DNA of 64,000 nt from positions 1-64,000 of the forward strand of contig JAPLQX010000032.1 in assembly GCA_026399435.1 (NCBI GenBank), given 5' to 3'. The first letter of the stretch is position 1, and the number at the start of each line of letters is the position of its first letter. The position numbers and the translations under genes were made by a program. Origin of the DNA: Rhodocyclales bacterium. GTDB lineage: Bacteria > Pseudomonadota > Gammaproteobacteria > Burkholderiales > Rhodocyclaceae. The notes under the pieces are model-generated. The model made no database searches, was not told the origin of the DNA, and saw only the letters and a program-made list of their open reading frames with translations. Shown here in pieces: positions 1 to 64,000 of the stretch.

Positions 1-1688
1 AGACCGAAGCGCTCGGCATGCTCGATCACCATCAGGCTCGCGTTCGGCACGTCGACGCCGACTTCGATCACCGTGGTGGCCACCAGCAGATGAATCTCGT
101 TGGCCACGAATGCGCTCATCATGGCGGCCTTTTCGGCGGCCTTGAGGCGACCATGGACCAGGCCGATCTTCAGGTCGGGCAGATCGGCCGCGAGGCGGGC
201 GAAAGTCTCCTCGGCGGTCTTGAGCTGCAGGGTCTCGCTTTCCTCTATAAGTGGACAGACCCAGTAAGCTTGGCGCCCGCCGCGGCAGGCCTCGTGCACG
301 CGCGCCACGACCTGGTCGCGGCGGCCTTCCGATACCAGCTTGGTGGTCACCGGGCTGCGGCCGGGCGGCAGTTCGTCGAGCACCGAGACATCCAGGTCGG
401 CGTAGTAGCTCATGGCCAGGGTGCGCGGGATGGGCGTCGCCGACATCGCCAGTTGATGCGCGTAGAGGCCCTTCTCTTTCAGCGCCAGACGCTGGCGCAC
501 GCCGAAGCGGTGCTGCTCGTCGACTATCGCCAGGCCGAGGCGGGCGAACTCGACCTTGTCTTCGATCAGGGCATGCGTGCCGACGATGATCGGCGTATCG
601 CCAGTGCCGACTTTTGCGATCGCCGCCTCCTTCTCGCGCTTTTTCAGGCTGCCGGTGAGCCATGCGACCTCGAGCCCGAGCGGCGCCAGCCATGCCGCCA
701 GCTTGCGGTAATGCTGCTCGGCGAGGATTTCGGTGGGCGCCATCAGGGCCGCCTGATGGCCGGCTTCGACGGCTTGCAGCATGGCCAGCGCGGCCACCAC
801 CGTCTTGCCGCTGCCGACATCGCCCTGCAGCAGGCGCTGCATCGGATGCGGCTGACCGAGGTCGGCGGCAATCTCCTGCCAGGCGCGCTGTTGCGCCCCG
901 GTCAGGCGGAATGGCAGGGATTTCAGCAAGGCCTTGGTCAGCTTCGCCGTCGGCTTCAGCCGTGGCGCACCGCGTGCACGTCGGGCGGTATAGGCGCGAC
1001 GCAGGCTGAGTTGCTGTGCCAGCAATTCGTCGAACTGCACTCGGCGCCAGGCCGGATGCTCGCGGGCTTCCAGATCGGCCTGGGTCATTTCCGGTGGCGG
1101 CGTATGCAGGCGATGAATCGCGGCGGCGAACTCGGGCAGATGCAACCGCTGACGCAACTCGGGCGGCAGCGTGTCGGCGAGATCGGCACGCGCCAGCGCG
1201 CGCTCGATCAGGCGGCGCAGGGTGGCCTGGCCGAGGCCGGCCGTCGTCGGATAGACCGGGGTCAGGCATTCCGGCAGGGTTTCGCCGGCCGCCACAACAT
1301 GGAAACGCGGATGAATGATCTCGGGGCCGAGATAGCCCTCGTGCAGCTCGCCGAAGATGCGCAGGCGCGCGCCGACCTGCAAGACTTTCTGCTGGCTCGG
1401 ATAAAAGTTCAGAAAGCGCAGCAGCAACGCCCCGCTGCCGTCCCTGACCCGCGCCAGCAACTGGCGGCGCGGCCGGTAGGCGATTTCGCTGTCGATGACG
1501 ACGACTTCGAACTGCGCCGCGACGCCGGGTTGCGCGTCGCGCAGCGCCGTGATGCGCGTCTCGTCTTCGTAGCGCAAGGGCAGATGCAGGACGAAATCGG
1601 CATCGGTGCGCAGACCGAGCCGGGCCAGGCGGGCCGCGAGGGTGTTGGCGCTCGCGGCCTGTTTTTCAGCCAAGGACGAGCACGGCAT
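1..1688 (-). CDS. recG: ATP-dependent DNA helicase RecG (partial, C-terminus outside window)
   Basis: RecG is the superfamily 2 helicase that remodels stalled forks and Holliday junctions. About 560 N-terminal residues are present; the family is about 690, so the last part of the helicase C-lobe lies left of the window. The N-terminal wedge region contains the typical HLPLRYED stretch. Walker A GDVGSGKT falls at about residues 289-296 and the DEQH Walker B box, followed by RFGV, at about 390. Near position 1 the frame still reads [13 protein letters not shown], a conserved RecG segment. I chose ATG at 1688; TTG at 1673 is an alternative. Either start overlaps the 3' end of ridA, so the two genes are probably translationally coupled. 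Confidence 0.95.
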
Positions 1689-2046
1689 CCGCCTCGACCA
1701 GGGCGCCGCGCGGCAATTCCTTGACGCCGACCGCGGCGCGCGCCGGGAAGGGCTCGCTGACGTATTTCGCCATGGTCTCATTCACCTTGGCGAAATTGGA
1801 CAGGTCGGTCAGGTAGATGTTGAACTTCACCGCGTCGTTCAGCGTCGCGCCGGCCGCGGCGGCGACGGCCTTGAGGTTCTCGAAGACGCGCACGATCTGC
1901 GCCTCGATGCCTTCGACCATCTGCATGCTGGCCGGATCGAGGCCGATCTGGCCCGACATGTAGATGGTATTGCCGACCTGCACGGCCTGCGAGTAGGTGC
2001 CGATGGCGGCGGGGGCGGCGGCGGTGGAAATGATCTTGCGGCTCAT
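1666..2046 (-). CDS. ridA: RidA family reactive imine/enamine deaminase
   Basis: The 126-residue product has the full YjgF/YER057c/UK114 (RidA) length. The family hydrolyses reactive 2-aminoacrylate-type enamines released by PLP enzymes. Visible family features are the N-terminal [13 protein letters not shown] segment, the MSGQIGLDP strand, and the C-terminal [13 protein letters not shown], which carries the conserved catalytic Arg and the Glu of the family. The gene ends inside the start of recG and follows the SPOR gene on the same strand, so the run from metY to recG may be one transcript. Confidence 0.93.
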
Positions 2047-2059
2047 GGTTTTGTCCTGT

Positions 2060-2644
2060 TCACTTCTTCGTGGTTATCAGCAGGCCGTCGTCGAGGCCGA
2101 GTTCCTTCAGCTTGGCGCGCGCGGCATCGACTTCCTGCCGCGTTCTGAAAGGGCCGACAGAAACGCGCGCCTCGATCGTGGCGGGGATGCCGTTCGCCAC
2201 CAGTTTAGCGCGCAGATCCTCGGCGTTGGCCATATTGCCGAAGACACCCATCTGCAGCGCGTAACGGCGTTCGACGGCCTGCGTGACAGGACGCGAGGCC
2301 GGAGCACGCTGCGAGGCTGCATGCGGCGGCGCTACGGAAGCCGGCTGGGCTTGCCGCGGCGCACTCGCCGCCGCCGTGCGCTCCGGCACGGCCTTCACTT
2401 CAGGCTTTGCCTCGGCGGCAGGCCCAATCGGCTTCGTCTCCGGCTCGGCGGCGGGCTCTGGAATGGGCGGCAGGGTGAGCTTGGCCGTCACCGGAGGCGG
2501 CGGCGTGTAGATCGCCTCGAACATCGCCAGGCTGCCCAGCAGGCCGACCACCATCAGGGCTGCGATGACGATGCGATTGACCAGGCGGCGCCTGAGGGCC
2601 TCTTCAGGCTTGGGCGCGTGGTCCAGATACGATATTTCGTCCAT
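2060..2644 (-). CDS. SPOR-domain membrane protein
   Basis: The predicted protein has 194 residues with a short cytoplasmic N-terminus, one transmembrane segment (about residues 25-42, [18 protein letters not shown]), a Pro/Ala-rich linker, and a C-terminal SPOR domain (about 125-194, starting YALQMGVFG). SPOR domains bind denuded septal peptidoglycan, so a periplasmic cell-division or envelope role is likely; the exact partner is unknown. The frame stays open to ATG 2680, but ATG 2644 has a GAGGA motif a few bases upstream and fits the topology better. It overlaps the 3' end of the preceding membrane gene by about 40 bp. Confidence 0.8.
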
Positions 2645-3176
2645 TGCGATCCTCGCCTTGCTCATGCCGCTCGAATTCATACGGCTGCGTGTTGGCGCAG
2701 CCGGCAGTCGCGCCGCGCCGCTGCAGATGCCGCAGCAGCCGGTAATTCCGCGGGCCGCCCATTGCGCCGGCCGGCATGCCTTGCGGCGCCAGCGCGATCG
2801 CTTCGCCGCAGGCAGGCGCCATGTCGCGCGCCGCCTTCAGCCTCGCAACGTCCTCGGCAACATTCGCCAACACCTCGTTCAGGCGCATGTTTTCGCTGCG
2901 CAGGCGCTGGAGTTCGGCTTCGATCCTGGCCTGCTCCAGCATCCGGGCAAGCTCGGGCGACAGTTGCCCTGGCTGCGGCGTCTGCACCTGCGGTACGAAA
3001 TGGGGTTCCCATGCCGACAACCCGGGTCCGGACGCAGGCTGCATAAGGTCGCGGCGCTTCGCCGCCATCTCGAACAGGCGCATCACCGACAGAACCAGAT
3101 AAACGCCGGTCATCGCTGCCAACAGCAGAACCACGTCGCGCCAGCCGATGCCGGCCAGGAGGGCGAAATTCATCAT
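2604..3176 (-). CDS. uncharacterised membrane protein with coiled coil
   Basis: The predicted protein has 190 residues and I do not recognise a named family. The N-terminus has one hydrophobic helix (WRDVVLLLAAMTGVYLVLSV), followed by a long charged region (about residues 70-120, rich in Leu, Glu and Arg) likely to form a coiled coil, and a Pro/Gly/Ala-rich C-terminal tail. The start is a tandem ATGATG at 3176/3173 that overlaps the metY stop codon. It sits between metY and a SPOR-domain gene and overlaps the latter. Context suggests an envelope protein co-expressed with the SPOR protein, but that is inference. Confidence 0.6.
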   Translation of the reverse strand: MMNFALLAGIGWRDVVLLLAAMTGVYLVLSVMRLFEMAAKRRDLMQPASGPGLSAWEPHFVPQVQTPQPGQLSPELARMLEQARIEAELQRLRSENMRLNEVLANVAEDVARLKAARDMAPACGEAIALAPQGMPAGAMGGPRNYRLLRHLQRRGATAGCANTQPYEFERHEQGEDRNGRNIVSGPRAQA

Positions 3177-4468
3177 GCGGCGCGCTCCAAAGCCTGATCG
3201 ATGTCCCACAGGATGTCGTCCAGGGTTTCCAGCCCGACCGACAGGCGCACCATGTCGGGCGTCACGCCGGAGGCTTGCTGGTCGGCCGCGGAGAGCTGCC
3301 GATGGGTGGTCGATGCCGGATGGATGACCAGGGTTTTTGCATCGCCGATGTTGGCCAGATGGGAACAGAACTGCAGGGCATCGATGAAACGTTCGCCGGA
3401 CTCCTGGCCCCCCTTGACGCCAAAGCACAGAAGCGCGCCGGCACCCGGATGCCGCTGGCTGCCGAGGTAACGCTGCGCCAGCGCGTAGCCGGGGCTATCC
3501 GGCAAACCCGGGTAATTGACCCAGGCCACGCGCGGATGGCCCTGGAGATGCTGCGCCACGGCGAGCGCGTTTTCGCAATGCCGCTGCATGCGCAAGGGCA
3601 GGGTCTCGATGCCCTGCATCAGCTGCCAGGCCGAAAACGGCGACAGCGCGGGGCCGAAGGTGCGCAGGGTCTCCATGCGCGCCTTCATAGTGAAGCCGAA
3701 ATCGCCGAAGGTCTCGTAGAACTTGACGCCGTGATAGCCGGCCGAAGGCTCGGTCATGCCGGGGAACCTGCCGTTGCCCCAGTCGAACTTTCCTGATTCG
3801 ATCACCACGCCGCCCAGCGTGGTGCCGTGACCACCGAGAAACTTGGTCGCCGAGTGCACGATGATGTCGGCGCCATACCGGAACGGCTGGCACAGCCAGG
3901 GCGACGGGACGGTGTTGTCTATGACCAGCGGCACGCCATGGGCATGGGCGATCGCTGCGACGGCCGCGACGTCGAGCACGTTGAGGCGCGGATTGGCCAC
4001 CGTCTCGGCAAACACGCACTTGGTGTTTTCCGACAACGCCGCATGGAAATTTTCGGGATCGTCGGAATCGACGAACACGGTCTCGATGCCGAGCTTGCGC
4101 AGGCTGACATCGAGCTGCGAAAAACTGCCACCGTACAGGGAGCGCGCCGCCACGATGCGATCGCCGGCCTCGCACAGGGTCAGCAGCGCCACGATCTGCG
4201 CCGCCAGCCCGGTCGCTGCGGCCACCGCGGCGCGCCCGCCTTCCAGGGCCGCCATGCGCTCCTCGAAGGCGGCGACCGTGGGATTGCCGATGCGCGAATA
4301 GACGTTGCCGAAGGTTTGCAGGTTGAACAGGCTGGCCGCGTGTTCCGCCGAATCGAAGACGAAGGAGGTGGTCTGATGGATCGGCAGGGCACGGGCGCCG
4401 GTCGCTGCATCGGGCTGGGCACCGGCATGCAGGCAGAGGGTTTCGATACCGTAGTGGCGATCCGTCAT
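3173..4468 (-). CDS. metY: O-acetylhomoserine/O-succinylhomoserine sulfhydrylase
   Basis: This 431-residue Cys/Met-metabolism PLP enzyme (fold type I) makes homocysteine from an activated homoserine and sulfide. The N-terminus ETLCLHAGAQPD and the YSRIGNPT segment are typical. The PLP-binding lysine is K209 in SATKFLGGHGT. The length is closer to the MetY/O-acetylhomoserine sulfhydrylase group than to cystathionine gamma-synthase (about 385), but succinyl versus acetyl preference cannot be read from sequence. Its stop codon overlaps the tandem start of the next minus-strand gene. Confidence 0.9.
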   Translation of the reverse strand: MTDRHYGIETLCLHAGAQPDAATGARALPIHQTTSFVFDSAEHAASLFNLQTFGNVYSRIGNPTVAAFEERMAALEGGRAAVAAATGLAAQIVALLTLCEAGDRIVAARSLYGGSFSQLDVSLRKLGIETVFVDSDDPENFHAALSENTKCVFAETVANPRLNVLDVAAVAAIAHAHGVPLVIDNTVPSPWLCQPFRYGADIIVHSATKFLGGHGTTLGGVVIESGKFDWGNGRFPGMTEPSAGYHGVKFYETFGDFGFTMKARMETLRTFGPALSPFSAWQLMQGIETLPLRMQRHCENALAVAQHLQGHPRVAWVNYPGLPDSPGYALAQRYLGSQRHPGAGALLCFGVKGGQESGERFIDALQFCSHLANIGDAKTLVIHPASTTHRQLSAADQQASGVTPDMVRLSVGLETLDDILWDIDQALERAA

Positions 4469-4550
4469 GAAATAGCGATCGGGCTGGATTCCGCCGATAA
4501 TAGCGGCCCCGTCATCCGCCCTAAGACGCGATCAGCCCCGCCTTTGACCC

Positions 4551-5303
4551 ATGTTTCTGCTGAAGAAGCTCATCACCGCCCTGATCCTGCCGCCCAGTGG
4601 CCCCGTGCTGCTGGCGCTGTTCGGGCTCTGGCTGGCAAGCTCGAAGAGTCGGCGCTGGCGGCACGCCGGTTTCACGCTCACTACCTTGTCCCTGCTCAGC
4701 CTGGTCGTTCTTTCGCTGCCCGTTGTTGGCACGGCATTGATCACGCCGCTGGAACCGCACCCGCCGATCACGCCTGCACAGCTGCAGCAGGTGCAGGCCA
4801 TCGTAATTCTCGGTGGCGGCTCTTACTACGCTGCGCCGGAATACGGCGGCGATACCGTCAACAAATCGACACTGGAACGCTTGCGCTACGGCGCACGTCT
4901 GGCGCGCGAATCCCGCCTGCCGCTGCTGGTGACCGGCGGCGCCCCTTTTGGCGGCCGACCCGAGGCCGAGTCGATGCGCCAAGCACTGGAGAGCGACTTC
5001 GGCGTGAAGGTGCGCTGGGTCGAAGGCGCCTCACGCGACACCGCGGAGAACGCCAGCCTGTCGGCACCGATGCTGAAGGCGGCCGGCATCACCCGGATTG
5101 CCCTGGTCAGCAATGACTGGCATCTGCCGCGGGCGATTCCGCTGTTCGAGCGCGAGGGTCTGACGGTCATCGCCGCGCCGACCGGGTTCAGCACCGGATC
5201 GCCATCGACGGTCGAAGGCTTGCTCCCGGGCGAAGGTCAGCTCAGGAGCCGCCTGGCGCTCCACGAGTACCTCGGCCACCTCTACAATCGGATCAAGGAA
5301 TAG
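4551..5303 (+). CDS. elyC: ElyC/SanA/YdcF family (DUF218) envelope protein
   Basis: The 250-residue protein has two N-terminal hydrophobic segments (about residues 1-30 and 40-65) followed by a DUF218 domain. Family signatures are VILGGGSYYAAPEY (about 84-97), LLVTGGAPFGG, DTAENA and LVSNDWHLPRA. E. coli ElyC, with the same topology, acts in peptidoglycan assembly and lipid-carrier metabolism. It is followed 2 bp later by mogA on the same strand, a linkage with no obvious functional logic. The gene is divergent from metY, with an 82-bp intergenic gap. Confidence 0.85.
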   Translation: MFLLKKLITALILPPSGPVLLALFGLWLASSKSRRWRHAGFTLTTLSLLSLVVLSLPVVGTALITPLEPHPPITPAQLQQVQAIVILGGGSYYAAPEYGGDTVNKSTLERLRYGARLARESRLPLLVTGGAPFGGRPEAESMRQALESDFGVKVRWVEGASRDTAENASLSAPMLKAAGITRIALVSNDWHLPRAIPLFEREGLTVIAAPTGFSTGSPSTVEGLLPGEGQLRSRLALHEYLGHLYNRIKE

Positions 5304-5305
5304 CC

Positions 5306-5896
5306 ATGAACGACGAGCTCCTGATCGGCCTCGTATCCATCTCCGACCGCGCTTCCAGCGGCGTCTATGAAGACAAGGGGATCCCCGCGTTGCGCGACTG
5401 GTTCGGCCAGACGCTCAGTTCGCCCTGGCGCATGGAAACGCGCCTGATCCCGGACGAGCAGGCGACCATCGAGCAGGCCCTGATCGAACTGTGCGATACG
5501 GTGGGCTGCCATCTGGTGCTGACCACCGGCGGCACCGGCCCGGCCCCGCGCGACGTGACACCGGAAGCCACGCTGGCAGTGGCGCACAAAGTGATGCCCG
5601 GCTTCGGCGAACAGATGCGGCAGATTTCGCTGGCCTTCGTGCCGACGGCCATCCTGTCGCGCCAGATCGGCGTGATCAGGGGCAAATCGCTGATCCTCAA
5701 TCTGCCGGGGCAGCCGAAGTCGATCAAGGAAACGCTCGAAGGCGTCAAGGATGCCGAAGGCAAACAGTTGGTGCCCGGCATTTTCGCCGCGGTGCCCTAC
5801 TGCCTCGATCTGATCGGCGGGCCGTATGTCGAGACCCACGAAGCGGTGGTCAAGGCCTTCCGGCCGAAGTCGGCGATCCGGCCGCCGAAAAGCTGA
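5306..5896 (+). CDS. mogA: molybdopterin adenylyltransferase
   Basis: The 196-residue protein matches E. coli MogA in length. It adenylylates molybdopterin before molybdate insertion by MoeA. Conserved MogA/MoaB-fold elements are SISDRASSGVYEDKG near the N-terminus, the nucleotide loop LTTGGTGPAPRDVTPEA at about residues 72-88, and ILNLPGQPKS near 131. No other Moco gene is in the window. It starts 2 bp after the elyC-like stop codon. Confidence 0.93.
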   Translation: MNDELLIGLVSISDRASSGVYEDKGIPALRDWFGQTLSSPWRMETRLIPDEQATIEQALIELCDTVGCHLVLTTGGTGPAPRDVTPEATLAVAHKVMPGFGEQMRQISLAFVPTAILSRQIGVIRGKSLILNLPGQPKSIKETLEGVKDAEGKQLVPGIFAAVPYCLDLIGGPYVETHEAVVKAFRPKSAIRPPKS

Positions 5897-5905
5897 AGCG
5901 GATGA

Positions 5906-7396
5906 TCAGCTGAACGACTGCACGAAGAAGTTCGCCACGACGAAATCGGGACCCGTCATCAGCGTCTCGCGCGGATGCAGGCGCGCTTTCTTGTCGTCGA
6001 GGTCAAACACCAGCGCCATCTTGTCTTCGAGTGCATTGGCCGACAAGGCCATGCGAGCGTATTCGCCGACTTCAAGGGTGTCCAGCAGCAAAGCTTCGGT
6101 CTGCAGGCCGCCGGCATCGGCGAATACGGCGCGCGGCGTCTTCGAGATGGTTTCGATCCCCACCGAACCCTGACTCTGTCCGGTGCGCAAGTAGCGGCGC
6201 ACGATGCCCAGCAGCCAGTTCTCGCCGCCCTCCGGCTGCATGCCGACCAGGACGCCGATGCGAATCCAGTCGGTGCGCGACACGGGCACTTGCGCACCGA
6301 AGCCGCCCAGGCTGACATCATCGACCACCCAGGCTTCGAGACCTTCCTCGTCGCTGCTGCGCCCGGAAAGTCGCTGATGCACTTCGGCCAGCCCGTTCAC
6401 CGCTTTCATTCCCGAGTTGATCCGGCGCCGGACGTTGCTGCGCATCGGCGGCTTGGGCGCCCAGCACAGTGCCAGGTGTTCCAGCACCGGAATCACCGTG
6501 TCGACTTCATATTGCGCCCCGAGATTGATGCCCGGCGGCACGCGGAGTTCGCTGCGAATCTGTTCGATGGTCTTTCCCACCGCCTCCATCGCGCGCGTGC
6601 CGTTGAAGAAGCGCAAGGTCGGCGTGATCTCGGGCAATTTGGCGAGCCGGGTCGGCGGCAGGGGCTTGGCGGCATCCACCCAATACACGTTCTCGCGCAG
6701 GAGTTCCCGAATCAGCGAAAAGTAAGGCAGAAAGTAGGCGATGAAGCGTTCGGCAATTTCGATTTGCAGCGGCTGCAGATTGTCCAGCGACGAGGCATGG
6801 AAGACCAGCACCTTGAGGTATTCCGCCTCGATCGTGCTCTCGGGACTGCCGGGATAGAGCGACAAGGGTTTCTGTGCGGCTTTCGCATCGACGGCAGCGA
6901 GATAAATGCCGCCCAGCGTCTGCCAGAATTCGGGATCGACCGGGCCGTAGCGGAAGCGCTTCCACTTGAACTGGGCCGCCAGTGCGTTGATCAGCCTGCC
7001 GTACAGCAGGGGCAGTTGGGGCCGGATCGCATCGTTCTCCTTCTCTGCGGCGCGATAGCGGGCGAGGCAGTCGAGATAGGCGCTGATGAGCTGATGCCAA
7101 TAGCCGTGACCGAGTTGCCACTGCCTCGATTCCACCACTCGGCTGCCGCTGCCCATGGCGGGATAATCGCGCCCGAGACGCCGCGCCTGGGCCACGGTGG
7201 CCTCGTCGAGCTTGAGTATCAGTTCAACGCGCTGCGCCAGCTTGAAACTCTCGTCGGCAGCGAGCGAATCGAGCCATGCGCTGGCATCCTCCACGGCAGC
7301 TTGCGGCTCGCGGCTGGCGATCTCGGCAAGGATGCGCTTGGCTTCGCGCGAGTCGGCCAGCGGGTGAATGGTCTTGTTGGAGAAGAATCCGAGCAT
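5906..7396 (-). CDS. uncharacterised protein, possible degenerate PilZ-like segment
   Basis: The predicted protein has about 496 residues, soluble and mostly helical in its first 300. I do not recognise a family. The C-terminal third has SNVRRRINSG followed about 40 residues later by VDDVSLGGFGAQV. This spacing resembles the RxxxR...(D/N)xSxxG pattern of c-di-GMP-binding PilZ domains, so a PilZ-like domain is possible but unproven. The frame stays open to a GTG at 7444, but MLGFFSNK at 7396 is a more natural start. It is convergent with mogA and divergent from thyA. A GGDEF/EVL protein elsewhere in the window shows that c-di-GMP signalling exists in this organism. Confidence 0.6.
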   Translation of the reverse strand: MLGFFSNKTIHPLADSREAKRILAEIASREPQAAVEDASAWLDSLAADESFKLAQRVELILKLDEATVAQARRLGRDYPAMGSGSRVVESRQWQLGHGYWHQLISAYLDCLARYRAAEKENDAIRPQLPLLYGRLINALAAQFKWKRFRYGPVDPEFWQTLGGIYLAAVDAKAAQKPLSLYPGSPESTIEAEYLKVLVFHASSLDNLQPLQIEIAERFIAYFLPYFSLIRELLRENVYWVDAAKPLPPTRLAKLPEITPTLRFFNGTRAMEAVGKTIEQIRSELRVPPGINLGAQYEVDTVIPVLEHLALCWAPKPPMRSNVRRRINSGMKAVNGLAEVHQRLSGRSSDEEGLEAWVVDDVSLGGFGAQVPVSRTDWIRIGVLVGMQPEGGENWLLGIVRRYLRTGQSQGSVGIETISKTPRAVFADAGGLQTEALLLDTLEVGEYARMALSANALEDKMALVFDLDDKKARLHPRETLMTGPDFVVANFFVQSFS

Positions 7397-7608
7397 GTGG
7401 GATCTGTCGTGGGTCAGTGCTTTGGTACTAGCATAACCGGTCACGCCAACGCTGTCATTGCTGCACCAACCGCCGCGCCAGAAGGGTCAAGCCCCGGGCG
7501 CGGGACTGAACGCAGTCGCGTTCCGGCTGCAGTGCGATGCGGGGGAGCGCCATGGCCGATTTCATAACCAGTAAAATGGGCGCTCAATTATAAGTGCCGC
7601 CGCCAACC

Positions 7609-8415
7609 ATGCGCCCCTACCTCGACCTGATGCGCCACGTACTCGACCACGGCCACGAGAAAGCCGACCGTACCGGCACGGGTACCCGCTCGGTGTTCGG
7701 CTGGCAGATGCGCTTCGATCTGGCCGAAGGTTTTCCGCTGCTCACGACCAAGAAGCTGCACCTGCGCTCGATCATCCACGAGTTGCTGTGGTTCCTGCAG
7801 GGCGACACCAACATCCGTTATCTCAAGGAAAACGGCGTCTCGATCTGGGACGACTGGGCGGACGCCAACGGCGACCTCGGCCCGGTGTACGGCCACCAGT
7901 GGCGGCACTGGCCGGCCGGCTCAGTTGACAACCCCAGCCGCGAGATCGACCAGATCACGCAGCTGATCGAGGGCCTGAAGAAGAATCCGGATTCGCGCCG
8001 GCACATCGTTTCGGCCTGGAACCCGGCCGACATCCCGCAGATGAAGCTGCCGCCCTGCCATGCCCTGTTCCAGTTCTATGTCGCCAACGGCAAGCTGTCG
8101 TGCCAGCTCTACCAGCGCAGCGCCGATATCTTCCTCGGCGTGCCTTTCAACGTCGCCTCCTACGCGTTGTTCACGCTGATGGTGGCGCAAGTCTGCGAGC
8201 TTGCGCCGGGCGACTTCGTGTGGACCGGAGGCGACTGCCACCTCTATTCCAACCACCTGGAACAAACCCGCCTGCAGCTCTCCCGCGAACCGCGCCAGCG
8301 CCCGACCATGGTTGTGAACCCCGCAGTGAAGGACATCTTCGGCTTCCGCTACGAGGATTTCACGCTGCAAGGCTACGACCCGCATCCGCACATTGCGGCG
8401 CCGGTGGCCGTGTGA
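7609..8415 (+). CDS. thyA: thymidylate synthase
   Basis: The 268-residue enzyme converts dUMP to dTMP using methylene-THF. Visible hallmarks are [18 protein letters not shown] near residue 21, the active-site Cys in [12 protein letters not shown], the [17 protein letters not shown] segment, and the C-terminal [13 protein letters not shown] 7609 matches the canonical N-terminus MRPYLDLM; an in-frame GTG at 7594 is an unlikely alternative. Its stop codon overlaps the GTG start of glk. In many genomes folA follows thyA; here the DHFR gene is 14.6 kb away. Confidence 0.96.
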
Positions 8416-9452
8416 ACGTCCCGCCGCCGGGCCGCCCCAAGGCGGGACCGGTCAAACCCGGAGGAGGCAAAGCCGACGAACCATCGTCACCCCCGTTCCT
8501 GGAAAGGGGGTCGGGGGGAAAGCTTTTTCTTGTCGGGGATATTGGCGGCACCAAGACGCTGCTGGGTCTGGCGCGGGATGGAAAGCTCGTTCTCGATCGC
8601 CGTTACGCCAACGCCGACTTTCAGGATTTCGCCGGTCTACTGGCTGCCTTTATTGCCGACACGCAGACCGAGCCGGCGCTGATCACCGGCGGCTGCCTCG
8701 CGGTGGCGGGCCCGATCGCCGACGATGGCCGCTCTGCGCACCTGACCAACCTGCCCTGGAGCATCGACAGCGATGCCCTCGCGCGCTGCTTCGGCCTGCC
8801 CGCCTTGCGTCTGACGAACGACTTCGCCGCCGCCGCGCTGGGCGCCGTCGCGGCATCTCCCGCACAACTGGTCACCCTGCAGCAAGGCGAACCGCTGACG
8901 GCCGCGCCGCGCCTGGTCATCGGCGCCGGCACCGGACTCGGCATGGCCATCGTCCTGCCGCAGGGCGAACAATGGCGGGTCCTTGCCGGCGAAGGCGGCC
9001 ATGTTGCCTTCGCCCCGGCCGATGAGCAGCAGATGGCCTTGTGGGCTTTCCTCCGCGCACGACATGGCCGCGTCACCTGGGAGCGCGTGGTGTCGGGGCC
9101 GGGGCTCAGCGCCATCCACGAATTCATCGACGGAGCCCGCTTGTCTCCGGAGCAGATTGCCGCCCAGGCGCAGGACGACCCGAATGGCGCGGCGCGGCGC
9201 GCGCTGGATATGTTCCTGGCTGCATATGGTGCCTTCGCCGGCGACATGGCCCTGGCCTGCCTGCCCCGCGGCGGAGTCTTCCTCGCCGGTGGCATCGCCG
9301 CCAAGCTGCTGCCGCTGCTGCCGCAAAGCGGCTTTCTTGCGGCCTTCAATGCCAAGGCGGAACACGCCGCCATCGCTGCACGGATGCCGATCCACGTTGT
9401 CACCAATCCACTGCTCGGACTTCACGGCGCACTGCTTTTCGCACGCGAATAA
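8412..9452 (+). CDS. glk: glucokinase with repeat-derived N-terminal extension
   Basis: This bacterial-type (ROK-unrelated, E. coli Glk-like) glucokinase feeds glucose into the sugar-phosphate pool next to the glycogen genes. The core starts at [12 protein letters not shown] and includes [22 protein letters not shown] and AGEGGHVAF. The ORF is 346 residues against about 320 for the family. The only conventional start before the core is GTG 8412, which overlaps thyA TGA. The first ~37 residues are therefore a Pro/Gly-rich extension encoded by a palindromic repeat (8487-8530) and neighbouring GC-rich sequence. No ATG, GTG or TTG lies between 8412 and the core, so translation must read the repeat unless a rare CTG is used. 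Confidence 0.9.
8487..8530 (+). repeat. palindromic repeat family B copy in glk 5' region
   Basis: The copy contains CCCCCGTTCCTGGAAAGGGG followed by GTCGGGGGGA. Aligned by eye with 62914-62953 inside uvrD, 36 of 41 positions are identical. It is translated in frame as part of the glk N-terminal extension (residues [11 protein letters not shown]). Confidence 0.8.
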
Positions 9453-9533
9453 ACCTTGATGTTTGTCAATATCCTGTCATGCAGTGAGCGCAGCATGGTA
9501 ATTGGATATATTCATAATCAGGAGGAGGCATAT

Positions 9534-9923
9534 ATGGCAACCGCCAAGAGCAGCGCAAAAGCATCGCCCCCCAAGCGCCCGACACCCGCGGCAGGTACTG
9601 TTGCAGCCAAGGTCAAGCCGGCAACCAAAGTAGCGGCCAAACCGGAACCGGTAGCGAAAGCGGTTCCCAAGGCGGCCCCAAAAACAGCGTCGAAAGCAGC
9701 CCCGAAAGCCGCTCCCAAAGCTGTCCCGAAGGCGAAGACAGCGCCTTCACGCAGCGCGAAAGCGGCGGGTATCCCGTTGGAGCAGCGCAGGAACTACATC
9801 GAGATGGCCGCTTATTACATCGCCGAGCGGCGCGGCTTTACTCCGGGCAATCCGCTGGAAGACTGGGTGCAGGCCGAAGCCGAGATCGATCGCCTGCTGG
9901 CGGAAGGGCGCTTGGGCAAATAA
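9534..9923 (+). CDS. DUF2934 protein with histone H1-like Lys/Ala/Pro-rich N-terminus
   Basis: The 129-residue protein has two parts. Residues 1-78 are low complexity with repeated AxPKAA/PKAVPK units, like histone-H1 or AlgP-type DNA-binding tails. Residues 80-129 (RRNYIEMAAYYIAERRG, then NPLEDWVQAEAEIDRLL) match the DUF2934 pattern of a short helical domain. ATG 9534 is chosen because AGGAGGAGG lies just upstream; the frame extends further back without an RBS. DUF2934 genes are often found beside glycogen/GH13 genes, and here the gene sits between glk and glgB. Function is unknown; nucleoid association is inferred from the tail. Confidence 0.8.
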   Translation: MATAKSSAKASPPKRPTPAAGTVAAKVKPATKVAAKPEPVAKAVPKAAPKTASKAAPKAAPKAVPKAKTAPSRSAKAAGIPLEQRRNYIEMAAYYIAERRGFTPGNPLEDWVQAEAEIDRLLAEGRLGK

Positions 9924-9953
9924 AGGGGATAGTCGGGGACCGCCCGGCGCCGG

Positions 9954-12119
9954 TCAGGCCGGCAGCAACACCAGCGCCGCCAGCGGCGGCAGGGTCAGGG
10001 TGAGCGAGGCGGGAAAGCCCATCCAGGTCTGCGGCTCGGCGCTGACGCGGCCGTTGTTGCCCATGTCGCTGCCGCCATAGTGCGCCGAGTCGGTGTTGAT
10101 CCGCTCGAGGTAGTCCTGGGCCAGCGGTACGCCGAGGCGATAGTTGTGGCGCGGCACGGGAGTGAAGTTCAGCACGACCACCGCAACCCGGCCATCGCGC
10201 GAGCGGCGCAGCCAGCTCACCACCGATTGATCGGCGTCGTGGCAGTCGATCCACTGAAAACCTGCAGAGGAGAAGTCCAGTTCATGCAATGCAGGTTCGC
10301 TCACGTAAAGCTGGTTGAGCTCGCGCACCAGACTCTGCACACCGGAATGCAAGGGATATTGCAGCAGATGCCAGGGCAGTTCTTCGCCGGCACGCCATTC
10401 CCACGGCTGCCCGATCTCCGCGCCCATGAACTGCAGCTTCTTGCCCGGCGCCATCATCTGGTAGGCCAGCAGCAGGCGCAGGTTGGCAAAGCGTTGCCAT
10501 TCGTCGCCCGGCATCTTCCCCAGCAGGGAACTCTTGCCGTGCACCACTTCGTCGTGCGACAGGGGCAGCACGAAGTTCTCGGTGTAGGCATAGAGCTGGC
10601 CGAAGGTCAGCCGCTCGTGGTGGTAGCGCCGATGTATCGGATCGTGTTGCAAATACTCCAGCGTGTCGTTCATCCAGCCCATGTTCCATTTCATGGAGAA
10701 GCCCAGGCCGCCGAGCCAGGTCGGCCGCGACACCATCGGCCAGGCGGTAGACTCTTCGGCAATGGTCAGCGCGCCGGGGAAATCGGCATGCACCATTTCG
10801 TTCAGCTCGCGCAGGAAGGCAATGGCTTCGAGGTTCTCGCGTCCGCCATGGACGTTCGGCGTCCATTCGCCGGCCTTGCGCGAATAGTCGAGATAGATCA
10901 TCGAGGCGACGGCATCGACGCGCAAGCCGTCGATGTGGAATTCGGACAGCCAGTAGTAGGCCGAGGACAGCAGGAAGCTCCTGACTTCGTTGCGCCCGTA
11001 ATTGAAGACATGAGTGCCCCAGTCGGGATGCATCTTCTGCTTCGGGTCACTGTGCTCATAGAGCGCCGTGCCGTCGAAATGGGCCAGCGCCCAGTCATCG
11101 GCGGGAAAGTGGCCGGGGACCCAGTCGAGGATCACCCCGATGCCCGCCTGATGCAGGCTGTCGATCAGGAAGCGCAAGTCATCGGCGCTGCCGAAGCGCG
11201 AACTCGGCGCGAAGAAACCGGTGCATTGATAGCCCCAGGACTCGTCGAGCGGATGCTCCATCAGCGGCATGAATTCGACGTGGGTGTAGCCCTGCTCGAC
11301 AAGGTAGGGCACCAGCCGCGCCGCCAGATCGCGGTAGCTGTAGAAGCCGCGATCGGGATGGCGCATCCAGCTGCCCAGATGCATCTCGTAGGTCGTCATC
11401 GGCGCCGACAACCAGTCGCCGGTTTGGCCACTGCGGGCACGCGCCTGCATCCAGCCGCTGTCGTTCCAGCCATGGGTCGACTCGGGCGTCACGCAGCAGG
11501 CCGAGGCCGGACGCCGCTCGAAGCCGCGCGCATAGGGGTCGGTCTTGAGCCGCAGCGCGCCGCTGCCGCGCACGCGCAATTCGAAGCGATACAGGGCTCC
11601 GGCGGCGAGTTCGGGAATGAACAGTTCCCAGACACCGGAAGCGCCCAGGGTCGCCATGGGATGCACGCGGCCATCCCAGCCGTTGAAAGCGCCCACCACC
11701 GAAACCCGCTCGGCATTCGGCGCCCAGACGCGGAAGCAGATGCCGGCCACGCCATCGCGGCTTACTGCCAGCGCGCCGAGGGTACGCCAGGCCTGGCGCA
11801 AACGTCCGGCGTTGAACAGGTAGAGGTCATCAGCCGGCGGCTGCGGCGGAAAGGCATAGGGATCGTATTGCGTCACCCCATCGACATTCAGGCGCCACGG
11901 TCGGGGAGGCGGAGCGGCACCTTGCCACTCGAAGAGCGCCGTCCCGCTGCGTCGTTTCAGCGGCGCCCATTCGCCATTGGCCAGTCCCAGCGCGACCGAT
12001 TTCGCCTGTGGGTGGAACACCCGCAGACGCCAGCCGGCGCCGGTGGCATGAAGCCCCAGCACGGAAAACGGATCATGTTCGCGCGCTTCGATCAGCGCGG
12101 CGCAGGCGGAGTCGGGCAT
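9954..12119 (-). CDS. glgB: 1,4-alpha-glucan branching enzyme
   Basis: The 721-residue GH13 enzyme has the usual bacterial GlgB length. It introduces alpha-1,6 branches into glycogen. The N-terminal CBM48 region contains DPFSVLGLH. The catalytic residues are readable: nucleophile D402 in LRVDAV, acid/base E455 in IAEEST, and D523 in [11 protein letters not shown] 12119 ([17 protein letters not shown]) gives the canonical N-terminus; upstream in-frame starts run into the divergent promoter region. It is transcribed away from glgC, with a 63-bp gap to the leader ORF. Confidence 0.95.
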
Positions 12120-12182
12120 AGGTATATATTCGAAGAGTTTTTTTGCTATCGTGCGGATTGTAGCCGGAACGGAGAAATCACC

Positions 12183-12254
12183 ATGCAATTGACCGGAAAA
12201 CAGGGCGGCCATCATCACCATCAACACGCTGCCGGGAAGAGAGGGCGTCCATGA
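12183..12254 (+). CDS. putative 23-residue His-rich leader peptide upstream of glgC
   Basis: The [23 protein letters not shown] (first 20 residues) is preceded by GGAG eight bases upstream of ATG. Its TGA overlaps the glgC start as ATGA (12251-12254). The strong RBS and perfect coupling geometry suggest it is translated. Five His in six residues hint at a leader or attenuation role, or a metal-binding peptide. It could also be fortuitous, with glgC translated independently. It is too short for family assignment. Confidence 0.45.
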
Positions 12255-13510
12255 ATGTAAGCGAGCTCACCCGCAACAGCTTCGGCATCGTGCTGGCCGG
12301 CGGTCGCGGCAGCCGCCTGATGCAGCTGACCGACTGGCGCTCGAAGCCGGCGGTTCCTTTCGGCGGGAAATTCCGCATCATCGACTTCACCCTGTCCAAT
12401 TGCGTCAATTCCGGCATCCGCAAGATCGGCGTCGCCACTCAGTACAAGGCGCAGAGCCTGATCCAGCACTTGCAGCGCGGCTGGAGTTTTCTCGACGGCC
12501 GCTTTCATGAGTTCATCGACATCCTGCCGGCGCAGCAACAGGTCAGCGAGGACTGGTACCAGGGGACGGCCGATGCCGTATTCCAGAATCTGGACCTGAT
12601 TCGACGCAGCCGGCCCAAGTACGTGCTGGTGCTTTCCGGCGATCACGTCTACAAGATGAACTACGCGCGCATGCTGTCCGAGCATGTGGAGCGGCAGGCC
12701 GATCTCAGCGTGGCCTGCATCGATGTGCCGCTGGCTGAGGCCAGCGGCTTCGGCGTCATGCACGTCGGCGACACCCAGCGGATCGAAGCTTTCGTCGAAA
12801 AGCCGGCCAATCCGCCGCCGATGCCCAATCGACCCGACCGCGCGCTGGCCAGCATGGGAGTCTATGTATTCAACGCCGACTTCCTTTATGAGCAGCTGAT
12901 CCGCGACCACGACGACCCCGGCTCATCCCACGACTTCGGCAAGGACGTGATTCCGCATTGCGTAGAGCGCTATCGCGCGTTCGCCCACAACTTCGCCAGC
13001 TCCTGCGTCGGCATGGACAGCAGCGGGATTCCCTACTGGCGCGATGCCGGCACCATCGACGCCTACTGGGAGGCCAACATGGAGCTGACCAAGGTCACCC
13101 CGGAACTCAATCTTTATGACGACGACTGGCCGATCTGGACCCACCAGGAGCAGTTGCCGCCGGCCAAGTTCGTCTTCGACGACGAAGGCAGGCGCGGCAT
13201 GGCGGTCGATTCACTGGTCTCGGGCGGCGACATCATCAGCGGCGCCATCGTGCGCAAGTCGCTGCTGTTCTCCCGCGTGCACATTCACAGCTACGCGGAG
13301 ATCGCGGAGTCGGTGATCCTGCCCAATGTGCACATCGGCCGCCATGCCAAGCTGCGCCGGGTGGTCATGGACAAGCACTGCCGGGTTCCCGAAGGCATGC
13401 TGATCGGTTACGATAGGGCAGCCGACCGCCAGCGCTTCCACGTCACCGAGAACGGCATCACCCTGGTGACGCCGGAAATGCTCGGCCAGCAGGCGCACCA
13501 CATCCGTTAG
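12251..13510 (+). CDS. glgC: glucose-1-phosphate adenylyltransferase
   Basis: The 419-residue ADP-glucose pyrophosphorylase catalyses the committed, allosterically controlled step of glycogen synthesis. The nucleotide-binding start [20 protein letters not shown], the [11 protein letters not shown] loop, [11 protein letters not shown] and the substrate segment [12 protein letters not shown] are present, followed by a C-terminal left-handed beta-helix region ([19 protein letters not shown]). It is the first enzyme gene of the plus-strand glycogen run and is coupled to the upstream leader ORF by an ATGA overlap. Confidence 0.96.
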
Positions 13511-13529
13511 GCAAGCTGCGATTCCGGCA

Positions 13530-15272
13530 ATGAAAACCCTCGACCTCGTCTTTCTCTGGCACATGCACCAGCCGGACTATCGCGACCACGGCGCGACAAG
13601 AGTTCCCGAAGGGACGCAGAGCGCTGGCGCTGGCGGTATGGCGCCGGGCGAGTTCGTCCTGCCCTGGGTCTACCTGCACGCGATGAAGGACTACGTCGAC
13701 ATGGCGGCGCACCTGGAACGCCACCCGCTGATGCGCTGCGTGGTGAATTTCGTGCCGGTGCTGCTCGAACAGATCGAGGACTACGCGCAGCAATTCGCCA
13801 GCGGCGAGTTCCGCGACCCGCTGCTGCGCATGCTGGCCACGCCCGACCTGGAACGCATCAGCGAAGCGGACCGGCGCCTGCTGCTGACTACCTGTTTCCG
13901 CAGCAACCACACCACCATGCTGGCGCCCTTCCCCCACTACAAGCGCCTGCACGACATCTACCTGCTGCTCAGCCATGAAACCGAAACGGCCTACAGCTAT
14001 CTCTCCGGGGCCTACTTCTCCGACCTCGTGACCTGGTACCACCTGGCGTGGACCGGCGAGACCGAGCGCCGCCGCAATCCGCTGCTGGTCAGGCTGATGA
14101 GCCAGGGCGAAGGCTATGACGCCAATGACCGGCAGCAACTGCTGGCCAGCATCGGCGAGTTGATCGCCGGACTGATCCCGCGCTGGCGCGCGCTGGCCGC
14201 ACGCGGCCAGGTCGAGCTCTCGGCGACACCGCAAACGCATCCGCTGTCGCCGCTCATGCTCGACTTCCGGGTTGCGCGCGAAAGCCTGCCGGACGCGGCG
14301 CTGCCTTTCTCCTCCGCCTACCCCGGCGGACGCAGCCGCGTCGTCAGCCAGATCGACGCGGCGCGGACCAGCCACGCCAGGCGTTTCGGCGCGCCGCCGG
14401 CCGGCATGTGGCCCGCCGAGGGCGCGATCTCCGAGGACTTCGTCAAATATCTGGCCGCGGCCGGCTGCGGCTGGATCGCCAGCGGCGAAGGTGTGCTGAG
14501 GAACAGCCTCACCGCCAGCCACATCACGGACCCGCATGCCGCCTACCATCCATGGCGGCTGGAAAAGGCACCGGGGCTGACGCTGTTCTTCCGCGACGAG
14601 CGGCTCTCGGACCTGATCGGCTTCGACTACGCAAAATGGCACGGCCGCGACGCCGCACAGCACCTCGTGCTCCAGCTGGAGGCCATTCTCGATGCGGCTA
14701 CCGAGAACGAAACACCCGTGGTCAGCATTATTCTCGACGGCGAAAATGCGTGGGAGCACTATCCCTACAACGGCTATTACTTCTTCGACGACCTCTACGG
14801 CCTGCTTGCCGAACATCCGCGCATCCGCACCCGGACCTACTCCGACCTGCTGGCGCAGGAACAGACTCCGGTCGCCACCGTGCTGCCGAAGCTGACAGCG
14901 GGCAGTTGGGTCTATGGCACGCTGTCGACCTGGATCGGCGATCAGGCGAAGAACCGCGCCTGGGATCTGCTGTGCGAGGCCAAACAGAGCTGCGACCGGG
15001 TCCTTGCCAGCAGACGGCTCGATGCCGCCCAGGTCGCCGCCGTCGAGGCGCAGTTGGCCATCTGCGAAAGCTCCGACTGGTTCTGGTGGTTCGGCGACTA
15101 CAACCCGTCCGCCGCCGTTGCCAGCTTCGACAACCTTTACCGGCGCAATCTGGCGCGGCTCTACCGCTTGCTGCAACTGGAACCGCCGCCGCAGCTCGAA
15201 ATCCCCATCTGCGCGGGTTCCTCAACCGCCGCAGGCGGTTCCATGCGTCGCGCCACCGTTTCACAATCCTGA
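13530..15272 (+). CDS. glycoside hydrolase family 57 enzyme (alpha-amylase/glucanotransferase type)
   Basis: The 580-residue protein belongs to GH57. The starting motif LVFLWHMHQPDYRDH, the nucleophile-bearing GMWPAEGAIS (Glu) and SIILDGENAWEHYP (likely acid/base Asp) correspond to conserved GH57 regions. It acts on alpha-1,4 or alpha-1,6 glucans; amylase versus amylopullulanase versus transferase activity cannot be decided here. Residues ~25-43 contain a stretch (RVPEGTQSAGAGGMAPG) between DHGA and EFVLPWVYLH that looks inserted and partly resembles a local repeat. The gene starts 20 bp after glgC and is followed by a second GH57 gene. Confidence 0.85.
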   Translation: MKTLDLVFLWHMHQPDYRDHGATRVPEGTQSAGAGGMAPGEFVLPWVYLHAMKDYVDMAAHLERHPLMRCVVNFVPVLLEQIEDYAQQFASGEFRDPLLRMLATPDLERISEADRRLLLTTCFRSNHTTMLAPFPHYKRLHDIYLLLSHETETAYSYLSGAYFSDLVTWYHLAWTGETERRRNPLLVRLMSQGEGYDANDRQQLLASIGELIAGLIPRWRALAARGQVELSATPQTHPLSPLMLDFRVARESLPDAALPFSSAYPGGRSRVVSQIDAARTSHARRFGAPPAGMWPAEGAISEDFVKYLAAAGCGWIASGEGVLRNSLTASHITDPHAAYHPWRLEKAPGLTLFFRDERLSDLIGFDYAKWHGRDAAQHLVLQLEAILDAATENETPVVSIILDGENAWEHYPYNGYYFFDDLYGLLAEHPRIRTRTYSDLLAQEQTPVATVLPKLTAGSWVYGTLSTWIGDQAKNRAWDLLCEAKQSCDRVLASRRLDAAQVAAVEAQLAICESSDWFWWFGDYNPSAAVASFDNLYRRNLARLYRLLQLEPPPQLEIPICAGSSTAAGGSMRRATVSQS

Positions 15273-15280
15273 CTTCATTT

Positions 15281-17302
15281 ATGTCCATCAGCCTCCTGTT
15301 CGGGGTTCACGCCCACCAGCCCGTCGGCAATTTCCCCGCCGTCATCGATGACGCCCACATCCGCAGCTACGGCATGTTCCTGCGCGTGATGGAGCGCTAT
15401 CCGGAGTTCCGCTTCAGCGTGCATTTTTCCGGCTGGTTGCTCGACGTCCTGTTCGAGCGCTTCCCCGACGACATGGCGCGCCTCACGGCGATGACCCGCA
15501 GGGGACAAGTCGAGTGGTTCGGCTCCGGTGACTGCGAGCCGGTGCTGGCCGCGATTCCGCACCGCGACCGGGTGACGCAGATCGCCACGCTGTCTGACAA
15601 GATCGAGCGCCGTTTCGGCGTCCGCCCCGCGGGTGCATGGCTGACCGAAAGGGTCTGGGAATCCTCGGTGGTGCCAGCGCTGGTGGAAACCGGAATCCGC
15701 TATGTCGCGGTCGACGACTACCACTTTCTGTGTGCCGGCGAAGACGGCGCACAACTCGACAGTTTCTACACCACCGAAGAAGACGGCCGCAACCTCGACC
15801 TGTTTCCGATATCCGAAGCGGCACGCTACCGGCTGCCATTTTCGCCGGCCGCCGAGGCCGTCGCCTGGCTGGAGGATCTGGCCCGAGCCGGCCATCGCGC
15901 GTCGATCTATTTCGACGACATCGAAAAGTTCGGCATCTGGCCGGAGACCTACGAATGGGTCTTCGAAAAAGGCTGGCTGACGCAGTTTGTCGAAGGCGTA
16001 CTGACCTCACCCCTGATTCGTACCGACACATTTGCCGACTATCACGCCCGCGAGAAGACACGCGGCATCGTCTACCTGCCGACCACTTCCTACATCGAGA
16101 TGAACGAATGGACGCTGCCCGCACCACGCGCCGCGGCCTATCACGCCCTGATCGAAGCCGAAAAAGCGGCGGGCCGCTTCGAGGCCCACAAGCCCTTCCT
16201 GCGCGGCGGCATCTGGCGCAACTTCATGTCGCGCTATCCGGAAGCCAACTGGATGCACAAGCGCATGCTGGGCGCCTCGCAGCAGCTGGCGACGCTGACC
16301 CCGGCACAACGCAGTCCCTCCATGCAGGAGCACCTGCACCGGGCACAGGCCAACGACGCCTACTGGCACGGGCTGTTCGGCGGCCTCTATTTGCCTCACC
16401 TGCGCCGTGCCGTATGGAACAACCTGCTGGCGCTTGAAGCGGAGTTGGCGTCCCTTGCACCGCCCCTTGCCTGTGAAGAGGCCGATCTGGACCACGACGG
16501 CTGCCTCGAACTGGCCCTGCGCAACAGGTTTTTGCAGGCCTTTGTCCGTGACGACGGCAACGCCGCGCTGGTGGAACTTTCGAGTCTGACGCTGGCGCAC
16601 AACTTCGGCGACACGCTGCGCGCCTATGCCGAGGCCTACCACGCCAAGATCGATCAGGCGCAGGCCGCGCACGCCGCGCAGGAAGCGGGCGAAGGCATTA
16701 CCTCGGCCCATGACCGCGTCGCCTTCCTCCACGCCATCGTGCCGGAGGATGCGGCAGCCGACACCCGTCCGCGGGGAATTTTCCTGGAACGAATAGGTAA
16801 CCCCGGCAGCCCTGAAGGCATACTGATGGCGCTCGACAGCTACCGCGCCGGCGACCAGCAAGGTAGCTGGGTCGAAAGTGGCGAAGGCTGGCGCCTGACG
16901 AAGACTTACCGCCTGGAGGGCGACCTGCTGAGCGTCGTCTTCCGTGCCGAGGGCAACCGGTTGCCGGCCCTGATCGAAACCGAACTCAACCTCGCCCTGC
17001 CCAGCTGCGACGGCTTCGGCGGCCGCTATGTGCTTGCCGGCGGCAGCATTCCCGGCGGCTTCGGCCACGAACTGGAGCTCGATGGCTTGCTGCGGATCAC
17101 CCTGGAAGACAGCGAACTGGGCGGCGCCCTGCAGATCGAAGCCGCGCAGCCGGTGCAGTTCAAGGCAAGGCCGCATCGCACGGTTTCCCAATCCGAAGCC
17201 GGCTTCGAGAAAATCATGCAAGCCGTCTGCATTACGTTCGCCTGGTCGCCGGCCTCCGGCCTCGATCAGCGCATCACGCTCAGGGTGACTCCTGCGTCGT
17301 AG
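15281..17302 (+). CDS. GH57 4-alpha-glucanotransferase-like enzyme
   Basis: The 673-residue protein resembles the Thermococcus-type 4-alpha-glucanotransferase group. It starts ISLLFGVHAHQPVGNF and has AWLTERVWE, where E123 matches the number of the known Thermococcus litoralis nucleophile. YFDDIEKFGIWPETYEW carries D212/D213, the likely acid/base region. The C-terminal half contains beta-sandwich-like domains typical of this group. It would trim or rearrange maltodextrins, a MalQ-like job, and no malQ is seen in the cluster. ATG 15281 lies 8 bp after the first GH57 stop; the same frame is open far upstream within that gene but only as a shadow. Confidence 0.88.
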   Translation: MSISLLFGVHAHQPVGNFPAVIDDAHIRSYGMFLRVMERYPEFRFSVHFSGWLLDVLFERFPDDMARLTAMTRRGQVEWFGSGDCEPVLAAIPHRDRVTQIATLSDKIERRFGVRPAGAWLTERVWESSVVPALVETGIRYVAVDDYHFLCAGEDGAQLDSFYTTEEDGRNLDLFPISEAARYRLPFSPAAEAVAWLEDLARAGHRASIYFDDIEKFGIWPETYEWVFEKGWLTQFVEGVLTSPLIRTDTFADYHAREKTRGIVYLPTTSYIEMNEWTLPAPRAAAYHALIEAEKAAGRFEAHKPFLRGGIWRNFMSRYPEANWMHKRMLGASQQLATLTPAQRSPSMQEHLHRAQANDAYWHGLFGGLYLPHLRRAVWNNLLALEAELASLAPPLACEEADLDHDGCLELALRNRFLQAFVRDDGNAALVELSSLTLAHNFGDTLRAYAEAYHAKIDQAQAAHAAQEAGEGITSAHDRVAFLHAIVPEDAAADTRPRGIFLERIGNPGSPEGILMALDSYRAGDQQGSWVESGEGWRLTKTYRLEGDLLSVVFRAEGNRLPALIETELNLALPSCDGFGGRYVLAGGSIPGGFGHELELDGLLRITLEDSELGGALQIEAAQPVQFKARPHRTVSQSEAGFEKIMQAVCITFAWSPASGLDQRITLRVTPAS

Positions 17303-17353
17303 AATTGCCACGCAGAGTCATTCACCACTTTCACCTCCCCGCAGCCAACCATC

Positions 17354-19906
17354 ATGCCCGGCACCCGCTACCAACTCGAAGTCAATCCCGCGATTCCGCC
17401 ACGCCTCGCGCGTCTCGAAGAACTCACCAACAATCTCTGGTACAGCTGGGACCGGCCGACCCGTTCCCTGTTCGCACGGCTGAGTCCGGGTTTGTGGCGC
17501 GCGGTGCACTACAGCCCCAAGGCCTTTCTCAAGCGCGTCGACCAGAAGAAGGTCAAGGAGGCCGCCGAGGATCCGGTATTTCTCGGCACGATGAACCGGG
17601 TGCTGTCTGCCTATGATTCCTATCTCGCGGAACCCCGACTGGAACTGCCGGGCAAGCCGCCGCTGCAGGAAAACGACCTGGTCGCCTATTTCTGTGCCGA
17701 GTTCGGCTTTCATGAAAGCCTGCCGATCTACTCGGGAGGCCTCGGCATTCTCGCCGGCGACCATTGCAAGGGCGCCTCCGACCTGCACCTGCCCTTCGTC
17801 GCCGTCGGCCTGCTCTACCGGCAAGGCTATTTCCGCCAGACCATCGACCGCGACGGCAACCAGACCGCGCATTACGGCGACAATGACTTCGATGACATGC
17901 CGATCGAACCGGTGCATGCCGAAGACGGCCGCGAGCTGCGCATCGGCGTGGATTTTCCCGGCCGCACGGTGTGGGCGAGGATCTGGCGGGCACGCGTCGG
18001 CACCAACTGCCTCTATCTGCTCGATACCGATCTGGAGGAAAACAGCGAGGCCGACCGCGGCATCCTGCACCAGCTATACGGCGGCGACCGGCGCACGCGC
18101 ATCGAGCAGGAAATCCTGCTCGGCGTCGGTGGCGTGCGCGCCCTCAACGCGCTCCGGCTGAGTCCGACCGTCTGGCACATCAACGAAGGGCATGCCGCAT
18201 TCCTGGTGCTGGAACGCATTCGCCACCTGGTCGGCCAGAACATGCCCTTCGCCGCTGCGCTCGAAGCGGCCGCCGCCAACACGGTATTCACCACGCACAC
18301 GGCGGTGCCCGCCGGTCATGACCACTTCGCCGACGACATGGTGATGCACTACTTCGGCGACTTCTGCAAGGCGGTCGGCCTCGATCGCGATGGCCTGCTC
18401 GGCATCGGCCGCGTCGGCGACGCCAGCGAGTTCAACATGACGGCGCTGGCCGTGCGCGGCTCACGCTTTCACAACGGCGTCTCGCGCATTCATGGCGAGG
18501 TTTCCTCGCGCATCTGCGCCGACATGTGGCCGCAGGTCACCCCCTACGAGAACCCGATGGATTACGTCACCAATTCGGTGCATGTACCGACGTTTCTCGC
18601 GACCGACTGGCACGAGACTTTCGACCGCCATCTCGGCCTCGGCTGGCAGCATCGCCTCACCGATCAAAGCTGCTGGGACGGCGTACATCGCATCCCGGAC
18701 CAGATTTTCTGGAGCATCCGCCAGTCGCTCAAGGCCCAGTTGCTGCACCTGGTGCACAGCCGGGTACGCGCACAGCATATGCGCAACCAGGGTTCGGAGG
18801 CGCACCTGGATCGGGTGCTGCGCGGCGCCGACCCGACCAATCCCACGGTGCTCACCATCGGCTTCGCCCGGCGTTTCGCCACCTACAAGCGCGCCGCGCT
18901 GCTGTTCAACGATCTCGACTGGCTGCGCGAAATCATGTCCGATGCGCAGCGTCCGGTGCTGTTCATCTTTGCCGGCAAGGCGCATCCGGCAGACGAACCG
19001 GGGCGGCAACTGATCCGGCAGATCGCCGAGCTCTCGCGTCAGCGCGAGTTCGAAGGCCGCATCCTTCTGGTCGAGGGTTATGACCTGCACCTCGCCCGGC
19101 GCATGGTGGCCGGGGTCGACGTCTGGCTCAACAACCCGATCTATCCGCTGGAAGCCTCCGGTACCTCGGGGATCAAGGCCGCGATCAACGGCGCCATCAA
19201 CCTGTCGGTACTCGACGGCTGGTGGGGCGAAGGCTACGACGGCAAGAACGGCTGGGCGATCAAGCCGGCGGCCGACGGCCTCGATCCCGCCCAGCGCGAC
19301 GCCGACGAGGCGCGCACCTTGTACGAGCTGCTCCAGGACAGCGTCATACCGATGTACTACCGCAACACCTCGCTTGGCTATTCCCCGGAATGGGTGAAGA
19401 TGGCCAAGCAGTCGATCGCCTCCGTCATGCCCCGCTTCAACATGCAGCGCATGGTGAGCGACTATGCCGACAAGTTCTATTCGCGGGCCGCGGAGCAGTG
19501 GCGCCGGTACTCGGTTGACGGCTTTTCCGGCGCACGCCAGCTCGCGGAATGGAAAGCACGGATACGCGCTGCCTGGCCCGGCATTCGCCTGCGCCGCATC
19601 AATCAGGCCGTGCCGCGCATCCGCTACGGCGAGACCCTGCACTTCGCCATCGGCGTCCAGCTGGATGGTCTGACGCCGAATGACCTGACGGTCGAACTGG
19701 TGTTCACCCGTCCCGGCGAACCGACATCGGCCGCAGCCCGGCGCTATGAGCTGCTTTATGAGCGCCCGCTGGACGGTGGCGAGCACCGCTTCTCGCGCGA
19801 ACTGACGCCCGATCAGTGCGGAAAGATGGAGTACCGCGTGAGAGTGTTTCCGACGCACGAGTTGCTGACCCATCCCTTCGAGATGGGCATGACCATCTGG
19901 CTGTGA
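17354..19906 (+). CDS. glgP: alpha-glucan phosphorylase (DUF3417-type)
   Basis: The 850-residue GT35 protein degrades alpha-1,4 glucan to glucose-1-phosphate. It has the extra N-terminal DUF3417 segment (NLWYSWDRPTRSLFARL, about residues 30-46) of the archaeal/Thermotoga-like short phosphorylases rather than the E. coli GlgP architecture. The core includes EFGFHESLPIYSGGLG and the PLP site SGTSGIKAAINGA with K608. The position after two GH57 genes and before pgi fits a glycogen mobilisation unit. Confidence 0.92.
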   Translation: MPGTRYQLEVNPAIPPRLARLEELTNNLWYSWDRPTRSLFARLSPGLWRAVHYSPKAFLKRVDQKKVKEAAEDPVFLGTMNRVLSAYDSYLAEPRLELPGKPPLQENDLVAYFCAEFGFHESLPIYSGGLGILAGDHCKGASDLHLPFVAVGLLYRQGYFRQTIDRDGNQTAHYGDNDFDDMPIEPVHAEDGRELRIGVDFPGRTVWARIWRARVGTNCLYLLDTDLEENSEADRGILHQLYGGDRRTRIEQEILLGVGGVRALNALRLSPTVWHINEGHAAFLVLERIRHLVGQNMPFAAALEAAAANTVFTTHTAVPAGHDHFADDMVMHYFGDFCKAVGLDRDGLLGIGRVGDASEFNMTALAVRGSRFHNGVSRIHGEVSSRICADMWPQVTPYENPMDYVTNSVHVPTFLATDWHETFDRHLGLGWQHRLTDQSCWDGVHRIPDQIFWSIRQSLKAQLLHLVHSRVRAQHMRNQGSEAHLDRVLRGADPTNPTVLTIGFARRFATYKRAALLFNDLDWLREIMSDAQRPVLFIFAGKAHPADEPGRQLIRQIAELSRQREFEGRILLVEGYDLHLARRMVAGVDVWLNNPIYPLEASGTSGIKAAINGAINLSVLDGWWGEGYDGKNGWAIKPAADGLDPAQRDADEARTLYELLQDSVIPMYYRNTSLGYSPEWVKMAKQSIASVMPRFNMQRMVSDYADKFYSRAAEQWRRYSVDGFSGARQLAEWKARIRAAWPGIRLRRINQAVPRIRYGETLHFAIGVQLDGLTPNDLTVELVFTRPGEPTSAAARRYELLYERPLDGGEHRFSRELTPDQCGKMEYRVRVFPTHELLTHPFEMGMTIWL

Positions 19907-19916
19907 GCGGCGGCGA

Positions 19917-21548
19917 ATGAATCCTGCCCTCGCCACTGCCTTCAAAGCGCTGAAGCACGCCGCCGAGGATGGGCGCAGTGTGCATTTGCGCGACATGTTC
20001 GCCGCCGATGCGCAGCGTTTTTCGCGTTTGTCCGTTTCGTGGAACGACTGGCTGCTGGACTATTCCAAGCAGCGCGTCAGCGCGCAAACCATGGCACTGC
20101 TTCACGGCCTCTGGCAGACCGCCGATGTACCCGGCTGGATTGCACGCATGCGTGCCGGCGAGGCGATCAACCACAGCGAGGGGCGCGCTGCGCTGCACAT
20201 TGCCTTGCGCCATCCGGCCCACAAGGGGCCCATCCTTTGCGCCGGCCGCGATGTCATGCCGGCGGTGCATGGCGAACTGGACAAGATGCAACGCTTTGCC
20301 GCGGCGATACACGGCCGCCACTGGCGCGGCGCCACCGGCGAGCCGATCACCGACATCGTCAACATTGGCATCGGCGGCTCGGACCTCGGGCCGCGCATGG
20401 CCACCCAGGCACTGGCCGCCTTTCGCCACCCGGAGCTCAAGGTCCATTACGTCGCCAATCTGGATGGCGCCGATCTGGCCACCGTGCTCGCCGGCTTGCA
20501 GCCGCGCACCACCCTGTTCATCATCGCCAGCAAGACCTTCACCACGCAGGAGACGATGCAGAACGCCGCATCGGCGCGCCACTGGCTGGTGCAGGCGCTG
20601 GGCGAGGCCGCCGTGGTCCGGCACTTCGTCGCCGTGTCGACCCATCTGGCCGAGGTGGCGCGCTTCGGTATCGATCCGGAAAACGCCTTCAGCTTCTGGG
20701 ACTGGGTGGGTGGGCGCTACTCCGTGTGGTCGGCGATCGGTTTGCCGCTGGTGCTGGCAGTCGGCTTCGACCACTTCCGCCAGCTGCTGGCCGGGGCTCA
20801 TGCCATGGATGAGCACTTCTTTTCCACGCCGGCCGCGGAAAATCTGCCGGGCCTGCTCGCGCTGCTGGAAATCTGGAACACCAATATTCTCGGCGCGGAC
20901 AACCACGCGCTGCTGCCCTACAGCCAGTCGCTGGGGCTGCTGCCGCGTTATCTGCAGCAACTGGAAATGGAATCCAACGGCAAGCAGGTGGATCGGCAGG
21001 GTCTGCCGGTTGGCGCCGCCACGGCTCCGATCCTCTGGGGCGAAGCCGGCACCAACGGCCAGCATGCGTTCTACCAGTTGATCCACCAGGGAGGCCGGCT
21101 GGTGCCCTGCGAGTTCATCGCTTGCCGGCAGCCCGACTTCGCCCTGCCCGGACACCACGAAAAACTCCTGGCCAATTGTTTCGCCCAGAGCGAAGCCCTG
21201 ATGCGGGGCAGGACGCTCGCCGAAACCACCGCCGAACTCGTCGCAAGCGGCATGGCCGCCGAACAGGTGGCTTTGCTCGCCCCCTACCGCAGCTTCCCGG
21301 GCAACCAGCCTTCGACCACGCTGCTGCTGCCGCGCCTCGATCCATTCAGCCTCGGCGCTCTGCTGGCGCTGTACGAGCACAAGGTCTTCGTGCAGAGCAT
21401 CATCTGGAACATCAACCCCTTCGACCAGTGGGGCGTCGAGTATGGCAAGCAACTTGCCAATCGCCTGCTGCCGATCATCGAGGGGAACCTTCCAACAGAA
21501 AGCCTCGATAGCTCGACCGCAGGACTCATAGGTGCCTGCAAGTCGTGA
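19917..21548 (+). CDS. pgi: glucose-6-phosphate isomerase
   Basis: The 543-residue cytosolic enzyme interconverts G6P and F6P and so links the glycogen cluster to glycolysis/gluconeogenesis. The phosphosugar loop NIGIGGSDLGPRMA (about residues 145-158), ASKTFTTQET, the FSFWDWVGGRYS signature with the NPFDQWGVEYGK C-terminal signature are all present. It starts 10 bp after glgP and its stop overlaps the GTG start of glgA (GTGA). Confidence 0.96.
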   Translation: MNPALATAFKALKHAAEDGRSVHLRDMFAADAQRFSRLSVSWNDWLLDYSKQRVSAQTMALLHGLWQTADVPGWIARMRAGEAINHSEGRAALHIALRHPAHKGPILCAGRDVMPAVHGELDKMQRFAAAIHGRHWRGATGEPITDIVNIGIGGSDLGPRMATQALAAFRHPELKVHYVANLDGADLATVLAGLQPRTTLFIIASKTFTTQETMQNAASARHWLVQALGEAAVVRHFVAVSTHLAEVARFGIDPENAFSFWDWVGGRYSVWSAIGLPLVLAVGFDHFRQLLAGAHAMDEHFFSTPAAENLPGLLALLEIWNTNILGADNHALLPYSQSLGLLPRYLQQLEMESNGKQVDRQGLPVGAATAPILWGEAGTNGQHAFYQLIHQGGRLVPCEFIACRQPDFALPGHHEKLLANCFAQSEALMRGRTLAETTAELVASGMAAEQVALLAPYRSFPGNQPSTTLLLPRLDPFSLGALLALYEHKVFVQSIIWNINPFDQWGVEYGKQLANRLLPIIEGNLPTESLDSSTAGLIGACKS

Positions 21549-22975
21549 AGGTTCTCTTCGCCACCTCCGAACTCGCGCCCTGGGTCAAGACCGGCGGCCT
21601 CGGCGAAGTCGCCGGCACGCTGCCCGCCGCGCTGCGCGCCCACGGCGTGGACGTGCGCGTACTGGTGCCCGCCTATCCGGAAATGCTGAGGAGCTTCCCG
21701 AACGCCAAGGAGATCGCGCAGCCCAACCGGCTCGGCGGCCTGCTGCCCACCCCGGCGCTGAGGCAAGCGCGCTCGCCCGATGGCACACCGCTGCTGCTGG
21801 TCGATTACCCGCCCTACTTCAACCGGCCGGGGAACCCGTATCTCGGACCCGAGGGACGCGACTGGCTCGACAATCATTTGCGCTTCGGCCTGCTGTCCCG
21901 TGTTGCCGCCTGGCTCGGCTCGGAGGCGAGCGCGCTTGACTGGCAGCCCGACATTGTCCATTGCAACGACTGGCAGACCGGACTCGCTGCGGCCTATCTG
22001 AACTATCTGCCGGGGCGCAGCGCGAAGTCGCTATTCACCTTGCACAATCTGGCCTTCCAGGGCTTGTTCGACCACGCTTCCCTGTTCGAACTCGGACTGC
22101 CGGACGCGGCATGGGGCATCGACGGCGTCGAGTTTTACGGCTACCTGTCCTTTCTCAAGGCCGGGCTGCAGCATGCCGACGCCATCACCACGGTAAGCCC
22201 GACCTACGCCCGCGAAATCCAGACCGACGCCGAAGGCATGGGCATGGCCGGCCTGTTGCGCCATCGCAGCGAAAAGCTTTCCGGCATTCTCAATGGCATC
22301 GACACTGGTATCTGGAACCCGGCAACCGATCAGCATATCTACCAAACCTACAGCGCGCGTCGCCTCGATGCCAAGGCGACCAACAAGGCCGAACTGCAAG
22401 TGGAGCTTGGCCTCGAGCCACGCCCCGACCTGCCGCTGCTCGGCGTGGTGAGCCGGCTGACCGAGCAAAAGGGACTCGATCTGCTGCTCGAAGCGGCGCC
22501 GCAAGTGTTCAAGCTGCCCGCACAACTCGTCGTTCTCGGCAGCGGCACGCCGGAACTGCAACAGGGCTGGGCCGCGCTGGCGCGCAAGCATCGCGGTCTA
22601 TGCGCAGTGACCATCGGCTTCGACGAGGCACTGGCGCATCGCGTCGAGGCGGGAGCAGACATTTTTGTCATGCCCTCGCGTTTCGAACCCTGCGGCCTCA
22701 ACCAGATGTACAGCCTGCGCTACGGCACCCCTCCGGTGGTGCGCGCCACGGGCGGACTGGCGGATACCGTGATCGATGCCGCCGATGAAAAGCACGGCAA
22801 CGGCTTCGTCTTCGGTCCCGCTACCACCGCAGCCCTGCTGCAGGCTCTGCAGCGCGCGACAACGGCATGGCGCGACCCCGAGCGCTGGCGCAAACTGCAG
22901 AAGCGCGGCATGGCCCGCGATTCGAGTTGGGAAGAGGCGGCCCGGCAGTATGTCGCCCTTTACCAGACACTATGA
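21545..22975 (+). CDS. glgA: glycogen synthase (ADP-glucose)
   Basis: The 476-residue GT5 enzyme extends alpha-1,4 glucan from ADP-glucose made by GlgC. The N-terminus FATSELAPWVKTGGLGEV contains the KTGGL ADP-glucose motif. Later elements are VHCNDWQTGL, LHNLAFQG, SRLTEQKGLDLL and MPSRFEPCGLNQMYSLRYG. The GTG start overlaps the pgi TGA, indicating co-translation. It is the last gene of the plus-strand glycogen run; the next gene has different base composition. Confidence 0.96.
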   Translation: MKVLFATSELAPWVKTGGLGEVAGTLPAALRAHGVDVRVLVPAYPEMLRSFPNAKEIAQPNRLGGLLPTPALRQARSPDGTPLLLVDYPPYFNRPGNPYLGPEGRDWLDNHLRFGLLSRVAAWLGSEASALDWQPDIVHCNDWQTGLAAAYLNYLPGRSAKSLFTLHNLAFQGLFDHASLFELGLPDAAWGIDGVEFYGYLSFLKAGLQHADAITTVSPTYAREIQTDAEGMGMAGLLRHRSEKLSGILNGIDTGIWNPATDQHIYQTYSARRLDAKATNKAELQVELGLEPRPDLPLLGVVSRLTEQKGLDLLLEAAPQVFKLPAQLVVLGSGTPELQQGWAALARKHRGLCAVTIGFDEALAHRVEAGADIFVMPSRFEPCGLNQMYSLRYGTPPVVRATGGLADTVIDAADEKHGNGFVFGPATTAALLQALQRATTAWRDPERWRKLQKRGMARDSSWEEAARQYVALYQTL

Positions 22976-23038
22976 TCGCCGCCCGATGCCCAAAGCAGCT
23001 CTCGTCCTAATCGACAGTATCACCCACACGGGTTACTC

Positions 23039-23659
23039 ATGCCCTGCGCACCAACAGCATTCTTGCCTGTGAAACGTCCTCGTATTGCCATCATCGTCGC
23101 AATTGGCCCGGAAAGGGTTATTGGCCAAGGGAATCAACTCCCTTGGAAGCTTCCACGCGACATGAAGTTTTTCCGGCGGGCGACGCTCGGGCACACAATC
23201 GTAATGGGAAGGAAGACATTTGAATCGCTGGGCTGCAAAGCGCTTCCAAGAAGACGGAACATAGTTATCACCCGCAATCCGCTTGCACAGTGGAAAGGTG
23301 TCGACGTTGCTCACTCTCTTGACGAAGCAATCCGATTGGCCGGCGACGAGAAGCGAATTTTTGTCATCGGTGGGGGCGAGATTTATCGTGCCGCTTTGCC
23401 CATCGCTGATGACGTCTACATCACTGAAATTGGCGATCAAAATCCAAACTTCAACTTATTCAAGGCGTTTCCGGGCGACACGTTTTTCCCTGCATTGAAC
23501 GCAGAGCATTGGCGCCTAGATCGACCGCCGAAACGAAAAAATATTGCATCTGATCGCGTACCGCCAATCCGTCCTCCGAAGCTAAAACGTGCAGGACTCT
23601 ATTTCCAGATTTTTCGCTACAAGAGACGCCGATCCGTTGCCGGAAATAAGCCCAGTTGA
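23039..23659 (+). CDS. folA: dihydrofolate reductase (likely acquired copy)
   Basis: The 206-residue DHFR reduces dihydrofolate produced by ThyA. Family features are IIVAIGPERVIGQGNQLPWKLPRDMKFF, the cofactor motif MGRKTFESLG, FVIGGGEIYRAAL and VYITEI. It is longer than typical DHFR (about 160), with a basic C-terminal extension after about residue 170. The start may be ATG 23039 or GTG 23069, which gives VKRPRIAIIVAI. Codon use and base composition are visibly more AT-rich than the flanking glgA and decarboxylase, suggesting horizontal acquisition. Confidence 0.88.
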   Translation: MPCAPTAFLPVKRPRIAIIVAIGPERVIGQGNQLPWKLPRDMKFFRRATLGHTIVMGRKTFESLGCKALPRRRNIVITRNPLAQWKGVDVAHSLDEAIRLAGDEKRIFVIGGGEIYRAALPIADDVYITEIGDQNPNFNLFKAFPGDTFFPALNAEHWRLDRPPKRKNIASDRVPPIRPPKLKRAGLYFQIFRYKRRRSVAGNKPS

Positions 23660-23690
23660 TGTATGGCGTCCTCTGTTCTCACCCGCGCTT

Positions 23691-23833
23691 AAGCTTGTAA
23701 AGAAATCGTAGCGAGCGGGCCGCAGCGGGGTGCGGCCGGAGCGCAGCTACCGGAATGTACGCCTTGTACATGAGGATAGCGAGCACCGCCCAATCCCCGA
23801 TCCGGCACGCGCAGTAGATTTATTTACAAGCTT
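23691..23833. repeat. hairpin-rich inverted-repeat element between folA and the decarboxylase
   Basis: The 17-bp arms AAGCTTGTAAAGAAATC (23691-23707) and its inverse (23817-23833) match with one mismatch. Inside are GTAGC/GCTAC bounding a GGCCGCA...TGCGGCC hairpin, and TGTAC-GCCT-TGTACA-type pairing. The right arm abuts the decarboxylase stop codon. It looks like a MITE/REP-type element and could also serve as a bidirectional terminator for the two converging genes. Confidence 0.7.
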
Positions 23834-23834
23834 T

Positions 23835-26038
23835 CTACTGGGTCACGCAATCCACGTAATAGCGCACGGCGCCGTTGCTGGCATCCTTCACCAGGCCGTG
23901 GATATCGGTCTCGAAGCCGGGGAACTTCTCGTTGAACTCGCGGGCGAATTTCAGGTAACGCACGATGGTGCCATTGAAGCGCTCGCCCGGAATCAGCAGC
24001 GGAATCCCCGGCGGATAGGGCGTCAACAGCACCGCGGTGACGCGCCCTTCGAGTTCGTCGATCGAAACGCGGTCGATTTCGCGATGCGCCATCTTGGCAA
24101 ACGCATCGGCCGGACGCATCGCCGGCACCATGTTGGACAAATACATTTCGGTGGTCAGGCGGGCGATGTCCCTGGCCTTGTACACCTCATGGATCTGGGT
24201 GCACAAGTCCTTGAGGCCTACGCGCTCGTAGCGCGGATGCTTGGCCACGAACTCGGGCAGCACCTTCCACAGCGGATGGTTGCGGTCGTAATCGTCCTTG
24301 AACTGCTGTAGCGCGGTCACCAGGGTATTCCAGCGGCCCTTGGTGATGCCGATGGTGAACATGATGAAGAAGGAATAGAGGCCGCACTTCTCGACGATCA
24401 CGCCGTGTTCGGCGAGGTACTTGGTGACGATCGCCGCGGGGATCCCGTTGTCGTCGGAAAAGTCGCCGTCGACATCGAGGCCCGGCGTGATGACGGTGGC
24501 CTTGATCGGGTCGAGCAGGTTGAAGCCCTTGGCCAGTTTGCCGAAGCCGTGCCAGCGTTCGCCGGGCTTGAGCATCCATGCCTCGCGCTCCTCGATGCCT
24601 TCCTCGGACAGGTCCTTCGGGCCCCAGACCTGGAACCACCAGTCGGCACCCCATTCCTTGTCCACCTTGCGCATGGCGCGGCGGAAATCCAGCGCTTCCA
24701 TGATCGACTCTTCCACCAGCGCCTTGCCGCCCGGTTCCTCCATCATCGCCGCCGCCACGTCGCAAGAGGCGATGATGGCGTACTGGGGCGAGGTCGAGGT
24801 GTGCATCAGGTAGGCCTCGTTGAACACATCGCGGTCGAGCTTGTTGTTCTCGGCGTCCTGCACCAGGATCTGCGAGGCCTGCGACAGTCCCGCCAGCAGC
24901 TTGTGGGTCGACTGCGTGGAAAAAATCATGGATTCCTTGCAGCGCGGACGATCGGCGCCGATGGCGTGGTAGTCGCCATAAAAATCGTGGAAGGCGGCAT
25001 GCGGCAGCCAGGCTTCGTCGAAGTGCAAAGTGTCGATCTTGCCGTCGAGCTCTTCCTTGATGTCCTCGACGTTGTAGAGGATGCCGTCGTAGGTGCTCTG
25101 GGTGATGGTGAGCACGCGCGGCTTGCCCTTGACCTGGCTGGCAAAGGGGTGTGCGGCGATTTTCTTCTGGATGTTCTTCCAGCGGAACTCTTCCTTCGGG
25201 ATTGGCCCGATGATGCCGTAGTTGTTGCGCGTCGGCATCAGGAACACCGGGATCGCGCCGGTCATCATGATGGCGTGGAGGATCGACTTGTGGCAGTTGC
25301 GGTCCACAATCACGACATCGCCCGGCGCCACGGTGGAATGCCAGACGATCTTGTTCGAGGTCGAGGTGCCGTTGGTGACGAAGAACAGATGGTCGGCATT
25401 GAAAATGCGTGCGGCATTGCGCTCCGAAGCCGCTACCGGGCCGGTGTGATCCAGAAGTTGGCCGAGTTCTTCGACCGCATTGCAGACGTCGGCGCGCAGC
25501 ATGTTCTCGCCGAAGAACTGGTGGAACATCTGCCCCACCGGGCTTTTCAGGAAGGCGACGCCGCCCGAGTGGCCGGGGCAGTGCCATGAATACGAGCCAT
25601 CCGCGGCGTAGTGCACCAGCGCGCGGAAGAACGGCGGCGGCAATGAATCGAGATAGGTTTTTGCCTCGCGCACCACATGGCGGGCGATGAACTCCGGCGT
25701 GTCCTCGAACATGTGGATGAAGCCATGCAGCTCGCGCAGGATGTCATTCGGGATGTGGCGGCTGGTGCGCGTCTCGCCGTGCAGGAAGATCGGAATCTCG
25801 GCGTTCTTGTAGCGGATTTCCTCGACGAAGGCGCGCAGTTCGGCGATGGTTTCCTTTTCCCGGTTGGCCAGTTCCTCGTCGTCGACGGAGACGAACTCAG
25901 GTCGCCGTAGCTGGTAACGCCCAGCACGTCCATGCCTTCCTTTTCGATGGCGTCGGCCAGGGCGCGGATGCCCAGTCCCGAAGCGTTCTCGGAACGGAAG
26001 TCCTCGTCGATGATGATGATGGGAAAGTGGAAACGCAC
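23835..26038 (-). pseudogene. arginine/lysine/ornithine decarboxylase, frameshifted near codon 47
   Basis: Two frames together encode a fold-type I PLP decarboxylase of the AdiA/LdcC/SpeF group. From ATG 26038 the wing-domain start reads MRFHFPIIIIDEDFRSENAS and continues to VTSYGDLS. At about 25895 the homologous reading moves to another frame, resuming as FVSVDDEELANR and continuing through PHGETRT-like and core motifs to 23835. The PLP lysine lies in STQSTHKLL. Compared with family members, roughly a dozen residues after GDLS are missing, so a small out-of-frame deletion is likely. The rest (about 690 codons) has no stops. An internal start such as ATG 25712 could give an N-truncated protein. 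A sequencing error is possible. Confidence 0.8.
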
Positions 26039-26054
26039 GGCCGTGTCCTTTGCT

Positions 26055-26621
26055 CTAGATTTTAGGCAGTGTTACGCCGACCTGCCCCTGGTACTTGCCG
26101 CCGCGATCCTTGTAGGAGGTCTCGCAGACTTCGTCGGCTTCGAAGAACAGCACCTGGGCGCAGCCTTCGCCGGCGTAGATCTTGGCCGGCAGCGGCGTCG
26201 TGTTGGAAAATTCCAGCGTCACGTAGCCTTCCCATTCCGGCTCGAAGGGCGTCACGTTGACGATGATGCCGCAGCGCGCGTAGGTGCTCTTGCCGAGGCA
26301 CACGGTCAGCACATTGCGCGGAATGCGGAAGTACTCCAGGGTGCGCGCCAGGGCGAAGGAGTTGGGCGGGATGATGCAATGGTCGCCATCCATCTCGACA
26401 AAGGAATTGGGATCGAAATTCTTCGGATCGACAATGGTCGAGTAGATGTTGGTGAACACGCGGAATTCGCGCGAGCAGCGAATGTCGTAACCGTAGCTGG
26501 ATGTCCCGTAGGACACGATCTTCTGGCCGTCGACCTCGCGCACCATGTCGGGCTCGAAGGGTTCGATCATTCCGTGCTGGGCCGCCATGCGGCGGATCCA
26601 CTTGTCACACTTGATGGTCAT
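26055..26621 (-). CDS. dcd: dCTP deaminase
   Basis: The 188-residue enzyme has the length of E. coli-type Dcd, which deaminates dCTP to dUTP for dTMP synthesis. It starts [19 protein letters not shown] and contains [26 protein letters not shown], the catalytic region [20 protein letters not shown] and [14 protein letters not shown]. It lies 16 bp downstream of the decarboxylase start on the same strand. Confidence 0.95.
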
Positions 26622-26664
26622 GGTTCATCCGGGATTGAAGACTCAAGGGGGCGCAGTATACGGC

Positions 26665-27369
26665 CTAGACGGCTTCGGGGCACAGTAGCCCCGCCAGACG
26701 GGCGACCCCGGCTTGCGGACTGTCGCGTGCAATCGCCACCAGCGGGATGCCTGCAACGTGGCGCGACAGAGCCTCCAGCGTCGCATCGAGCGCGACCGTC
26801 GAGCCCGGCGTTTCATTGACCGCAATCGCCGCAACGCCAGCGCCGTCCCCAGGGATACCGCTTCGCATAACTCTTGCCAGAGCCTCCAGCGCGGTCAGCG
26901 CATGGCTCAGGCTGCCCAGATAACTGCCGGTCACCAACACGCAGGGCAAGCCGCTGGCAACGATCCAGTCGCGCACGGTATGGGTCTCGTCCAGCGGCGC
27001 CATGACGCCGCCGACGCCTTCGATCAACAGCGGCCGCTGCGGCGCAGCGACGGCCCGTCGCGAAAAATCGACCAGTTCGACGAAATCGATCCGGCGCCCT
27101 TCCCGAGCTGCCGCCATGTCCGGCGACAACGACGCCGCGAAACGCCAGGGCGCGATGGCATCGAGTTCGGCAGAGCTCACTTCGCGGCCCAGCGCAGCCA
27201 GCAAGGCCCCGGCATCGCTCGCCTGCGGCTGCAGCGGATCGAAGCCGGACAGCACCGGCTTCAACGCCGCCGGCCGCCGGCCCTCGGCCAACCAGTGGCG
27301 CAGCAGGGCGCAGGCAAGCCAGGTCTTGCCGATGTCGGTACCGGTGCCGGTGATAAAATGCGCCTCCAC
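26665..27369 (-). CDS. bioD: dethiobiotin synthetase with in-frame repeat
   Basis: The 234-residue P-loop enzyme forms the ureido ring of dethiobiotin from DAPA, CO2 and ATP. The N-terminal FITGTGTDIGKTWLA is the Walker A, and LIEGVGGVMAPLDE and TGSYLGSLSHAL are conserved. GTG 27369 is chosen because GGAG sits 7 bases upstream. Between ALEALAR and VAAIAVNE the frame reads VMRSGIPGDGAG, which is encoded by a dispersed DNA repeat (26841-26872) and lengthens a surface segment by about 10 residues. It is divergent from bioA, so a shared 62-bp promoter region serves both. Confidence 0.93.
   Translation of the reverse strand: MEAHFITGTGTDIGKTWLACALLRHWLAEGRRPAALKPVLSGFDPLQPQASDAGALLAALGREVSSAELDAIAPWRFAASLSPDMAAAREGRRIDFVELVDFSRRAVAAPQRPLLIEGVGGVMAPLDETHTVRDWIVASGLPCVLVTGSYLGSLSHALTALEALARVMRSGIPGDGAGVAAIAVNETPGSTVALDATLEALSRHVAGIPLVAIARDSPQAGVARLAGLLCPEAV
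26841..26872 (-). repeat. repeat family A copy inside bioD
   Basis: On the minus strand it reads AGTTATGCGAAGCGGTATCC then CTGGGGACGGCG. The same core occurs in bioF (29079-29150) and before the kinase gene end (31321-31370). Confidence 0.85.
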
Positions 27370-27431
27370 CCTGCTTCTCCTTTTTGCGGCTGCTGGCGCG
27401 CATTCTAGCCGCCGCCCGCCGGTTCCCATCC

Positions 27432-28709
27432 ATGCCCGAAATCCGCGACTGGCTCACCGAGGGCCTGCCCCACATCTGGCTGCCCTACACCCAGATGGCC
27501 ACTGCCGCGACCCCGCTGGCGGTGGTCGCGACACAGGGTACGCGCATCCGGCTGGCCGACGGCCGCGAACTGATCGACGGCATTTCCTCGTGGTGGACCG
27601 CCTGCCACGGCTACAACCACCCGCACATCCGCGCCGCCGTCGAACGGCAGTTCGCGACCCTGCCCCACGTGATGTTCGCCGGCCTGGTGCATGAGCCGGC
27701 ACTGAGGCTGGCGCAACGCCTGGCCGCGCTGCTGCCGGGCGACCTGGAGCGCGTCTTCTTCACCGAATCCGGTTCGGTGGCCGTCGAAGTGGCGCTCAAG
27801 ATGGCGATCCAGTACTGGCGCAACCAGGGCCGGCCGGAAAAGAAGCGCATCGTTTATTTCCGCCACGCCTATCACGGCGACACCTTCGCCACCATGGCGC
27901 TTTGCGATCCCGAAGAGGGCATGCACGCACTCTTCGCCGGGACCATGCCGGACCAGCTGATGGCCGAGCTGCCGACGGATGAATCGATGCGTCGCGCCTT
28001 CGACCTGCTGCTCGAAACGCACGCCGACCGCCTCGCCGCCGTGATCATCGAGCCGCTGGTGCAGGGTGCCGGCGGCATGCAGATGCACGACGCGCAGACG
28101 CTGGCCTTCGTCGCCGAGGCCTGCGCCCGGCACAAGGTGCTGCTGATCGCCGATGAAATCATGACCGGCTTCGGCCGCACAGGCCACATGTTCGCCTGCG
28201 AGGAAGCGAACGTAGTGCCGGACATCATCTGCCTGTCCAAGGCGCTGACTGGCGGCACGCTGCCACTCGCGGCGACGGTAGCGCGCCGCCACGTGTTCGA
28301 GGCCTTCCTCTCCAACGATCCGTCCGCCGCGCTGATGCACGGACCCACCTACATGGCCAACGCGCTGGCCTGTGCCGCGGCGAACGCCTCGCTCGACTTG
28401 TTCGAGAGCGAGCCGCGACTGGCGCAAGTAGCGGCGATCGAAGCGCAGTTGCAGGCCGAACTCACGCCCTGTACCGAACTCGCCGGCGTCGCCGACGTGC
28501 GCGTCAAGGGCGCCATCGGCGCGGTGGAACTCAGTGGCCGCATCGATCTCGACCGGTTGCGCAGGCGCTTCGCCGAACTCGGTGTCTGGGTACGTCCCTT
28601 CGGCAAGGTGGTGTATCTGATGCCGCCCTTCATCATTACCGCCGAGGACCTGGCAACACTCACCGCTGCCGTGCGCCGGGTGCTGACGGAACGCGCGCGG
28701 CAACTCTGA
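27432..28709 (+). CDS. bioA: adenosylmethionine-8-amino-7-oxononanoate aminotransferase
   Basis: The 425-residue class III PLP aminotransferase converts KAPA to DAPA using SAM as donor. Diagnostic are HIWLPYTQM near residue 14, DGISSWWTACHGYNHP, FFTESGSVAVEVALKMA, and PLP lysine K270 in LSKALTGGTLPLA. The DAPA aminotransferase-type GPTYMANALACAAA segment distinguishes it from generic aminotransferases. ATG 27432 gives the canonical start; the frame is open 48 bp upstream. bioF begins 2 bp after its stop. Confidence 0.95.
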   Translation: MPEIRDWLTEGLPHIWLPYTQMATAATPLAVVATQGTRIRLADGRELIDGISSWWTACHGYNHPHIRAAVERQFATLPHVMFAGLVHEPALRLAQRLAALLPGDLERVFFTESGSVAVEVALKMAIQYWRNQGRPEKKRIVYFRHAYHGDTFATMALCDPEEGMHALFAGTMPDQLMAELPTDESMRRAFDLLLETHADRLAAVIIEPLVQGAGGMQMHDAQTLAFVAEACARHKVLLIADEIMTGFGRTGHMFACEEANVVPDIICLSKALTGGTLPLAATVARRHVFEAFLSNDPSAALMHGPTYMANALACAAANASLDLFESEPRLAQVAAIEAQLQAELTPCTELAGVADVRVKGAIGAVELSGRIDLDRLRRRFAELGVWVRPFGKVVYLMPPFIITAEDLATLTAAVRRVLTERARQL

Positions 28710-28710
28710 G

Positions 28711-29964
28711 ATGGATGCGAATCTGGATGGCTTGCTGAGAACACGTCTTGCGGAGTTGGACGCAGCCAATCGTCTGCGGCGCCTGCGTCCGTGGCATTGG
28801 CACAACGGGACTTTGCGTAACGCGGCCGGACGCGCCCTGATCGACGCCTCGTCCAACGACTACCTGGGCCTGTCGCAGCATCCGCTGGTCAAGGCCCGCG
28901 CGGCGGAGTGGGCCGAGCGCCACGGCGCCGGCGCGCCGGCCTCGCGCCTGGTGACCGGCACGCGCGACATCACCCTCGCGGTCGAGGAAAAGCTCGCCGC
29001 CTTCAAGGGCTGCGAAGCGGCACTGCTGTTCTCCAGCGGCTTCCAGGCCAATGCCACGGTAATCCCCGCCCTCGCAGCAGTTATGCGAAGCGGTATCCCC
29101 GGGGACGGCGATGACGCGCTCTGCGTACCTGGGATTCCGCTTCGCGGGCAGGCAACGGCGATTTTCAGCGACGAACTCAATCACGCCAGCATCCTGCATG
29201 GCTGTCGGCTGGCCCGCGCCAGGACGCAGGTCTTCCGCCACAACGATCTCGATCATCTCGACCAACTGCTGAGCCAATGCACCGGCCGCAAGCTGATCGT
29301 GACCGAATCGGTATTCAGCATGGATGGCGACCGCGCCAACCTGCCGGCGCTGGTGCAACTGGCCGAACGCCACGGCGCCGCGCTCTACGTCGACGAAGCC
29401 CATGCCACCGGCGTACTGGGGCCACAGGGCCGGGGCCTCGCCGCCGAATGCAGCGGTGGGGTTGATGTCGTGATGGGTACGCTGGGCAAGGCCTTCGGCG
29501 CTTTCGGCGCCTACATCGCCGGCTCGCGGGTGCTGATCGACTGGCTGGTGAATCGCTGCCCCGGTTTCATCTACACCACGGCGCTGCCACCGGCGGTGCT
29601 GGGCGCCGTCGACGCGGCGCTCGATCTGGTGCCAACGATGGATACCGAGCGGGCACAACTGGCGCGGCACTCGCAAGCGCTACGCGAGCTGCTGGCGCAA
29701 CGCAACTACGACACGCTGGGTTCCAGCACGCAGATCGTGCCCGCCGTGATCGGCAGCGCGGCAGACGCGCTGGCCGCCGCGCGAAGGCTGGAAGACGCGG
29801 GCGTGCTGGGAGTCGCCATCCGTCCGCCAACCGTGCCCGAAGGCACCAGCCGGCTGCGCCTGACGCTCCACAGCAATCTCGGCGAGGCCGGCCTGCAGCG
29901 GCTGCTGGCAGCGGTCGCCGCCAGCCTGCCGTCGCGACCGTCAACGAATTCCGGTTCGGATTAG
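28711..29964 (+). CDS. bioF: 8-amino-7-oxononanoate synthase with in-frame repeat insertion
   Basis: The 417-residue PLP enzyme condenses a pimeloyl thioester with alanine to KAPA. SNDYLGLSQHPLV, VDEAHATGVLGPQGRG and PLP lysine K260 in GTLGKAFGAFGAY are intact. It is some 30 residues longer than E. coli BioF (384). The excess lies between NATVIPALAA and IFSDELNHASIL and is encoded by a palindromic repeat at 29079-29150. It is likely co-transcribed with bioA. Confidence 0.93.
   Translation: MDANLDGLLRTRLAELDAANRLRRLRPWHWHNGTLRNAAGRALIDASSNDYLGLSQHPLVKARAAEWAERHGAGAPASRLVTGTRDITLAVEEKLAAFKGCEAALLFSSGFQANATVIPALAAVMRSGIPGDGDDALCVPGIPLRGQATAIFSDELNHASILHGCRLARARTQVFRHNDLDHLDQLLSQCTGRKLIVTESVFSMDGDRANLPALVQLAERHGAALYVDEAHATGVLGPQGRGLAAECSGGVDVVMGTLGKAFGAFGAYIAGSRVLIDWLVNRCPGFIYTTALPPAVLGAVDAALDLVPTMDTERAQLARHSQALRELLAQRNYDTLGSSTQIVPAVIGSAADALAAARRLEDAGVLGVAIRPPTVPEGTSRLRLTLHSNLGEAGLQRLLAAVAASLPSRPSTNSGSD
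29079..29150 (+). repeat. palindromic repeat family A, full copy inside bioF
   Basis: The left arm GCGAAGCGGTATCCC (29085-29099) pairs with the right arm GGGATTCCGCTTCGC (29131-29145) with one mismatch, giving a 61-bp inverted-repeat unit without stop codons in the bioF frame. The left half is shared with bioD and with 31321-31370. Confidence 0.88.
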
Positions 29965-30042
29965 AAACGAGACGCGAAGACAAGCCGAAGACAGTGCTTC
30001 TGCACGGCAAGGCGCAGTCGACAAAGTATCGGTTCTAATCCG
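29955..30042. repeat. inverted repeat spanning the bioF stop codon
   Basis: GGATTAGAAAC at the bioF stop is mirrored by GTTCTAATCC near 30031-30040, with one unpaired base, around a 60-base loop. It lies between the convergent bioF and mrp genes and may be a weak terminator or a repeat scar. There is no U-tract. Confidence 0.4.
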
Positions 30043-30050
30043 GATTGGAA

Positions 30051-31142
30051 TTAGGTGTTGACTACCTTGATGCTGGGAAACTTGTTGGTGTGGTCCTTGG
30101 CCTTCTCGGCGATCCTCACCGCAATGCGCCGCGCGATCGTTTTGTAGATCTGCGTCGCCGCTCCGTCGGGATCGGCCTCGACGGTCGGCTTGCCGCCGTC
30201 CATCTGCATGCGGATCGCCATGTCGAGCGGCAGCGCGCCGAGCATTTCCACCGAGTAATCCTTGGCCATCTTGTCGCCGCCGCCGGAACCGAAGATGTGT
30301 TCGGCGTGGCCGCACTTGGAGCAGATGTGGATGCTCATGTTCTCGACGATGCCGAGGATCGGGATGCCGACCTTCTCGAACATCTTGAGGCCCTTGCGCG
30401 CGTCCAGCAGCGCGATGTCCTGCGGTGTGGTGACGATGATGGCGCCGGTCACCGGGACCTGCTGTGCCAGGGTCAACTGGATGTCGCCGGTGCCGGGCGG
30501 CATGTCGATCACGAGGTAATCCACGTCGTGCCAGCGCGTCTCGGTCAGCAGTTGCGTCAGGGCCTGCGTCACCATCGGGCCGCGCCAGACCATGGGTTGT
30601 TCGGGGTCGATCAGGAAGCCGATCGACATGGCCTGGATGCCGTGCGCCTCCATCGGCTCGAGGCCCTTGCCATCGGTCGACTCCGGGCGGCCGGTGGCGA
30701 TGCCGAGCATCTGCGGCAGCGAAGGGCCATAGATATCGGCATCCAGCAGGCCCACCGTGGCGCCTTCGGCAGCCAGTGCCAGCGCCAGATTGACGGCGGT
30801 GGTCGACTTGCCGACACCGCCCTTGCCGCTGGCCACCGCGATGATGTTCTTGACGCCCGGCACCAGCTTGACGCCCTTCTGCACGGCGTGGGTGACCACT
30901 TTCGAAAACACGTTGGCGCTGATATTGCCGATGCCGGGAACCGTCTTCAGCTGGGCGATCACCGCCGCGCGCAAGCCTTCGATCTGGCTCTTCGCGGGGT
31001 AGCCGAGCTCGACGTCGAGCGAGACATCGCTGCCCGTGATCTTGATGTTCTTGGCACTGCGGCTGCTGACCAGATCCTTGCCGGTATTGGCATCGACCAC
31101 AGTGCTGAGCGCCGCCTGAATGGTTTGTTCGTTGATGGACAT
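30051..31142 (-). CDS. apbC: Mrp/ApbC family iron-sulfur cluster carrier ATPase
   Basis: The 363-residue protein has an N-terminal MIP18/DUF59 domain (about residues 1-90) and a deviant Walker A GKGGVGKST at about 106-114, followed by LLDADIYGPSLPQMLG. The Mrp CxxC motif ICSKCGH that can hold a bridging cluster is present. It is thought to transfer Fe-S clusters to apoproteins; biotin synthase would be a plausible client but bioB is not in the window. It is convergent with bioF. Confidence 0.93.
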   Translation of the reverse strand: MSINEQTIQAALSTVVDANTGKDLVSSRSAKNIKITGSDVSLDVELGYPAKSQIEGLRAAVIAQLKTVPGIGNISANVFSKVVTHAVQKGVKLVPGVKNIIAVASGKGGVGKSTTAVNLALALAAEGATVGLLDADIYGPSLPQMLGIATGRPESTDGKGLEPMEAHGIQAMSIGFLIDPEQPMVWRGPMVTQALTQLLTETRWHDVDYLVIDMPPGTGDIQLTLAQQVPVTGAIIVTTPQDIALLDARKGLKMFEKVGIPILGIVENMSIHICSKCGHAEHIFGSGGGDKMAKDYSVEMLGALPLDMAIRMQMDGGKPTVEADPDGAATQIYKTIARRIAVRIAEKAKDHTNKFPSIKVVNT

Positions 31143-31320
31143 GAAAGGCCTTCTTTGAAGATGTCGAAGAATGGGGACGAAATCGTGTGCGCCGGATTAT
31201 CGCTCGGAACACCATACCCGAGTGAATTAGTCGGGATTTTATATTAGATTCGACTGATTTGCACCGATGTGGCTGGCTCGCAGTCCTCGCCCGCCGGGGC
31301 GGGTTACGGCACGGACGCAG

Positions 31321-31370
31321 AAGTTATGCGAAGCGGTATCCCCCGGGACGGCGCCGGCGATACGGCGATT
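31321..31370 (+). repeat. repeat family A copy between mrp and the histidine kinase
   Basis: This copy contains AAGTTATGCGAAGCGGTATC then CCCCGGGACGGCGCCGGCGA, the same core as in bioD and bioF. It ends a few bases before the kinase stop codon (31375). The remaining mrp-kinase gap (31143-31320) holds the GC-rich palindrome CCCGCCGGGGCGGG and no gene that I can support. Confidence 0.85.
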
Positions 31371-31374
31371 CCGA

Positions 31375-32694
31375 TCAATCGGACGCTGGGTTCGCCTCAG
31401 CCAGCGGCAGTTCCACCCAGAAGCTGCTGCCGATGCCTTCGATCGACTCGAAGCCGATGTGACCGCGCATCCTTTCGATGAGCCGTTTCGACATCACGAG
31501 TCCGAGACCGGCGCCCTGGATCGTCCCCTCTTCCAGGCCCAGTCGCGAAAACGGCTCGAACAGTTCATGCTTTCTGGCGCTCGAGATGCCGACTCCGGTA
31601 TCGGCGACGACGATGCGCAGATAGGCAGTTCCGGCCGGCTGGCACGAGACCGTCACCGTTCCGCCGACGCGATTGAACTTGACCGCATTCGACAGCAGGC
31701 TCAGCAGCACCTGCTTGGCCACGATCCGATCGGCCCACACCACCCATCCGGCATGGGCACCGCACTCGTTGATCAGCGCGATGCCCCGCTTTTGCGCTTC
31801 CGGCTCGATGATCGACAGGCAGGGCGCGATCACCTGCTCCGTGAGCACGGGCTCGATGTTCAGCGACAGTTCGCCTGTCTCGGCGCGACTCATTTCCAGC
31901 ACCTGGGTCAGCAAATCGCCCAGATACAGCCCCGCCGTCAGGATGCCGCCGAGCTGCTTTTGCTGTTCCTCGCTCAACGGATGTTCCGGGTCCGCGCCAA
32001 TCCGCTGTGCCAGGCCGAGAACCGCATCGAGCGGCGCGCGAAACTCATGGCTGATCGACCGCAGGAACACGGCCTTGGCCCGGCTCGATTGCTCCGCCGC
32101 ATGCTGCGCCTTGACCAGATGCGCCTTGACCCGCGCCCGGTCGCGTGCCACGACAACCCCCGCCAGGACCACCATGCCGGCGGACCCCAGCATCGAAGTC
32201 AGCATCACTCCGGGAGCGTCCGCCGCGGCAATGAAACTCGCGGGAAGCCAGCCCATCACCGTCGCCAGATAGAGGAACACCAGCGCCGCCGCCAGCGCCA
32301 CCCCCGTGACCAGGAGGATCGCGGCATTGCCGAAGGTGCTCTGCATGGCAAGGTTGGCGAGAAATCCCGGCAGCGCGATCGAGATGATGCCGCCGGTCAG
32401 GAAGGCCCATACCCCGATGATCAAAACGCCGCCGAAGTTGGCCACCACCAGGCCAAGGGTAATGTCTCCCGTTGCACGAATCAGGATCGCGCCGAGCACG
32501 GGAGTGAAAATGCCGGCCGCGAACAAGGCATATTCGACGGCCAGGAGATGCCCGCGCGCCACGATGAGGCCAACCAGCATCAGCGAAACGACCACCGAAA
32601 TGGTCAGCAGGGATTTGGCGATGCCCCGGTGACGCGTGTTCTTGCGGGGATCATCGCGGACCGCGGGTGGCACAAACCAATCGATGACATCCAT
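31375..32694 (-). CDS. orphan membrane sensor histidine kinase
   Basis: The 439-residue protein has about six hydrophobic helices in residues 20-195 (a MASE-like integral-membrane sensor without an obvious periplasmic domain), then a HisKA domain with phospho-acceptor H216 in SISHEFRAPL. The HATPase domain follows, with N-box SLLSNAVKFN, G1 VVADTGVGIS and G2 GAGLGLVMSKRL. No response regulator or receiver domain is adjacent. ATG 32694 (MDVIDWFVPP) is preferred over ATG 32772 because the longer form adds an Arg-rich stretch without homology cues. The input signal is unknown. Confidence 0.85.
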   Translation of the reverse strand: MDVIDWFVPPAVRDDPRKNTRHRGIAKSLLTISVVVSLMLVGLIVARGHLLAVEYALFAAGIFTPVLGAILIRATGDITLGLVVANFGGVLIIGVWAFLTGGIISIALPGFLANLAMQSTFGNAAILLVTGVALAAALVFLYLATVMGWLPASFIAAADAPGVMLTSMLGSAGMVVLAGVVVARDRARVKAHLVKAQHAAEQSSRAKAVFLRSISHEFRAPLDAVLGLAQRIGADPEHPLSEEQQKQLGGILTAGLYLGDLLTQVLEMSRAETGELSLNIEPVLTEQVIAPCLSIIEPEAQKRGIALINECGAHAGWVVWADRIVAKQVLLSLLSNAVKFNRVGGTVTVSCQPAGTAYLRIVVADTGVGISSARKHELFEPFSRLGLEEGTIQGAGLGLVMSKRLIERMRGHIGFESIEGIGSSFWVELPLAEANPASD

Positions 32695-32835
32695 GTTTCT
32701 GGTGCTCCCTGCCGATGCCAGGCTGCCGAGGGATATCGGACGGAAACGATTGTACAGGCGGCGGCGAATCATTAAACCCTGAAGTGAATGTGGTCACCGT
32801 ACTGTCACCGACTCTTGGGTTTCCCTTCGAAGGGA

Positions 32836-33160
32836 GATGCCGGGTCTCGCCCCGGCGGGCGAGATACTTTCTTGTGATGCGACAAGAAAGTACCCAAAGA
32901 AGCGCACCCCGCCGCCCCGGCCCTGCGGGCGGAGGGCTCGCCAGAGTCTCGCCCGTTCGCGCGGCGCAAGGCCAATAAATTGGCCTTGCGAAACCCCGCG
33001 CTCACCCCTCGCTGCGGAAGGCCCGCCGGGCCGGCCGCTAAACTCGCTGCGCTCGGACAACGCGACCGGACTTCCCCCGGCGAACCTTCCTCGCTCGGCG
33101 GAACAGAGGGGAAGGAAAAGCGTCGCACGGGTCAGTTCATGACGAAAACAAACTTCGCGG
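32836..33160 (+). repeat. left inverted-repeat arm of a two-gene cassette
   Basis: This GC-rich arm is matched in inverted orientation at 34259-34520. It contains the internal palindrome TACTTTCTTGT (32865-32875) with ACAAGAAAGTA (32882-32892), then AAAGAAGCGC, TCGCTGCGGAAGGCCCGCCG, ACAACGCGACCGGACT and CGAACCTTCCTCGCTCGGCG. All of these recur in the right arm in the same order on the opposite strand. The left arm has roughly 60 bp in its middle (32935-33000) that the right arm lacks. ORFs within it look like shadows. With its flanks it fills the stretch between the kinase gene and 33335. Confidence 0.85.
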
Positions 33161-33334
33161 ATAGACTAGATTAGTACGACGAGATAAAGATGCGAAGATG
33201 GCCCCCGTGAATCAACTCAGAGAAACTCTGTTCGTAAGCGGCAAGTTCACGCGGATCACTGGGATATCCGGCTGCCACATTCCCCGTTTACTCGTCGGCG
33301 ATATCGCGCTAGACCTACAGGGAGTAACTATCGT

Positions 33335-33835
33335 ATGGATATACCCAATCCACTACTTACGGGATCAACCGGCACACAGCAGCCAGTTGATGGGCCTGTC
33401 GTACTCCCTGAGCCGTACAACCCTTTGGCGGGACTACCTTTGGCTCAGCGTGTTGAAGGACTTGCCGCAACACACGCCAGAAATCTTGGCGGCGAAGTGG
33501 CGGCAACCCTGATCGCTGGCTCCTTTTCACAGTTGTCCGACGATCTGCGCATTCAGAGGGAGCAGAATGCTGAGCAACTAGCGAAAACGTCACGCCTGCA
33601 AGACGATCTCACAACCTACCGCACCCAAACTGCCGTCCTTGAAGAACGCCTTAGGGCAGTTGAGAGGACACAATCCGTCAAGCAAGTCGCTGTGTTTGCC
33701 GGAACAGCAATGCTTGCCGTAGCAGTGGATCTGTACAAAGGGCAGTTAGATGCGCTTGCGGCAATCGTTGCAGTTCTTGGTGCAGGTCTCCTTGTCTTCA
33801 GTTGGTTCACCGGACACGGAGGTACATCCAAATGA
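33335..33835 (+). CDS. uncharacterised coiled-coil/transmembrane protein (cassette gene 1)
   Basis: The 166-residue protein is of no family I recognise. Residues 1-40 are Pro-rich, residues 65-110 form a probable coiled coil (Gln, Glu, Leu and Arg rich), and residues 115-160 contain two adjacent hydrophobic helices (QVAVFAGTAMLAVAVDL and LAAIVAVLGAGLLVFSWF). Composition is clearly less GC-rich than the flanking genome. GGGAG lies about 10 bases before the ATG. Its stop overlaps the next start (ATGA), so the two genes form an operon. The topology (coiled coil plus short membrane hairpin) resembles small membrane effectors or scaffold proteins, but that is speculative. Confidence 0.7.
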   Translation: MDIPNPLLTGSTGTQQPVDGPVVLPEPYNPLAGLPLAQRVEGLAATHARNLGGEVAATLIAGSFSQLSDDLRIQREQNAEQLAKTSRLQDDLTTYRTQTAVLEERLRAVERTQSVKQVAVFAGTAMLAVAVDLYKGQLDALAAIVAVLGAGLLVFSWFTGHGGTSK

Positions 33836-34248
33836 TGGTCAGCACGATTGACGAGCTGTCGATCATGGCAGTACTGGAACGCGGTGTTCCGAACAAGGAA
33901 TGCATTGCGATTCAAGCGAACGCAATCGTTAACTTAGGGCAGTATGGTCTGATGCTAGGAATCTCCAGTGGTTCAAGGGGTGCTTGGCCGATCAAAGACA
34001 ATCTGCTCTGGTTCGGAGATGGGTGGATCAAAAAGGACGACTGGTTATTCGTGTACACAGGGCCTGGTCGGGCAGAGTCCAACAGCCTGCCGAACTCCAC
34101 CGAAACGCTCTACTCGATTCATTGGGATCGAAAGCAAACCATCTTTCATATGCGCGAGGTGGTGCCTATTCTTTTCCGAGTGGACGCTGTAAATGTCGAC
34201 AATGCTCCACCTGCGTTGGCCTCACCTACTGGTGCTAAGCAGGTCTAG
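33832..34248 (+). CDS. uncharacterised soluble protein (cassette gene 2)
   Basis: The 138-residue predicted soluble protein is mainly beta, with many Trp, Gly and Ile. I do not recognise its family. Notable stretches are LGISSGSRGAWPIKDNLLWF, GWIKKDDWLFVYTGPGRAES and IHWDRKQTIFHMREVVPILF. The start is a tandem ATGATG at 33832/33835 with GGAGG 10-13 bases upstream, and it overlaps the stop of cassette gene 1. Base composition matches gene 1 rather than the chromosome. The pair is enclosed by inverted repeats and is likely mobile or recently acquired. Confidence 0.7.
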   Translation: MMVSTIDELSIMAVLERGVPNKECIAIQANAIVNLGQYGLMLGISSGSRGAWPIKDNLLWFGDGWIKKDDWLFVYTGPGRAESNSLPNSTETLYSIHWDRKQTIFHMREVVPILFRVDAVNVDNAPPALASPTGAKQV

Positions 34249-34258
34249 CAATAAAGTG

Positions 34259-34520
34259 TCGGCTTCGGATTTGTTTTCGCCACATCCCGCCACGCGCGAC
34301 GCCTTTCCTTCCCCTCTGTCCCGCCGAGCGAGGAAGGTTCGCCGGGAGTAGTCCGGTCGCGTTGTCTGAGCGAAGCGAGTTTAGCGACCGGCCCGGCGGG
34401 CCTTCCGCAGCGAGGGTAGCCTGACGCAGTCAGGCCGGGGCGGCGGGGAGCGCTTCTTTGCCTACTTTCTTGCGCGAACAAGAAAGTAGGTCGCCTGCCG
34501 GGGCGAACTCCCGGCAAGTC
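34259..34520 (-). repeat. right inverted-repeat arm of the two-gene cassette
   Basis: This is the inverse copy of 32836-33160. It includes the palindrome CCTACTTTCTTG (34461-34472) with CAAGAAAGTAGG (34479-34490) and an extra stem GCCTGACGCAGTCAGGC near 34420. No gene is supported in 34249-34678. That stretch holds this arm, the ATTCCC-N8-GGGAAT repeat and a partial family A motif. Confidence 0.85.
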
Positions 34521-34533
34521 ACAACAAGCCTGG

Positions 34534-34553
34534 ATTCCCGCTTTCGCGGGAAT
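34534..34553. repeat. ATTCCC-N8-GGGAAT palindrome (dRS3-like)
   Basis: ATTCCCGCTTTCGCGGGAAT has exactly the format of the Neisseria dRS3 repeat (ATTCCC, eight bases, GGGAAT). It lies just outside the right arm of the cassette and 126 bp before metG. In Neisseria such repeats act as integration or recombination sites; a role here is inference. Confidence 0.7.
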
Positions 34554-34576
34554 GACGTGCGTTTGGTCGGCAGCGC

Positions 34577-34612
34577 CAGGAGTCGGCGCTGGCGATACGG
34601 CATTCCGCCCCG
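34577..34612 (+). repeat. partial repeat family A-like motif upstream of metG
   Basis: GTCGGCGCTGGCGATACGGC followed by ATTCCGC resembles the GGCGCCGGCGATACGGCGAT tail of the family A copy at 31321-31370. Only this tail is present. Confidence 0.4.
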
Positions 34613-34678
34613 GTACAATGCCCCCCTTAAGATGCGGCAGGCCGCACGCCCGCCGCCAGCACCCGGAAAGACCGTGTC

Positions 34679-36853
34679 ATGACCCGCAAGATCCTCGTCA
34701 CCAGCGCCCTGCCCTATGCCAACGGCGCGATCCATCTCGGCCACCTGGTCGAGTACATCCAGACCGATATCTGGGCGCGCTTCCAGAAAATGCGCGGCCA
34801 CGAATGCTGGTACGTCTGCGCCGACGACACCCACGGCACGCCGATCATGCTGCGCGCCGAAAAGGAAGGCATCACCCCCGAACAGCTGATCGCACGCGTG
34901 CATGACGAGCACTCGCGCGACTTCGCCGGCTTCCATGTCGCCTTCGACAACTACTACACGACGCATTCGGAAGAGACGCGCCACTATTCCGAGGACATCT
35001 TCAGCAAGCTCAAGGCCGCCGGCCTGATCGAAATCCGCTCGATCGAGCAGTATTACGACCCGGTCAAGCAGATGTTCCTGCCCGACCGCTTCATCAAGGG
35101 CGAGTGCCCGAAGTGCGGCGCGAAAGACCAGTACGGCGACGCCTGCGAATCCTGCGGCGCGGCCTATGCGCCGACCGACCTGAAGAACCCCTACTCGGCC
35201 GTGTCCGGCGCCCAGCCGGTGCTGAAGTCCTCCGACCACTATTTCTTCCGGCTTTCCGACCCGCGCTGCCAGGCCTTCCTGCGCGAGTGGACGCAGCGCG
35301 GCGGCCGCTTGCAGTCCGAGGCCGCCAACAAGCTCCAGGAATGGCTGGGGGCGCCGGACGAGAACAAGCTCACGGACTGGGACATCTCGCGCGATGCGCC
35401 GTATTTCGGCTTCGAAATCCCCGGCGCGCCGGGCAAATTCTTCTACGTCTGGCTCGATGCGCCGATCGGCTACATGGGTTCGTTCAGGAATTTCTGCACG
35501 AAGAAGGGGCTCGACTTCGACGAGTTCTGGGGCAAGGATTCGAAGGCCGAGCTGTATCACTTCATCGGCAAGGACATCCTCTACTTCCACGCCCTGTTCT
35601 GGCCCGCCGAACTGGAACACGCCGGCTACCGCACGCCGACCAATGTCTTCGCCCACGGCTTCCTGACCGTCGACGGTTCGAAGATGTCGAAGTCGCGCGG
35701 CACTTTCATCACCGCCGAGTCCTATCTGACACAGGGCCTCAACCCGGAATGGCTGCGCTACTACTTCGCCGCCAAGTTGAACGGCACGATGGAAGATATC
35801 GACCTCAACCTCGAAGACTTCACCCAGCGCGTCAATTCGGACCTGGTCGGCAAGTACATCAACATCGCCAGCCGCGCGGCGGGATTCATCTCCAAGCGCT
35901 TCGCCGGGCAGCTGCTGCATGCCCATCTCAATGAGCGTTTCCAGGCCGATCTGCCGGGCCTGATGGAAGCCGCCGAGGAAATCGCCGGCCACTACGAGGC
36001 CCGCGACACCGCCCGCGCCCTGCGCCGCGTCATGGCCCTGGCGGACCAGATCAACCAGTATGTGGACAAGAACCAGCCCTGGGTGCTGGCCAAATCGGAG
36101 GAACACGCCGAACAGTTGCACACCGTGTGCAGCGTGCTGATCAATGCCTTCCGCCTGCTCACCATCTATCTCAAGCCGGTGCTGCCGAAACTGGCGCAGC
36201 GCGCCGAGGAATTCCTCAATGTCGCGCCGCTGCACTGGGCCGATGCCGGCCACCTGCTGCCGCCGGCGCACCTGATCAATGCCTACGAGCACCTGATGCA
36301 GCGCATCGACGCCAAGCAGATCGACGCGCTGATCGCGGCCAACCGCGAATCGCTGGAGCCCACGGCGGCACCGGTCGCCGTATCACCAGCGCCGACTCCT
36401 GAGCCGCACTCGCCGCAACGTCATGCCCAGCATCAGCAGCACGTCGCCGCCCCCTCTCCCCAGCCCTCCCCCGCAAGGGGGGAGGGAGTAGAAGGCGGCG
36501 CTTTCGCGCCGGTCATCGGAATCGACGACTTCAACAAGGTCGACCTGCGCATCGCGCGCATCGTCGACGCGCAGCACGTCGCCGGCGCCGACAAGCTGAT
36601 CCGACTGACCCTCGATATCGGCGAGGGCGACGGCAAGACGCGCACTGTCTTCGCCGGCATCAAGGCGGCCTACGATCCGGCCACGCTGGTCGGCCGCCTG
36701 ACGGTGATGGTGGCCAACCTCGCCCCGCGCAAGATGAAGTTCGGCCTCAGCGAAGGCATGGTGCTCGCCGCCTCGGACGCCGACGGCAAGTCGCCCGGCA
36801 TCTTCCTGCTCTCGCCCGACAGCGGCGCCCAACCCGGAATGCGGGTGAAGTAA
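34679..36853 (+). CDS. metG: methionyl-tRNA synthetase with C-terminal tRNA-binding domain
   Basis: The 724-residue class Ia synthetase charges tRNA-Met. The HIGH-type motif is in [15 protein letters not shown], the zinc knuckle is [18 protein letters not shown], and KMSKS is at residues 335-339. The C-terminal EMAPII/Trbp111-like domain starts about [14 protein letters not shown] and drives dimerisation and tRNA binding. Between the anticodon-binding domain and this domain lies a low-complexity linker (about residues 570-610) containing [12 protein letters not shown], encoded by a palindromic repeat at 36447-36503. The stop overlaps the acyP start (TAATG). Confidence 0.96.
36447..36503 (+). 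repeat. GC-rich palindromic repeat in the metG linker
   Basis: CCGCCCCCTCTCCCCAGCCC then TCCCCCGCAAGGGGGGAGGG, ending in GGCGG, forms a strong hairpin and is translated as a PSPARGEG-type peptide in the interdomain linker. It is related in style, though not closely in sequence, to the copies in glk and uvrD. Confidence 0.75.
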
Positions 36854-37125
36854 TGCAAGTTCGCCGGCTGGTCATCACCGGCCTGGTTCAAGGCGTCGGC
36901 TTCCGCTACGGCATGGCGGCCGAGGCCCGGCTGCTGGGCGTCACCGGCTGGGTACGCAACCGCCGCGACGGCAGCGTCGAGGCGATGATCGCCGGCAACG
37001 CCAACCAGATCGAAGCGATGCTGGAGTGGAGCAACGTGGGGCCGGGCGGCGCCGTGGTCGAGAACGTCATGTGCGAAACCGCGAGCGGCGAATTCGCCGA
37101 GTTCGAGCTGCGACCAACCGCCTGA
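36853..37125 (+). CDS. acyP: acylphosphatase
   Basis: The 90-residue protein has the full family length and hydrolyses acyl phosphates. The catalytic signature GLVQGVGFRYGMAAEA (Arg at position 21) and GWVRNRRDGSVEAMIAG (Asn) are intact. The start codon shares its A with the metG stop codon, so the two are co-translated. Confidence 0.93.
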   Translation: MQVRRLVITGLVQGVGFRYGMAAEARLLGVTGWVRNRRDGSVEAMIAGNANQIEAMLEWSNVGPGGAVVENVMCETASGEFAEFELRPTA

Positions 37126-37275
37126 ATTGCGCCGCAACGGCCGCCGCGTGGCCCTTATTGGGGCATTTCGCCAGTCGCTGGATTGTCGGCAGACTGTGGT
37201 TAATTCCACACCACGTGCACTGCAACATGCCTCTCCCCCTTGTCACTTAAGTTAGAAACAGGCATATTCGACGCC

Positions 37276-37998
37276 ATGCCCTCGAAATCCAAAACTCAAG
37301 CCAGCCTTTCGGAACGCCTGCCCTTTGTCGTGCGCTGCGTGCGCGACGAGTCGGAACTCGAAAAAGCGGTATCCATCCGCCGCAGCGCTTACGGGCGCCA
37401 TGTGCCGGAGCTGGCGGCGCGATTTGCCACTCCCGAGCCCAGCGACCTCGATGGCAGCAGCCGTGTCCTGGTGGCCCTGTCGAGGGTCGACGGTGCGCCC
37501 CTGGGCAGCATGCGCTTTCGTACCAACCAGAACCAGCCGCTGGATCTCGAACACTCCGTAACCTTGCCCGGGGAGCTCACGGGCAGAGTGCTGGCCGAAG
37601 CGACACGCCTTGCAGTCACCCAGGCAGCCGTAGGCCGGGTGGTCAAGGCGATGCTCATGAAGAGCATGTTCCTGTATTGCGAAGCCAACAGCGTTGACTG
37701 CATCGTGGCTGCCGCCCGCATGCCGATGGACCGGTTCTACCACTGGCTGCTGTTCGAGGATGTCTTTCCCGGTGGCGAGTTCATCCCGATGGCACATGCG
37801 GGCATGATCCCGCACCGGGTCATGGTGTGCGACGTGGTAGAAACCAAGCGCCGCTGGATCGAAGCCGACCATCCCTGGTTCGACTTGTTCTTCCGGGCTC
37901 AGCATCCGGACATCGAATTCGCTCTGGGCGCGAAAACCGCCGCCGGGCGCGATCATGACAGCGACGAGGAAGCAGAAGCTTCGATGTCATTGCGCTGA
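37276..37998 (+). CDS. FeeM-like N-acyl amino acid synthase/GNAT acyltransferase
   Basis: The 240-residue protein resembles the autoinducer-synthase-like GNAT group typified by FeeM, which makes long-chain N-acyl amino acids from acyl-ACP. Supporting segments are VRCVRDESELEKAVSIRRSAY at the N-terminus, GSMRFRTN, an EATRLAV strand and the AAARMPMDRFYHWLLFEDVFPG region. The substrate is unknown. ATG 37276 is chosen; the frame extends to TTG 37240. It is followed 67 bp later by a GGDEF/EVL gene on the same strand. Confidence 0.65.
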   Translation: MPSKSKTQASLSERLPFVVRCVRDESELEKAVSIRRSAYGRHVPELAARFATPEPSDLDGSSRVLVALSRVDGAPLGSMRFRTNQNQPLDLEHSVTLPGELTGRVLAEATRLAVTQAAVGRVVKAMLMKSMFLYCEANSVDCIVAAARMPMDRFYHWLLFEDVFPGGEFIPMAHAGMIPHRVMVCDVVETKRRWIEADHPWFDLFFRAQHPDIEFALGAKTAAGRDHDSDEEAEASMSLR

Positions 37999-38065
37999 CA
38001 CGTGCCATTCGGTTCCAGGGAATGGCCGTGAACCGATCTAAACCGACGGCGCGGATTACGATTCA

Positions 38066-41056
38066 ATGAGTTCTCGTCGCGTTCGCCGATTGTTGCTTCT
38101 GGCACTGCGGGACCTCTTCCGCGGACTCCTGCGTCGCAATTCCACCTGGCTGGAACGGCTTTGCGTCATTGGCCTTCCGTTCGCGCTGGCTTGCGTGATG
38201 GCGCTGGCGCTGGTGAATTGGGAGTCCGACGGGCCGGTCGGCAACCCCGTGGACGTGCCATTCACCGCCATGGTCTTCGCTCCGGATGATGGCGGTATCA
38301 AACCTGCCACAGCCCGCGAGGCCCTCGGCGGAACCCAGCCGGTTTCATCCTTCGACACACAGCTGTCGGAAGCGCCTGTCTGGTTCAGTTTCACGCCGCC
38401 GGTGCTCCCGGCCGACACGGCAGGCCCGCCACTCGTTTACTTCCCGTCCCGCCATGCGCGCACGCTTTCCTGCTGGCGGGGTACCGCGTTGACCCCGCTG
38501 GGCAGCGCGACGCGCACCGCTACCAACGGGGCGCTGACATTGGCAAACGCCGGTTTCGCAACGACCTCCGTCGATCTCTCCAACGTGCCGGTCCTGTGCC
38601 GTGCCACATTCGTCGGCCCCGCCCGCCTCGCGGTAGCGGCCTGGAGATCCGCGGATTTCGACCGGACGGTGCAGGTGTTCGCGAGCGACATGGGCATGCT
38701 CGAGGGCGGCCTGACGGTGCTGGCCGTGTTCATGCTGCTGGCCGCAATTGTCAATCGCGAACCCGTCTACCTCGTGTTCGTGGCCTGGTTGCTGGTCAAC
38801 GCCCGGCTGGGTGCGATTTCCGCCGGATGGGACACGCACTGGCTCGGCCATCAGGTGCCTGCAGCATGGCTGGACGGGATACGCAAGTTCGTCCTGGCGG
38901 CGAATTTCCCGCTGACGGCCTACCTGTTCCTGCGGCTGTTGCGCAAGGATCTTGACCGGATCGACAGCCGGGCGCTGCGGCAAGGGCTGGAACTGCTCTA
39001 CATTCCGATGTTCGCTGGCGCGCTTTTCCTGCCGTACCGGCAGTTCATTCCGATGCTGTGGCTCGGCTCCGCTATCGGCTACGGCATCATCGTCTATCTG
39101 CTGGCGCGCATTCTGCTGGTTTCGCAGTCCCGCATCGCCCTCTGGTTCGCGGCGTCGCTGGCGGTGACCGCGATTGCCGCCTTTGCCGAAATAATCCGGG
39201 CGATGCTGGGTCTGCCGGGGCTTATTCCCTACGTCAACAGCGTCACCGCTGCACTCTGTTCAGGCCTGCTGGCGGCGACGGCGCTGGCCGAGCAGATGCG
39301 CAGCGAACGATCCGGCCGCGAGGAGGCCGAGGTCGCCCTGCGCAAGACCTATGACCAGGTTCCGGTGGCTTTCTTCACTGCCGACGCGACGGGACGAATT
39401 CTGCGCGGCAATCCGGCCCTCGGTCGCCTTCTCGGCCAGCAGGCACTGGACGGCAAGGCGCACTGGCAGCAGCTCTTCGAGCCCGGGACATGGGAGTCGC
39501 TCAGTTTGACGCTGGCCCAAAGCCCCCGAGCGCAATTGCGCTTCCAGTCGATCGCCCAGGATGCGTGGTACGAGGTGCGGGCTTCAATCGGAGACGGGCT
39601 GATCGAAGGTTCGATAGAGGACATCACCGAATCCGTCACCGCCAACCGCAAGTTGATGTATCTGGCCGACCACGACCAGCTTACGGGGGCGCTGAGCCGG
39701 CGCGCGATCGAGCAGGCGCTGCGCGGCGCGATCCGATCCACCGGCCCTATGACACATAGCACGCTGGCCTACATGGATCTGGACCGGTTCAAGACGGTCA
39801 ACGATCTTTTCGGGCACACCGCGGGTGACGCGGTACTGCGTCAGTTCTGCGCCCAGGTTGTCAAATCGCTCGGGAACGACCATTTGCTCGGGCGCATCGG
39901 CGGCGATGAGTTTCTGATCCTGTTCAATGGCCTGTCCCTGGCGGAAGCCGGAGCAAAATGCCGCGAACTGGTCGATCAAATCGACGGCAGTTCGTTCCGG
40001 GTTAACGACCTGGCTTTCCGTATCGGCGTGTCCTTCGGCGCGGTGGAGGTCACGGCCGGGCTCGAGGTGGCGGATCTGATCTCCGCCGCAGATCGCGCGT
40101 GTCGCGAGGCCAAGCGCAAGTTCGTCGCCGGCCATGTCGTGACCTATGGCCCGGATGCGCCCGCGTTTCAGGAACATGAGGAAGAACGGGCGCTGGTGGC
40201 CCGCCTTACGCCGGAACAAGCGCCGCAATTCCTCGCCATCGCGATGCAGCCGATCATGTCGCTCAGCGATCCCTTCGGCGCGCTGGATTTCGAGGTGCTG
40301 CTGCGGGCACGGGCGCCGGACGGCACGGTGATGCCGGCCGGCCGGGTGATCGCGGTGGCCGAGGCGCACGGTCGCGTCGGGGTGATCGATCGATGGGTGC
40401 TGCGTGAAGTGCTGGAATGGCTCGACACCAATCTCGCACAACTGACCGCCACCCGTTTTGTGACCATGAATTTCTCCGGCGCCTCGATCAACGACGAGCA
40501 GTTCATGGCCGACGCCTATGCCATGCTGCGCGCCCACCCGCGCGCCGCCAGCCGTCTTTGCGCGGAAATCACCGAAGGCGTCGCCTTGCGCGACTTCGAC
40601 CAGACGCGGCGGGTGATCGAACGACTGCGCGAGTTCGACGTAAAACTGGCACTGGATGACTTCGGTGCCGGCTACACCTCTTTCATGTACCTCAGCGACC
40701 TTCAGGCGGATGTCATCAAGATCGACGGCGCGATCGTCGAATCGGCGGCTCGCCACCCGTCGCGCCTGTCCATCGTGCAGGCCATCAGCGACCTGTCGCG
40801 CAACCTCGGCATGCGCTCGATCGCCGAATGGGTCGAGGACGCGGCAACCCTGCGCGCCATGGCCGAAGTGGGCATCGACTACATCCAGGGCTTCGGCATC
40901 GCAAAAGCGATGCCGCCGGCAGAGATCCTCCTCGGCCCGCATGCCGCGCACTGGATCACCGATCCCGCGATCAGGAAGGCGCTGGTCGATATTCAGGCGA
41001 ACCGCTCGGTCGTCGACGACGGCGTCACCTTCAGTACCGGCAAGAACCTGCACTAG
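38066..41056 (+). CDS. membrane GGDEF-EVL (bifunctional c-di-GMP) signalling protein with PAS-like domain
   Basis: The 996-residue protein has an N-terminal TM helix (about residues 30-50), a periplasmic region (about 50-210), a seven-helix block (about 210-415), a short coiled coil, a PAS-like domain (about 425-520), a GGDEF domain with intact RIGGDEF (GGDEF at 612-616), and an EAL-family domain. In the last, the signature is EVLLR (743-747) and DDFGAGYTSF is intact. This layout resembles 7TM-type diguanylate cyclases. The inhibitory I-site is not conserved: where RxxD is expected the sequence is LGND. Synthesis and hydrolysis of c-di-GMP are both plausible; EVL variants can be active. Confidence 0.9.
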   Translation: MSSRRVRRLLLLALRDLFRGLLRRNSTWLERLCVIGLPFALACVMALALVNWESDGPVGNPVDVPFTAMVFAPDDGGIKPATAREALGGTQPVSSFDTQLSEAPVWFSFTPPVLPADTAGPPLVYFPSRHARTLSCWRGTALTPLGSATRTATNGALTLANAGFATTSVDLSNVPVLCRATFVGPARLAVAAWRSADFDRTVQVFASDMGMLEGGLTVLAVFMLLAAIVNREPVYLVFVAWLLVNARLGAISAGWDTHWLGHQVPAAWLDGIRKFVLAANFPLTAYLFLRLLRKDLDRIDSRALRQGLELLYIPMFAGALFLPYRQFIPMLWLGSAIGYGIIVYLLARILLVSQSRIALWFAASLAVTAIAAFAEIIRAMLGLPGLIPYVNSVTAALCSGLLAATALAEQMRSERSGREEAEVALRKTYDQVPVAFFTADATGRILRGNPALGRLLGQQALDGKAHWQQLFEPGTWESLSLTLAQSPRAQLRFQSIAQDAWYEVRASIGDGLIEGSIEDITESVTANRKLMYLADHDQLTGALSRRAIEQALRGAIRSTGPMTHSTLAYMDLDRFKTVNDLFGHTAGDAVLRQFCAQVVKSLGNDHLLGRIGGDEFLILFNGLSLAEAGAKCRELVDQIDGSSFRVNDLAFRIGVSFGAVEVTAGLEVADLISAADRACREAKRKFVAGHVVTYGPDAPAFQEHEEERALVARLTPEQAPQFLAIAMQPIMSLSDPFGALDFEVLLRARAPDGTVMPAGRVIAVAEAHGRVGVIDRWVLREVLEWLDTNLAQLTATRFVTMNFSGASINDEQFMADAYAMLRAHPRAASRLCAEITEGVALRDFDQTRRVIERLREFDVKLALDDFGAGYTSFMYLSDLQADVIKIDGAIVESAARHPSRLSIVQAISDLSRNLGMRSIAEWVEDAATLRAMAEVGIDYIQGFGIAKAMPPAEILLGPHAAHWITDPAIRKALVDIQANRSVVDDGVTFSTGKNLH

Positions 41057-41137
41057 GCCTCGCCCCGGCCGCTGAGCCCGCATGCCGGCATTGTGGCCGC
41101 CGACTTTCGCCGCGCCGGCCCATGCCATAATCGACCG

Positions 41138-42922
41138 ATGCTCCATCTCTCCCGCGATATCCTGATTGGCTTCCTGCTGGTGTGCGCCGCGGCCTGGGGC
41201 CTGATGTCCACGCGCACCCTGCGCTTCGCCGACCAGTCGCTCTACGATGCCCAGGCGCGCTGGATGCGCACCAATGCGCCGACGCCGCTGGCCCACGATG
41301 TCGTGGTCATCGGCCTCGATGAGGCCGCCTACGAAACCATCCCGGAGCCCACGGTCCTCTGGCACACCCACCTGGCCGCCCTGTTCGCCGGCCTTTCGGC
41401 CGCGCAGCCGGCCGTGGTCGGGCTGGCGATACCGCTGCCGGTGCGCTCCTACGACTTCCTGGTCAAGGACATCGATGCCACGCTGATCGCCGGCATCTAC
41501 CTGCTGCGCGGAGCGGCACCGCTGGTGGTCGGCCAGCCGCCCGGCGTCGGCACCCGGCTGCGCCCCATCGCACCGGAACTGCTGACCGCCATCGGCCCGG
41601 GCGCAGTGGCTTCGCTGGCCATCTGCGAAGACACCGACGGCACCGTGCGCCGCATCAACCAGAGCCGCTGCCGCTCCGAAGACAAGCAGGAACCGCTGGC
41701 CATGGCGATGGCGAAGCACCTGGGGCGGGAGGGCTCGCCCACCGGCATGATCGACTACAGCGTCGGCGGTGCCATCGAATACACGCCGGTCGGCACGGTG
41801 CTGGACTGGATCCACCGCGGCGAGGATGAGAAGCTGCGCGCCCTGGTCAAGGGCCGCGCCGTCGTGGTGGCCAACCTGCTGCCGACCGAAGCCCGCCATC
41901 GCCTGCCGGTGCCGCTGGCCGCCTGGGAACCTGCGAGCCGCACCGAGCCGGGCGCCGTGGTGCACATCCAGGCCCTGCGCTCCCTGCTCGGACGCGGCCT
42001 GATCGAGCGCGTGCCGCAGAGCCTCTCGCTGCTCCTGGCCGGGCTCGGTGCGCTGCTCTGGTTCGGCCGCGGCGGCTGGCTCAAGGCCCTGGTGCTGGCC
42101 GCCATCATCGGCGGCTTCCTCGCCGGTTCCACCTTCGCGCTGTGGCACGGCAGCTACCTGCCCGTGGCGAACATCGTCATCGTCACGCTGCTCGCCTTCA
42201 CGGCCCGGCAGGCATGGGACTTCGCCCGCCGTTTCCACGAAAGGCAGACCTTGCGCACCATGTTCGCCGGCCACGTCAGCCCGCAGGTGATGCGTGCCCT
42301 GCTTGGTGGCGAACTGCAAATCGAGCAGAACGGCCAGCGCCAGAACGTGACCCTGTTTTTCGCCGGCATCCGCGGCTTCGCGGCGCGCAACGCGCAGTCC
42401 ACGCCCGAGGCCATGATCAGTCTGCTCAACCGCTTCCATGCGGCCGCCGCGCTGGCCATCCAGAACAGCGGCGGCGCCGTCGACAAATACGTCGGCGACG
42501 GCCTGATGGCGACCTTCGGCCTGCCGCAGCCGCTGCCGGCACCGCAGCGCAACGCGCTGGAAGCCGCGCAGGACCTGCTGTTGCGCGTCGACCAGCTCAA
42601 CCTCGAACTCGCCGCGGAAGGCATCGAAGCACTCAAGATCGGCATCGGCATCCACTGCGGCGAGGTGCTCGCCGGCCATGTCGGCTCGCGCCGGCGCCGC
42701 GAGTTCTCGGTGATCGGCGACGCCGTCGCTGTCGCCAGCCGCCTCGAAGCCATGACCAAGGAATACGGACATCCGGTGCTCTGCTCCCAGGATGTCGCCG
42801 CCGCCGTGGGCTTTGCCGGGGGCCTGGTCGATCTCGGCACGCCGACGCCGAATATGCCAAATTCACCCCACCTTTGGGGCTGGACGCCGCCGCTGACGGC
42901 GCCGCCGGGAGGAGGCAAGTGA
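41138..42922 (+). CDS. CHASE2 protein with degenerate class III nucleotide cyclase domain
   Basis: The 594-residue protein has an N-terminal TM, a periplasmic CHASE2 sensor (about residues 25-300), two or three TM helices (about 300-365), and a class III cyclase-like domain (about 395-570). The first metal Asp of the FADIRGF motif is Gly (FFAGIRGF, G410), while the second is kept (D454 in KYVGDG). The transition-state Asn of the GDxVNxASR motif is Ala (GDAVAVASR, A531), with R535 kept. Catalysis is therefore doubtful. The C-terminal ~35 residues are Pro/Gly-rich and look repeat-derived. It heads a five-gene overlapping operon with an MCE transporter (GTGA overlap with the permease). Confidence 0.85.
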   Translation: MLHLSRDILIGFLLVCAAAWGLMSTRTLRFADQSLYDAQARWMRTNAPTPLAHDVVVIGLDEAAYETIPEPTVLWHTHLAALFAGLSAAQPAVVGLAIPLPVRSYDFLVKDIDATLIAGIYLLRGAAPLVVGQPPGVGTRLRPIAPELLTAIGPGAVASLAICEDTDGTVRRINQSRCRSEDKQEPLAMAMAKHLGREGSPTGMIDYSVGGAIEYTPVGTVLDWIHRGEDEKLRALVKGRAVVVANLLPTEARHRLPVPLAAWEPASRTEPGAVVHIQALRSLLGRGLIERVPQSLSLLLAGLGALLWFGRGGWLKALVLAAIIGGFLAGSTFALWHGSYLPVANIVIVTLLAFTARQAWDFARRFHERQTLRTMFAGHVSPQVMRALLGGELQIEQNGQRQNVTLFFAGIRGFAARNAQSTPEAMISLLNRFHAAAALAIQNSGGAVDKYVGDGLMATFGLPQPLPAPQRNALEAAQDLLLRVDQLNLELAAEGIEALKIGIGIHCGEVLAGHVGSRRRREFSVIGDAVAVASRLEAMTKEYGHPVLCSQDVAAAVGFAGGLVDLGTPTPNMPNSPHLWGWTPPLTAPPGGGK

Positions 42923-43680
42923 ACGCCTTCGCCAGCAGCCGCGTGGGTGGGTCCCTGAGCGGCTACCTGCTCCTTGCCTGGTTCGCCGCCAGCCGGCGCC
43001 GCGAACTGCGCCGGCCGCTCCTGCGCTATCAGTTCCAGCGCCAGATTTACGCGGCCGGCGTCGCCGCCCTGCCTGTGATCGGCGTGCTGGCCATGCTGAC
43101 CGGGGCCACGGTCGTCACGCAGCTCGCCGCGCTGGTCGGCACCGACAGCGACCTGACCCAGCGCATGATCTTCCTCGGTCTCTTCTTCGAACTGGCGCCG
43201 CTGCTCTCTGCGCTGGTGGTGGTCGCCCGCAGCAGCGCCGGAATTGCCTCGGAACTCGCCGTGATGAACCTGCACGACGAATTCACCACCTTGCGCCGCC
43301 TCGGCGTGCCCGCCGCCGATTACCTGCTGCTGCCGCGCGTCTTCGGCCTGGTCATCGCCCTGCCGGCGGTCACCGCGTGCTTCCAGGTCATTGCCATCGG
43401 CAGCGGCTGGCTTGCCACGGCGCTGATCGAAGGCAGGCCGCTGGCAGAGACGGCCGGACGCTTCCTCGATCTGGCCGACCCGTGGCTGGTCCTGCTGAGC
43501 CTCCTCAAGAGCGCGGTCATGGGTGCCGTCGTCGGTATCATCGCCTGCCACCACGGCAGCAGCGGCAAGGGCTCGACGCAGGCCATTTCCGGGGCCGCGA
43601 TGCAGGCCGTGGGCGGCGGGCTGATCGCCGTCTTCGTGGTGGATGTCGCCTTCGCCACACTGGTCTACGCCTTGAGATGA
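42919..43680 (+). CDS. mlaE: MlaE/YrbE-family ABC transporter permease
   Basis: The 253-residue membrane protein has five or six hydrophobic segments and MlaE-family features such as LPVIGVLAMLTGATVVTQLA, ELAPLLSALVVVARSSAGIASELAVM and DYLLLPRVFGLVIALP. MlaE dimers form the inner-membrane core of MCE lipid transporters. GTG 42919 overlaps the cyclase-like stop and has GGAGG just upstream. It is the first transporter gene of the run of permease, ATPase-like, MCE protein and lipoprotein. The symbol denotes family, not proven orthology to the Mla system. Confidence 0.88.
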   Translation: MNAFASSRVGGSLSGYLLLAWFAASRRRELRRPLLRYQFQRQIYAAGVAALPVIGVLAMLTGATVVTQLAALVGTDSDLTQRMIFLGLFFELAPLLSALVVVARSSAGIASELAVMNLHDEFTTLRRLGVPAADYLLLPRVFGLVIALPAVTACFQVIAIGSGWLATALIEGRPLAETAGRFLDLADPWLVLLSLLKSAVMGAVVGIIACHHGSSGKGSTQAISGAAMQAVGGGLIAVFVVDVAFATLVYALR

Positions 43681-44297
43681 GCACCCTGCACGCCACCCTC
43701 GAAGGCCGCCGGCTGTCGCTGTTCGCCGGAGACCGTTTGTGTCTGACGCTGCCGCTCGACGAAGGCGGCCGTCATCGCCTCGTCGTTGCCGATCCGGCCA
43801 CCGCGCAATCGGCGGTGGAAGCGCTCGAGCACTGCCCCGCGGTCGGCGTGCTACCCGCCAATGGCGGCTTGCTCGGCGCCATGACGGTGGCCGAGAATTT
43901 CACGCTGGCCCTGCGCTACGACGGCGACCCCGAGGATCCGCGCGACTGGGAACACGATCTGGAAACCATCCTCGCACTTTGCGGTCTGCCCGCGGAACGC
44001 ATCGCCACGCTGGGCCGCCAGCAACCGATGAACCTCGAACGCACCGAGCGCTGGACCGTCGGCTTCGCCCGCTGCCTGCTGCGCCCGCCCGAGTTGCTGG
44101 TGATCGACCGCCTCTTCGCCGGCCTGGCGCGACGCGAAGCGAATGCGCTGATCGCCGTGGAAGCCGTCTACCATCTGCGCCACCCCTTCCGGCCGGTGCT
44201 GTTCGTCGACCTCGACAGCCATGAACTGCCCGAACTGCCCGACTGCCGGTCACTGACCGAACTTGCCGAAACCGCGGAGGCCCCATGTCCCTGCTGA
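43677..44297 (+). CDS. degenerate MlaF-like ABC ATPase homologue
   Basis: The 206-residue protein aligns in layout with MCE-system ATPases, but each ATP motif is lost. The Walker A position reads VVADPATAQSAV with no GxxGxGK. The signature region reads PMNLERTERWTVGFARCLL in place of LSGGxxxRvalARal, and Walker B reads ELLVIDRLFAGLA with Arg where the catalytic Glu should be. The Q-loop neighbourhood VGVLPANGGLLGAMTVAENF is recognisable. It overlaps the permease by ATGA and the MCE gene by 13 bp, so it is kept in operon register. It is probably a structural or regulatory pseudo-ATPase. Confidence 0.78.
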   Translation: MSTLHATLEGRRLSLFAGDRLCLTLPLDEGGRHRLVVADPATAQSAVEALEHCPAVGVLPANGGLLGAMTVAENFTLALRYDGDPEDPRDWEHDLETILALCGLPAERIATLGRQQPMNLERTERWTVGFARCLLRPPELLVIDRLFAGLARREANALIAVEAVYHLRHPFRPVLFVDLDSHELPELPDCRSLTELAETAEAPCPC

Positions 44298-45223
44298 TCC
44301 AACACGACAGCGATGCCGCCGCGCTGCGCCGCGGCATCCACCGCTTCCTGTTCGTCGCCGCGCTGGCGACGCTGGCCCTGCTCGCCGCCATCGTCGTTCG
44401 CCAGGGCCTGTTCCGCCAGACCACCACCTACAGTTTCGTCACCGACAGCGCCCAGGACATCGTCAAGGGCCAGGCGGTGCGCATCGCCGGCTTTCGTGTC
44501 GGCGCAGTGGCCGACGTCAGCCTGAAGGACGACGGGCAGGTGGTCGTCACCATGGAGATCGATGCCGATCACATGCGCTTCGTCACTTACGACGCACGCG
44601 TGGAACTGCGCAAGGAAGGCCTGGTCGGTTCGCCTACGCTGGAAATCGTGCCGGGGCCGGACAAGAGCCGGCTCGCCGCGGCCCAGGCGCGGCTGACGTT
44701 TTCGCGCGCCGAGGGCCTCGGCGCGCTGGCCAATCAGGTGCGCGACGAGTTCGTGCCCATCCTCAGGGACATCAAGGTCATCACCGGGGTGCTGGCCGAT
44801 CCGCAGAAGGGTCTTCCAGGTACGCTGGCCCAGGTGCGCGCGAGCTCCGAGGCACTCAACGCCCTGCTCGCCAACAGCAACCGTCAGGTGAACGGCATCG
44901 GTGGCGCCGCCACCCGGGTGCTGGGCAAGGCCGAGGAGGACCTGAGCCAGCTCGGCCAGACACTGGCGGCCGCCAACCAGCGCCTGCCCGGCCTGATCGA
45001 TCGCACGCAACAGGTGCTCGACCACGTCGAGAAGATCACCGCGGAAGCCGAGATCAGCGTGCCTCCGGCCCTGCGCGAAGGCAGCGCCGTGGCCGCGGAC
45101 GTGCGCGAAATAGTCAGCGGCGCCAGGCAGGCGTGGCCGATCCGCAACTTCGTCGATGCGCCGGCGCCGGCCAGGCTGAAGATGGACAGCGATCTGCGCG
45201 GGGAGGCCGGCCGTGCGCGCTAA
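44285..45223 (+). CDS. mlaD: MlaD-type MCE-domain substrate-binding protein
   Basis: The 312-residue protein has an N-terminal TM anchor (about residues 18-40), one MCE domain (about 45-125, with VKGQAVRIAGFRVGAVADVS and RKEGLVGSPTLEIVPGP), and a long helical C-terminal region (about 150-290) that may form a periplasmic needle or barrel. MCE proteins oligomerise into a channel for phospholipids between membranes. It overlaps the degenerate ATPase upstream and the lipoprotein downstream. The symbol denotes family only. Confidence 0.88.
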   Translation: MSLLIQHDSDAAALRRGIHRFLFVAALATLALLAAIVVRQGLFRQTTTYSFVTDSAQDIVKGQAVRIAGFRVGAVADVSLKDDGQVVVTMEIDADHMRFVTYDARVELRKEGLVGSPTLEIVPGPDKSRLAAAQARLTFSRAEGLGALANQVRDEFVPILRDIKVITGVLADPQKGLPGTLAQVRASSEALNALLANSNRQVNGIGGAATRVLGKAEEDLSQLGQTLAAANQRLPGLIDRTQQVLDHVEKITAEAEISVPPALREGSAVAADVREIVSGARQAWPIRNFVDAPAPARLKMDSDLRGEAGRAR

Positions 45224-46073
45224 GACGCTGTTGATCGCAACCCTGATCCTCGCCGGCTGCGCGGCGGCACCGAATTCCGCCACCTCGCCGGCCGAGCCGC
45301 CCCGCCTCAAGGCCGCGCTGGAAGCCGAAAGCGATGGCGCCAAACGCTACGGCCGCGGCGATTACGCCGCCGCGGTGCGGCGCTTCGACGAAGCCGCACG
45401 GATTTACGCCAGCATCGACGACATGCCGGGTGCCGCGCGCAACCGCTTGCATCTGGCCCGCAGCGAACTCGCCCAGGGCCGCGCCGAAGCCGCGCTGCTG
45501 GTGCTGGAATCGGCGGACCGCGGCAGCGACGCCGGCCCGACACTCGACACCCTGCTGCTCAGGGCCCAAGCGCAGTTGGCGCTGGACCGGCATGCCGCCG
45601 CGCAACAGAGCCTCGCCGCGGCGAGCGGCCAATGCGCCGGCGCCTGCCCGCAAGCAGCGAGCCTGCATCTGCTGCAGGCGCGCGCGGCACTCGCCGCGAA
45701 CCTGGCGGCGGATGCGCTCGCGCACGCCGAAGCCGCGCTGAAGCTGTTGCAGGGCAAGGACGAAGCGGCCGAGACCGGCAATGCCTGGCGGCTCATCGCC
45801 GCGGCCCGTCTCGCTGGCGGCGACGCCGGCGGCGCCCTGCCCGCTGCCAACGCCGCGCTGGAGATCGACCGCCAGCTCGCGCTGCCGGAAAAGATTGCCC
45901 GCGACTGGCTGCTGATCGGCGACATCCGGCGCAAAGTCGGCGCTGGTGGCACGGCGGCGGCCTACCGGCGAGCGCTGGATGTGGCGAACGCGGCAGGTCT
46001 CGCCGACCTCGCCCGACAGGCCAAAGAAGCGCTGGCTGCCAACAACGAAGTTCTGCCGGAACGGAAACCCTAG
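45213..46073 (+). CDS. TPR-like lipoprotein of the MCE operon
   Basis: The 286-residue protein has a lipoprotein signal with lipobox LILAGCAAAP (Cys 16). The mature part is Ala-rich and helical, with repeated helix pairs of TPR character (for example AKRYGRGDYAAAVRRFDEAARIY and LDRHAAAQQSLAAASGQ). It overlaps the mlaD-like gene by 11 bp and ends the operon. An outer-membrane partner role comparable to PqiC or auxiliary lipoproteins is inferred from position. Confidence 0.82.
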   Translation: MRAKTLLIATLILAGCAAAPNSATSPAEPPRLKAALEAESDGAKRYGRGDYAAAVRRFDEAARIYASIDDMPGAARNRLHLARSELAQGRAEAALLVLESADRGSDAGPTLDTLLLRAQAQLALDRHAAAQQSLAAASGQCAGACPQAASLHLLQARAALAANLAADALAHAEAALKLLQGKDEAAETGNAWRLIAAARLAGGDAGGALPAANAALEIDRQLALPEKIARDWLLIGDIRRKVGAGGTAAAYRRALDVANAAGLADLARQAKEALAANNEVLPERKP

Positions 46074-46096
46074 AACGAAAGTAGTAGACGACCGAC

Positions 46097-46124
46097 TTGC
46101 CTCTATGCATATTCTATGTAGAAT
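46097..46124 (+). promoter_or_regulatory. candidate promoter with palindromic operator for the XRE gene
   Basis: TTGCCT (46097-46102) and TAGAAT (46119-46124) are separated by 16 bases. The -10 lies in the perfect palindrome ATTCTA-TG-TAGAAT (46111-46124), a good site for autorepression by the small HTH protein encoded 34 bp downstream. Confidence 0.5.
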
Positions 46125-46157
46125 GATTTCACCCCTCACCCTCGAAGGAGAATAAAA

Positions 46158-46376
46158 ATGGCCCGCAAGAACAAACTCGATTTTTCCGACATCGCCGCCG
46201 CACGCAAGAAGCAGAACCTCAACCAGAAGGACTTCTGGACGCGCTATGGCGTCACCCAATCGGGTGGCTCGCGCTACGAGTCCGGTCGCAATATTCCGAA
46301 GCCGCTGGCGATCCTGCTGTGGCTGCATCGCTCGGGCAAGGTGACGGACAAGGATCTGGCAGACGCCCTGAAGTAA
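46158..46376 (+). CDS. small XRE-type helix-turn-helix regulator
   Basis: The 72-residue, highly basic protein consists almost entirely of a HTH domain. ARKKQNLNQKDFWTRYGVTQSGGSRYESG contains the two helices and turn, followed by IPKPLAILLWLHRSGKVT. AAGGAG is placed eight bases before ATG. No toxin gene is adjacent, so it is probably a stand-alone regulator. A palindromic candidate operator lies in its promoter. Confidence 0.8.
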   Translation: MARKNKLDFSDIAAARKKQNLNQKDFWTRYGVTQSGGSRYESGRNIPKPLAILLWLHRSGKVTDKDLADALK

Positions 46377-46429
46377 GCGCGTCTTGAGCGAGCAGGCTGC
46401 AGAATCCGCGCGCGGCAGGCAGTGAAGCA

Positions 46430-46852
46430 ATGATGATCGAAACCGCGCGCGGCACGGTGCATGAGTGGCAACGCGACCACATGGGCCACATCAACGTGCG
46501 CGCCTATGTGGATTTCTTCGATGCCGCCTGCTGGCAGTTTTATGCGGCGCTGGGCTTGCCCGCGTCGTTACTGCGCAGCGGCGCCGTGAAGCTGGCGGCG
46601 GTGCAGCAGAACATCAGCTACACGAAGGAACTCTATCCCGGCGATACGGTGGCGGTACGCAGCGGCATGCTGGAACTGCGCGAGAAGGTGCTGCGCTTCC
46701 GCCATGAGCTGATCAATACCGAAACGGGCGAAGTCTGCTCGATCTGCGACTTTACGGTGGTCTGCCTCGACCCGGAGACCCGCAAGTCGCGCCCCTTTCC
46801 GCCGGAGGTGGCAGCGCGCGCCGGGGATTTGATGTGGCCGCCTGCCCCATAG
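46430..46852 (+). CDS. hotdog-fold acyl-CoA thioesterase (4HBT/YbgC-like)
   Basis: The 140-residue protein has the 4-hydroxybenzoyl-CoA thioesterase-type motif DHMGHINVRAYVDFFDAA near residue 16, where the Asp/His positions correspond to the YbgC active site. The predicted substrate is an acyl-CoA; its identity is unknown. It is followed 24 bp later by a second hotdog gene of a different subfamily. Confidence 0.82.
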   Translation: MMIETARGTVHEWQRDHMGHINVRAYVDFFDAACWQFYAALGLPASLLRSGAVKLAAVQQNISYTKELYPGDTVAVRSGMLELREKVLRFRHELINTETGEVCSICDFTVVCLDPETRKSRPFPPEVAARAGDLMWPPAP

Positions 46853-46876
46853 AATAAGTACGCCACAAAACACTCG

Positions 46877-47359
46877 ATGAAGAAGCACCCGCCGGAAGCA
46901 AGCATGACCGAGTTCGAGCCCGAATTCGTCACGGGCTTGACCATGATTTTTGAAGAACTGATTGTCTTCAACCAGGTCCTCGGCTTGAAGATCGTCTCAA
47001 TCAAGCCGGACGGCGTCAGCGGACGCATCGCCATGCGCGGCGATCTTGTCGGCAGTCCCAACCGGCTCCATGGCGGCGTCATCAGCGCGGGGCTGGATGC
47101 CATGGGCGGCCTGGCCGTCATGGCGGCGATCGGCGCGCGCCACATGGACGAGGCGCCGGCCCAGCGCCTGCATCGCTTCGGCAAGCTCGGCACCATCGAT
47201 TTGCGCATCGACTACCTGCGTCCCGGCATCGGCGAACATTTCGAGTTGCGCGCCGACGTATTGCGCCTCGGCTCGCGCGTGGCGACCACCCGCATGGAAT
47301 TTCTCGGCGCCGACGGCAAACTGCTGTCGACCGGGGCGGGCGCCTACATCGTTTCGTGA
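46877..47359 (+). CDS. PaaI/YigI-type hotdog thioesterase
   Basis: The 160-residue protein has the PaaI-type hotdog core, NRLHGGVISAGLDAMGGLAV (HGG motif near residue 64), then TIDLRIDYLRPG. The true start may be ATG 46904 (MTEFEPEF). It pairs with the preceding thioesterase and is convergent with the wbuC-like gene 7 bp away. Its substrate is unknown. Confidence 0.82.
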   Translation: MKKHPPEASMTEFEPEFVTGLTMIFEELIVFNQVLGLKIVSIKPDGVSGRIAMRGDLVGSPNRLHGGVISAGLDAMGGLAVMAAIGARHMDEAPAQRLHRFGKLGTIDLRIDYLRPGIGEHFELRADVLRLGSRVATTRMEFLGADGKLLSTGAGAYIVS

Positions 47360-47366
47360 ACCCGCC

Positions 47367-47836
47367 TCACGCCGTGACCATGGCCTTGACCATGGCCAGG
47401 TAGGGCGCCGCTTCCGGAGCGTTTTCAGCCGGCGCCCACGGCGCCTTTTCGGCCGGAGTGAAGGGCAGATAAGGGCCGGCCTTGGCTTCGAGAAAAACGG
47501 TATCGGGTTCCAGCGCCACGGCCGTATGCCAGGTGCCGTGCGGAATATCGACGCCGATCGCCGTACCGCCGGCGCCGACTTTCACGCTGCGCATTATTCC
47601 TCCCTGATCGTCGAACAGCACCAGCCCGAGGAGGCCGCGCAGGACGACGAAGGTCTCGTCCTTGTTCGGATCGAGATGGCGATGCGGCGGGATGTAGGAA
47701 TCGGTCTGCATCGCATTGAGCAGGCGATGCCCCGGATGCTCGTCGTAGGGATGGAAATTGCGATTCTTGCGCCGACGCGGACTGGCGGCCGCCTCGACGC
47801 AGAGTGCATCCAGCAGCGCGTTGTCGATCAGCGTAA

Positions 47837-47840
<4 letters not shown>
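47367..47840 (-). CDS. WbuC-family cupin protein
   Basis: The 157-residue protein has a WbuC-type cupin: RRRKNRNFHPYDEHPGHRLL, the metal-binding set YIPPHRHLDPNKDE and DIPHGTWHTAV. WbuC proteins often accompany O-antigen loci, but their reaction is not established. ATG 47840 overlaps the dnaE stop codon (ATGA), so it is co-translated with the polymerase subunit. Confidence 0.85.
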
Positions 47841-51304
<3,464 letters not shown>

Positions 51305-51391
51305 GGCGCAGCAATTTTACTCCCCCGCCACCGCCGGGTACCTGGATTTACTTCGCGCTTTCTGGCAAAAAAAACCTTGCCTCCTGCCGGA

Positions 51392-52021
51392 TCAGACCGG
51401 CTGCTGAACCCAGTCGAGCAGCGGTTGCCACTGCTCGATGTCCTTTTCCGCGCGGCTGGTCGGCAGCTCGAAGATGCTCATGCCGTGCGCCGCGGCCTGC
51501 ACGTAGTTCTGGGTATCGCGCAGGTGCGCCACCACGGGCAGGCCGACGCCGTCGAGAAAGCGCTCCAGTTCCCCCGCTGCCCGGGTGCGTGCATCGACCC
51601 GCATGGCGACGATGGCGACGAAGGCCTCGTGCTTGCGGATTTCCTTCTCCTCGAACAACCGGTCGAGAAACTGGCGCGTGGCGAGGATGTCGAAAATCGA
51701 GGGCTGCAGCGGCACGATCACGCGCCGGACCATTTTCAGAACGTGGGCCAGCTTCTTGCCGTGCAATCCGGCCGGCGTATCGAGCACGACATGAGTGGTG
51801 TCCTTCGGCGGCCGCGCCGGATGGTCCGGCTCGATGTCCCAGGTCGCGATGTGCGGCAGCGCCGGCGAACGCAGCTTGAGCCATTCGCGCGAGGACTGCT
51901 GGCGGTCGATATCGCCGAGCATGACGCGCTTGCCCTGCCCGGCAAAATAACTCGCCAGATTGGTCGCCAGCGTCGTCTTGCCGACGCCTCCCTTCGGATT
52001 GGCGATCAGGAAAGATTCCAT
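51392..52021 (-). CDS. ParA-type P-loop ATPase (orphan)
   Basis: The 209-residue protein has the deviant Walker A NPKGGVGKTTLATNLA at its N-terminus, DIDRQQSS and VVLDTPAG. No ParB gene is adjacent. Short orphan ParA proteins of this kind position non-chromosomal cargo or act in cell-cycle roles; the cargo is unknown. ATG 52021 (MESFLIANPKGG) is chosen over the upstream 52093 because it places the P-loop at the usual position. It begins 5 bp after the qor stop. Confidence 0.85.
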   Translation of the reverse strand: MESFLIANPKGGVGKTTLATNLASYFAGQGKRVMLGDIDRQQSSREWLKLRSPALPHIATWDIEPDHPARPPKDTTHVVLDTPAGLHGKKLAHVLKMVRRVIVPLQPSIFDILATRQFLDRLFEEKEIRKHEAFVAIVAMRVDARTRAAGELERFLDGVGLPVVAHLRDTQNYVQAAAHGMSIFELPTSRAEKDIEQWQPLLDWVQQPV

Positions 52022-52025
52022 CAGC

Positions 52026-53000
52026 TTAGGGCAACAGTACCGAGGAACCCGTGGTCTTGCGCGCCACCAGGTCGATCTGGGCCTGCGCGGCATCCTTCAG
52101 CGCATAGGTCTGGTTGAATTCGATCTTCACCTTGCCGGAGGTGACAATATCGAACAGCTCGCCGGAAATGGCCACCAGGTCCTTGCGCTGCGCGATGTAG
52201 GTGAACAGCGTGGGCCGGGTGATGAACAGCGAACCCATCTTGGCCAGCAGGCCGAGGTCGAAAAGCGGCACCGGTCCGGACGCGGCGCCGAACAGCGCCA
52301 TCATGCCCAACGGCTGCAGGCATTCGAGCGAGCCCATGAAGGTGTCCTTGCCGATCGAGTCGTACACCACGCGCACGCCCTTGCCCCCGGTGATCTGCTT
52401 GACCCGCTCGGCGAAATTCTCGCGCGTGTAGATGATCGTGTGGTCGCAGCCGTGCGCCTTTGCCAGCGCAGCCTTCTCGTCCGAACTGACCGTGCCGATC
52501 ACCGTGACGCCCAGCGCCCTCGCCCACTGGCAGACGATGAGGCCGACGCCGCCGGCCGCGGCATGGATCAGGATGGTGTCGCCGGCCTGCACCGGGCAGG
52601 TGCGGCGCAGCAGGTATTGCGCGGTCATGCCTTGCAGCATCATCGCCGCACCGGTCTTGAAATCGATGGCATCGGGCAGCTTGACCAGGCGGTCGGCCGG
52701 GATGTTGCGCAGCTCGGAATAGGCGCCGACCGGGCCACCGGCATAGGCGACGCGATCGCCCGGCTTGAGATCGGTGACCGCGCTGCCCACCGCCTCGACC
52801 ACGCCTGCCGCTTCAAGGCCGATGCCGGACGGCATCGGCACCGGATACGCTCCGGTGCGGTGATAGATGTCGATGAAATTCAAGCCGACGGCGTGATGCC
52901 GGACGCGGGCCTCATTCGGCGCCGTGTCGCCAACGCCGACTTCTTCCCAGCGCAGGACTTCGGGTCCGCCGATTGAATGGAAACGGATTGCGTGACTCAT
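52026..53000 (-). CDS. qorA: NADPH:quinone oxidoreductase (zeta-crystallin type)
   Basis: The 324-residue medium-chain reductase lacks zinc ligands. Features include AIRFHSIGGPEVLRWE, GLEAAGVVEAVGS, the nucleotide-binding IHAAAGGVGLIVCQWA, and DSIGKDTF. It reduces quinones by one- or two-electron transfer using NADPH. It lies 3 bp downstream of maeB on the same strand. Confidence 0.92.
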   Translation of the reverse strand: MSHAIRFHSIGGPEVLRWEEVGVGDTAPNEARVRHHAVGLNFIDIYHRTGAYPVPMPSGIGLEAAGVVEAVGSAVTDLKPGDRVAYAGGPVGAYSELRNIPADRLVKLPDAIDFKTGAAMMLQGMTAQYLLRRTCPVQAGDTILIHAAAGGVGLIVCQWARALGVTVIGTVSSDEKAALAKAHGCDHTIIYTRENFAERVKQITGGKGVRVVYDSIGKDTFMGSLECLQPLGMMALFGAASGPVPLFDLGLLAKMGSLFITRPTLFTYIAQRKDLVAISGELFDIVTSGKVKIEFNQTYALKDAAQAQIDLVARKTTGSSVLLP

Positions 53001-53003
53001 GGT

Positions 53004-55289
53004 TCAGCCTTTCAAATGATTTGCGTCGACGACGGCCAGCGCCGTCATATTGACCAGACGGCGCACTGTAGCAGTAGCGGTCAGGATATGCACGGGCTTG
53101 GCGGCGCCGAGCAGCACCGGCCCGACCGTGATGCCGTCGCCCGAGGTGGCCTTGATCAGGTTGAAGGAAATATTGGCCGCATCGACATTGGGCATGATCA
53201 GCAGGTTGGCCTCGCCCTTGAGCCGGCAGTCGGGATACAGCTTTTCGCGGATCTCCTGCGACAGGGCGGCGTCGCCGTGCATCTCGCCGTCGACTTCGAG
53301 GCCCGGCGCGCGCTCCTCGATCAGGCGCCTCGCCGCCGCCATTTTCAGCGCCGAAGCGGAGCGCAGGCTGCCGAAGTTGGAATGCGACAGCAACGCCACC
53401 TTGGGTTCGAGGCCGAAGCGGCGCACTTCCCTGGCAGCCATCAGCGTGATCTCGGCGATCTGTTCCGCCGAAGGGTCGTCATTGACGTAGGTGTCGCAGA
53501 GGAACAGCGTGTGCCGCGCCAGCAGCAGCATGTTCATCGCCGCGAAGCAATGCGCGTCCGCCGCCAGTCCGATGACGTCATTCACATGCTTCAAATGCTG
53601 CGCGTGACGGCCGACCACGCCGCACAGCATGGCGTCGACATAGCCGCGATCGAGCAGCATGGCGCCGATCAGCGTCGGATCCGAGCGCAGCGCCTGCTTG
53701 GCGCTGCCCGGCGTCACGCCCTGGCGCCCCATGATGTCGTGATAGCCCTGCCACAACTCCTTGTAGCGCGGATCGGAATCCGGATTCACCACCTCGAAGT
53801 CGCGCCCCGCCACCAGGCGCAGGCCCGCCGCGTCGATCCGTTTGCCGATCACCTCGGGACGGCCGATCAGCACCGGCTGCGCGAGGCCTTCGTCGAGCAC
53901 CGCCTGCACCGCGCGCAGCACGCGCTCGTCCTCGCCTTCGCAGTAGATAACGCGGCGCGGCGCCTTCTTCGCCGCCGAAAACACCGGCTTCATGACGAAG
54001 CCGGAGTGATAGACGAAGCTGTTCAGCTTGTCGCGGTAGGCATCGAAGTCGGCGATCGGCCGCGTCGCCACGCCCGACTCTGCCGCGGCCTGCGCCACGG
54101 CCGGCGCGATCTTGACGATCAGGCGCGGATCGAAGGGGCGCGGGATCAGGTACTCGCGACCGAAGGCCAGGTTCTCGCCGCCATAAGCCATCGCCACCAC
54201 GTCGGACGCCTCGGCCTGCGCCAATTCGGCAATCGCGCGCACGGCGGCGAGCTTCATCTGCTCGGTGATGGTGGTCGCGCCGGCATCCAGCGCGCCGCGG
54301 AAAATGAAGGGAAAGCACAGCACGTTGTTGACCTGGTTCGGGTAGTCCGAACGCCCCGTGGCGATGATGGCGTCGGAGCGCACGCTCTTGACTTCCTCGG
54401 GCAGGATTTCCGGCGTCGGATTGGCCAGCGCCAGGATCAGCGGATTCGCCGCCATCTTCGCCACCATGTCCGGCTTCACCACACCGCCCGCCGACAGGCC
54501 GAGGAACACGTCGGCATCGGCCATGACGTCGGTCAGCTCGCGCGCGTCGGTCTTCTTCGCATAGCGGTCCTTGATCGGATCCATCAGCTTGGTGCGCCCT
54601 TGATAGACGACGCCTTCGATGTCGGTGACCCAGATGTTCTCGACGCGCACCCCAAGATTCACCAGCAGGTCGAGGCAGGCCAGCGCCGCCGCACCCGCGC
54701 CCGAGGTGACCAGCTTGATCTCGTCGATCTTCTTGCCGACCAGCGTCAAGCCATTGAGAATGAAGGCTCCGACCACGATCGCCGTGCCGTGCTGGTCGTC
54801 GTGGAACACGGGAATCTTCATGCGCTCGCGCAGCCTGGACTCGATGTAGAAGCACTCCGGCGCCTTGATGTCTTCGAGGTTGATGCCGCCGAAGGTCGGC
54901 TCCATCGCCGCGATCATGTCGATCAGCTTGTCGGCGTCGGGTTCCTGCAGTTCGATGTCGAAGACGTCGATGCCGGCGAATTTCTTGAACAGCACGCCCT
55001 TGCCTTCCATCACCGGCTTGGCCGCCAGCGGCCCGATGTTGCCGAGGCCCAGCACCGCCGTGCCGTTGGTCACCACGCCGACCAGATTGGCGCGCGAGGT
55101 GAGGCGGCTGGCCATGTTCGGATCATCGACGATGGCATTGCAGGCGGCGGCCACCCCCGGCGAGTAGGCCAGCGCCAGGTCGCGCTGGTTGGTGAGGCCC
55201 TTGGTCGGCACCACCGCGATCTTTCCGGGGGTGGGCCATTCGTGATACTCGAGAGCGGCGGCGGAGAGATTTTCTTGTTCGTTGGACAT
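53004..55289 (-). CDS. maeB: NADP-dependent malic enzyme (MaeB, malic enzyme-PTA fusion)
   Basis: The 761-residue protein combines an N-terminal malic enzyme domain (about residues 1-430; [32 protein letters not shown] and [11 protein letters not shown]) and a C-terminal phosphotransacetylase-like domain (about 440-761; [16 protein letters not shown] and [15 protein letters not shown]). In MaeB the PTA-like part is regulatory. It decarboxylates malate to pyruvate with NADPH formation. ATG 55289 ([19 protein letters not shown]) is canonical; the frame extends upstream without signal. It is divergent from the second parA gene. Confidence 0.95.
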
Positions 55290-55465
55290 CGCATTGACTC
55301 TGCTGGGGGGAACGCGAGATTTTAGACCTCTACGGCCGGCAGGACCATTACGGAATTCCACGAGTCGGCGTCGGCGGGACGGCGCTCGCCCCCTTCGCCA
55401 CAAGGCTTGCCGCAATGCAACATTTGCTGTGGCAGAATCTCAAAATCCAAATTCGGGAGTCCATC

Positions 55466-56272
55466 ATGAAGCGTGTTGTATTCAACCAGAAGGGCGGCGT
55501 CGGCAAGAGCACCATCACCTGCAACCTCGCCGCCATCGCCGCCGCACGCGGCGCCCGCACGCTGGTGATCGACCTCGATCCGCAGGCCAATTCCACGCAA
55601 TACCTGCTGGGCGCCGCGGCCCGCGACCTGGAACTCACCGCCAACGAGTTCTTCGACCAGATGCTGAGCTTCAAGCTGCGCCCGCTGGCCACCGAGGAAT
55701 TCATCACCGCGACGCCCTTCGAGAACCTCTCGATCCTGCCCTCCGGCCCGGCGCTGGAGGAACTGCAGGCCAAGCTCGAATCGCGCTACAAGATTTACAA
55801 GCTGCGCGAAGCCCTCGACGCCCTCGAAGGCTACGACGAAATCTGGATCGACACGCCGCCCGCGCTGCACTTCTACACCCGCTCGGCGCTGATCGCCGCC
55901 GACGCCTGCCTGATCCCCTTCGACTGCGACGAGTTCGCCCGCCGCGCGCTCTACAGCCTGCTCGACAACGTCAATGAAATCCGCGCCGACCACAATGCCG
56001 GCCTCGAAGTCGAAGGCATCGTCATCAACCAGTTCCAGGCCCGCGCCAGCCTGCCGCAGCAGATCATCAGCGAGCTGCGCGAGGAAGGCCTGCCGGTGCT
56101 GGGGTCCTTCCTCTCGTCCTCGGTGAAAATCAAGGAATCGCACCAGCAGGCCAAGCCGATGATCCACCTCGACCGCAGCCACAAGCTGGCGCAGGAATTC
56201 GGCGCGCTGTTCGACGAACTCGAAAAGGCGCGCAAGGCCCGCGCCAAATCGGCGGCGAAGAAGCGCGCGTGA
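55466..56272 (+). CDS. ParA-type ATPase (second orphan)
   Basis: The 268-residue protein has Walker A FNQKGGVGKSTITCNLAAIA, switch DLDPQANSTQYLLG and WIDTPPAL. A Lys/Ala-rich basic tail (KARKARAKSAAKKRA) may add non-specific DNA binding. A GGGAG lies before ATG 55466. No ParB neighbour is present. It is a different subfamily from the ParA at 51392-52021 and is divergent from maeB. Confidence 0.88.
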   Translation: MKRVVFNQKGGVGKSTITCNLAAIAAARGARTLVIDLDPQANSTQYLLGAAARDLELTANEFFDQMLSFKLRPLATEEFITATPFENLSILPSGPALEELQAKLESRYKIYKLREALDALEGYDEIWIDTPPALHFYTRSALIAADACLIPFDCDEFARRALYSLLDNVNEIRADHNAGLEVEGIVINQFQARASLPQQIISELREEGLPVLGSFLSSSVKIKESHQQAKPMIHLDRSHKLAQEFGALFDELEKARKARAKSAAKKRA

Positions 56273-56303
56273 AGGTCGGCGTCACGCAGGCCCGCAAGAA
56301 AGA

Positions 56304-56327
56304 AAATGCCCGCGATTGCGGGCATTT
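56304..56327. terminator. bidirectional intrinsic terminator
   Basis: A perfect 10-bp stem AAATGCCCGC / GCGGGCATTT surrounds the loop GATT, with A-rich sequence on one side and T-run pairing in the stem. It lies between the convergent parA and DUF2283 genes. Confidence 0.75.
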
Positions 56328-56349
56328 GTCCACAAAAGCCGGGGATAGG

Positions 56350-56541
56350 TCAGGCAGCGGCTTTCAGTGGTGCTGCCGGTGTTTCACGTTTGCTGGCGTT
56401 CAGCACCTCGACCGCAACAACCTTTCCGGCAGCGTCAAAGTCCAGGATGATGCCCGGCTGTACCTGCTCGGACTCAATGATTTTGCTGTCGGTCAGTCGC
56501 ACATAAAGCGCGTCGACTTCCGGGTCATACTCGATTTTCAT
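56350..56541 (-). CDS. DUF2283 protein
   Basis: The 63-residue protein starts MKIEYDPEVDALYVRLTDSK and contains the DUF2283 pattern YDPEVDALYVRL...LDFDAAGKVVAVEVL. DUF2283 genes usually follow a DUF4258 gene as a toxin-antitoxin-like pair. Here the upstream partner is only a remnant, and the DUF2283 start overlaps the remnant's stop codon. The gene itself appears full length. Confidence 0.85.
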   Translation of the reverse strand: MKIEYDPEVDALYVRLTDSKIIESEQVQPGIILDFDAAGKVVAVEVLNASKRETPAAPLKAAA

Positions 56542-56644
56542 AGCTTGCCTTTCATGGTGCGGTCAAAGAAGACCGTAACGACATGGGGCGAATTTCCCGT
56601 TCCCGAATGACGTCTTCCGCATGCTGGCCCAAGGTGTAATTCAT
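56538..56644 (-). pseudogene. DUF4258 remnant with internal deletion and frameshift
   Basis: From ATG 56644 the frame reads MNYTLGQHAEDVIRERE, the conserved DUF4258 N-terminus. It then leaves homology. The alternative frame from about 56590 gives HVVTVFFDRTMKGKL, the conserved C-terminus ending at the DUF2283 start. About 50 central residues are missing. The DUF2283 gene therefore survives without a functional partner. Confidence 0.75.
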
Positions 56645-56791
56645 GCCGGTAGTCTAGCTCGAAAGCGATTTGTGGGAGCGGTGTCATTCAAGGCCGCCGG
56701 GCTTATAGATTGCGGGCGGAATCGGACACGCGCGAGGCGAAACAGCGCCTACAATGCATACACATAACCGTGTAGCCACAAGTACGCAACC

Positions 56792-57037
56792 ATGAACCTG
56801 ATCATTGCACGATGGGGCAACAGCTTGGCGCTGCGCATTCCCGCCGACTATGCCTGGCGCGCCGGCCTCAAGGAAGGCGACAAGGTGGAGGCCAGGTTGA
56901 CCGCGGACGGCGGGATTGCCATTCGTCCCGCGCGATGGAATAGAAAGCTCTTCGCCCAGGAACTCGCGAAGACGCGCGACGCCATGCCGATGGGAATATC
57001 GGTGATGGACGAAGTGCGACGCGGCGCGTGTCGCTGA
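56792..57037 (+). CDS. AbrB/MazE-like antitoxin (VapB type)
   Basis: The 81-residue SpoVT/AbrB swapped-hairpin protein contains IIARWGNSLALRIPADYAWRAGLKEGDKVEARLTADGG, followed by a partner-binding tail. Its stop overlaps the start of a PIN-domain remnant (TGATG), the usual VapBC geometry. Since the toxin is disrupted, the antitoxin is probably relict. Confidence 0.82.
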   Translation: MNLIIARWGNSLALRIPADYAWRAGLKEGDKVEARLTADGGIAIRPARWNRKLFAQELAKTRDAMPMGISVMDEVRRGACR

Positions 57038-57187
57038 TGCTGTACATCGATACCAGCGTGCTGGCCGCGCTGCACACGCATGAAGCGAAAAGCGCCGACG
57101 TTTCGCGCTGGTACGGCGTGGCGACAATTTGATGAAGTGATGGCAGAGAACGCGAAGCGCCTGAAATTCAAGCTGGCCGCGTTTTGA
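57037..57187 (+). pseudogene. PIN-domain (VapC-like) toxin remnant
   Basis: The frame starts MLYIDTSVLAALHTHEAKSA, a PIN-domain N-terminus with the first catalytic Asp, but stops at 57132 after 31 residues. A second frame then reads FDEVMAENAKRLKFKLAAF up to 57187, resembling a PIN C-terminus. About 80-90 residues of the normal ~130 are missing, indicating an internal deletion. Confidence 0.7.
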
Positions 57188-57233
57188 CCGCAGGCCTGCA
57201 CCCACCAACCCGATCGACGCCGACTCGCCAGCC

Positions 57234-57908
57234 ATGATCCCGGGCCTGATCCTCGCCATCATCTTCGGCATCGTCGCCATAGTCGTCTGGCAACGCTACC
57301 GGCGGCTTGCCCGCGAACGCTACATCCGCGACTACACGCTGCCCAAGGGCCTCTACGAGCGCCTGCGCAAGCGCCGCCCGGAACTGGAAATGAAGGACTG
57401 CATGCTGGTCGCGCGCGGCCTGCGCAAGTTCTTCCTCGCCCACCTGAACTCGGGAAGGAAATTCGTCTCCATGCCCTCGCAGGTGGTCGACGACCTGTGG
57501 CACGAGTTCATCCTCTACACCAAGGCCTACGACGATTTCTGCAAGCATGCCTTCGGCCGCTTCCTGCACCACACGCCGGCCGTCGTGCTCGGCGCCGAAA
57601 AGCGCGATAACGAAGGCTTGCGCCGCGTCTGGTGGTACGCCTGCAAGGAAGAGAACATCAACCCCGCGAACGCCCTGCGCCTGCCGCTGCTGTTCGCCCT
57701 CGACGCCAAGCTCGGCATCGCCGACGGATTCGTCTACGCCCCCAACTGCAAGTCACTGCGCAGCGACAGCAAAGGCAACGTGCATTGCGGCGCCGACTTC
57801 GGCGACAGCTCGGTGGATGGCTGCACCGATGGTTTCGGTGACAGTGATGGTGGTGGCGGCGATAGCGGCGGTGATGGGGGAGGCGGGTGCGGGGGTGGCG
57901 GCGACTGA
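57234..57908 (+). CDS. glycine-rich GRDP-like membrane protein
   Basis: The 224-residue protein has an N-terminal TM (IPGLILAIIFGIVAIVVW). Its central domain (about residues 45-135) contains VVDDLWHEFILYTKAYDDFC then FGRFLHHTP, matching the glycine-rich-domain-containing (GRDP-like) family pattern. The C-terminal tail is of Gly/Asp/Cys. Function is unknown in bacteria. It stands between a dead VapBC pair and an intact YefM/YoeB pair. Confidence 0.75.
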   Translation: MIPGLILAIIFGIVAIVVWQRYRRLARERYIRDYTLPKGLYERLRKRRPELEMKDCMLVARGLRKFFLAHLNSGRKFVSMPSQVVDDLWHEFILYTKAYDDFCKHAFGRFLHHTPAVVLGAEKRDNEGLRRVWWYACKEENINPANALRLPLLFALDAKLGIADGFVYAPNCKSLRSDSKGNVHCGADFGDSSVDGCTDGFGDSDGGGGDSGGDGGGGCGGGGD

Positions 57909-57959
57909 TTGCCGTCTCGCGAGCGCCGACTCTCGCAAAGCCTTGTGGCAGAACGGTTC

Positions 57960-57995
57960 TTGACATTACGTACGTATTACCGTACGCTCTGTACA
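57960..57995 (+). promoter_or_regulatory. promoter/operator of the YefM-YoeB-type operon
   Basis: TTGACA (57960-57965) and TACGCT (57983-57988) are separated by 17 bases. The overlapping ACGTACGT palindrome, CGTACG and TGTACA (57990-57995) fit conditional autorepression; the E. coli yefM-yoeB operator also has TGTACA cores. Confidence 0.6.
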
Positions 57996-58006
57996 AGGAG
58001 ACCCCA

Positions 58007-58249
58007 ATGACCACCCTCACTGCCAGCGAAGCCCGCGCCAACCTCTACCGCCTCATCGACCAAACCGCGAAATCGCACGAACCCATACTGATCTCCGGCA
58101 AGCGCGGCAGTGCCGTCCTCGTCGCCGAAGAGGACTGGAAGGCGATCCAGGAAACGCTTTACCTGCTGTCGGTTCCCGGTATGCGCGAATCGATCAAGGA
58201 AGGCATGGCTGAACCGCTGACTGAAAGCGCGACGGAACTCGGCTGGTGA
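58007..58249 (+). CDS. Phd/YefM family antitoxin
   Basis: The 80-residue protein has the Phd/YefM N-terminal DNA-binding fold: TTLTASEARANLYRLIDQTAKSHEPILISGKRGSAVLVAEEDW. AAGGAG precedes ATG 58007. The coding end overlaps the toxin start (GTGA type). A strong -35 TTGACA lies upstream. Confidence 0.9.
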   Translation: MTTLTASEARANLYRLIDQTAKSHEPILISGKRGSAVLVAEEDWKAIQETLYLLSVPGMRESIKEGMAEPLTESATELGW

Positions 58250-58509
58250 GTTGGCAACTGGTCTATGCGAAGTACGCGCTGAAGGACGCAAAAAAACTGG
58301 CGGCAAGCGGACTCAAGCCCAAGGCGCTGGAACTTCTTGCCATTCTCGAACGCGATCCGCTGCAGAATCCGCCACCGTTCGAAAAGCTCGTGGGCGATCT
58401 CGCGGGCGCCTACTCACGCCGCATCAATATCCAGCACCGGCTCGTCTATCAGATCTTCCCCGAGAAACGTACGGTCCGCGTTCTTCGCATGTGGACGCAC
58501 TACGAATAG
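58246..58509 (+). CDS. yoeB: YoeB/Txe family ribosome-dependent mRNA interferase toxin
   Basis: The 87-residue toxin of the RelE superfamily starts SWQLVYAKYALKDAKKL. Its C-terminus reads YSRRINIQHRLVYQIF and ends RVLRMWTHYE with the catalytic His and Tyr of YoeB. GTG 58246 overlaps the antitoxin stop. Both genes appear intact, unlike the two modules upstream. Confidence 0.9.
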   Translation: MSWQLVYAKYALKDAKKLAASGLKPKALELLAILERDPLQNPPPFEKLVGDLAGAYSRRINIQHRLVYQIFPEKRTVRVLRMWTHYE

Positions 58510-58551
58510 AGAGCGTTCGGTCCGTTCATCGCCAACGCTCATGCCGAATGC

Positions 58552-59826
58552 CTATTGCGACAAAGACCTTGGCGGCGCTGACCGAACGCACCTCAACGCC
58601 CAGTAATTGAAAGCCGCATACACGACATAAGCCAGCGCCCACGCCAGCCCGATCGCCGGTAGCGAGAGCGCACCGGGCAGCAGCACCAGCAGCGCGGCGA
58701 ACAGAGGCAGGGACAGAAGCTCCCCGACCGTCACCGCCCATCCCGCGCCGCGCGCGAAGAGGCCGAACAAAAAGATCCACGACAGCATGCGCAGGGCATC
58801 GCCGGCGAAGAAGGGCAAGGCATCGAGCCGGCCGACGGGAAAGCCTTCGCGGTAAAGCAGCGCCAGCACCTGCGGCAACAGCAGCCACAACATGCAGAGC
58901 GCCAGCTGCGCGGGGCGCAGGACCTGCTTCACCGCTGACCGCAGTTCCGCGGCAAAGGCCGGTGCCGCCTTCACCGCCGCCAGCCGCGGCAGGAAATAGG
59001 CGTTGAGCAGGCCTGCCGCGACGGCCGTGATCCATTCGCTGGTGCGCCACAGCGCCTGCACTGCGCCAACCGCTTCCCACGACGCCGATGCCGCGATCTC
59101 CAGGCGCGCGACGGCCATGGCGGCCGGACTCAGGATGCCGATCGCGATGCCTGCCGCTACGAACGGGCGCAAGCCGTGTCCCGTCGGCAGCGTCTCTTTG
59201 GCAGATCGTGAATCGATGATCAGCAGCAGCGTCGCCACGGTGCCGAACAGGGCCTGACCGCCGAGCAGGTACGACAGTTCGGCATTCGGTGGCGCCCGCC
59301 ACAAGGCGAGCAGCGGCACGCTCAACTGCGCCGCAACGACCACGATGGCGCGGCCTGGCCGCGCGCGCCCGAGCAGCCAGGCGACGAACAGTCCGGGCGC
59401 GACGCCGATCCAGCCGACGGCGAGCGCCGGCAGGACCAGCGGCGCCAGATGCGGCGGCAGCAGCAAGGGGAGCAGGCCGGACACGGCCAGCAGCGCGAGC
59501 ACGGCGAGGCAGATGCCCGAGAGCATCATGCCAAGGCGCAAGGCATCGCCCAGGAGTCGGCGCTGGTGGTACGGCGCGACGCCCGCCACGCGGCCGGTAA
59601 GCCCGATGCCGACGCCGAGCAGCGTGACGCCGGCGACCATCTCGGCCAGGCTGTTCACCTGCGCCCAGTGCGCGACGAGCTCCGCGCCGCCGCGCAGCGC
59701 GAGCAGCTTGTCGATCAGCGCGCGGCCGGCCAGCCCGGTGAGGACGAAGCCAAGCGCGGGCAGCAGCCGGGCGAGTTGTCGGCGATGCGGCGTGGCGTCA
59801 GAAGGTGCCGGGATAGGCACCGCCAT
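58552..59826 (-). CDS. Wzx-like polysaccharide flippase (MOP superfamily)
   Basis: The 424-residue protein has about 12 hydrophobic helices and is of the WzxE/O-antigen translocase type in the multidrug/oligosaccharidyl-lipid/polysaccharide superfamily. It is expected to flip lipid-linked glycans across the inner membrane. No glycosyltransferases are nearby, so the substrate is unknown. Its ATG overlaps the 3' end of the SDR gene by 29 bp. Confidence 0.72.
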   Translation of the reverse strand: MAVPIPAPSDATPHRRQLARLLPALGFVLTGLAGRALIDKLLALRGGAELVAHWAQVNSLAEMVAGVTLLGVGIGLTGRVAGVAPYHQRRLLGDALRLGMMLSGICLAVLALLAVSGLLPLLLPPHLAPLVLPALAVGWIGVAPGLFVAWLLGRARPGRAIVVVAAQLSVPLLALWRAPPNAELSYLLGGQALFGTVATLLLIIDSRSAKETLPTGHGLRPFVAAGIAIGILSPAAMAVARLEIAASASWEAVGAVQALWRTSEWITAVAAGLLNAYFLPRLAAVKAAPAFAAELRSAVKQVLRPAQLALCMLWLLLPQVLALLYREGFPVGRLDALPFFAGDALRMLSWIFLFGLFARGAGWAVTVGELLSLPLFAALLVLLPGALSLPAIGLAWALAYVVYAAFNYWALRCVRSAPPRSLSQ

Positions 59827-60577
59827 CGATCAGCCAGTTCTGTCCGGTGATGAAGCCGGCCTGCGTCGAACATAGCCAAGCGCAGGCAGCGCCGAAGTCT
59901 TCTGCATTGCCTATGCGGCCGGCGGGAATCGTCGCCACCCGCTCGGCCAGGGCCTGCTCGTAGGGTATGCCACGGGCCTTGGCCTGGCCGCCTACCACCG
60001 TAGCGACTCGCTCGGTGTCGTGGAAGCCGGGCAGCAGGTTGTTGATCGTGACATTGTGCGCCACGGTCTTGCGCGAGAGTCCCGCGACGAAACCGGTAAG
60101 ACCCAGACGCGCGCCGGTGGACAGGCCCAGCACGTCGATCGGCATCTTGACCGCACCCGAGGTGATGTTGACGATGCGGCCGAATTTGCGTGCGATCATG
60201 TGATCGACCGTGGCCTTGATCAGCTCGATCGGCGCCAGCATGTTGGCGTCGAGCGCCGCCAGCCAGTCGTCGCGCGACCAGTTGCGAAAATCGCCGGGCG
60301 GCGGACCGCCGGCGTTGTTGACCAGGATGTCCGGCGCGGGACACGCGGCCAGGGCCGCGGCGCGGCCCGCCGGCGTCACGATGTCGGCGGCCACGGTGAT
60401 GACCGTGGCGCCGGTCGCCGCGCGTATTTCAGCGGCGGTCTTTTCCAGCGCCTCGGCGCCGCGCGCCACCAGGGTCACGTTTACACCCTCGCGCGCCAGC
60501 GCGAGCGCGCAGCCGCGACCCAGTCCCTTGCTCGACGCGCACACCAGCGCGCTGCGTCCGCGAATTCCCAGGTCCAT
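59798..60577 (-). CDS. SDR-family oxidoreductase with non-canonical active site
   Basis: The 259-residue Rossmann protein has the cofactor loop ASSKGLGRGCALALAREG, DILVNNAGG and VNITSG. Where the catalytic YxxxK tetrad should be, the sequence reads LGLSTGARLGLTGF without Tyr or Lys. This matches a divergent SDR subgroup, so classical 3-oxoacyl reductase activity should not be assumed. It lies between a PcaD-like gene and a flippase on the same strand. Confidence 0.85.
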   Translation of the reverse strand: MDLGIRGRSALVCASSKGLGRGCALALAREGVNVTLVARGAEALEKTAAEIRAATGATVITVAADIVTPAGRAAALAACPAPDILVNNAGGPPPGDFRNWSRDDWLAALDANMLAPIELIKATVDHMIARKFGRIVNITSGAVKMPIDVLGLSTGARLGLTGFVAGLSRKTVAHNVTINNLLPGFHDTERVATVVGGQAKARGIPYEQALAERVATIPAGRIGNAEDFGAACAWLCSTQAGFITGQNWLIDGGAYPGTF

Positions 60578-60587
60578 TTTCAGCCTT

Positions 60588-61376
60588 TCAAGAATCAGTT
60601 TTCAGAAAACCGGCGACCAGCTGCTTGAAGGCCTCCGGCTGCTCGATGCAGCATAGATGCGATGCCGATGGAATGACTTCCAGCCGCGCACCGGGAATGC
60701 TTGATGCAATGACTTCGCTCATCGCCGGCGGCGTGCCGGGATCCTGTGCCCCGACGATGACCAGCGTCGGCGTGCGAATGGCGCCGATCCGCGCCGTGAT
60801 GTCGAGATGGCGAATAGCATCGACGCAGCCGGCATAGCCCGCCGCCGGTGTATTCGCGATCAGCCGTCCGATGCGCTGCATCATGTCGGACCGCGCGGCA
60901 CGAAACTCCGGCGTGAACCAGCGTCCCAGCGTAGCCTCGACCAGACCGGCGCAACCCTGGGCGCGGACGATGGCGAGGCGTTCGTCCCACAGCGGCGAAG
61001 CCTCGAGCGGAATGCGGCTGGTGGAACTGGCAATCACCAGTCTGTTCAAGCGCTGTGGCGCGAGCAAGCCCAAATGCTGGCCGATCATGCCGCCCATCGA
61101 CAAGCCGAGGAAGTGCGTGCGCTCGATCTTCAATGCATCGAGCAGGCCGGTGACATCGGCGGCCAGTTGCTCGAAGCTGTAAGCCCCATCCGGCACGGCA
61201 GTGCCGCCGTGGCCGCGCGTGTCGTAGCGCAGCACGGTGAAAGTCGGCGCCAGCGCTGCGGCGAGTTCGTCCCACATGGTCAGGTCGCAGGAGAGTGAAT
61301 GCGACAGCGCGACCCAGGGGCCGTTGCCTTCGACAAGGTAGCAAACGTCGATGTCATTGACGCGGATGGTTTTCAT
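60588..61376 (-). CDS. pcaD: alpha/beta hydrolase, 3-oxoadipate enol-lactonase-like
   Basis: The 262-residue alpha/beta hydrolase has the PcaD-style N-terminal SHSLSCDLTMWDELAAALA, nucleophile elbow GLSMGGMIGQ (Ser), and C-terminal Asp/His in VIVGAQDPGTPP and SASHLCCIEQPEAF. The fit to 3-oxoadipate enol-lactonase is good, but no other beta-ketoadipate genes are in the window. ATG 61376 overlaps the uvrD-type helicase stop. Confidence 0.75.
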   Translation of the reverse strand: MKTIRVNDIDVCYLVEGNGPWVALSHSLSCDLTMWDELAAALAPTFTVLRYDTRGHGGTAVPDGAYSFEQLAADVTGLLDALKIERTHFLGLSMGGMIGQHLGLLAPQRLNRLVIASSTSRIPLEASPLWDERLAIVRAQGCAGLVEATLGRWFTPEFRAARSDMMQRIGRLIANTPAAGYAGCVDAIRHLDITARIGAIRTPTLVIVGAQDPGTPPAMSEVIASSIPGARLEVIPSASHLCCIEQPEAFKQLVAGFLKTDS

Positions 61377-63667
61377 GCTGCCTCCAGTTTGGCGACCGAC
61401 AGCGCCAGCCACTTCATGCCGGCGGCGCCGAAATTGACCTGTACGCGGGCATCCGTTCCGCCGCCCTCGGCATTGACGATGACGCCGAGACCGAATTTTG
61501 CATGCATCACGCTCTGGCCGATGCGCAGGCCGCTACCGCCGCCCGACGATTCGCTGCGGCGCGGAGTGCTGCTGTAAGTCGGCGCACCTGCTGCGCCATA
61601 GGCGCGGCTGCCACCATCGGGTACGGCGAAGCCGCCCTTGCCGGCGCGCGGCGTCAGCCATTTCACCAGTCCTTCGGGAACCTCGTCGAGGAAGCGCGAG
61701 GGCAGGTTGTAGCGCGTCTGGCCGTGCAGCATGCGGGTCTGCGCAAAACTGAGGTAAAGCCGCTGCCGCGCGCGCGTGACGGCGACATACATCAGGCGCC
61801 GCTCTTCTTCGAGGCCCGACTTTCCGTCCCGTGTCTCGGACATCGAGTTCTCGTGCGGGAACAGTCCGTCTTCGAGACCGCTGATGAAGACCACGTTGAA
61901 CTCCAGCCCCTTGGCCGAATGCACGGTCATCAGCTGCAGCGCGTCGTCGCCCTCGCCGGCCTGATGCTCGCCGGCTTCGAGCGAGGCGTGGGCGAGGAAG
62001 GCGGACAGGTCGTTGCCGAACTCGCCGCTTATGCCACCCGTGATCTCGCCATCCTGGTTCGGCTGGCCCTCCTCGGCGACGAAGCTCGCGGCAGCGTTGA
62101 TCAGTTCGTCGAGGTTGGCCAGACGCTCCTGGCCTTCCTTCTCGTTCTGGTAATGGGCGCGCAGGCCGGACAGTTCGACGACGTGGTCGACCAGTTCCGG
62201 CAGCGGCAGATGCGCCGCCTCACGCAGCTTGACGATGAGTTGCGCGAAGCCGGCCAGCCTGACGCCGCCTGCACCGGCGACCTGCGGAATCGCCGCATGC
62301 AGGCTGCTGTTGGCTGCCTTCGCCGCATCCTGCAGGTTTTCCAGGCTGCGCGCGCCGATGCCGCGCGCCGGGAAATTCACCACGCGGGCGAAGGCCGTGT
62401 CGTCCTCGGTGTTGGCGATCAGGCGCAGGTAGGCCAGCGCATGCTTGATCTCGGCGCGCTCGAAAAAGCGCAGGCCGCCATACACGCGATAGGGCAGGCC
62501 GGCATTGAACAGCGCATGTTCCAGCGCCCGCGACTGCGCGTTGCTGCGATAGAGCAGCGCGATCTCGGCGCGGGCATGGCCGTCGCGCGACAGGGCTTTG
62601 ACCTCCTCGACGATCCAGCGCGCTTCGTCGCCCTCGGAATAGGATTCGTAAATCCGGATCGGCTCGCCGCTGCCGGCCTCGGTCCACAGGTTCTTGCCGA
62701 GGCGCGACGGGTTGTTCTTGATGATCGCATTCGCCGCATCGAGGATGTTGCCGTGGGAACGGTAGTTCTGTTCGAGGCGGATCATGTTCTGCACCTTGAA
62801 CTCGCGCTCGAAGTCGGCCATGTTGCCGACGTCCGCGCCGCGGAAAGCGTAGATCGACTGGTCGTCGTCGCCGACCGCAAATATGCAGGCGCCCCTGGGC
62901 GCCTCCGAATAGTCGCCCCCTTTCCCGGAAAGGGGGTCGGGGGGATAGCTCTTGGCGGGACCGCCTGCAAGAAGCTTGAGCCAAGCGTATTGAAGCTTGT
63001 TGGTGTCCTGAAACTCGTCGACAAGGATGTGGCGGAAGCGCTCCTGGTAATGGCGGCGCAGCGGTTCGTTGCGCTCCAGCAATTCGTAGGAACGCAGCAG
63101 CAGTTCGGCGAAATCGACCACGCCTTCGCGCTGGCATTGCGCCTCGTAGGCCTCGTAGAGCCCGACCCGCTTCCTCGCCCAGTCGTCATACGCCTCGACG
63201 GCAGCCGCGCGCAGGCCCTGCTCCTTCTGCGCGTTGATGAAATGGCACAACTCGCGCGGCGGAAACTTCTCGTCATCGACGTTGAGCGATTTGAGCAAGC
63301 GCTTGACCGAGGCCTGCTGGTCGGCCGAATCAAGAATCTGGAACAATTGCGGCAGCCCGGCATCGCGATAGTGGGCGCGCAGCAGGCGGTTGCACAGACC
63401 GTGAAAGGTACCGATCCACATGCCCCTGACGTTGATCGGCAGCATGCCGGCCAGCCGCGTCTGCATTTCCTTGGCCGCCTTGTTGGTGAAGGTCACGGCC
63501 AGCACGCCCGGCGGCGAGACCTGGCCGGTGGAAATCAGCCAGGCGATGCGCGTCGTCAGCACCCGCGTCTTGCCCGAACCGGCGCCGGCGAGGATCAAGG
63601 CATGCGCCGGCGGCAGCGTGACGGCCGCGAGCTGCGGCGCGTTGAGATGGTCGAGCAGGGATGTCAT
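61373..63667 (-). CDS. uvrD: UvrD/Rep-family DNA helicase with repeat-encoded insertion
   Basis: The 764-residue superfamily 1A helicase has Walker A LILAGAGSGKTRVLT (about residues 25-39), LVDEFQDTNKLQY, GDDDQSIYAFRGA, LEQNYRSHGNIL, TVHSAKGLEF and a Tudor-like C-terminal beta segment. Between LKLLAGG and CIFAVGDDDQ the frame reads PAKSYPPDPLSGKGGDYSE, some 20 extra residues encoded by the palindromic repeat at 62914-62953. It acts in mismatch and nucleotide excision repair. Confidence 0.94.
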   Translation of the reverse strand: MTSLLDHLNAPQLAAVTLPPAHALILAGAGSGKTRVLTTRIAWLISTGQVSPPGVLAVTFTNKAAKEMQTRLAGMLPINVRGMWIGTFHGLCNRLLRAHYRDAGLPQLFQILDSADQQASVKRLLKSLNVDDEKFPPRELCHFINAQKEQGLRAAAVEAYDDWARKRVGLYEAYEAQCQREGVVDFAELLLRSYELLERNEPLRRHYQERFRHILVDEFQDTNKLQYAWLKLLAGGPAKSYPPDPLSGKGGDYSEAPRGACIFAVGDDDQSIYAFRGADVGNMADFEREFKVQNMIRLEQNYRSHGNILDAANAIIKNNPSRLGKNLWTEAGSGEPIRIYESYSEGDEARWIVEEVKALSRDGHARAEIALLYRSNAQSRALEHALFNAGLPYRVYGGLRFFERAEIKHALAYLRLIANTEDDTAFARVVNFPARGIGARSLENLQDAAKAANSSLHAAIPQVAGAGGVRLAGFAQLIVKLREAAHLPLPELVDHVVELSGLRAHYQNEKEGQERLANLDELINAAASFVAEEGQPNQDGEITGGISGEFGNDLSAFLAHASLEAGEHQAGEGDDALQLMTVHSAKGLEFNVVFISGLEDGLFPHENSMSETRDGKSGLEEERRLMYVAVTRARQRLYLSFAQTRMLHGQTRYNLPSRFLDEVPEGLVKWLTPRAGKGGFAVPDGGSRAYGAAGAPTYSSTPRRSESSGGGSGLRIGQSVMHAKFGLGVIVNAEGGGTDARVQVNFGAAGMKWLALSVAKLEAA
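62914..62953 (+). repeat. palindromic repeat family B copy inside uvrD
   Basis: On the plus strand CCCCCTTTCCCGGAAAGGGG then GTCGGGGGGA matches the glk copy (36/41 by eye). Because uvrD is on the minus strand, the element is translated from its opposite strand compared with glk, still without stops and in frame. Confidence 0.85.
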
Positions 63668-63764
63668 GGCGAGGGCGCGTGGGTGAACTTGGGATTATAT
63701 CGACCGGCCGGATGCCAGGCCGCTCCGCTAGAATTACCCGCTTACGCTGCCAGGAGCGCCCGGA

Positions 63765-64000
63765 ATGGCCGGCCCCGTTGTGGATGACAAGACATCAAAT
63801 CTGACTACGCTGAGTGAAGTCGGCCGCCGCCGGCTCCAGGTCGGACTCTGGGTCATGCTGGGGATGGCGGTGATCGCCGTGGCGCTGCAGCCGGTGCTGG
63901 CTCCGAGGGAAGGCAGTCGCGCCGTCGGTGCATTCATGATGATCCCCACGGCGGCCGTTGGACTGTGGTTGATCGGCAAGCAGCGCGTGCGTCCGGCAGT
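63765..64000 (+). CDS. N-terminus of a membrane protein (partial)
   Basis: From ATG 63765, preceded by CAGGAG, 78 codons run off the right edge. Two hydrophobic segments are visible (VGLWVMLGMAVIAVALQPVL and GAFMMIPTAAVGLWLIG), a layout typical of the membrane start of a sensor kinase or GGDEF protein. The rest lies outside the window, so no function is assigned. Confidence 0.65.
   Translation, partial: MAGPVVDDKTSNLTTLSEVGRRRLQVGLWVMLGMAVIAVALQPVLAPREGSRAVGAFMMIPTAAVGLWLIGKQRVRPA

Follow-up and report, generated by a model that had tools for sequence, protein, structure and literature searches.

The window, a stretch of 64,000 nucleotides from a Rhodocyclales bacterium, carries a lipid-transport operon of five overlapping genes (positions 41138-46073), which encode a CHASE2/cyclase protein, an MlaE permease, a degenerate MlaF, an MCE protein and a TPR lipoprotein. 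On balance, this operon probably specifies an Mpc-like trans-envelope MCE system, in which the ATPase would have turned into a scaffold docked on MlaE and transport would go unpowered by the operon's own ATPase. The driving force and the direction of MCE lipid transport are still disputed.

Operon layout and gene content

The overlapping arrangement described in the initial annotation is correct, with successive overlaps of 4, 4, 13 and 11 bp between the genes listed here together with the positions discussed below.

41138..42922, + strand: CHASE2 and class III cyclase-like protein, 594 aa (Pfam PF05226, PF00211), two catalytic residues lost
42365..42367, + strand: codon of Gly410, at the first metal-binding Asp position (AGIRGF vs ADIRGF in relatives keeping Asp)
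42728..42730, + strand: codon of Ala531, at the transition-state Asn position (GDAVA vs GDPVN in relatives keeping Asn)
42919..43680, + strand: MlaE-type permease, 253 aa, GTG start (Pfam PF02405, E 7.4e-40), coupling-helix segment conserved
43677..44297, + strand: pseudo-MlaF, a degenerate ABC ATPase, 206 aa (AlphaFold2 ABC fold, PDB matches, motif losses)
43785..43811, + strand: P-loop position, residues 37-45, VADPATAQS, with Ala43 at the Walker A Lys (alignment to own MlaF)
43845..43916, + strand: Q-loop/coupling segment, residues 57-80, best conserved part of the pseudo-ATPase (entropy, 35 sequences)
44109..44111, + strand: codon of Arg145, at the position of the catalytic Walker B Glu (LLVIDR vs LMMYDE in own MlaF)
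44285..45223, + strand: single-MCE-domain protein with a long C-terminal part, 312 aa (Pfam PF02470, E 7.2e-15, residues 46-124)
45213..46073, + strand: TPR lipoprotein, 286 aa, lipobox LAGC, Ala at +2 (translation; TPR_12, E 2.4e-4)

Pfam matches over their cut-offs were obtained for Guanylate_cyc (PF00211, E 1.8e-21), CHASE2 (PF05226, E 2.6e-16), MlaE and MlaD, and with an MCE-domain protein and an MlaE permease in one operon the locus has the composition of an MCE transport system. The TPR_12 match of the lipoprotein lies under its Pfam cut-off, and the ATPase-like gene reaches 13.4 bits against ABC_tran (E 0.12; cut-off 25). The gene order recurs among relatives and the same four overlaps are found in 12 of 31 relative loci, and the layout is therefore not due to chance. 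The AlphaFold monomer model of the MCE protein is too poor (pLDDT 45.6) for judging a hexameric, periplasm-spanning tube or needle. The residue at +2 governs the sorting of lipoproteins to the outer membrane, and with its Ala at this position the TPR lipoprotein would be sorted there.

Degeneration of the ATPase

Alignment through intermediate sequences to the organism's own MlaF bears out the annotated loss of the Walker A Lys, the signature and the Walker B Glu: the P-loop GISGCGKTT of MlaF has become VADPATAQS, the signature LSGG has become LERT, Walker B YDE has become IDR and the H-loop THD has become LDS. The window protein thus has neither the P-loop, the signature and the catalytic Glu nor the H-loop His of an ABC ATPase. 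Cyclase and ATPase had both been described as full-length and in register; their frames are indeed open and overlapping, but the ATPase is truncated to 206 residues, where MlaF has 284, and has a shorter stretch from P-loop to Q-loop. Its AlphaFold2 model (pLDDT 85.4) has the fold of an ABC nucleotide-binding domain, and the top three Foldseek matches in the PDB are, in order, a MetNI chain, the Mce1 ATPase (8fed_G) and chain 6xbd_I, which we take to be the MlaF chain of MlaFEDB (E 1.5e-7, TM 0.65 by query, rmsd 5.5). Only generic ABC matches came from a viral fold library. Among 35 aligned sequences from the window's order, the Q-loop/coupling segment has a mean entropy of 1.61 bits vs 1.88-2.9 in eight other stretches, and the P-loop stretch is the second least conserved (2.80 bits).

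The initial annotation had asked whether both losses are conserved, and for the ATPase the degenerate state is conserved across the order: a P-loop at its place is found in none of the 60 operons read (58 loci, L059 and the window). The P-loop pattern also matches three times at other places: L033 and L058 have it within the Q-loop segment, and L164 has it upstream of where the gene starts. The catalytic Glu is kept in one of the 35 aligned sequences (L173), and seven have a Lys at the Walker A column, without the glycine loop, which would leave room for weak nucleotide contact. Judging from the operons of the order, the loss of the ATPase is old.

Matches to a pseudo-ATPase profile searched across the order were mostly ABC ATPases of the ordinary type (314 of 399 genomes), and the anchor was therefore switched to the MCE protein, by which operons elsewhere in the class were found. 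The MCE-family model TIGR00996 matched 8 of 14 control genomes too, and a plasmid search with P0003 gave no match. Class-wide, the ATPase ranges from proteins that retain P-loop and catalytic Glu, by way of degenerate ones of almost full length, to absence of the gene; the accompanying tree of MlaE and MCE proteins is a quick build with long branches. P-loop and Glu are kept and LSGG is not in three loci (L180, L223, L232), and three others have a canonical ATPase and no TPR match (L233, L235, L237). Since none of the operons read combines a fully canonical ATPase with the exact MlaE-ATPase-MCE-TPR layout, an active ancestor is something that we infer. At L181 a 154-aa protein with no ABC match in Pfam is taken as an ATPase remnant, from its position and a short resemblance. 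The ATPase gene is absent between MlaE and MCE in the loci of four genomes (L177, L230, L231, L234), whose permeases are all over the MlaE Pfam cut-off. The coupling segment of MlaE is eroded in L177 (0.40 of conserved columns kept vs 0.72 in the rest), which is the sole clean case, as the MlaE proteins of the other three are eroded throughout.

The CHASE2 cyclase

Both substitutions annotated in the cyclase were found at exactly the given positions, Gly410 in place of the metal Asp and Ala531 in place of the transition-state Asn. We take residue 410 to be the position of the first metal Asp, Asp454 to be the second and residue 531 to be that of the transition-state Asn; Asp454, Lys450, Asp528 and Arg535 are kept. 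The protein has a class III cyclase domain by sequence (PF00211), but its set of two metal Asp residues and Asn-Arg pair is incomplete, one Asp and the Asn being lost. The Gly410/Ala531 loss is common to 19 proteins of one Sulfuritalea-like clade, and six close relatives retain both residues. From this distribution, the cyclase loss is a recent, lineage-level event fixed in one clade.

The initial annotation had read the cyclase and ATPase losses together as retained non-catalytic roles, a reading that homologous operons with intact motifs would refute. Such operons exist on the cyclase side: those of the close relatives hold both cyclase residues beside an ATPase that is degenerate as well, and a joint loss of the two functions was rejected on these grounds. 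Nor is the CHASE2 cyclase the regular head of the operon, as it occurs within the window's order in only three families (f1, f24, f25) and in no other fetched operon, and it is best read as an accessory of some families. The two catalytic sites of such cyclases are shared between partners. Activity of the pseudo-cyclase through an intact partner appears unlikely, as the loss of Asp and Asn would spoil both shared sites.

Selection and alternative explanations

The median dN/dS is 0.36 for the pseudo-ATPase vs 0.26-0.37 for the MlaE, MCE and TPR proteins, and single pairs of the pseudo-ATPase reach 0.84. On average both the cyclase and the ATPase are under purifying selection (dN/dS <1), in line with the retained roles that had been claimed for them. 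Decay of the operon into a pseudogene is very improbable. It could account for the roughly twofold higher dN/dS of the cyclase domain in the degenerate clade (0.233 vs 0.120 in residue-keeping relatives) and for the missing pseudo-ATPase match in 5 of 30 same-genus genomes, one of them 97% complete (G013), but the frames are open and overlapping, the median dN/dS is well below 1 and the cyclase loss is common to the whole 19-member clade; for the ATPase, local decay is refuted by the degenerate state in all 60 operons of the order. Somewhat less improbable, and still doubtful, is that the pseudo-ATPase binds ATP or another nucleotide in a reshaped pocket and senses the energy state without hydrolysis. 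The predicted retention of the ABC fold and the Lys at the Walker A column in some relatives would suit such a sensor, whereas the window protein has no glycine loop and no signature, and its P-loop stretch is among the two least conserved.

Intact MlaF-type ATPases are present elsewhere in the organism's own genome, where a second intact MlaF had been suggested as a check: one in a separate full mla operon on C12, with STAS, MlaC and MlaA confirmed by Pfam, and an orphan paralog, MlaF2, with P-loop, LSGGM and DE, on an 8.7-kb contig with no MlaE or MCE match. The transporter may thus be powered by a shared ATPase, canonical MlaF or MlaF2 replacing the dead subunit or pairing with it, which we consider a serious but rather unlikely alternative. 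Homologues of MlaF at E <= 1e-40 occur in 45 of 46 genomes (motifs and context were read for the window's own genome), and an additional one occurs in each of the 44 genomes tested in which the operon ATPase is P-loop-less or absent. Mycobacterial MCE systems provide an analogy, with MceG encoded apart from their operons. According to the available part of PMC9947336, MceG stabilises Mce1 and Mce4. However, MlaF2 fails to track the operon: among same-genus genomes, 24 of the 25 that have the pseudo-ATPase and 4 of the 5 that lack it contain MlaF2, and it is absent from G017 (99% complete), which has the operon. For this lack of co-occurrence MlaF2 was rejected as a dedicated energiser, a borrowed ATPase being still compatible with the data. 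Furthermore, the H-loop His is Tyr in all five MlaF2 sequences read, the best MlaF match is only 39% identical in G744, where the operon has at most an ATPase remnant, and the pseudo-ATPase's own conserved docking segment would compete with any borrowed subunit.

Comparison with known systems

Literature searches found no published description of such a system, in agreement with the initial annotation. The closest layout is that of Mpc (MpcEFDA) of Brucella abortus, which, in the portion of PMC12436622 available, consists of an MlaE-type permease, an MlaF-type ATPase, a long single-MCE protein and a lipoprotein. The window operon has the same E-F-D-lipoprotein order and long MCE protein and, like Mpc in that account, includes neither MlaC nor MlaA. 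It differs in that, in the same account, the Mpc ATPase is well conserved, MpcE carries a STAS domain and the lipoprotein is PqiC-like, whereas in the window operon the ATPase is degenerate, the MlaE protein has no STAS domain in Pfam and the TPR lipoprotein has no PqiC-type match at E up to 1. With Mla (MlaFEDB with MlaC and MlaA) the operon shares homologous permease, MCE and ABC-fold subunits, but not the ATP-hydrolysing MlaF, MlaB or the soluble carrier; Pfam detects none of MlaB, MlaC and MlaA among the five window proteins, and all three on C12. PqiABC and LetAB are set apart by multi-MCE proteins and by PqiA or LetA as inner-membrane partner instead of an ABC permease. Mycobacterial Mce permease operons, like that of the window, have no working ATPase of their own, and a shared MceG does the work; unlike the window operon, they are not known to include a pseudo-ATPase. 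Where ABC transporters have degenerate nucleotide-binding sites, one of the two sites remains active, whereas here the operon's sole ATPase gene is degenerate. Retention of an inactive nucleotide site is common to both, as far as the excerpted text of PMC7756269 goes.

Proposed mechanism and significance

In the scaffold model that we favour, the MlaE permease would sit in the inner membrane, the long C-terminal part of the MCE protein would reach through the periplasm and the TPR lipoprotein would complete the lipid conduit at the outer membrane. The ATPase subunit, having presumably lost its ATP-binding and hydrolysis motifs long ago, would persist as a scaffold without catalytic activity, which docks on the coupling helix of MlaE and stabilises the shape of the permease. 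As these motifs are gone, transport would not be powered by that subunit, and lipid may move down its gradient or draw on energy supplied from elsewhere. Some lineages would have lost the scaffold as well. The CHASE2 cyclase may be an add-on membrane sensor, which might gate the transporter as the initial annotation proposed and which in the window's clade, if still acting, would work by protein contact.

It is quite possible, although we would not put it at even chances, that these operons represent a class of lipid transporters of the ABC type, widespread and by now ATP-free, whose motor turned into a structural clamp and later disappeared from some lineages. The series from motif-bearing to dead to absent ATPase, in which the permease, the MCE protein and mostly the lipoprotein are kept, provides natural experiments with and without a motor. 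If transport is unpowered, the MlaE permease is not tied to ATP hydrolysis and the label 'ABC transporter' would mislead. If the ATP-free class is real, MlaE-type permeases can carry lipid between membranes without an ATPase of their own.

Operon organisation and host genome

Five genes on the + strand overlap successively by 4, 4, 13 and 11 bp, confirming the compact layout with overlaps of 4-13 bp described in the initial annotation.

41138-46073, + strand: CHASE2/cyclase, MlaE permease, ATPase-like protein, MCE protein and TPR lipoprotein, in this order

The CHASE2/cyclase, MlaE and MCE proteins all score above Pfam cut-offs and the TPR lipoprotein has a weaker Pfam match than these three. 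The ATPase-like protein, hereafter the pseudo-ATPase, barely reaches ABC_tran (E 0.12), and its residues 57-153 are matched by NCBIfam ATPase models (FtsE E 2.9e-6, well short of the curated cut-off). The host MAG has a size of 2.88 Mb and a completeness of 80.9%. Directly downstream of the operon, the window encodes a small RsaL-like HTH protein (46158-46376; PF22495, E 1.1e-24), which has counterparts of 83-97% identity in 15 of the 31 relative loci; several other loci stop short of its place.

Distribution

A scan of genome contigs returned 27 loci, all from MAGs, with labels including Sulfuritalea, Sulfurisoma, Rhodocyclales and Rhodocyclaceae; others bear no label beyond beta proteobacterium or Betaproteobacteria, and a single locus is labelled Burkholderiaceae. 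The pseudo-ATPase was matched in 32 of 200 relatives searched, namely the host genome, 25 of 30 other genomes of the same genus, four of the same family and two of the same order. With the MCE protein as anchor, matches were found in 22 of 250 genomes of the order, inferred to be Burkholderiales in the GTDB sense, and in 6 of 369 genomes drawn from the class (25 of 369 with a broader profile), the host genome being included in each count.

Range of ATPase motif loss

A P-loop at the proper place was found in none of the 60 operons read from the order (window counted; L059 partial), a set partly gathered with the pseudo-ATPase as query and thus biased towards degenerate members, of which 20, none of them from the window's family, were recovered, newly or again, via the MCE protein and carry no such bias. 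There are three off-place hits to the P-loop pattern: L033 and L058 have it in the Q-loop segment, and L164 has it ahead of the start of the gene. An alignment of 35 order sequences with MlaF shows the catalytic Glu in one (L173) and Lys in the Walker A column in seven (L061, L104-L108, L186), all seven without the glycine loop.

Outside the order, 19 loci had a readable gene at the ATPase place. Seven of these carry a P-loop (L180, L223, L228, L232, L233, L235, L237). All of the seven except L228 also have the catalytic Glu, and the LSGG signature is missing in L180, L223 and L232; L233, L235 and L237, taken as outgroup, have a canonical-looking ATPase and no TPR hit. The P-loop pattern is absent from the other 12, of which 11 are 217-262 aa as read, including three that keep the Glu (L224, L225, L227), and Lys persists inside a broken loop in L229 and L236. 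At L181 the place is occupied by a 154-aa protein, unrecognised by Pfam, which we take to be an ATPase remnant from its place and a short resemblance. Additionally, four genomes have no ATPase gene at this place, and MlaE is followed directly by the MCE gene and then the lipoprotein (L177, L230, L231, L234); all four permeases exceed the MlaE cut-off, the L177 lipoprotein is a TPR protein, and the lipoproteins of L230, L231 and L234 gave no TPR match. Two loci (L221, L226) end ahead of the ATPase place.

In a tree of MlaE and MCE (61 rows, with eight representing the window's genus and its nearest kin), which has long branches and comes from a single quick method, L177 groups with 39 pseudo-ATPase operons in a single clade (SH-aLRT 96); two events are needed to explain the absent ATPase gene. 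The degeneration of the ATPase is of long standing.

Retained fold and coupling segment

The AlphaFold2 model of the pseudo-ATPase, based on 26 sequences, has an ABC fold (pLDDT 85.4, pTM 0.82), and its top Foldseek ranks are a MetNI chain, the Mce1 ATPase (8fed_G) and a MlaFEDB chain (6xbd_I), presumably that of MlaF. Conservation is best in residues 57-80 (1.61 bits), which comprise the Q-loop and the beginning of the helical portion, and the P-loop region stands at 2.80 bits. In ABC transporters, the stretch equivalent to residues 57-80 receives the coupling helix. Contact between the MlaE coupling helix and MlaF is described in PMC7790496.

Fifteen strongly conserved columns of the MlaE coupling segment were scored against a consensus built from the pseudo-ATPase group, which tilts the scores towards that group; on average, 0.87 of these columns are kept in pseudo-ATPase operons, 0.63 in P-loop operons and 0.33 in ATPase-free operons, with 0.82, 0.63 and 0.41, respectively, for the rest of MlaE. 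The sole clean case of coupling-segment erosion is L177 (0.40 vs 0.72 for the rest). Across genus and nearby family genomes (314-376 non-independent pairs, dS 0.15-1.5), median NG86 dN/dS was 0.36 for the pseudo-ATPase (range 0.07-0.84), 0.30 for MlaE, 0.26 for MCE and 0.37 for TPR.

Other MlaF homologues

The operon's transporter may borrow the canonical MlaF, an explanation consistent with the presence of a MlaF homologue (E <= 1e-40) in 45 of the 46 genomes tested. Of these 46, all but G550 and G719 (44 genomes) have an operon ATPase that lacks the P-loop or is missing. The one genome without such a homologue is G719, whose operon ATPase (L228) has a P-loop and no catalytic Glu. Among the 44, identity of the best MlaF match is 52% or higher in 43 genomes and 39% in G744; motifs and gene context were read in the host genome and in the orphan paralogs termed MlaF2. 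A second intact MlaF, which the initial annotation had proposed to look for, was found in the host genome, where a complete mla operon comprises MlaF with all motifs, MlaE, MlaD, MlaA, MlaC and a STAS protein. No third MlaE was found in this MAG beyond the mla-operon and window copies, and one frame carries three MCE matches.

L238:6235-7044, contig C13 of the host genome: MlaF2; further orphans of this kind read at L239-L242

The host MlaF2 has a P-loop, LSGGM and DE, and Tyr in the H-loop. This His to Tyr change is common to all five orphans read (L238-L242), with P-loop, signature and Walker B conserved, and their fetched flanks gave no MlaE or MCE hit. Counting matches better than 1e-120, an author-chosen line, MlaF2 is present in 28 of the 30 genomes of the same genus (24 of the 25 that have the pseudo-ATPase and 4 of the 5 that lack it), and thus does not track the operon. 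A further set of MlaE, MlaF-like and MCE genes, its ATPase scoring 189 bits against the MlaF profile, lies at L243:4315-7174 in the one-contig genome G002.

The CHASE2 cyclase and associated genes

Cyclase residues were read in 26 loci and the window (L036 partial). In 19 proteins, including the window's, the metal Asp is changed to Gly and the transition-state Asn to Ala or Gly, always both together. Both residues are retained in L053-L056 of the genus, in L058 of the family and in a sixth relative, L129; among the named loci, mostly from the same genomes, 18 of 23 full-length cyclases lack both and five have both. The 19 degenerate cyclases are monophyletic (SH-aLRT 100), in a clade that takes in G067, a genome assigned to another genus. 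In other families, the metal Asp was lost independently in L062 (G189) and the cyclase of L178 (G306) looks degenerate, as a separate degeneration; L063 and L103 keep the Asp, with Ser at the Asn position. For the cyclase domain, dN/dS averages 168 pairs to 0.233 in the degenerate clade, against 0.120 in residue-keeping relatives (10 pairs); the degenerate domain is relaxed but still constrained. The pseudo-cyclase was added recently and at clade level.

In four genomes (G002, G007, G024, G025), all with both residues in the operon cyclase, genes for a caspase-like protein and a second CHASE2 protein separate MlaE from the pseudo-ATPase.

L056:2558-5922 and L060:5007-8705: second CHASE2 and caspase-like pair, with matching places in L052, L054, L055 and L061

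The caspase-like protein has Peptidase_C14, DUF4384 and an apparent signal peptide, and was absent at E <= 1e-30 from the other 29 of 33 genomes searched; G010 has a cyclase with both residues and no caspase-like protein. The pair is also present in the family genomes G043 and G099, whose contigs stop before any cyclase is visible. One of the class-level MlaE-ATPase-MCE sets has, upstream and on the same strand, a cyclase domain that retains both catalytic positions (L232:8046-8999, G593), and the link between cyclase and MCE genes may thus extend past the order.

Relation to known systems

The nearest described layout met is Mpc of Brucella abortus, whose ATPase is conserved (PMC12436622), whereas that of the window is degenerate. 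The passages covered of the MCE-neighbourhood survey PMC5561183 make no mention of a degenerate ATPase. Among the matches listed, with few subscription papers covered, no such operon is described in titles or abstract starts on MCE, MlaE, MlaF, pseudo-ATPase, CHASE2 cyclases or Sulfuritalea, and no paper was found combining pseudo-ATPase, ABC transporter and nucleotide-binding domain; none of the listed literature joining MCE, MlaE and ATPase also includes CHASE2.

What the initial annotation observed is real, and about half of its interpretation holds. It had read the two losses together, but six relatives keep both cyclase residues, and close relatives with such a cyclase have a degenerate ATPase all the same. 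The finding of general reach concerns the pseudo-ATPase and the varying extent of its loss.
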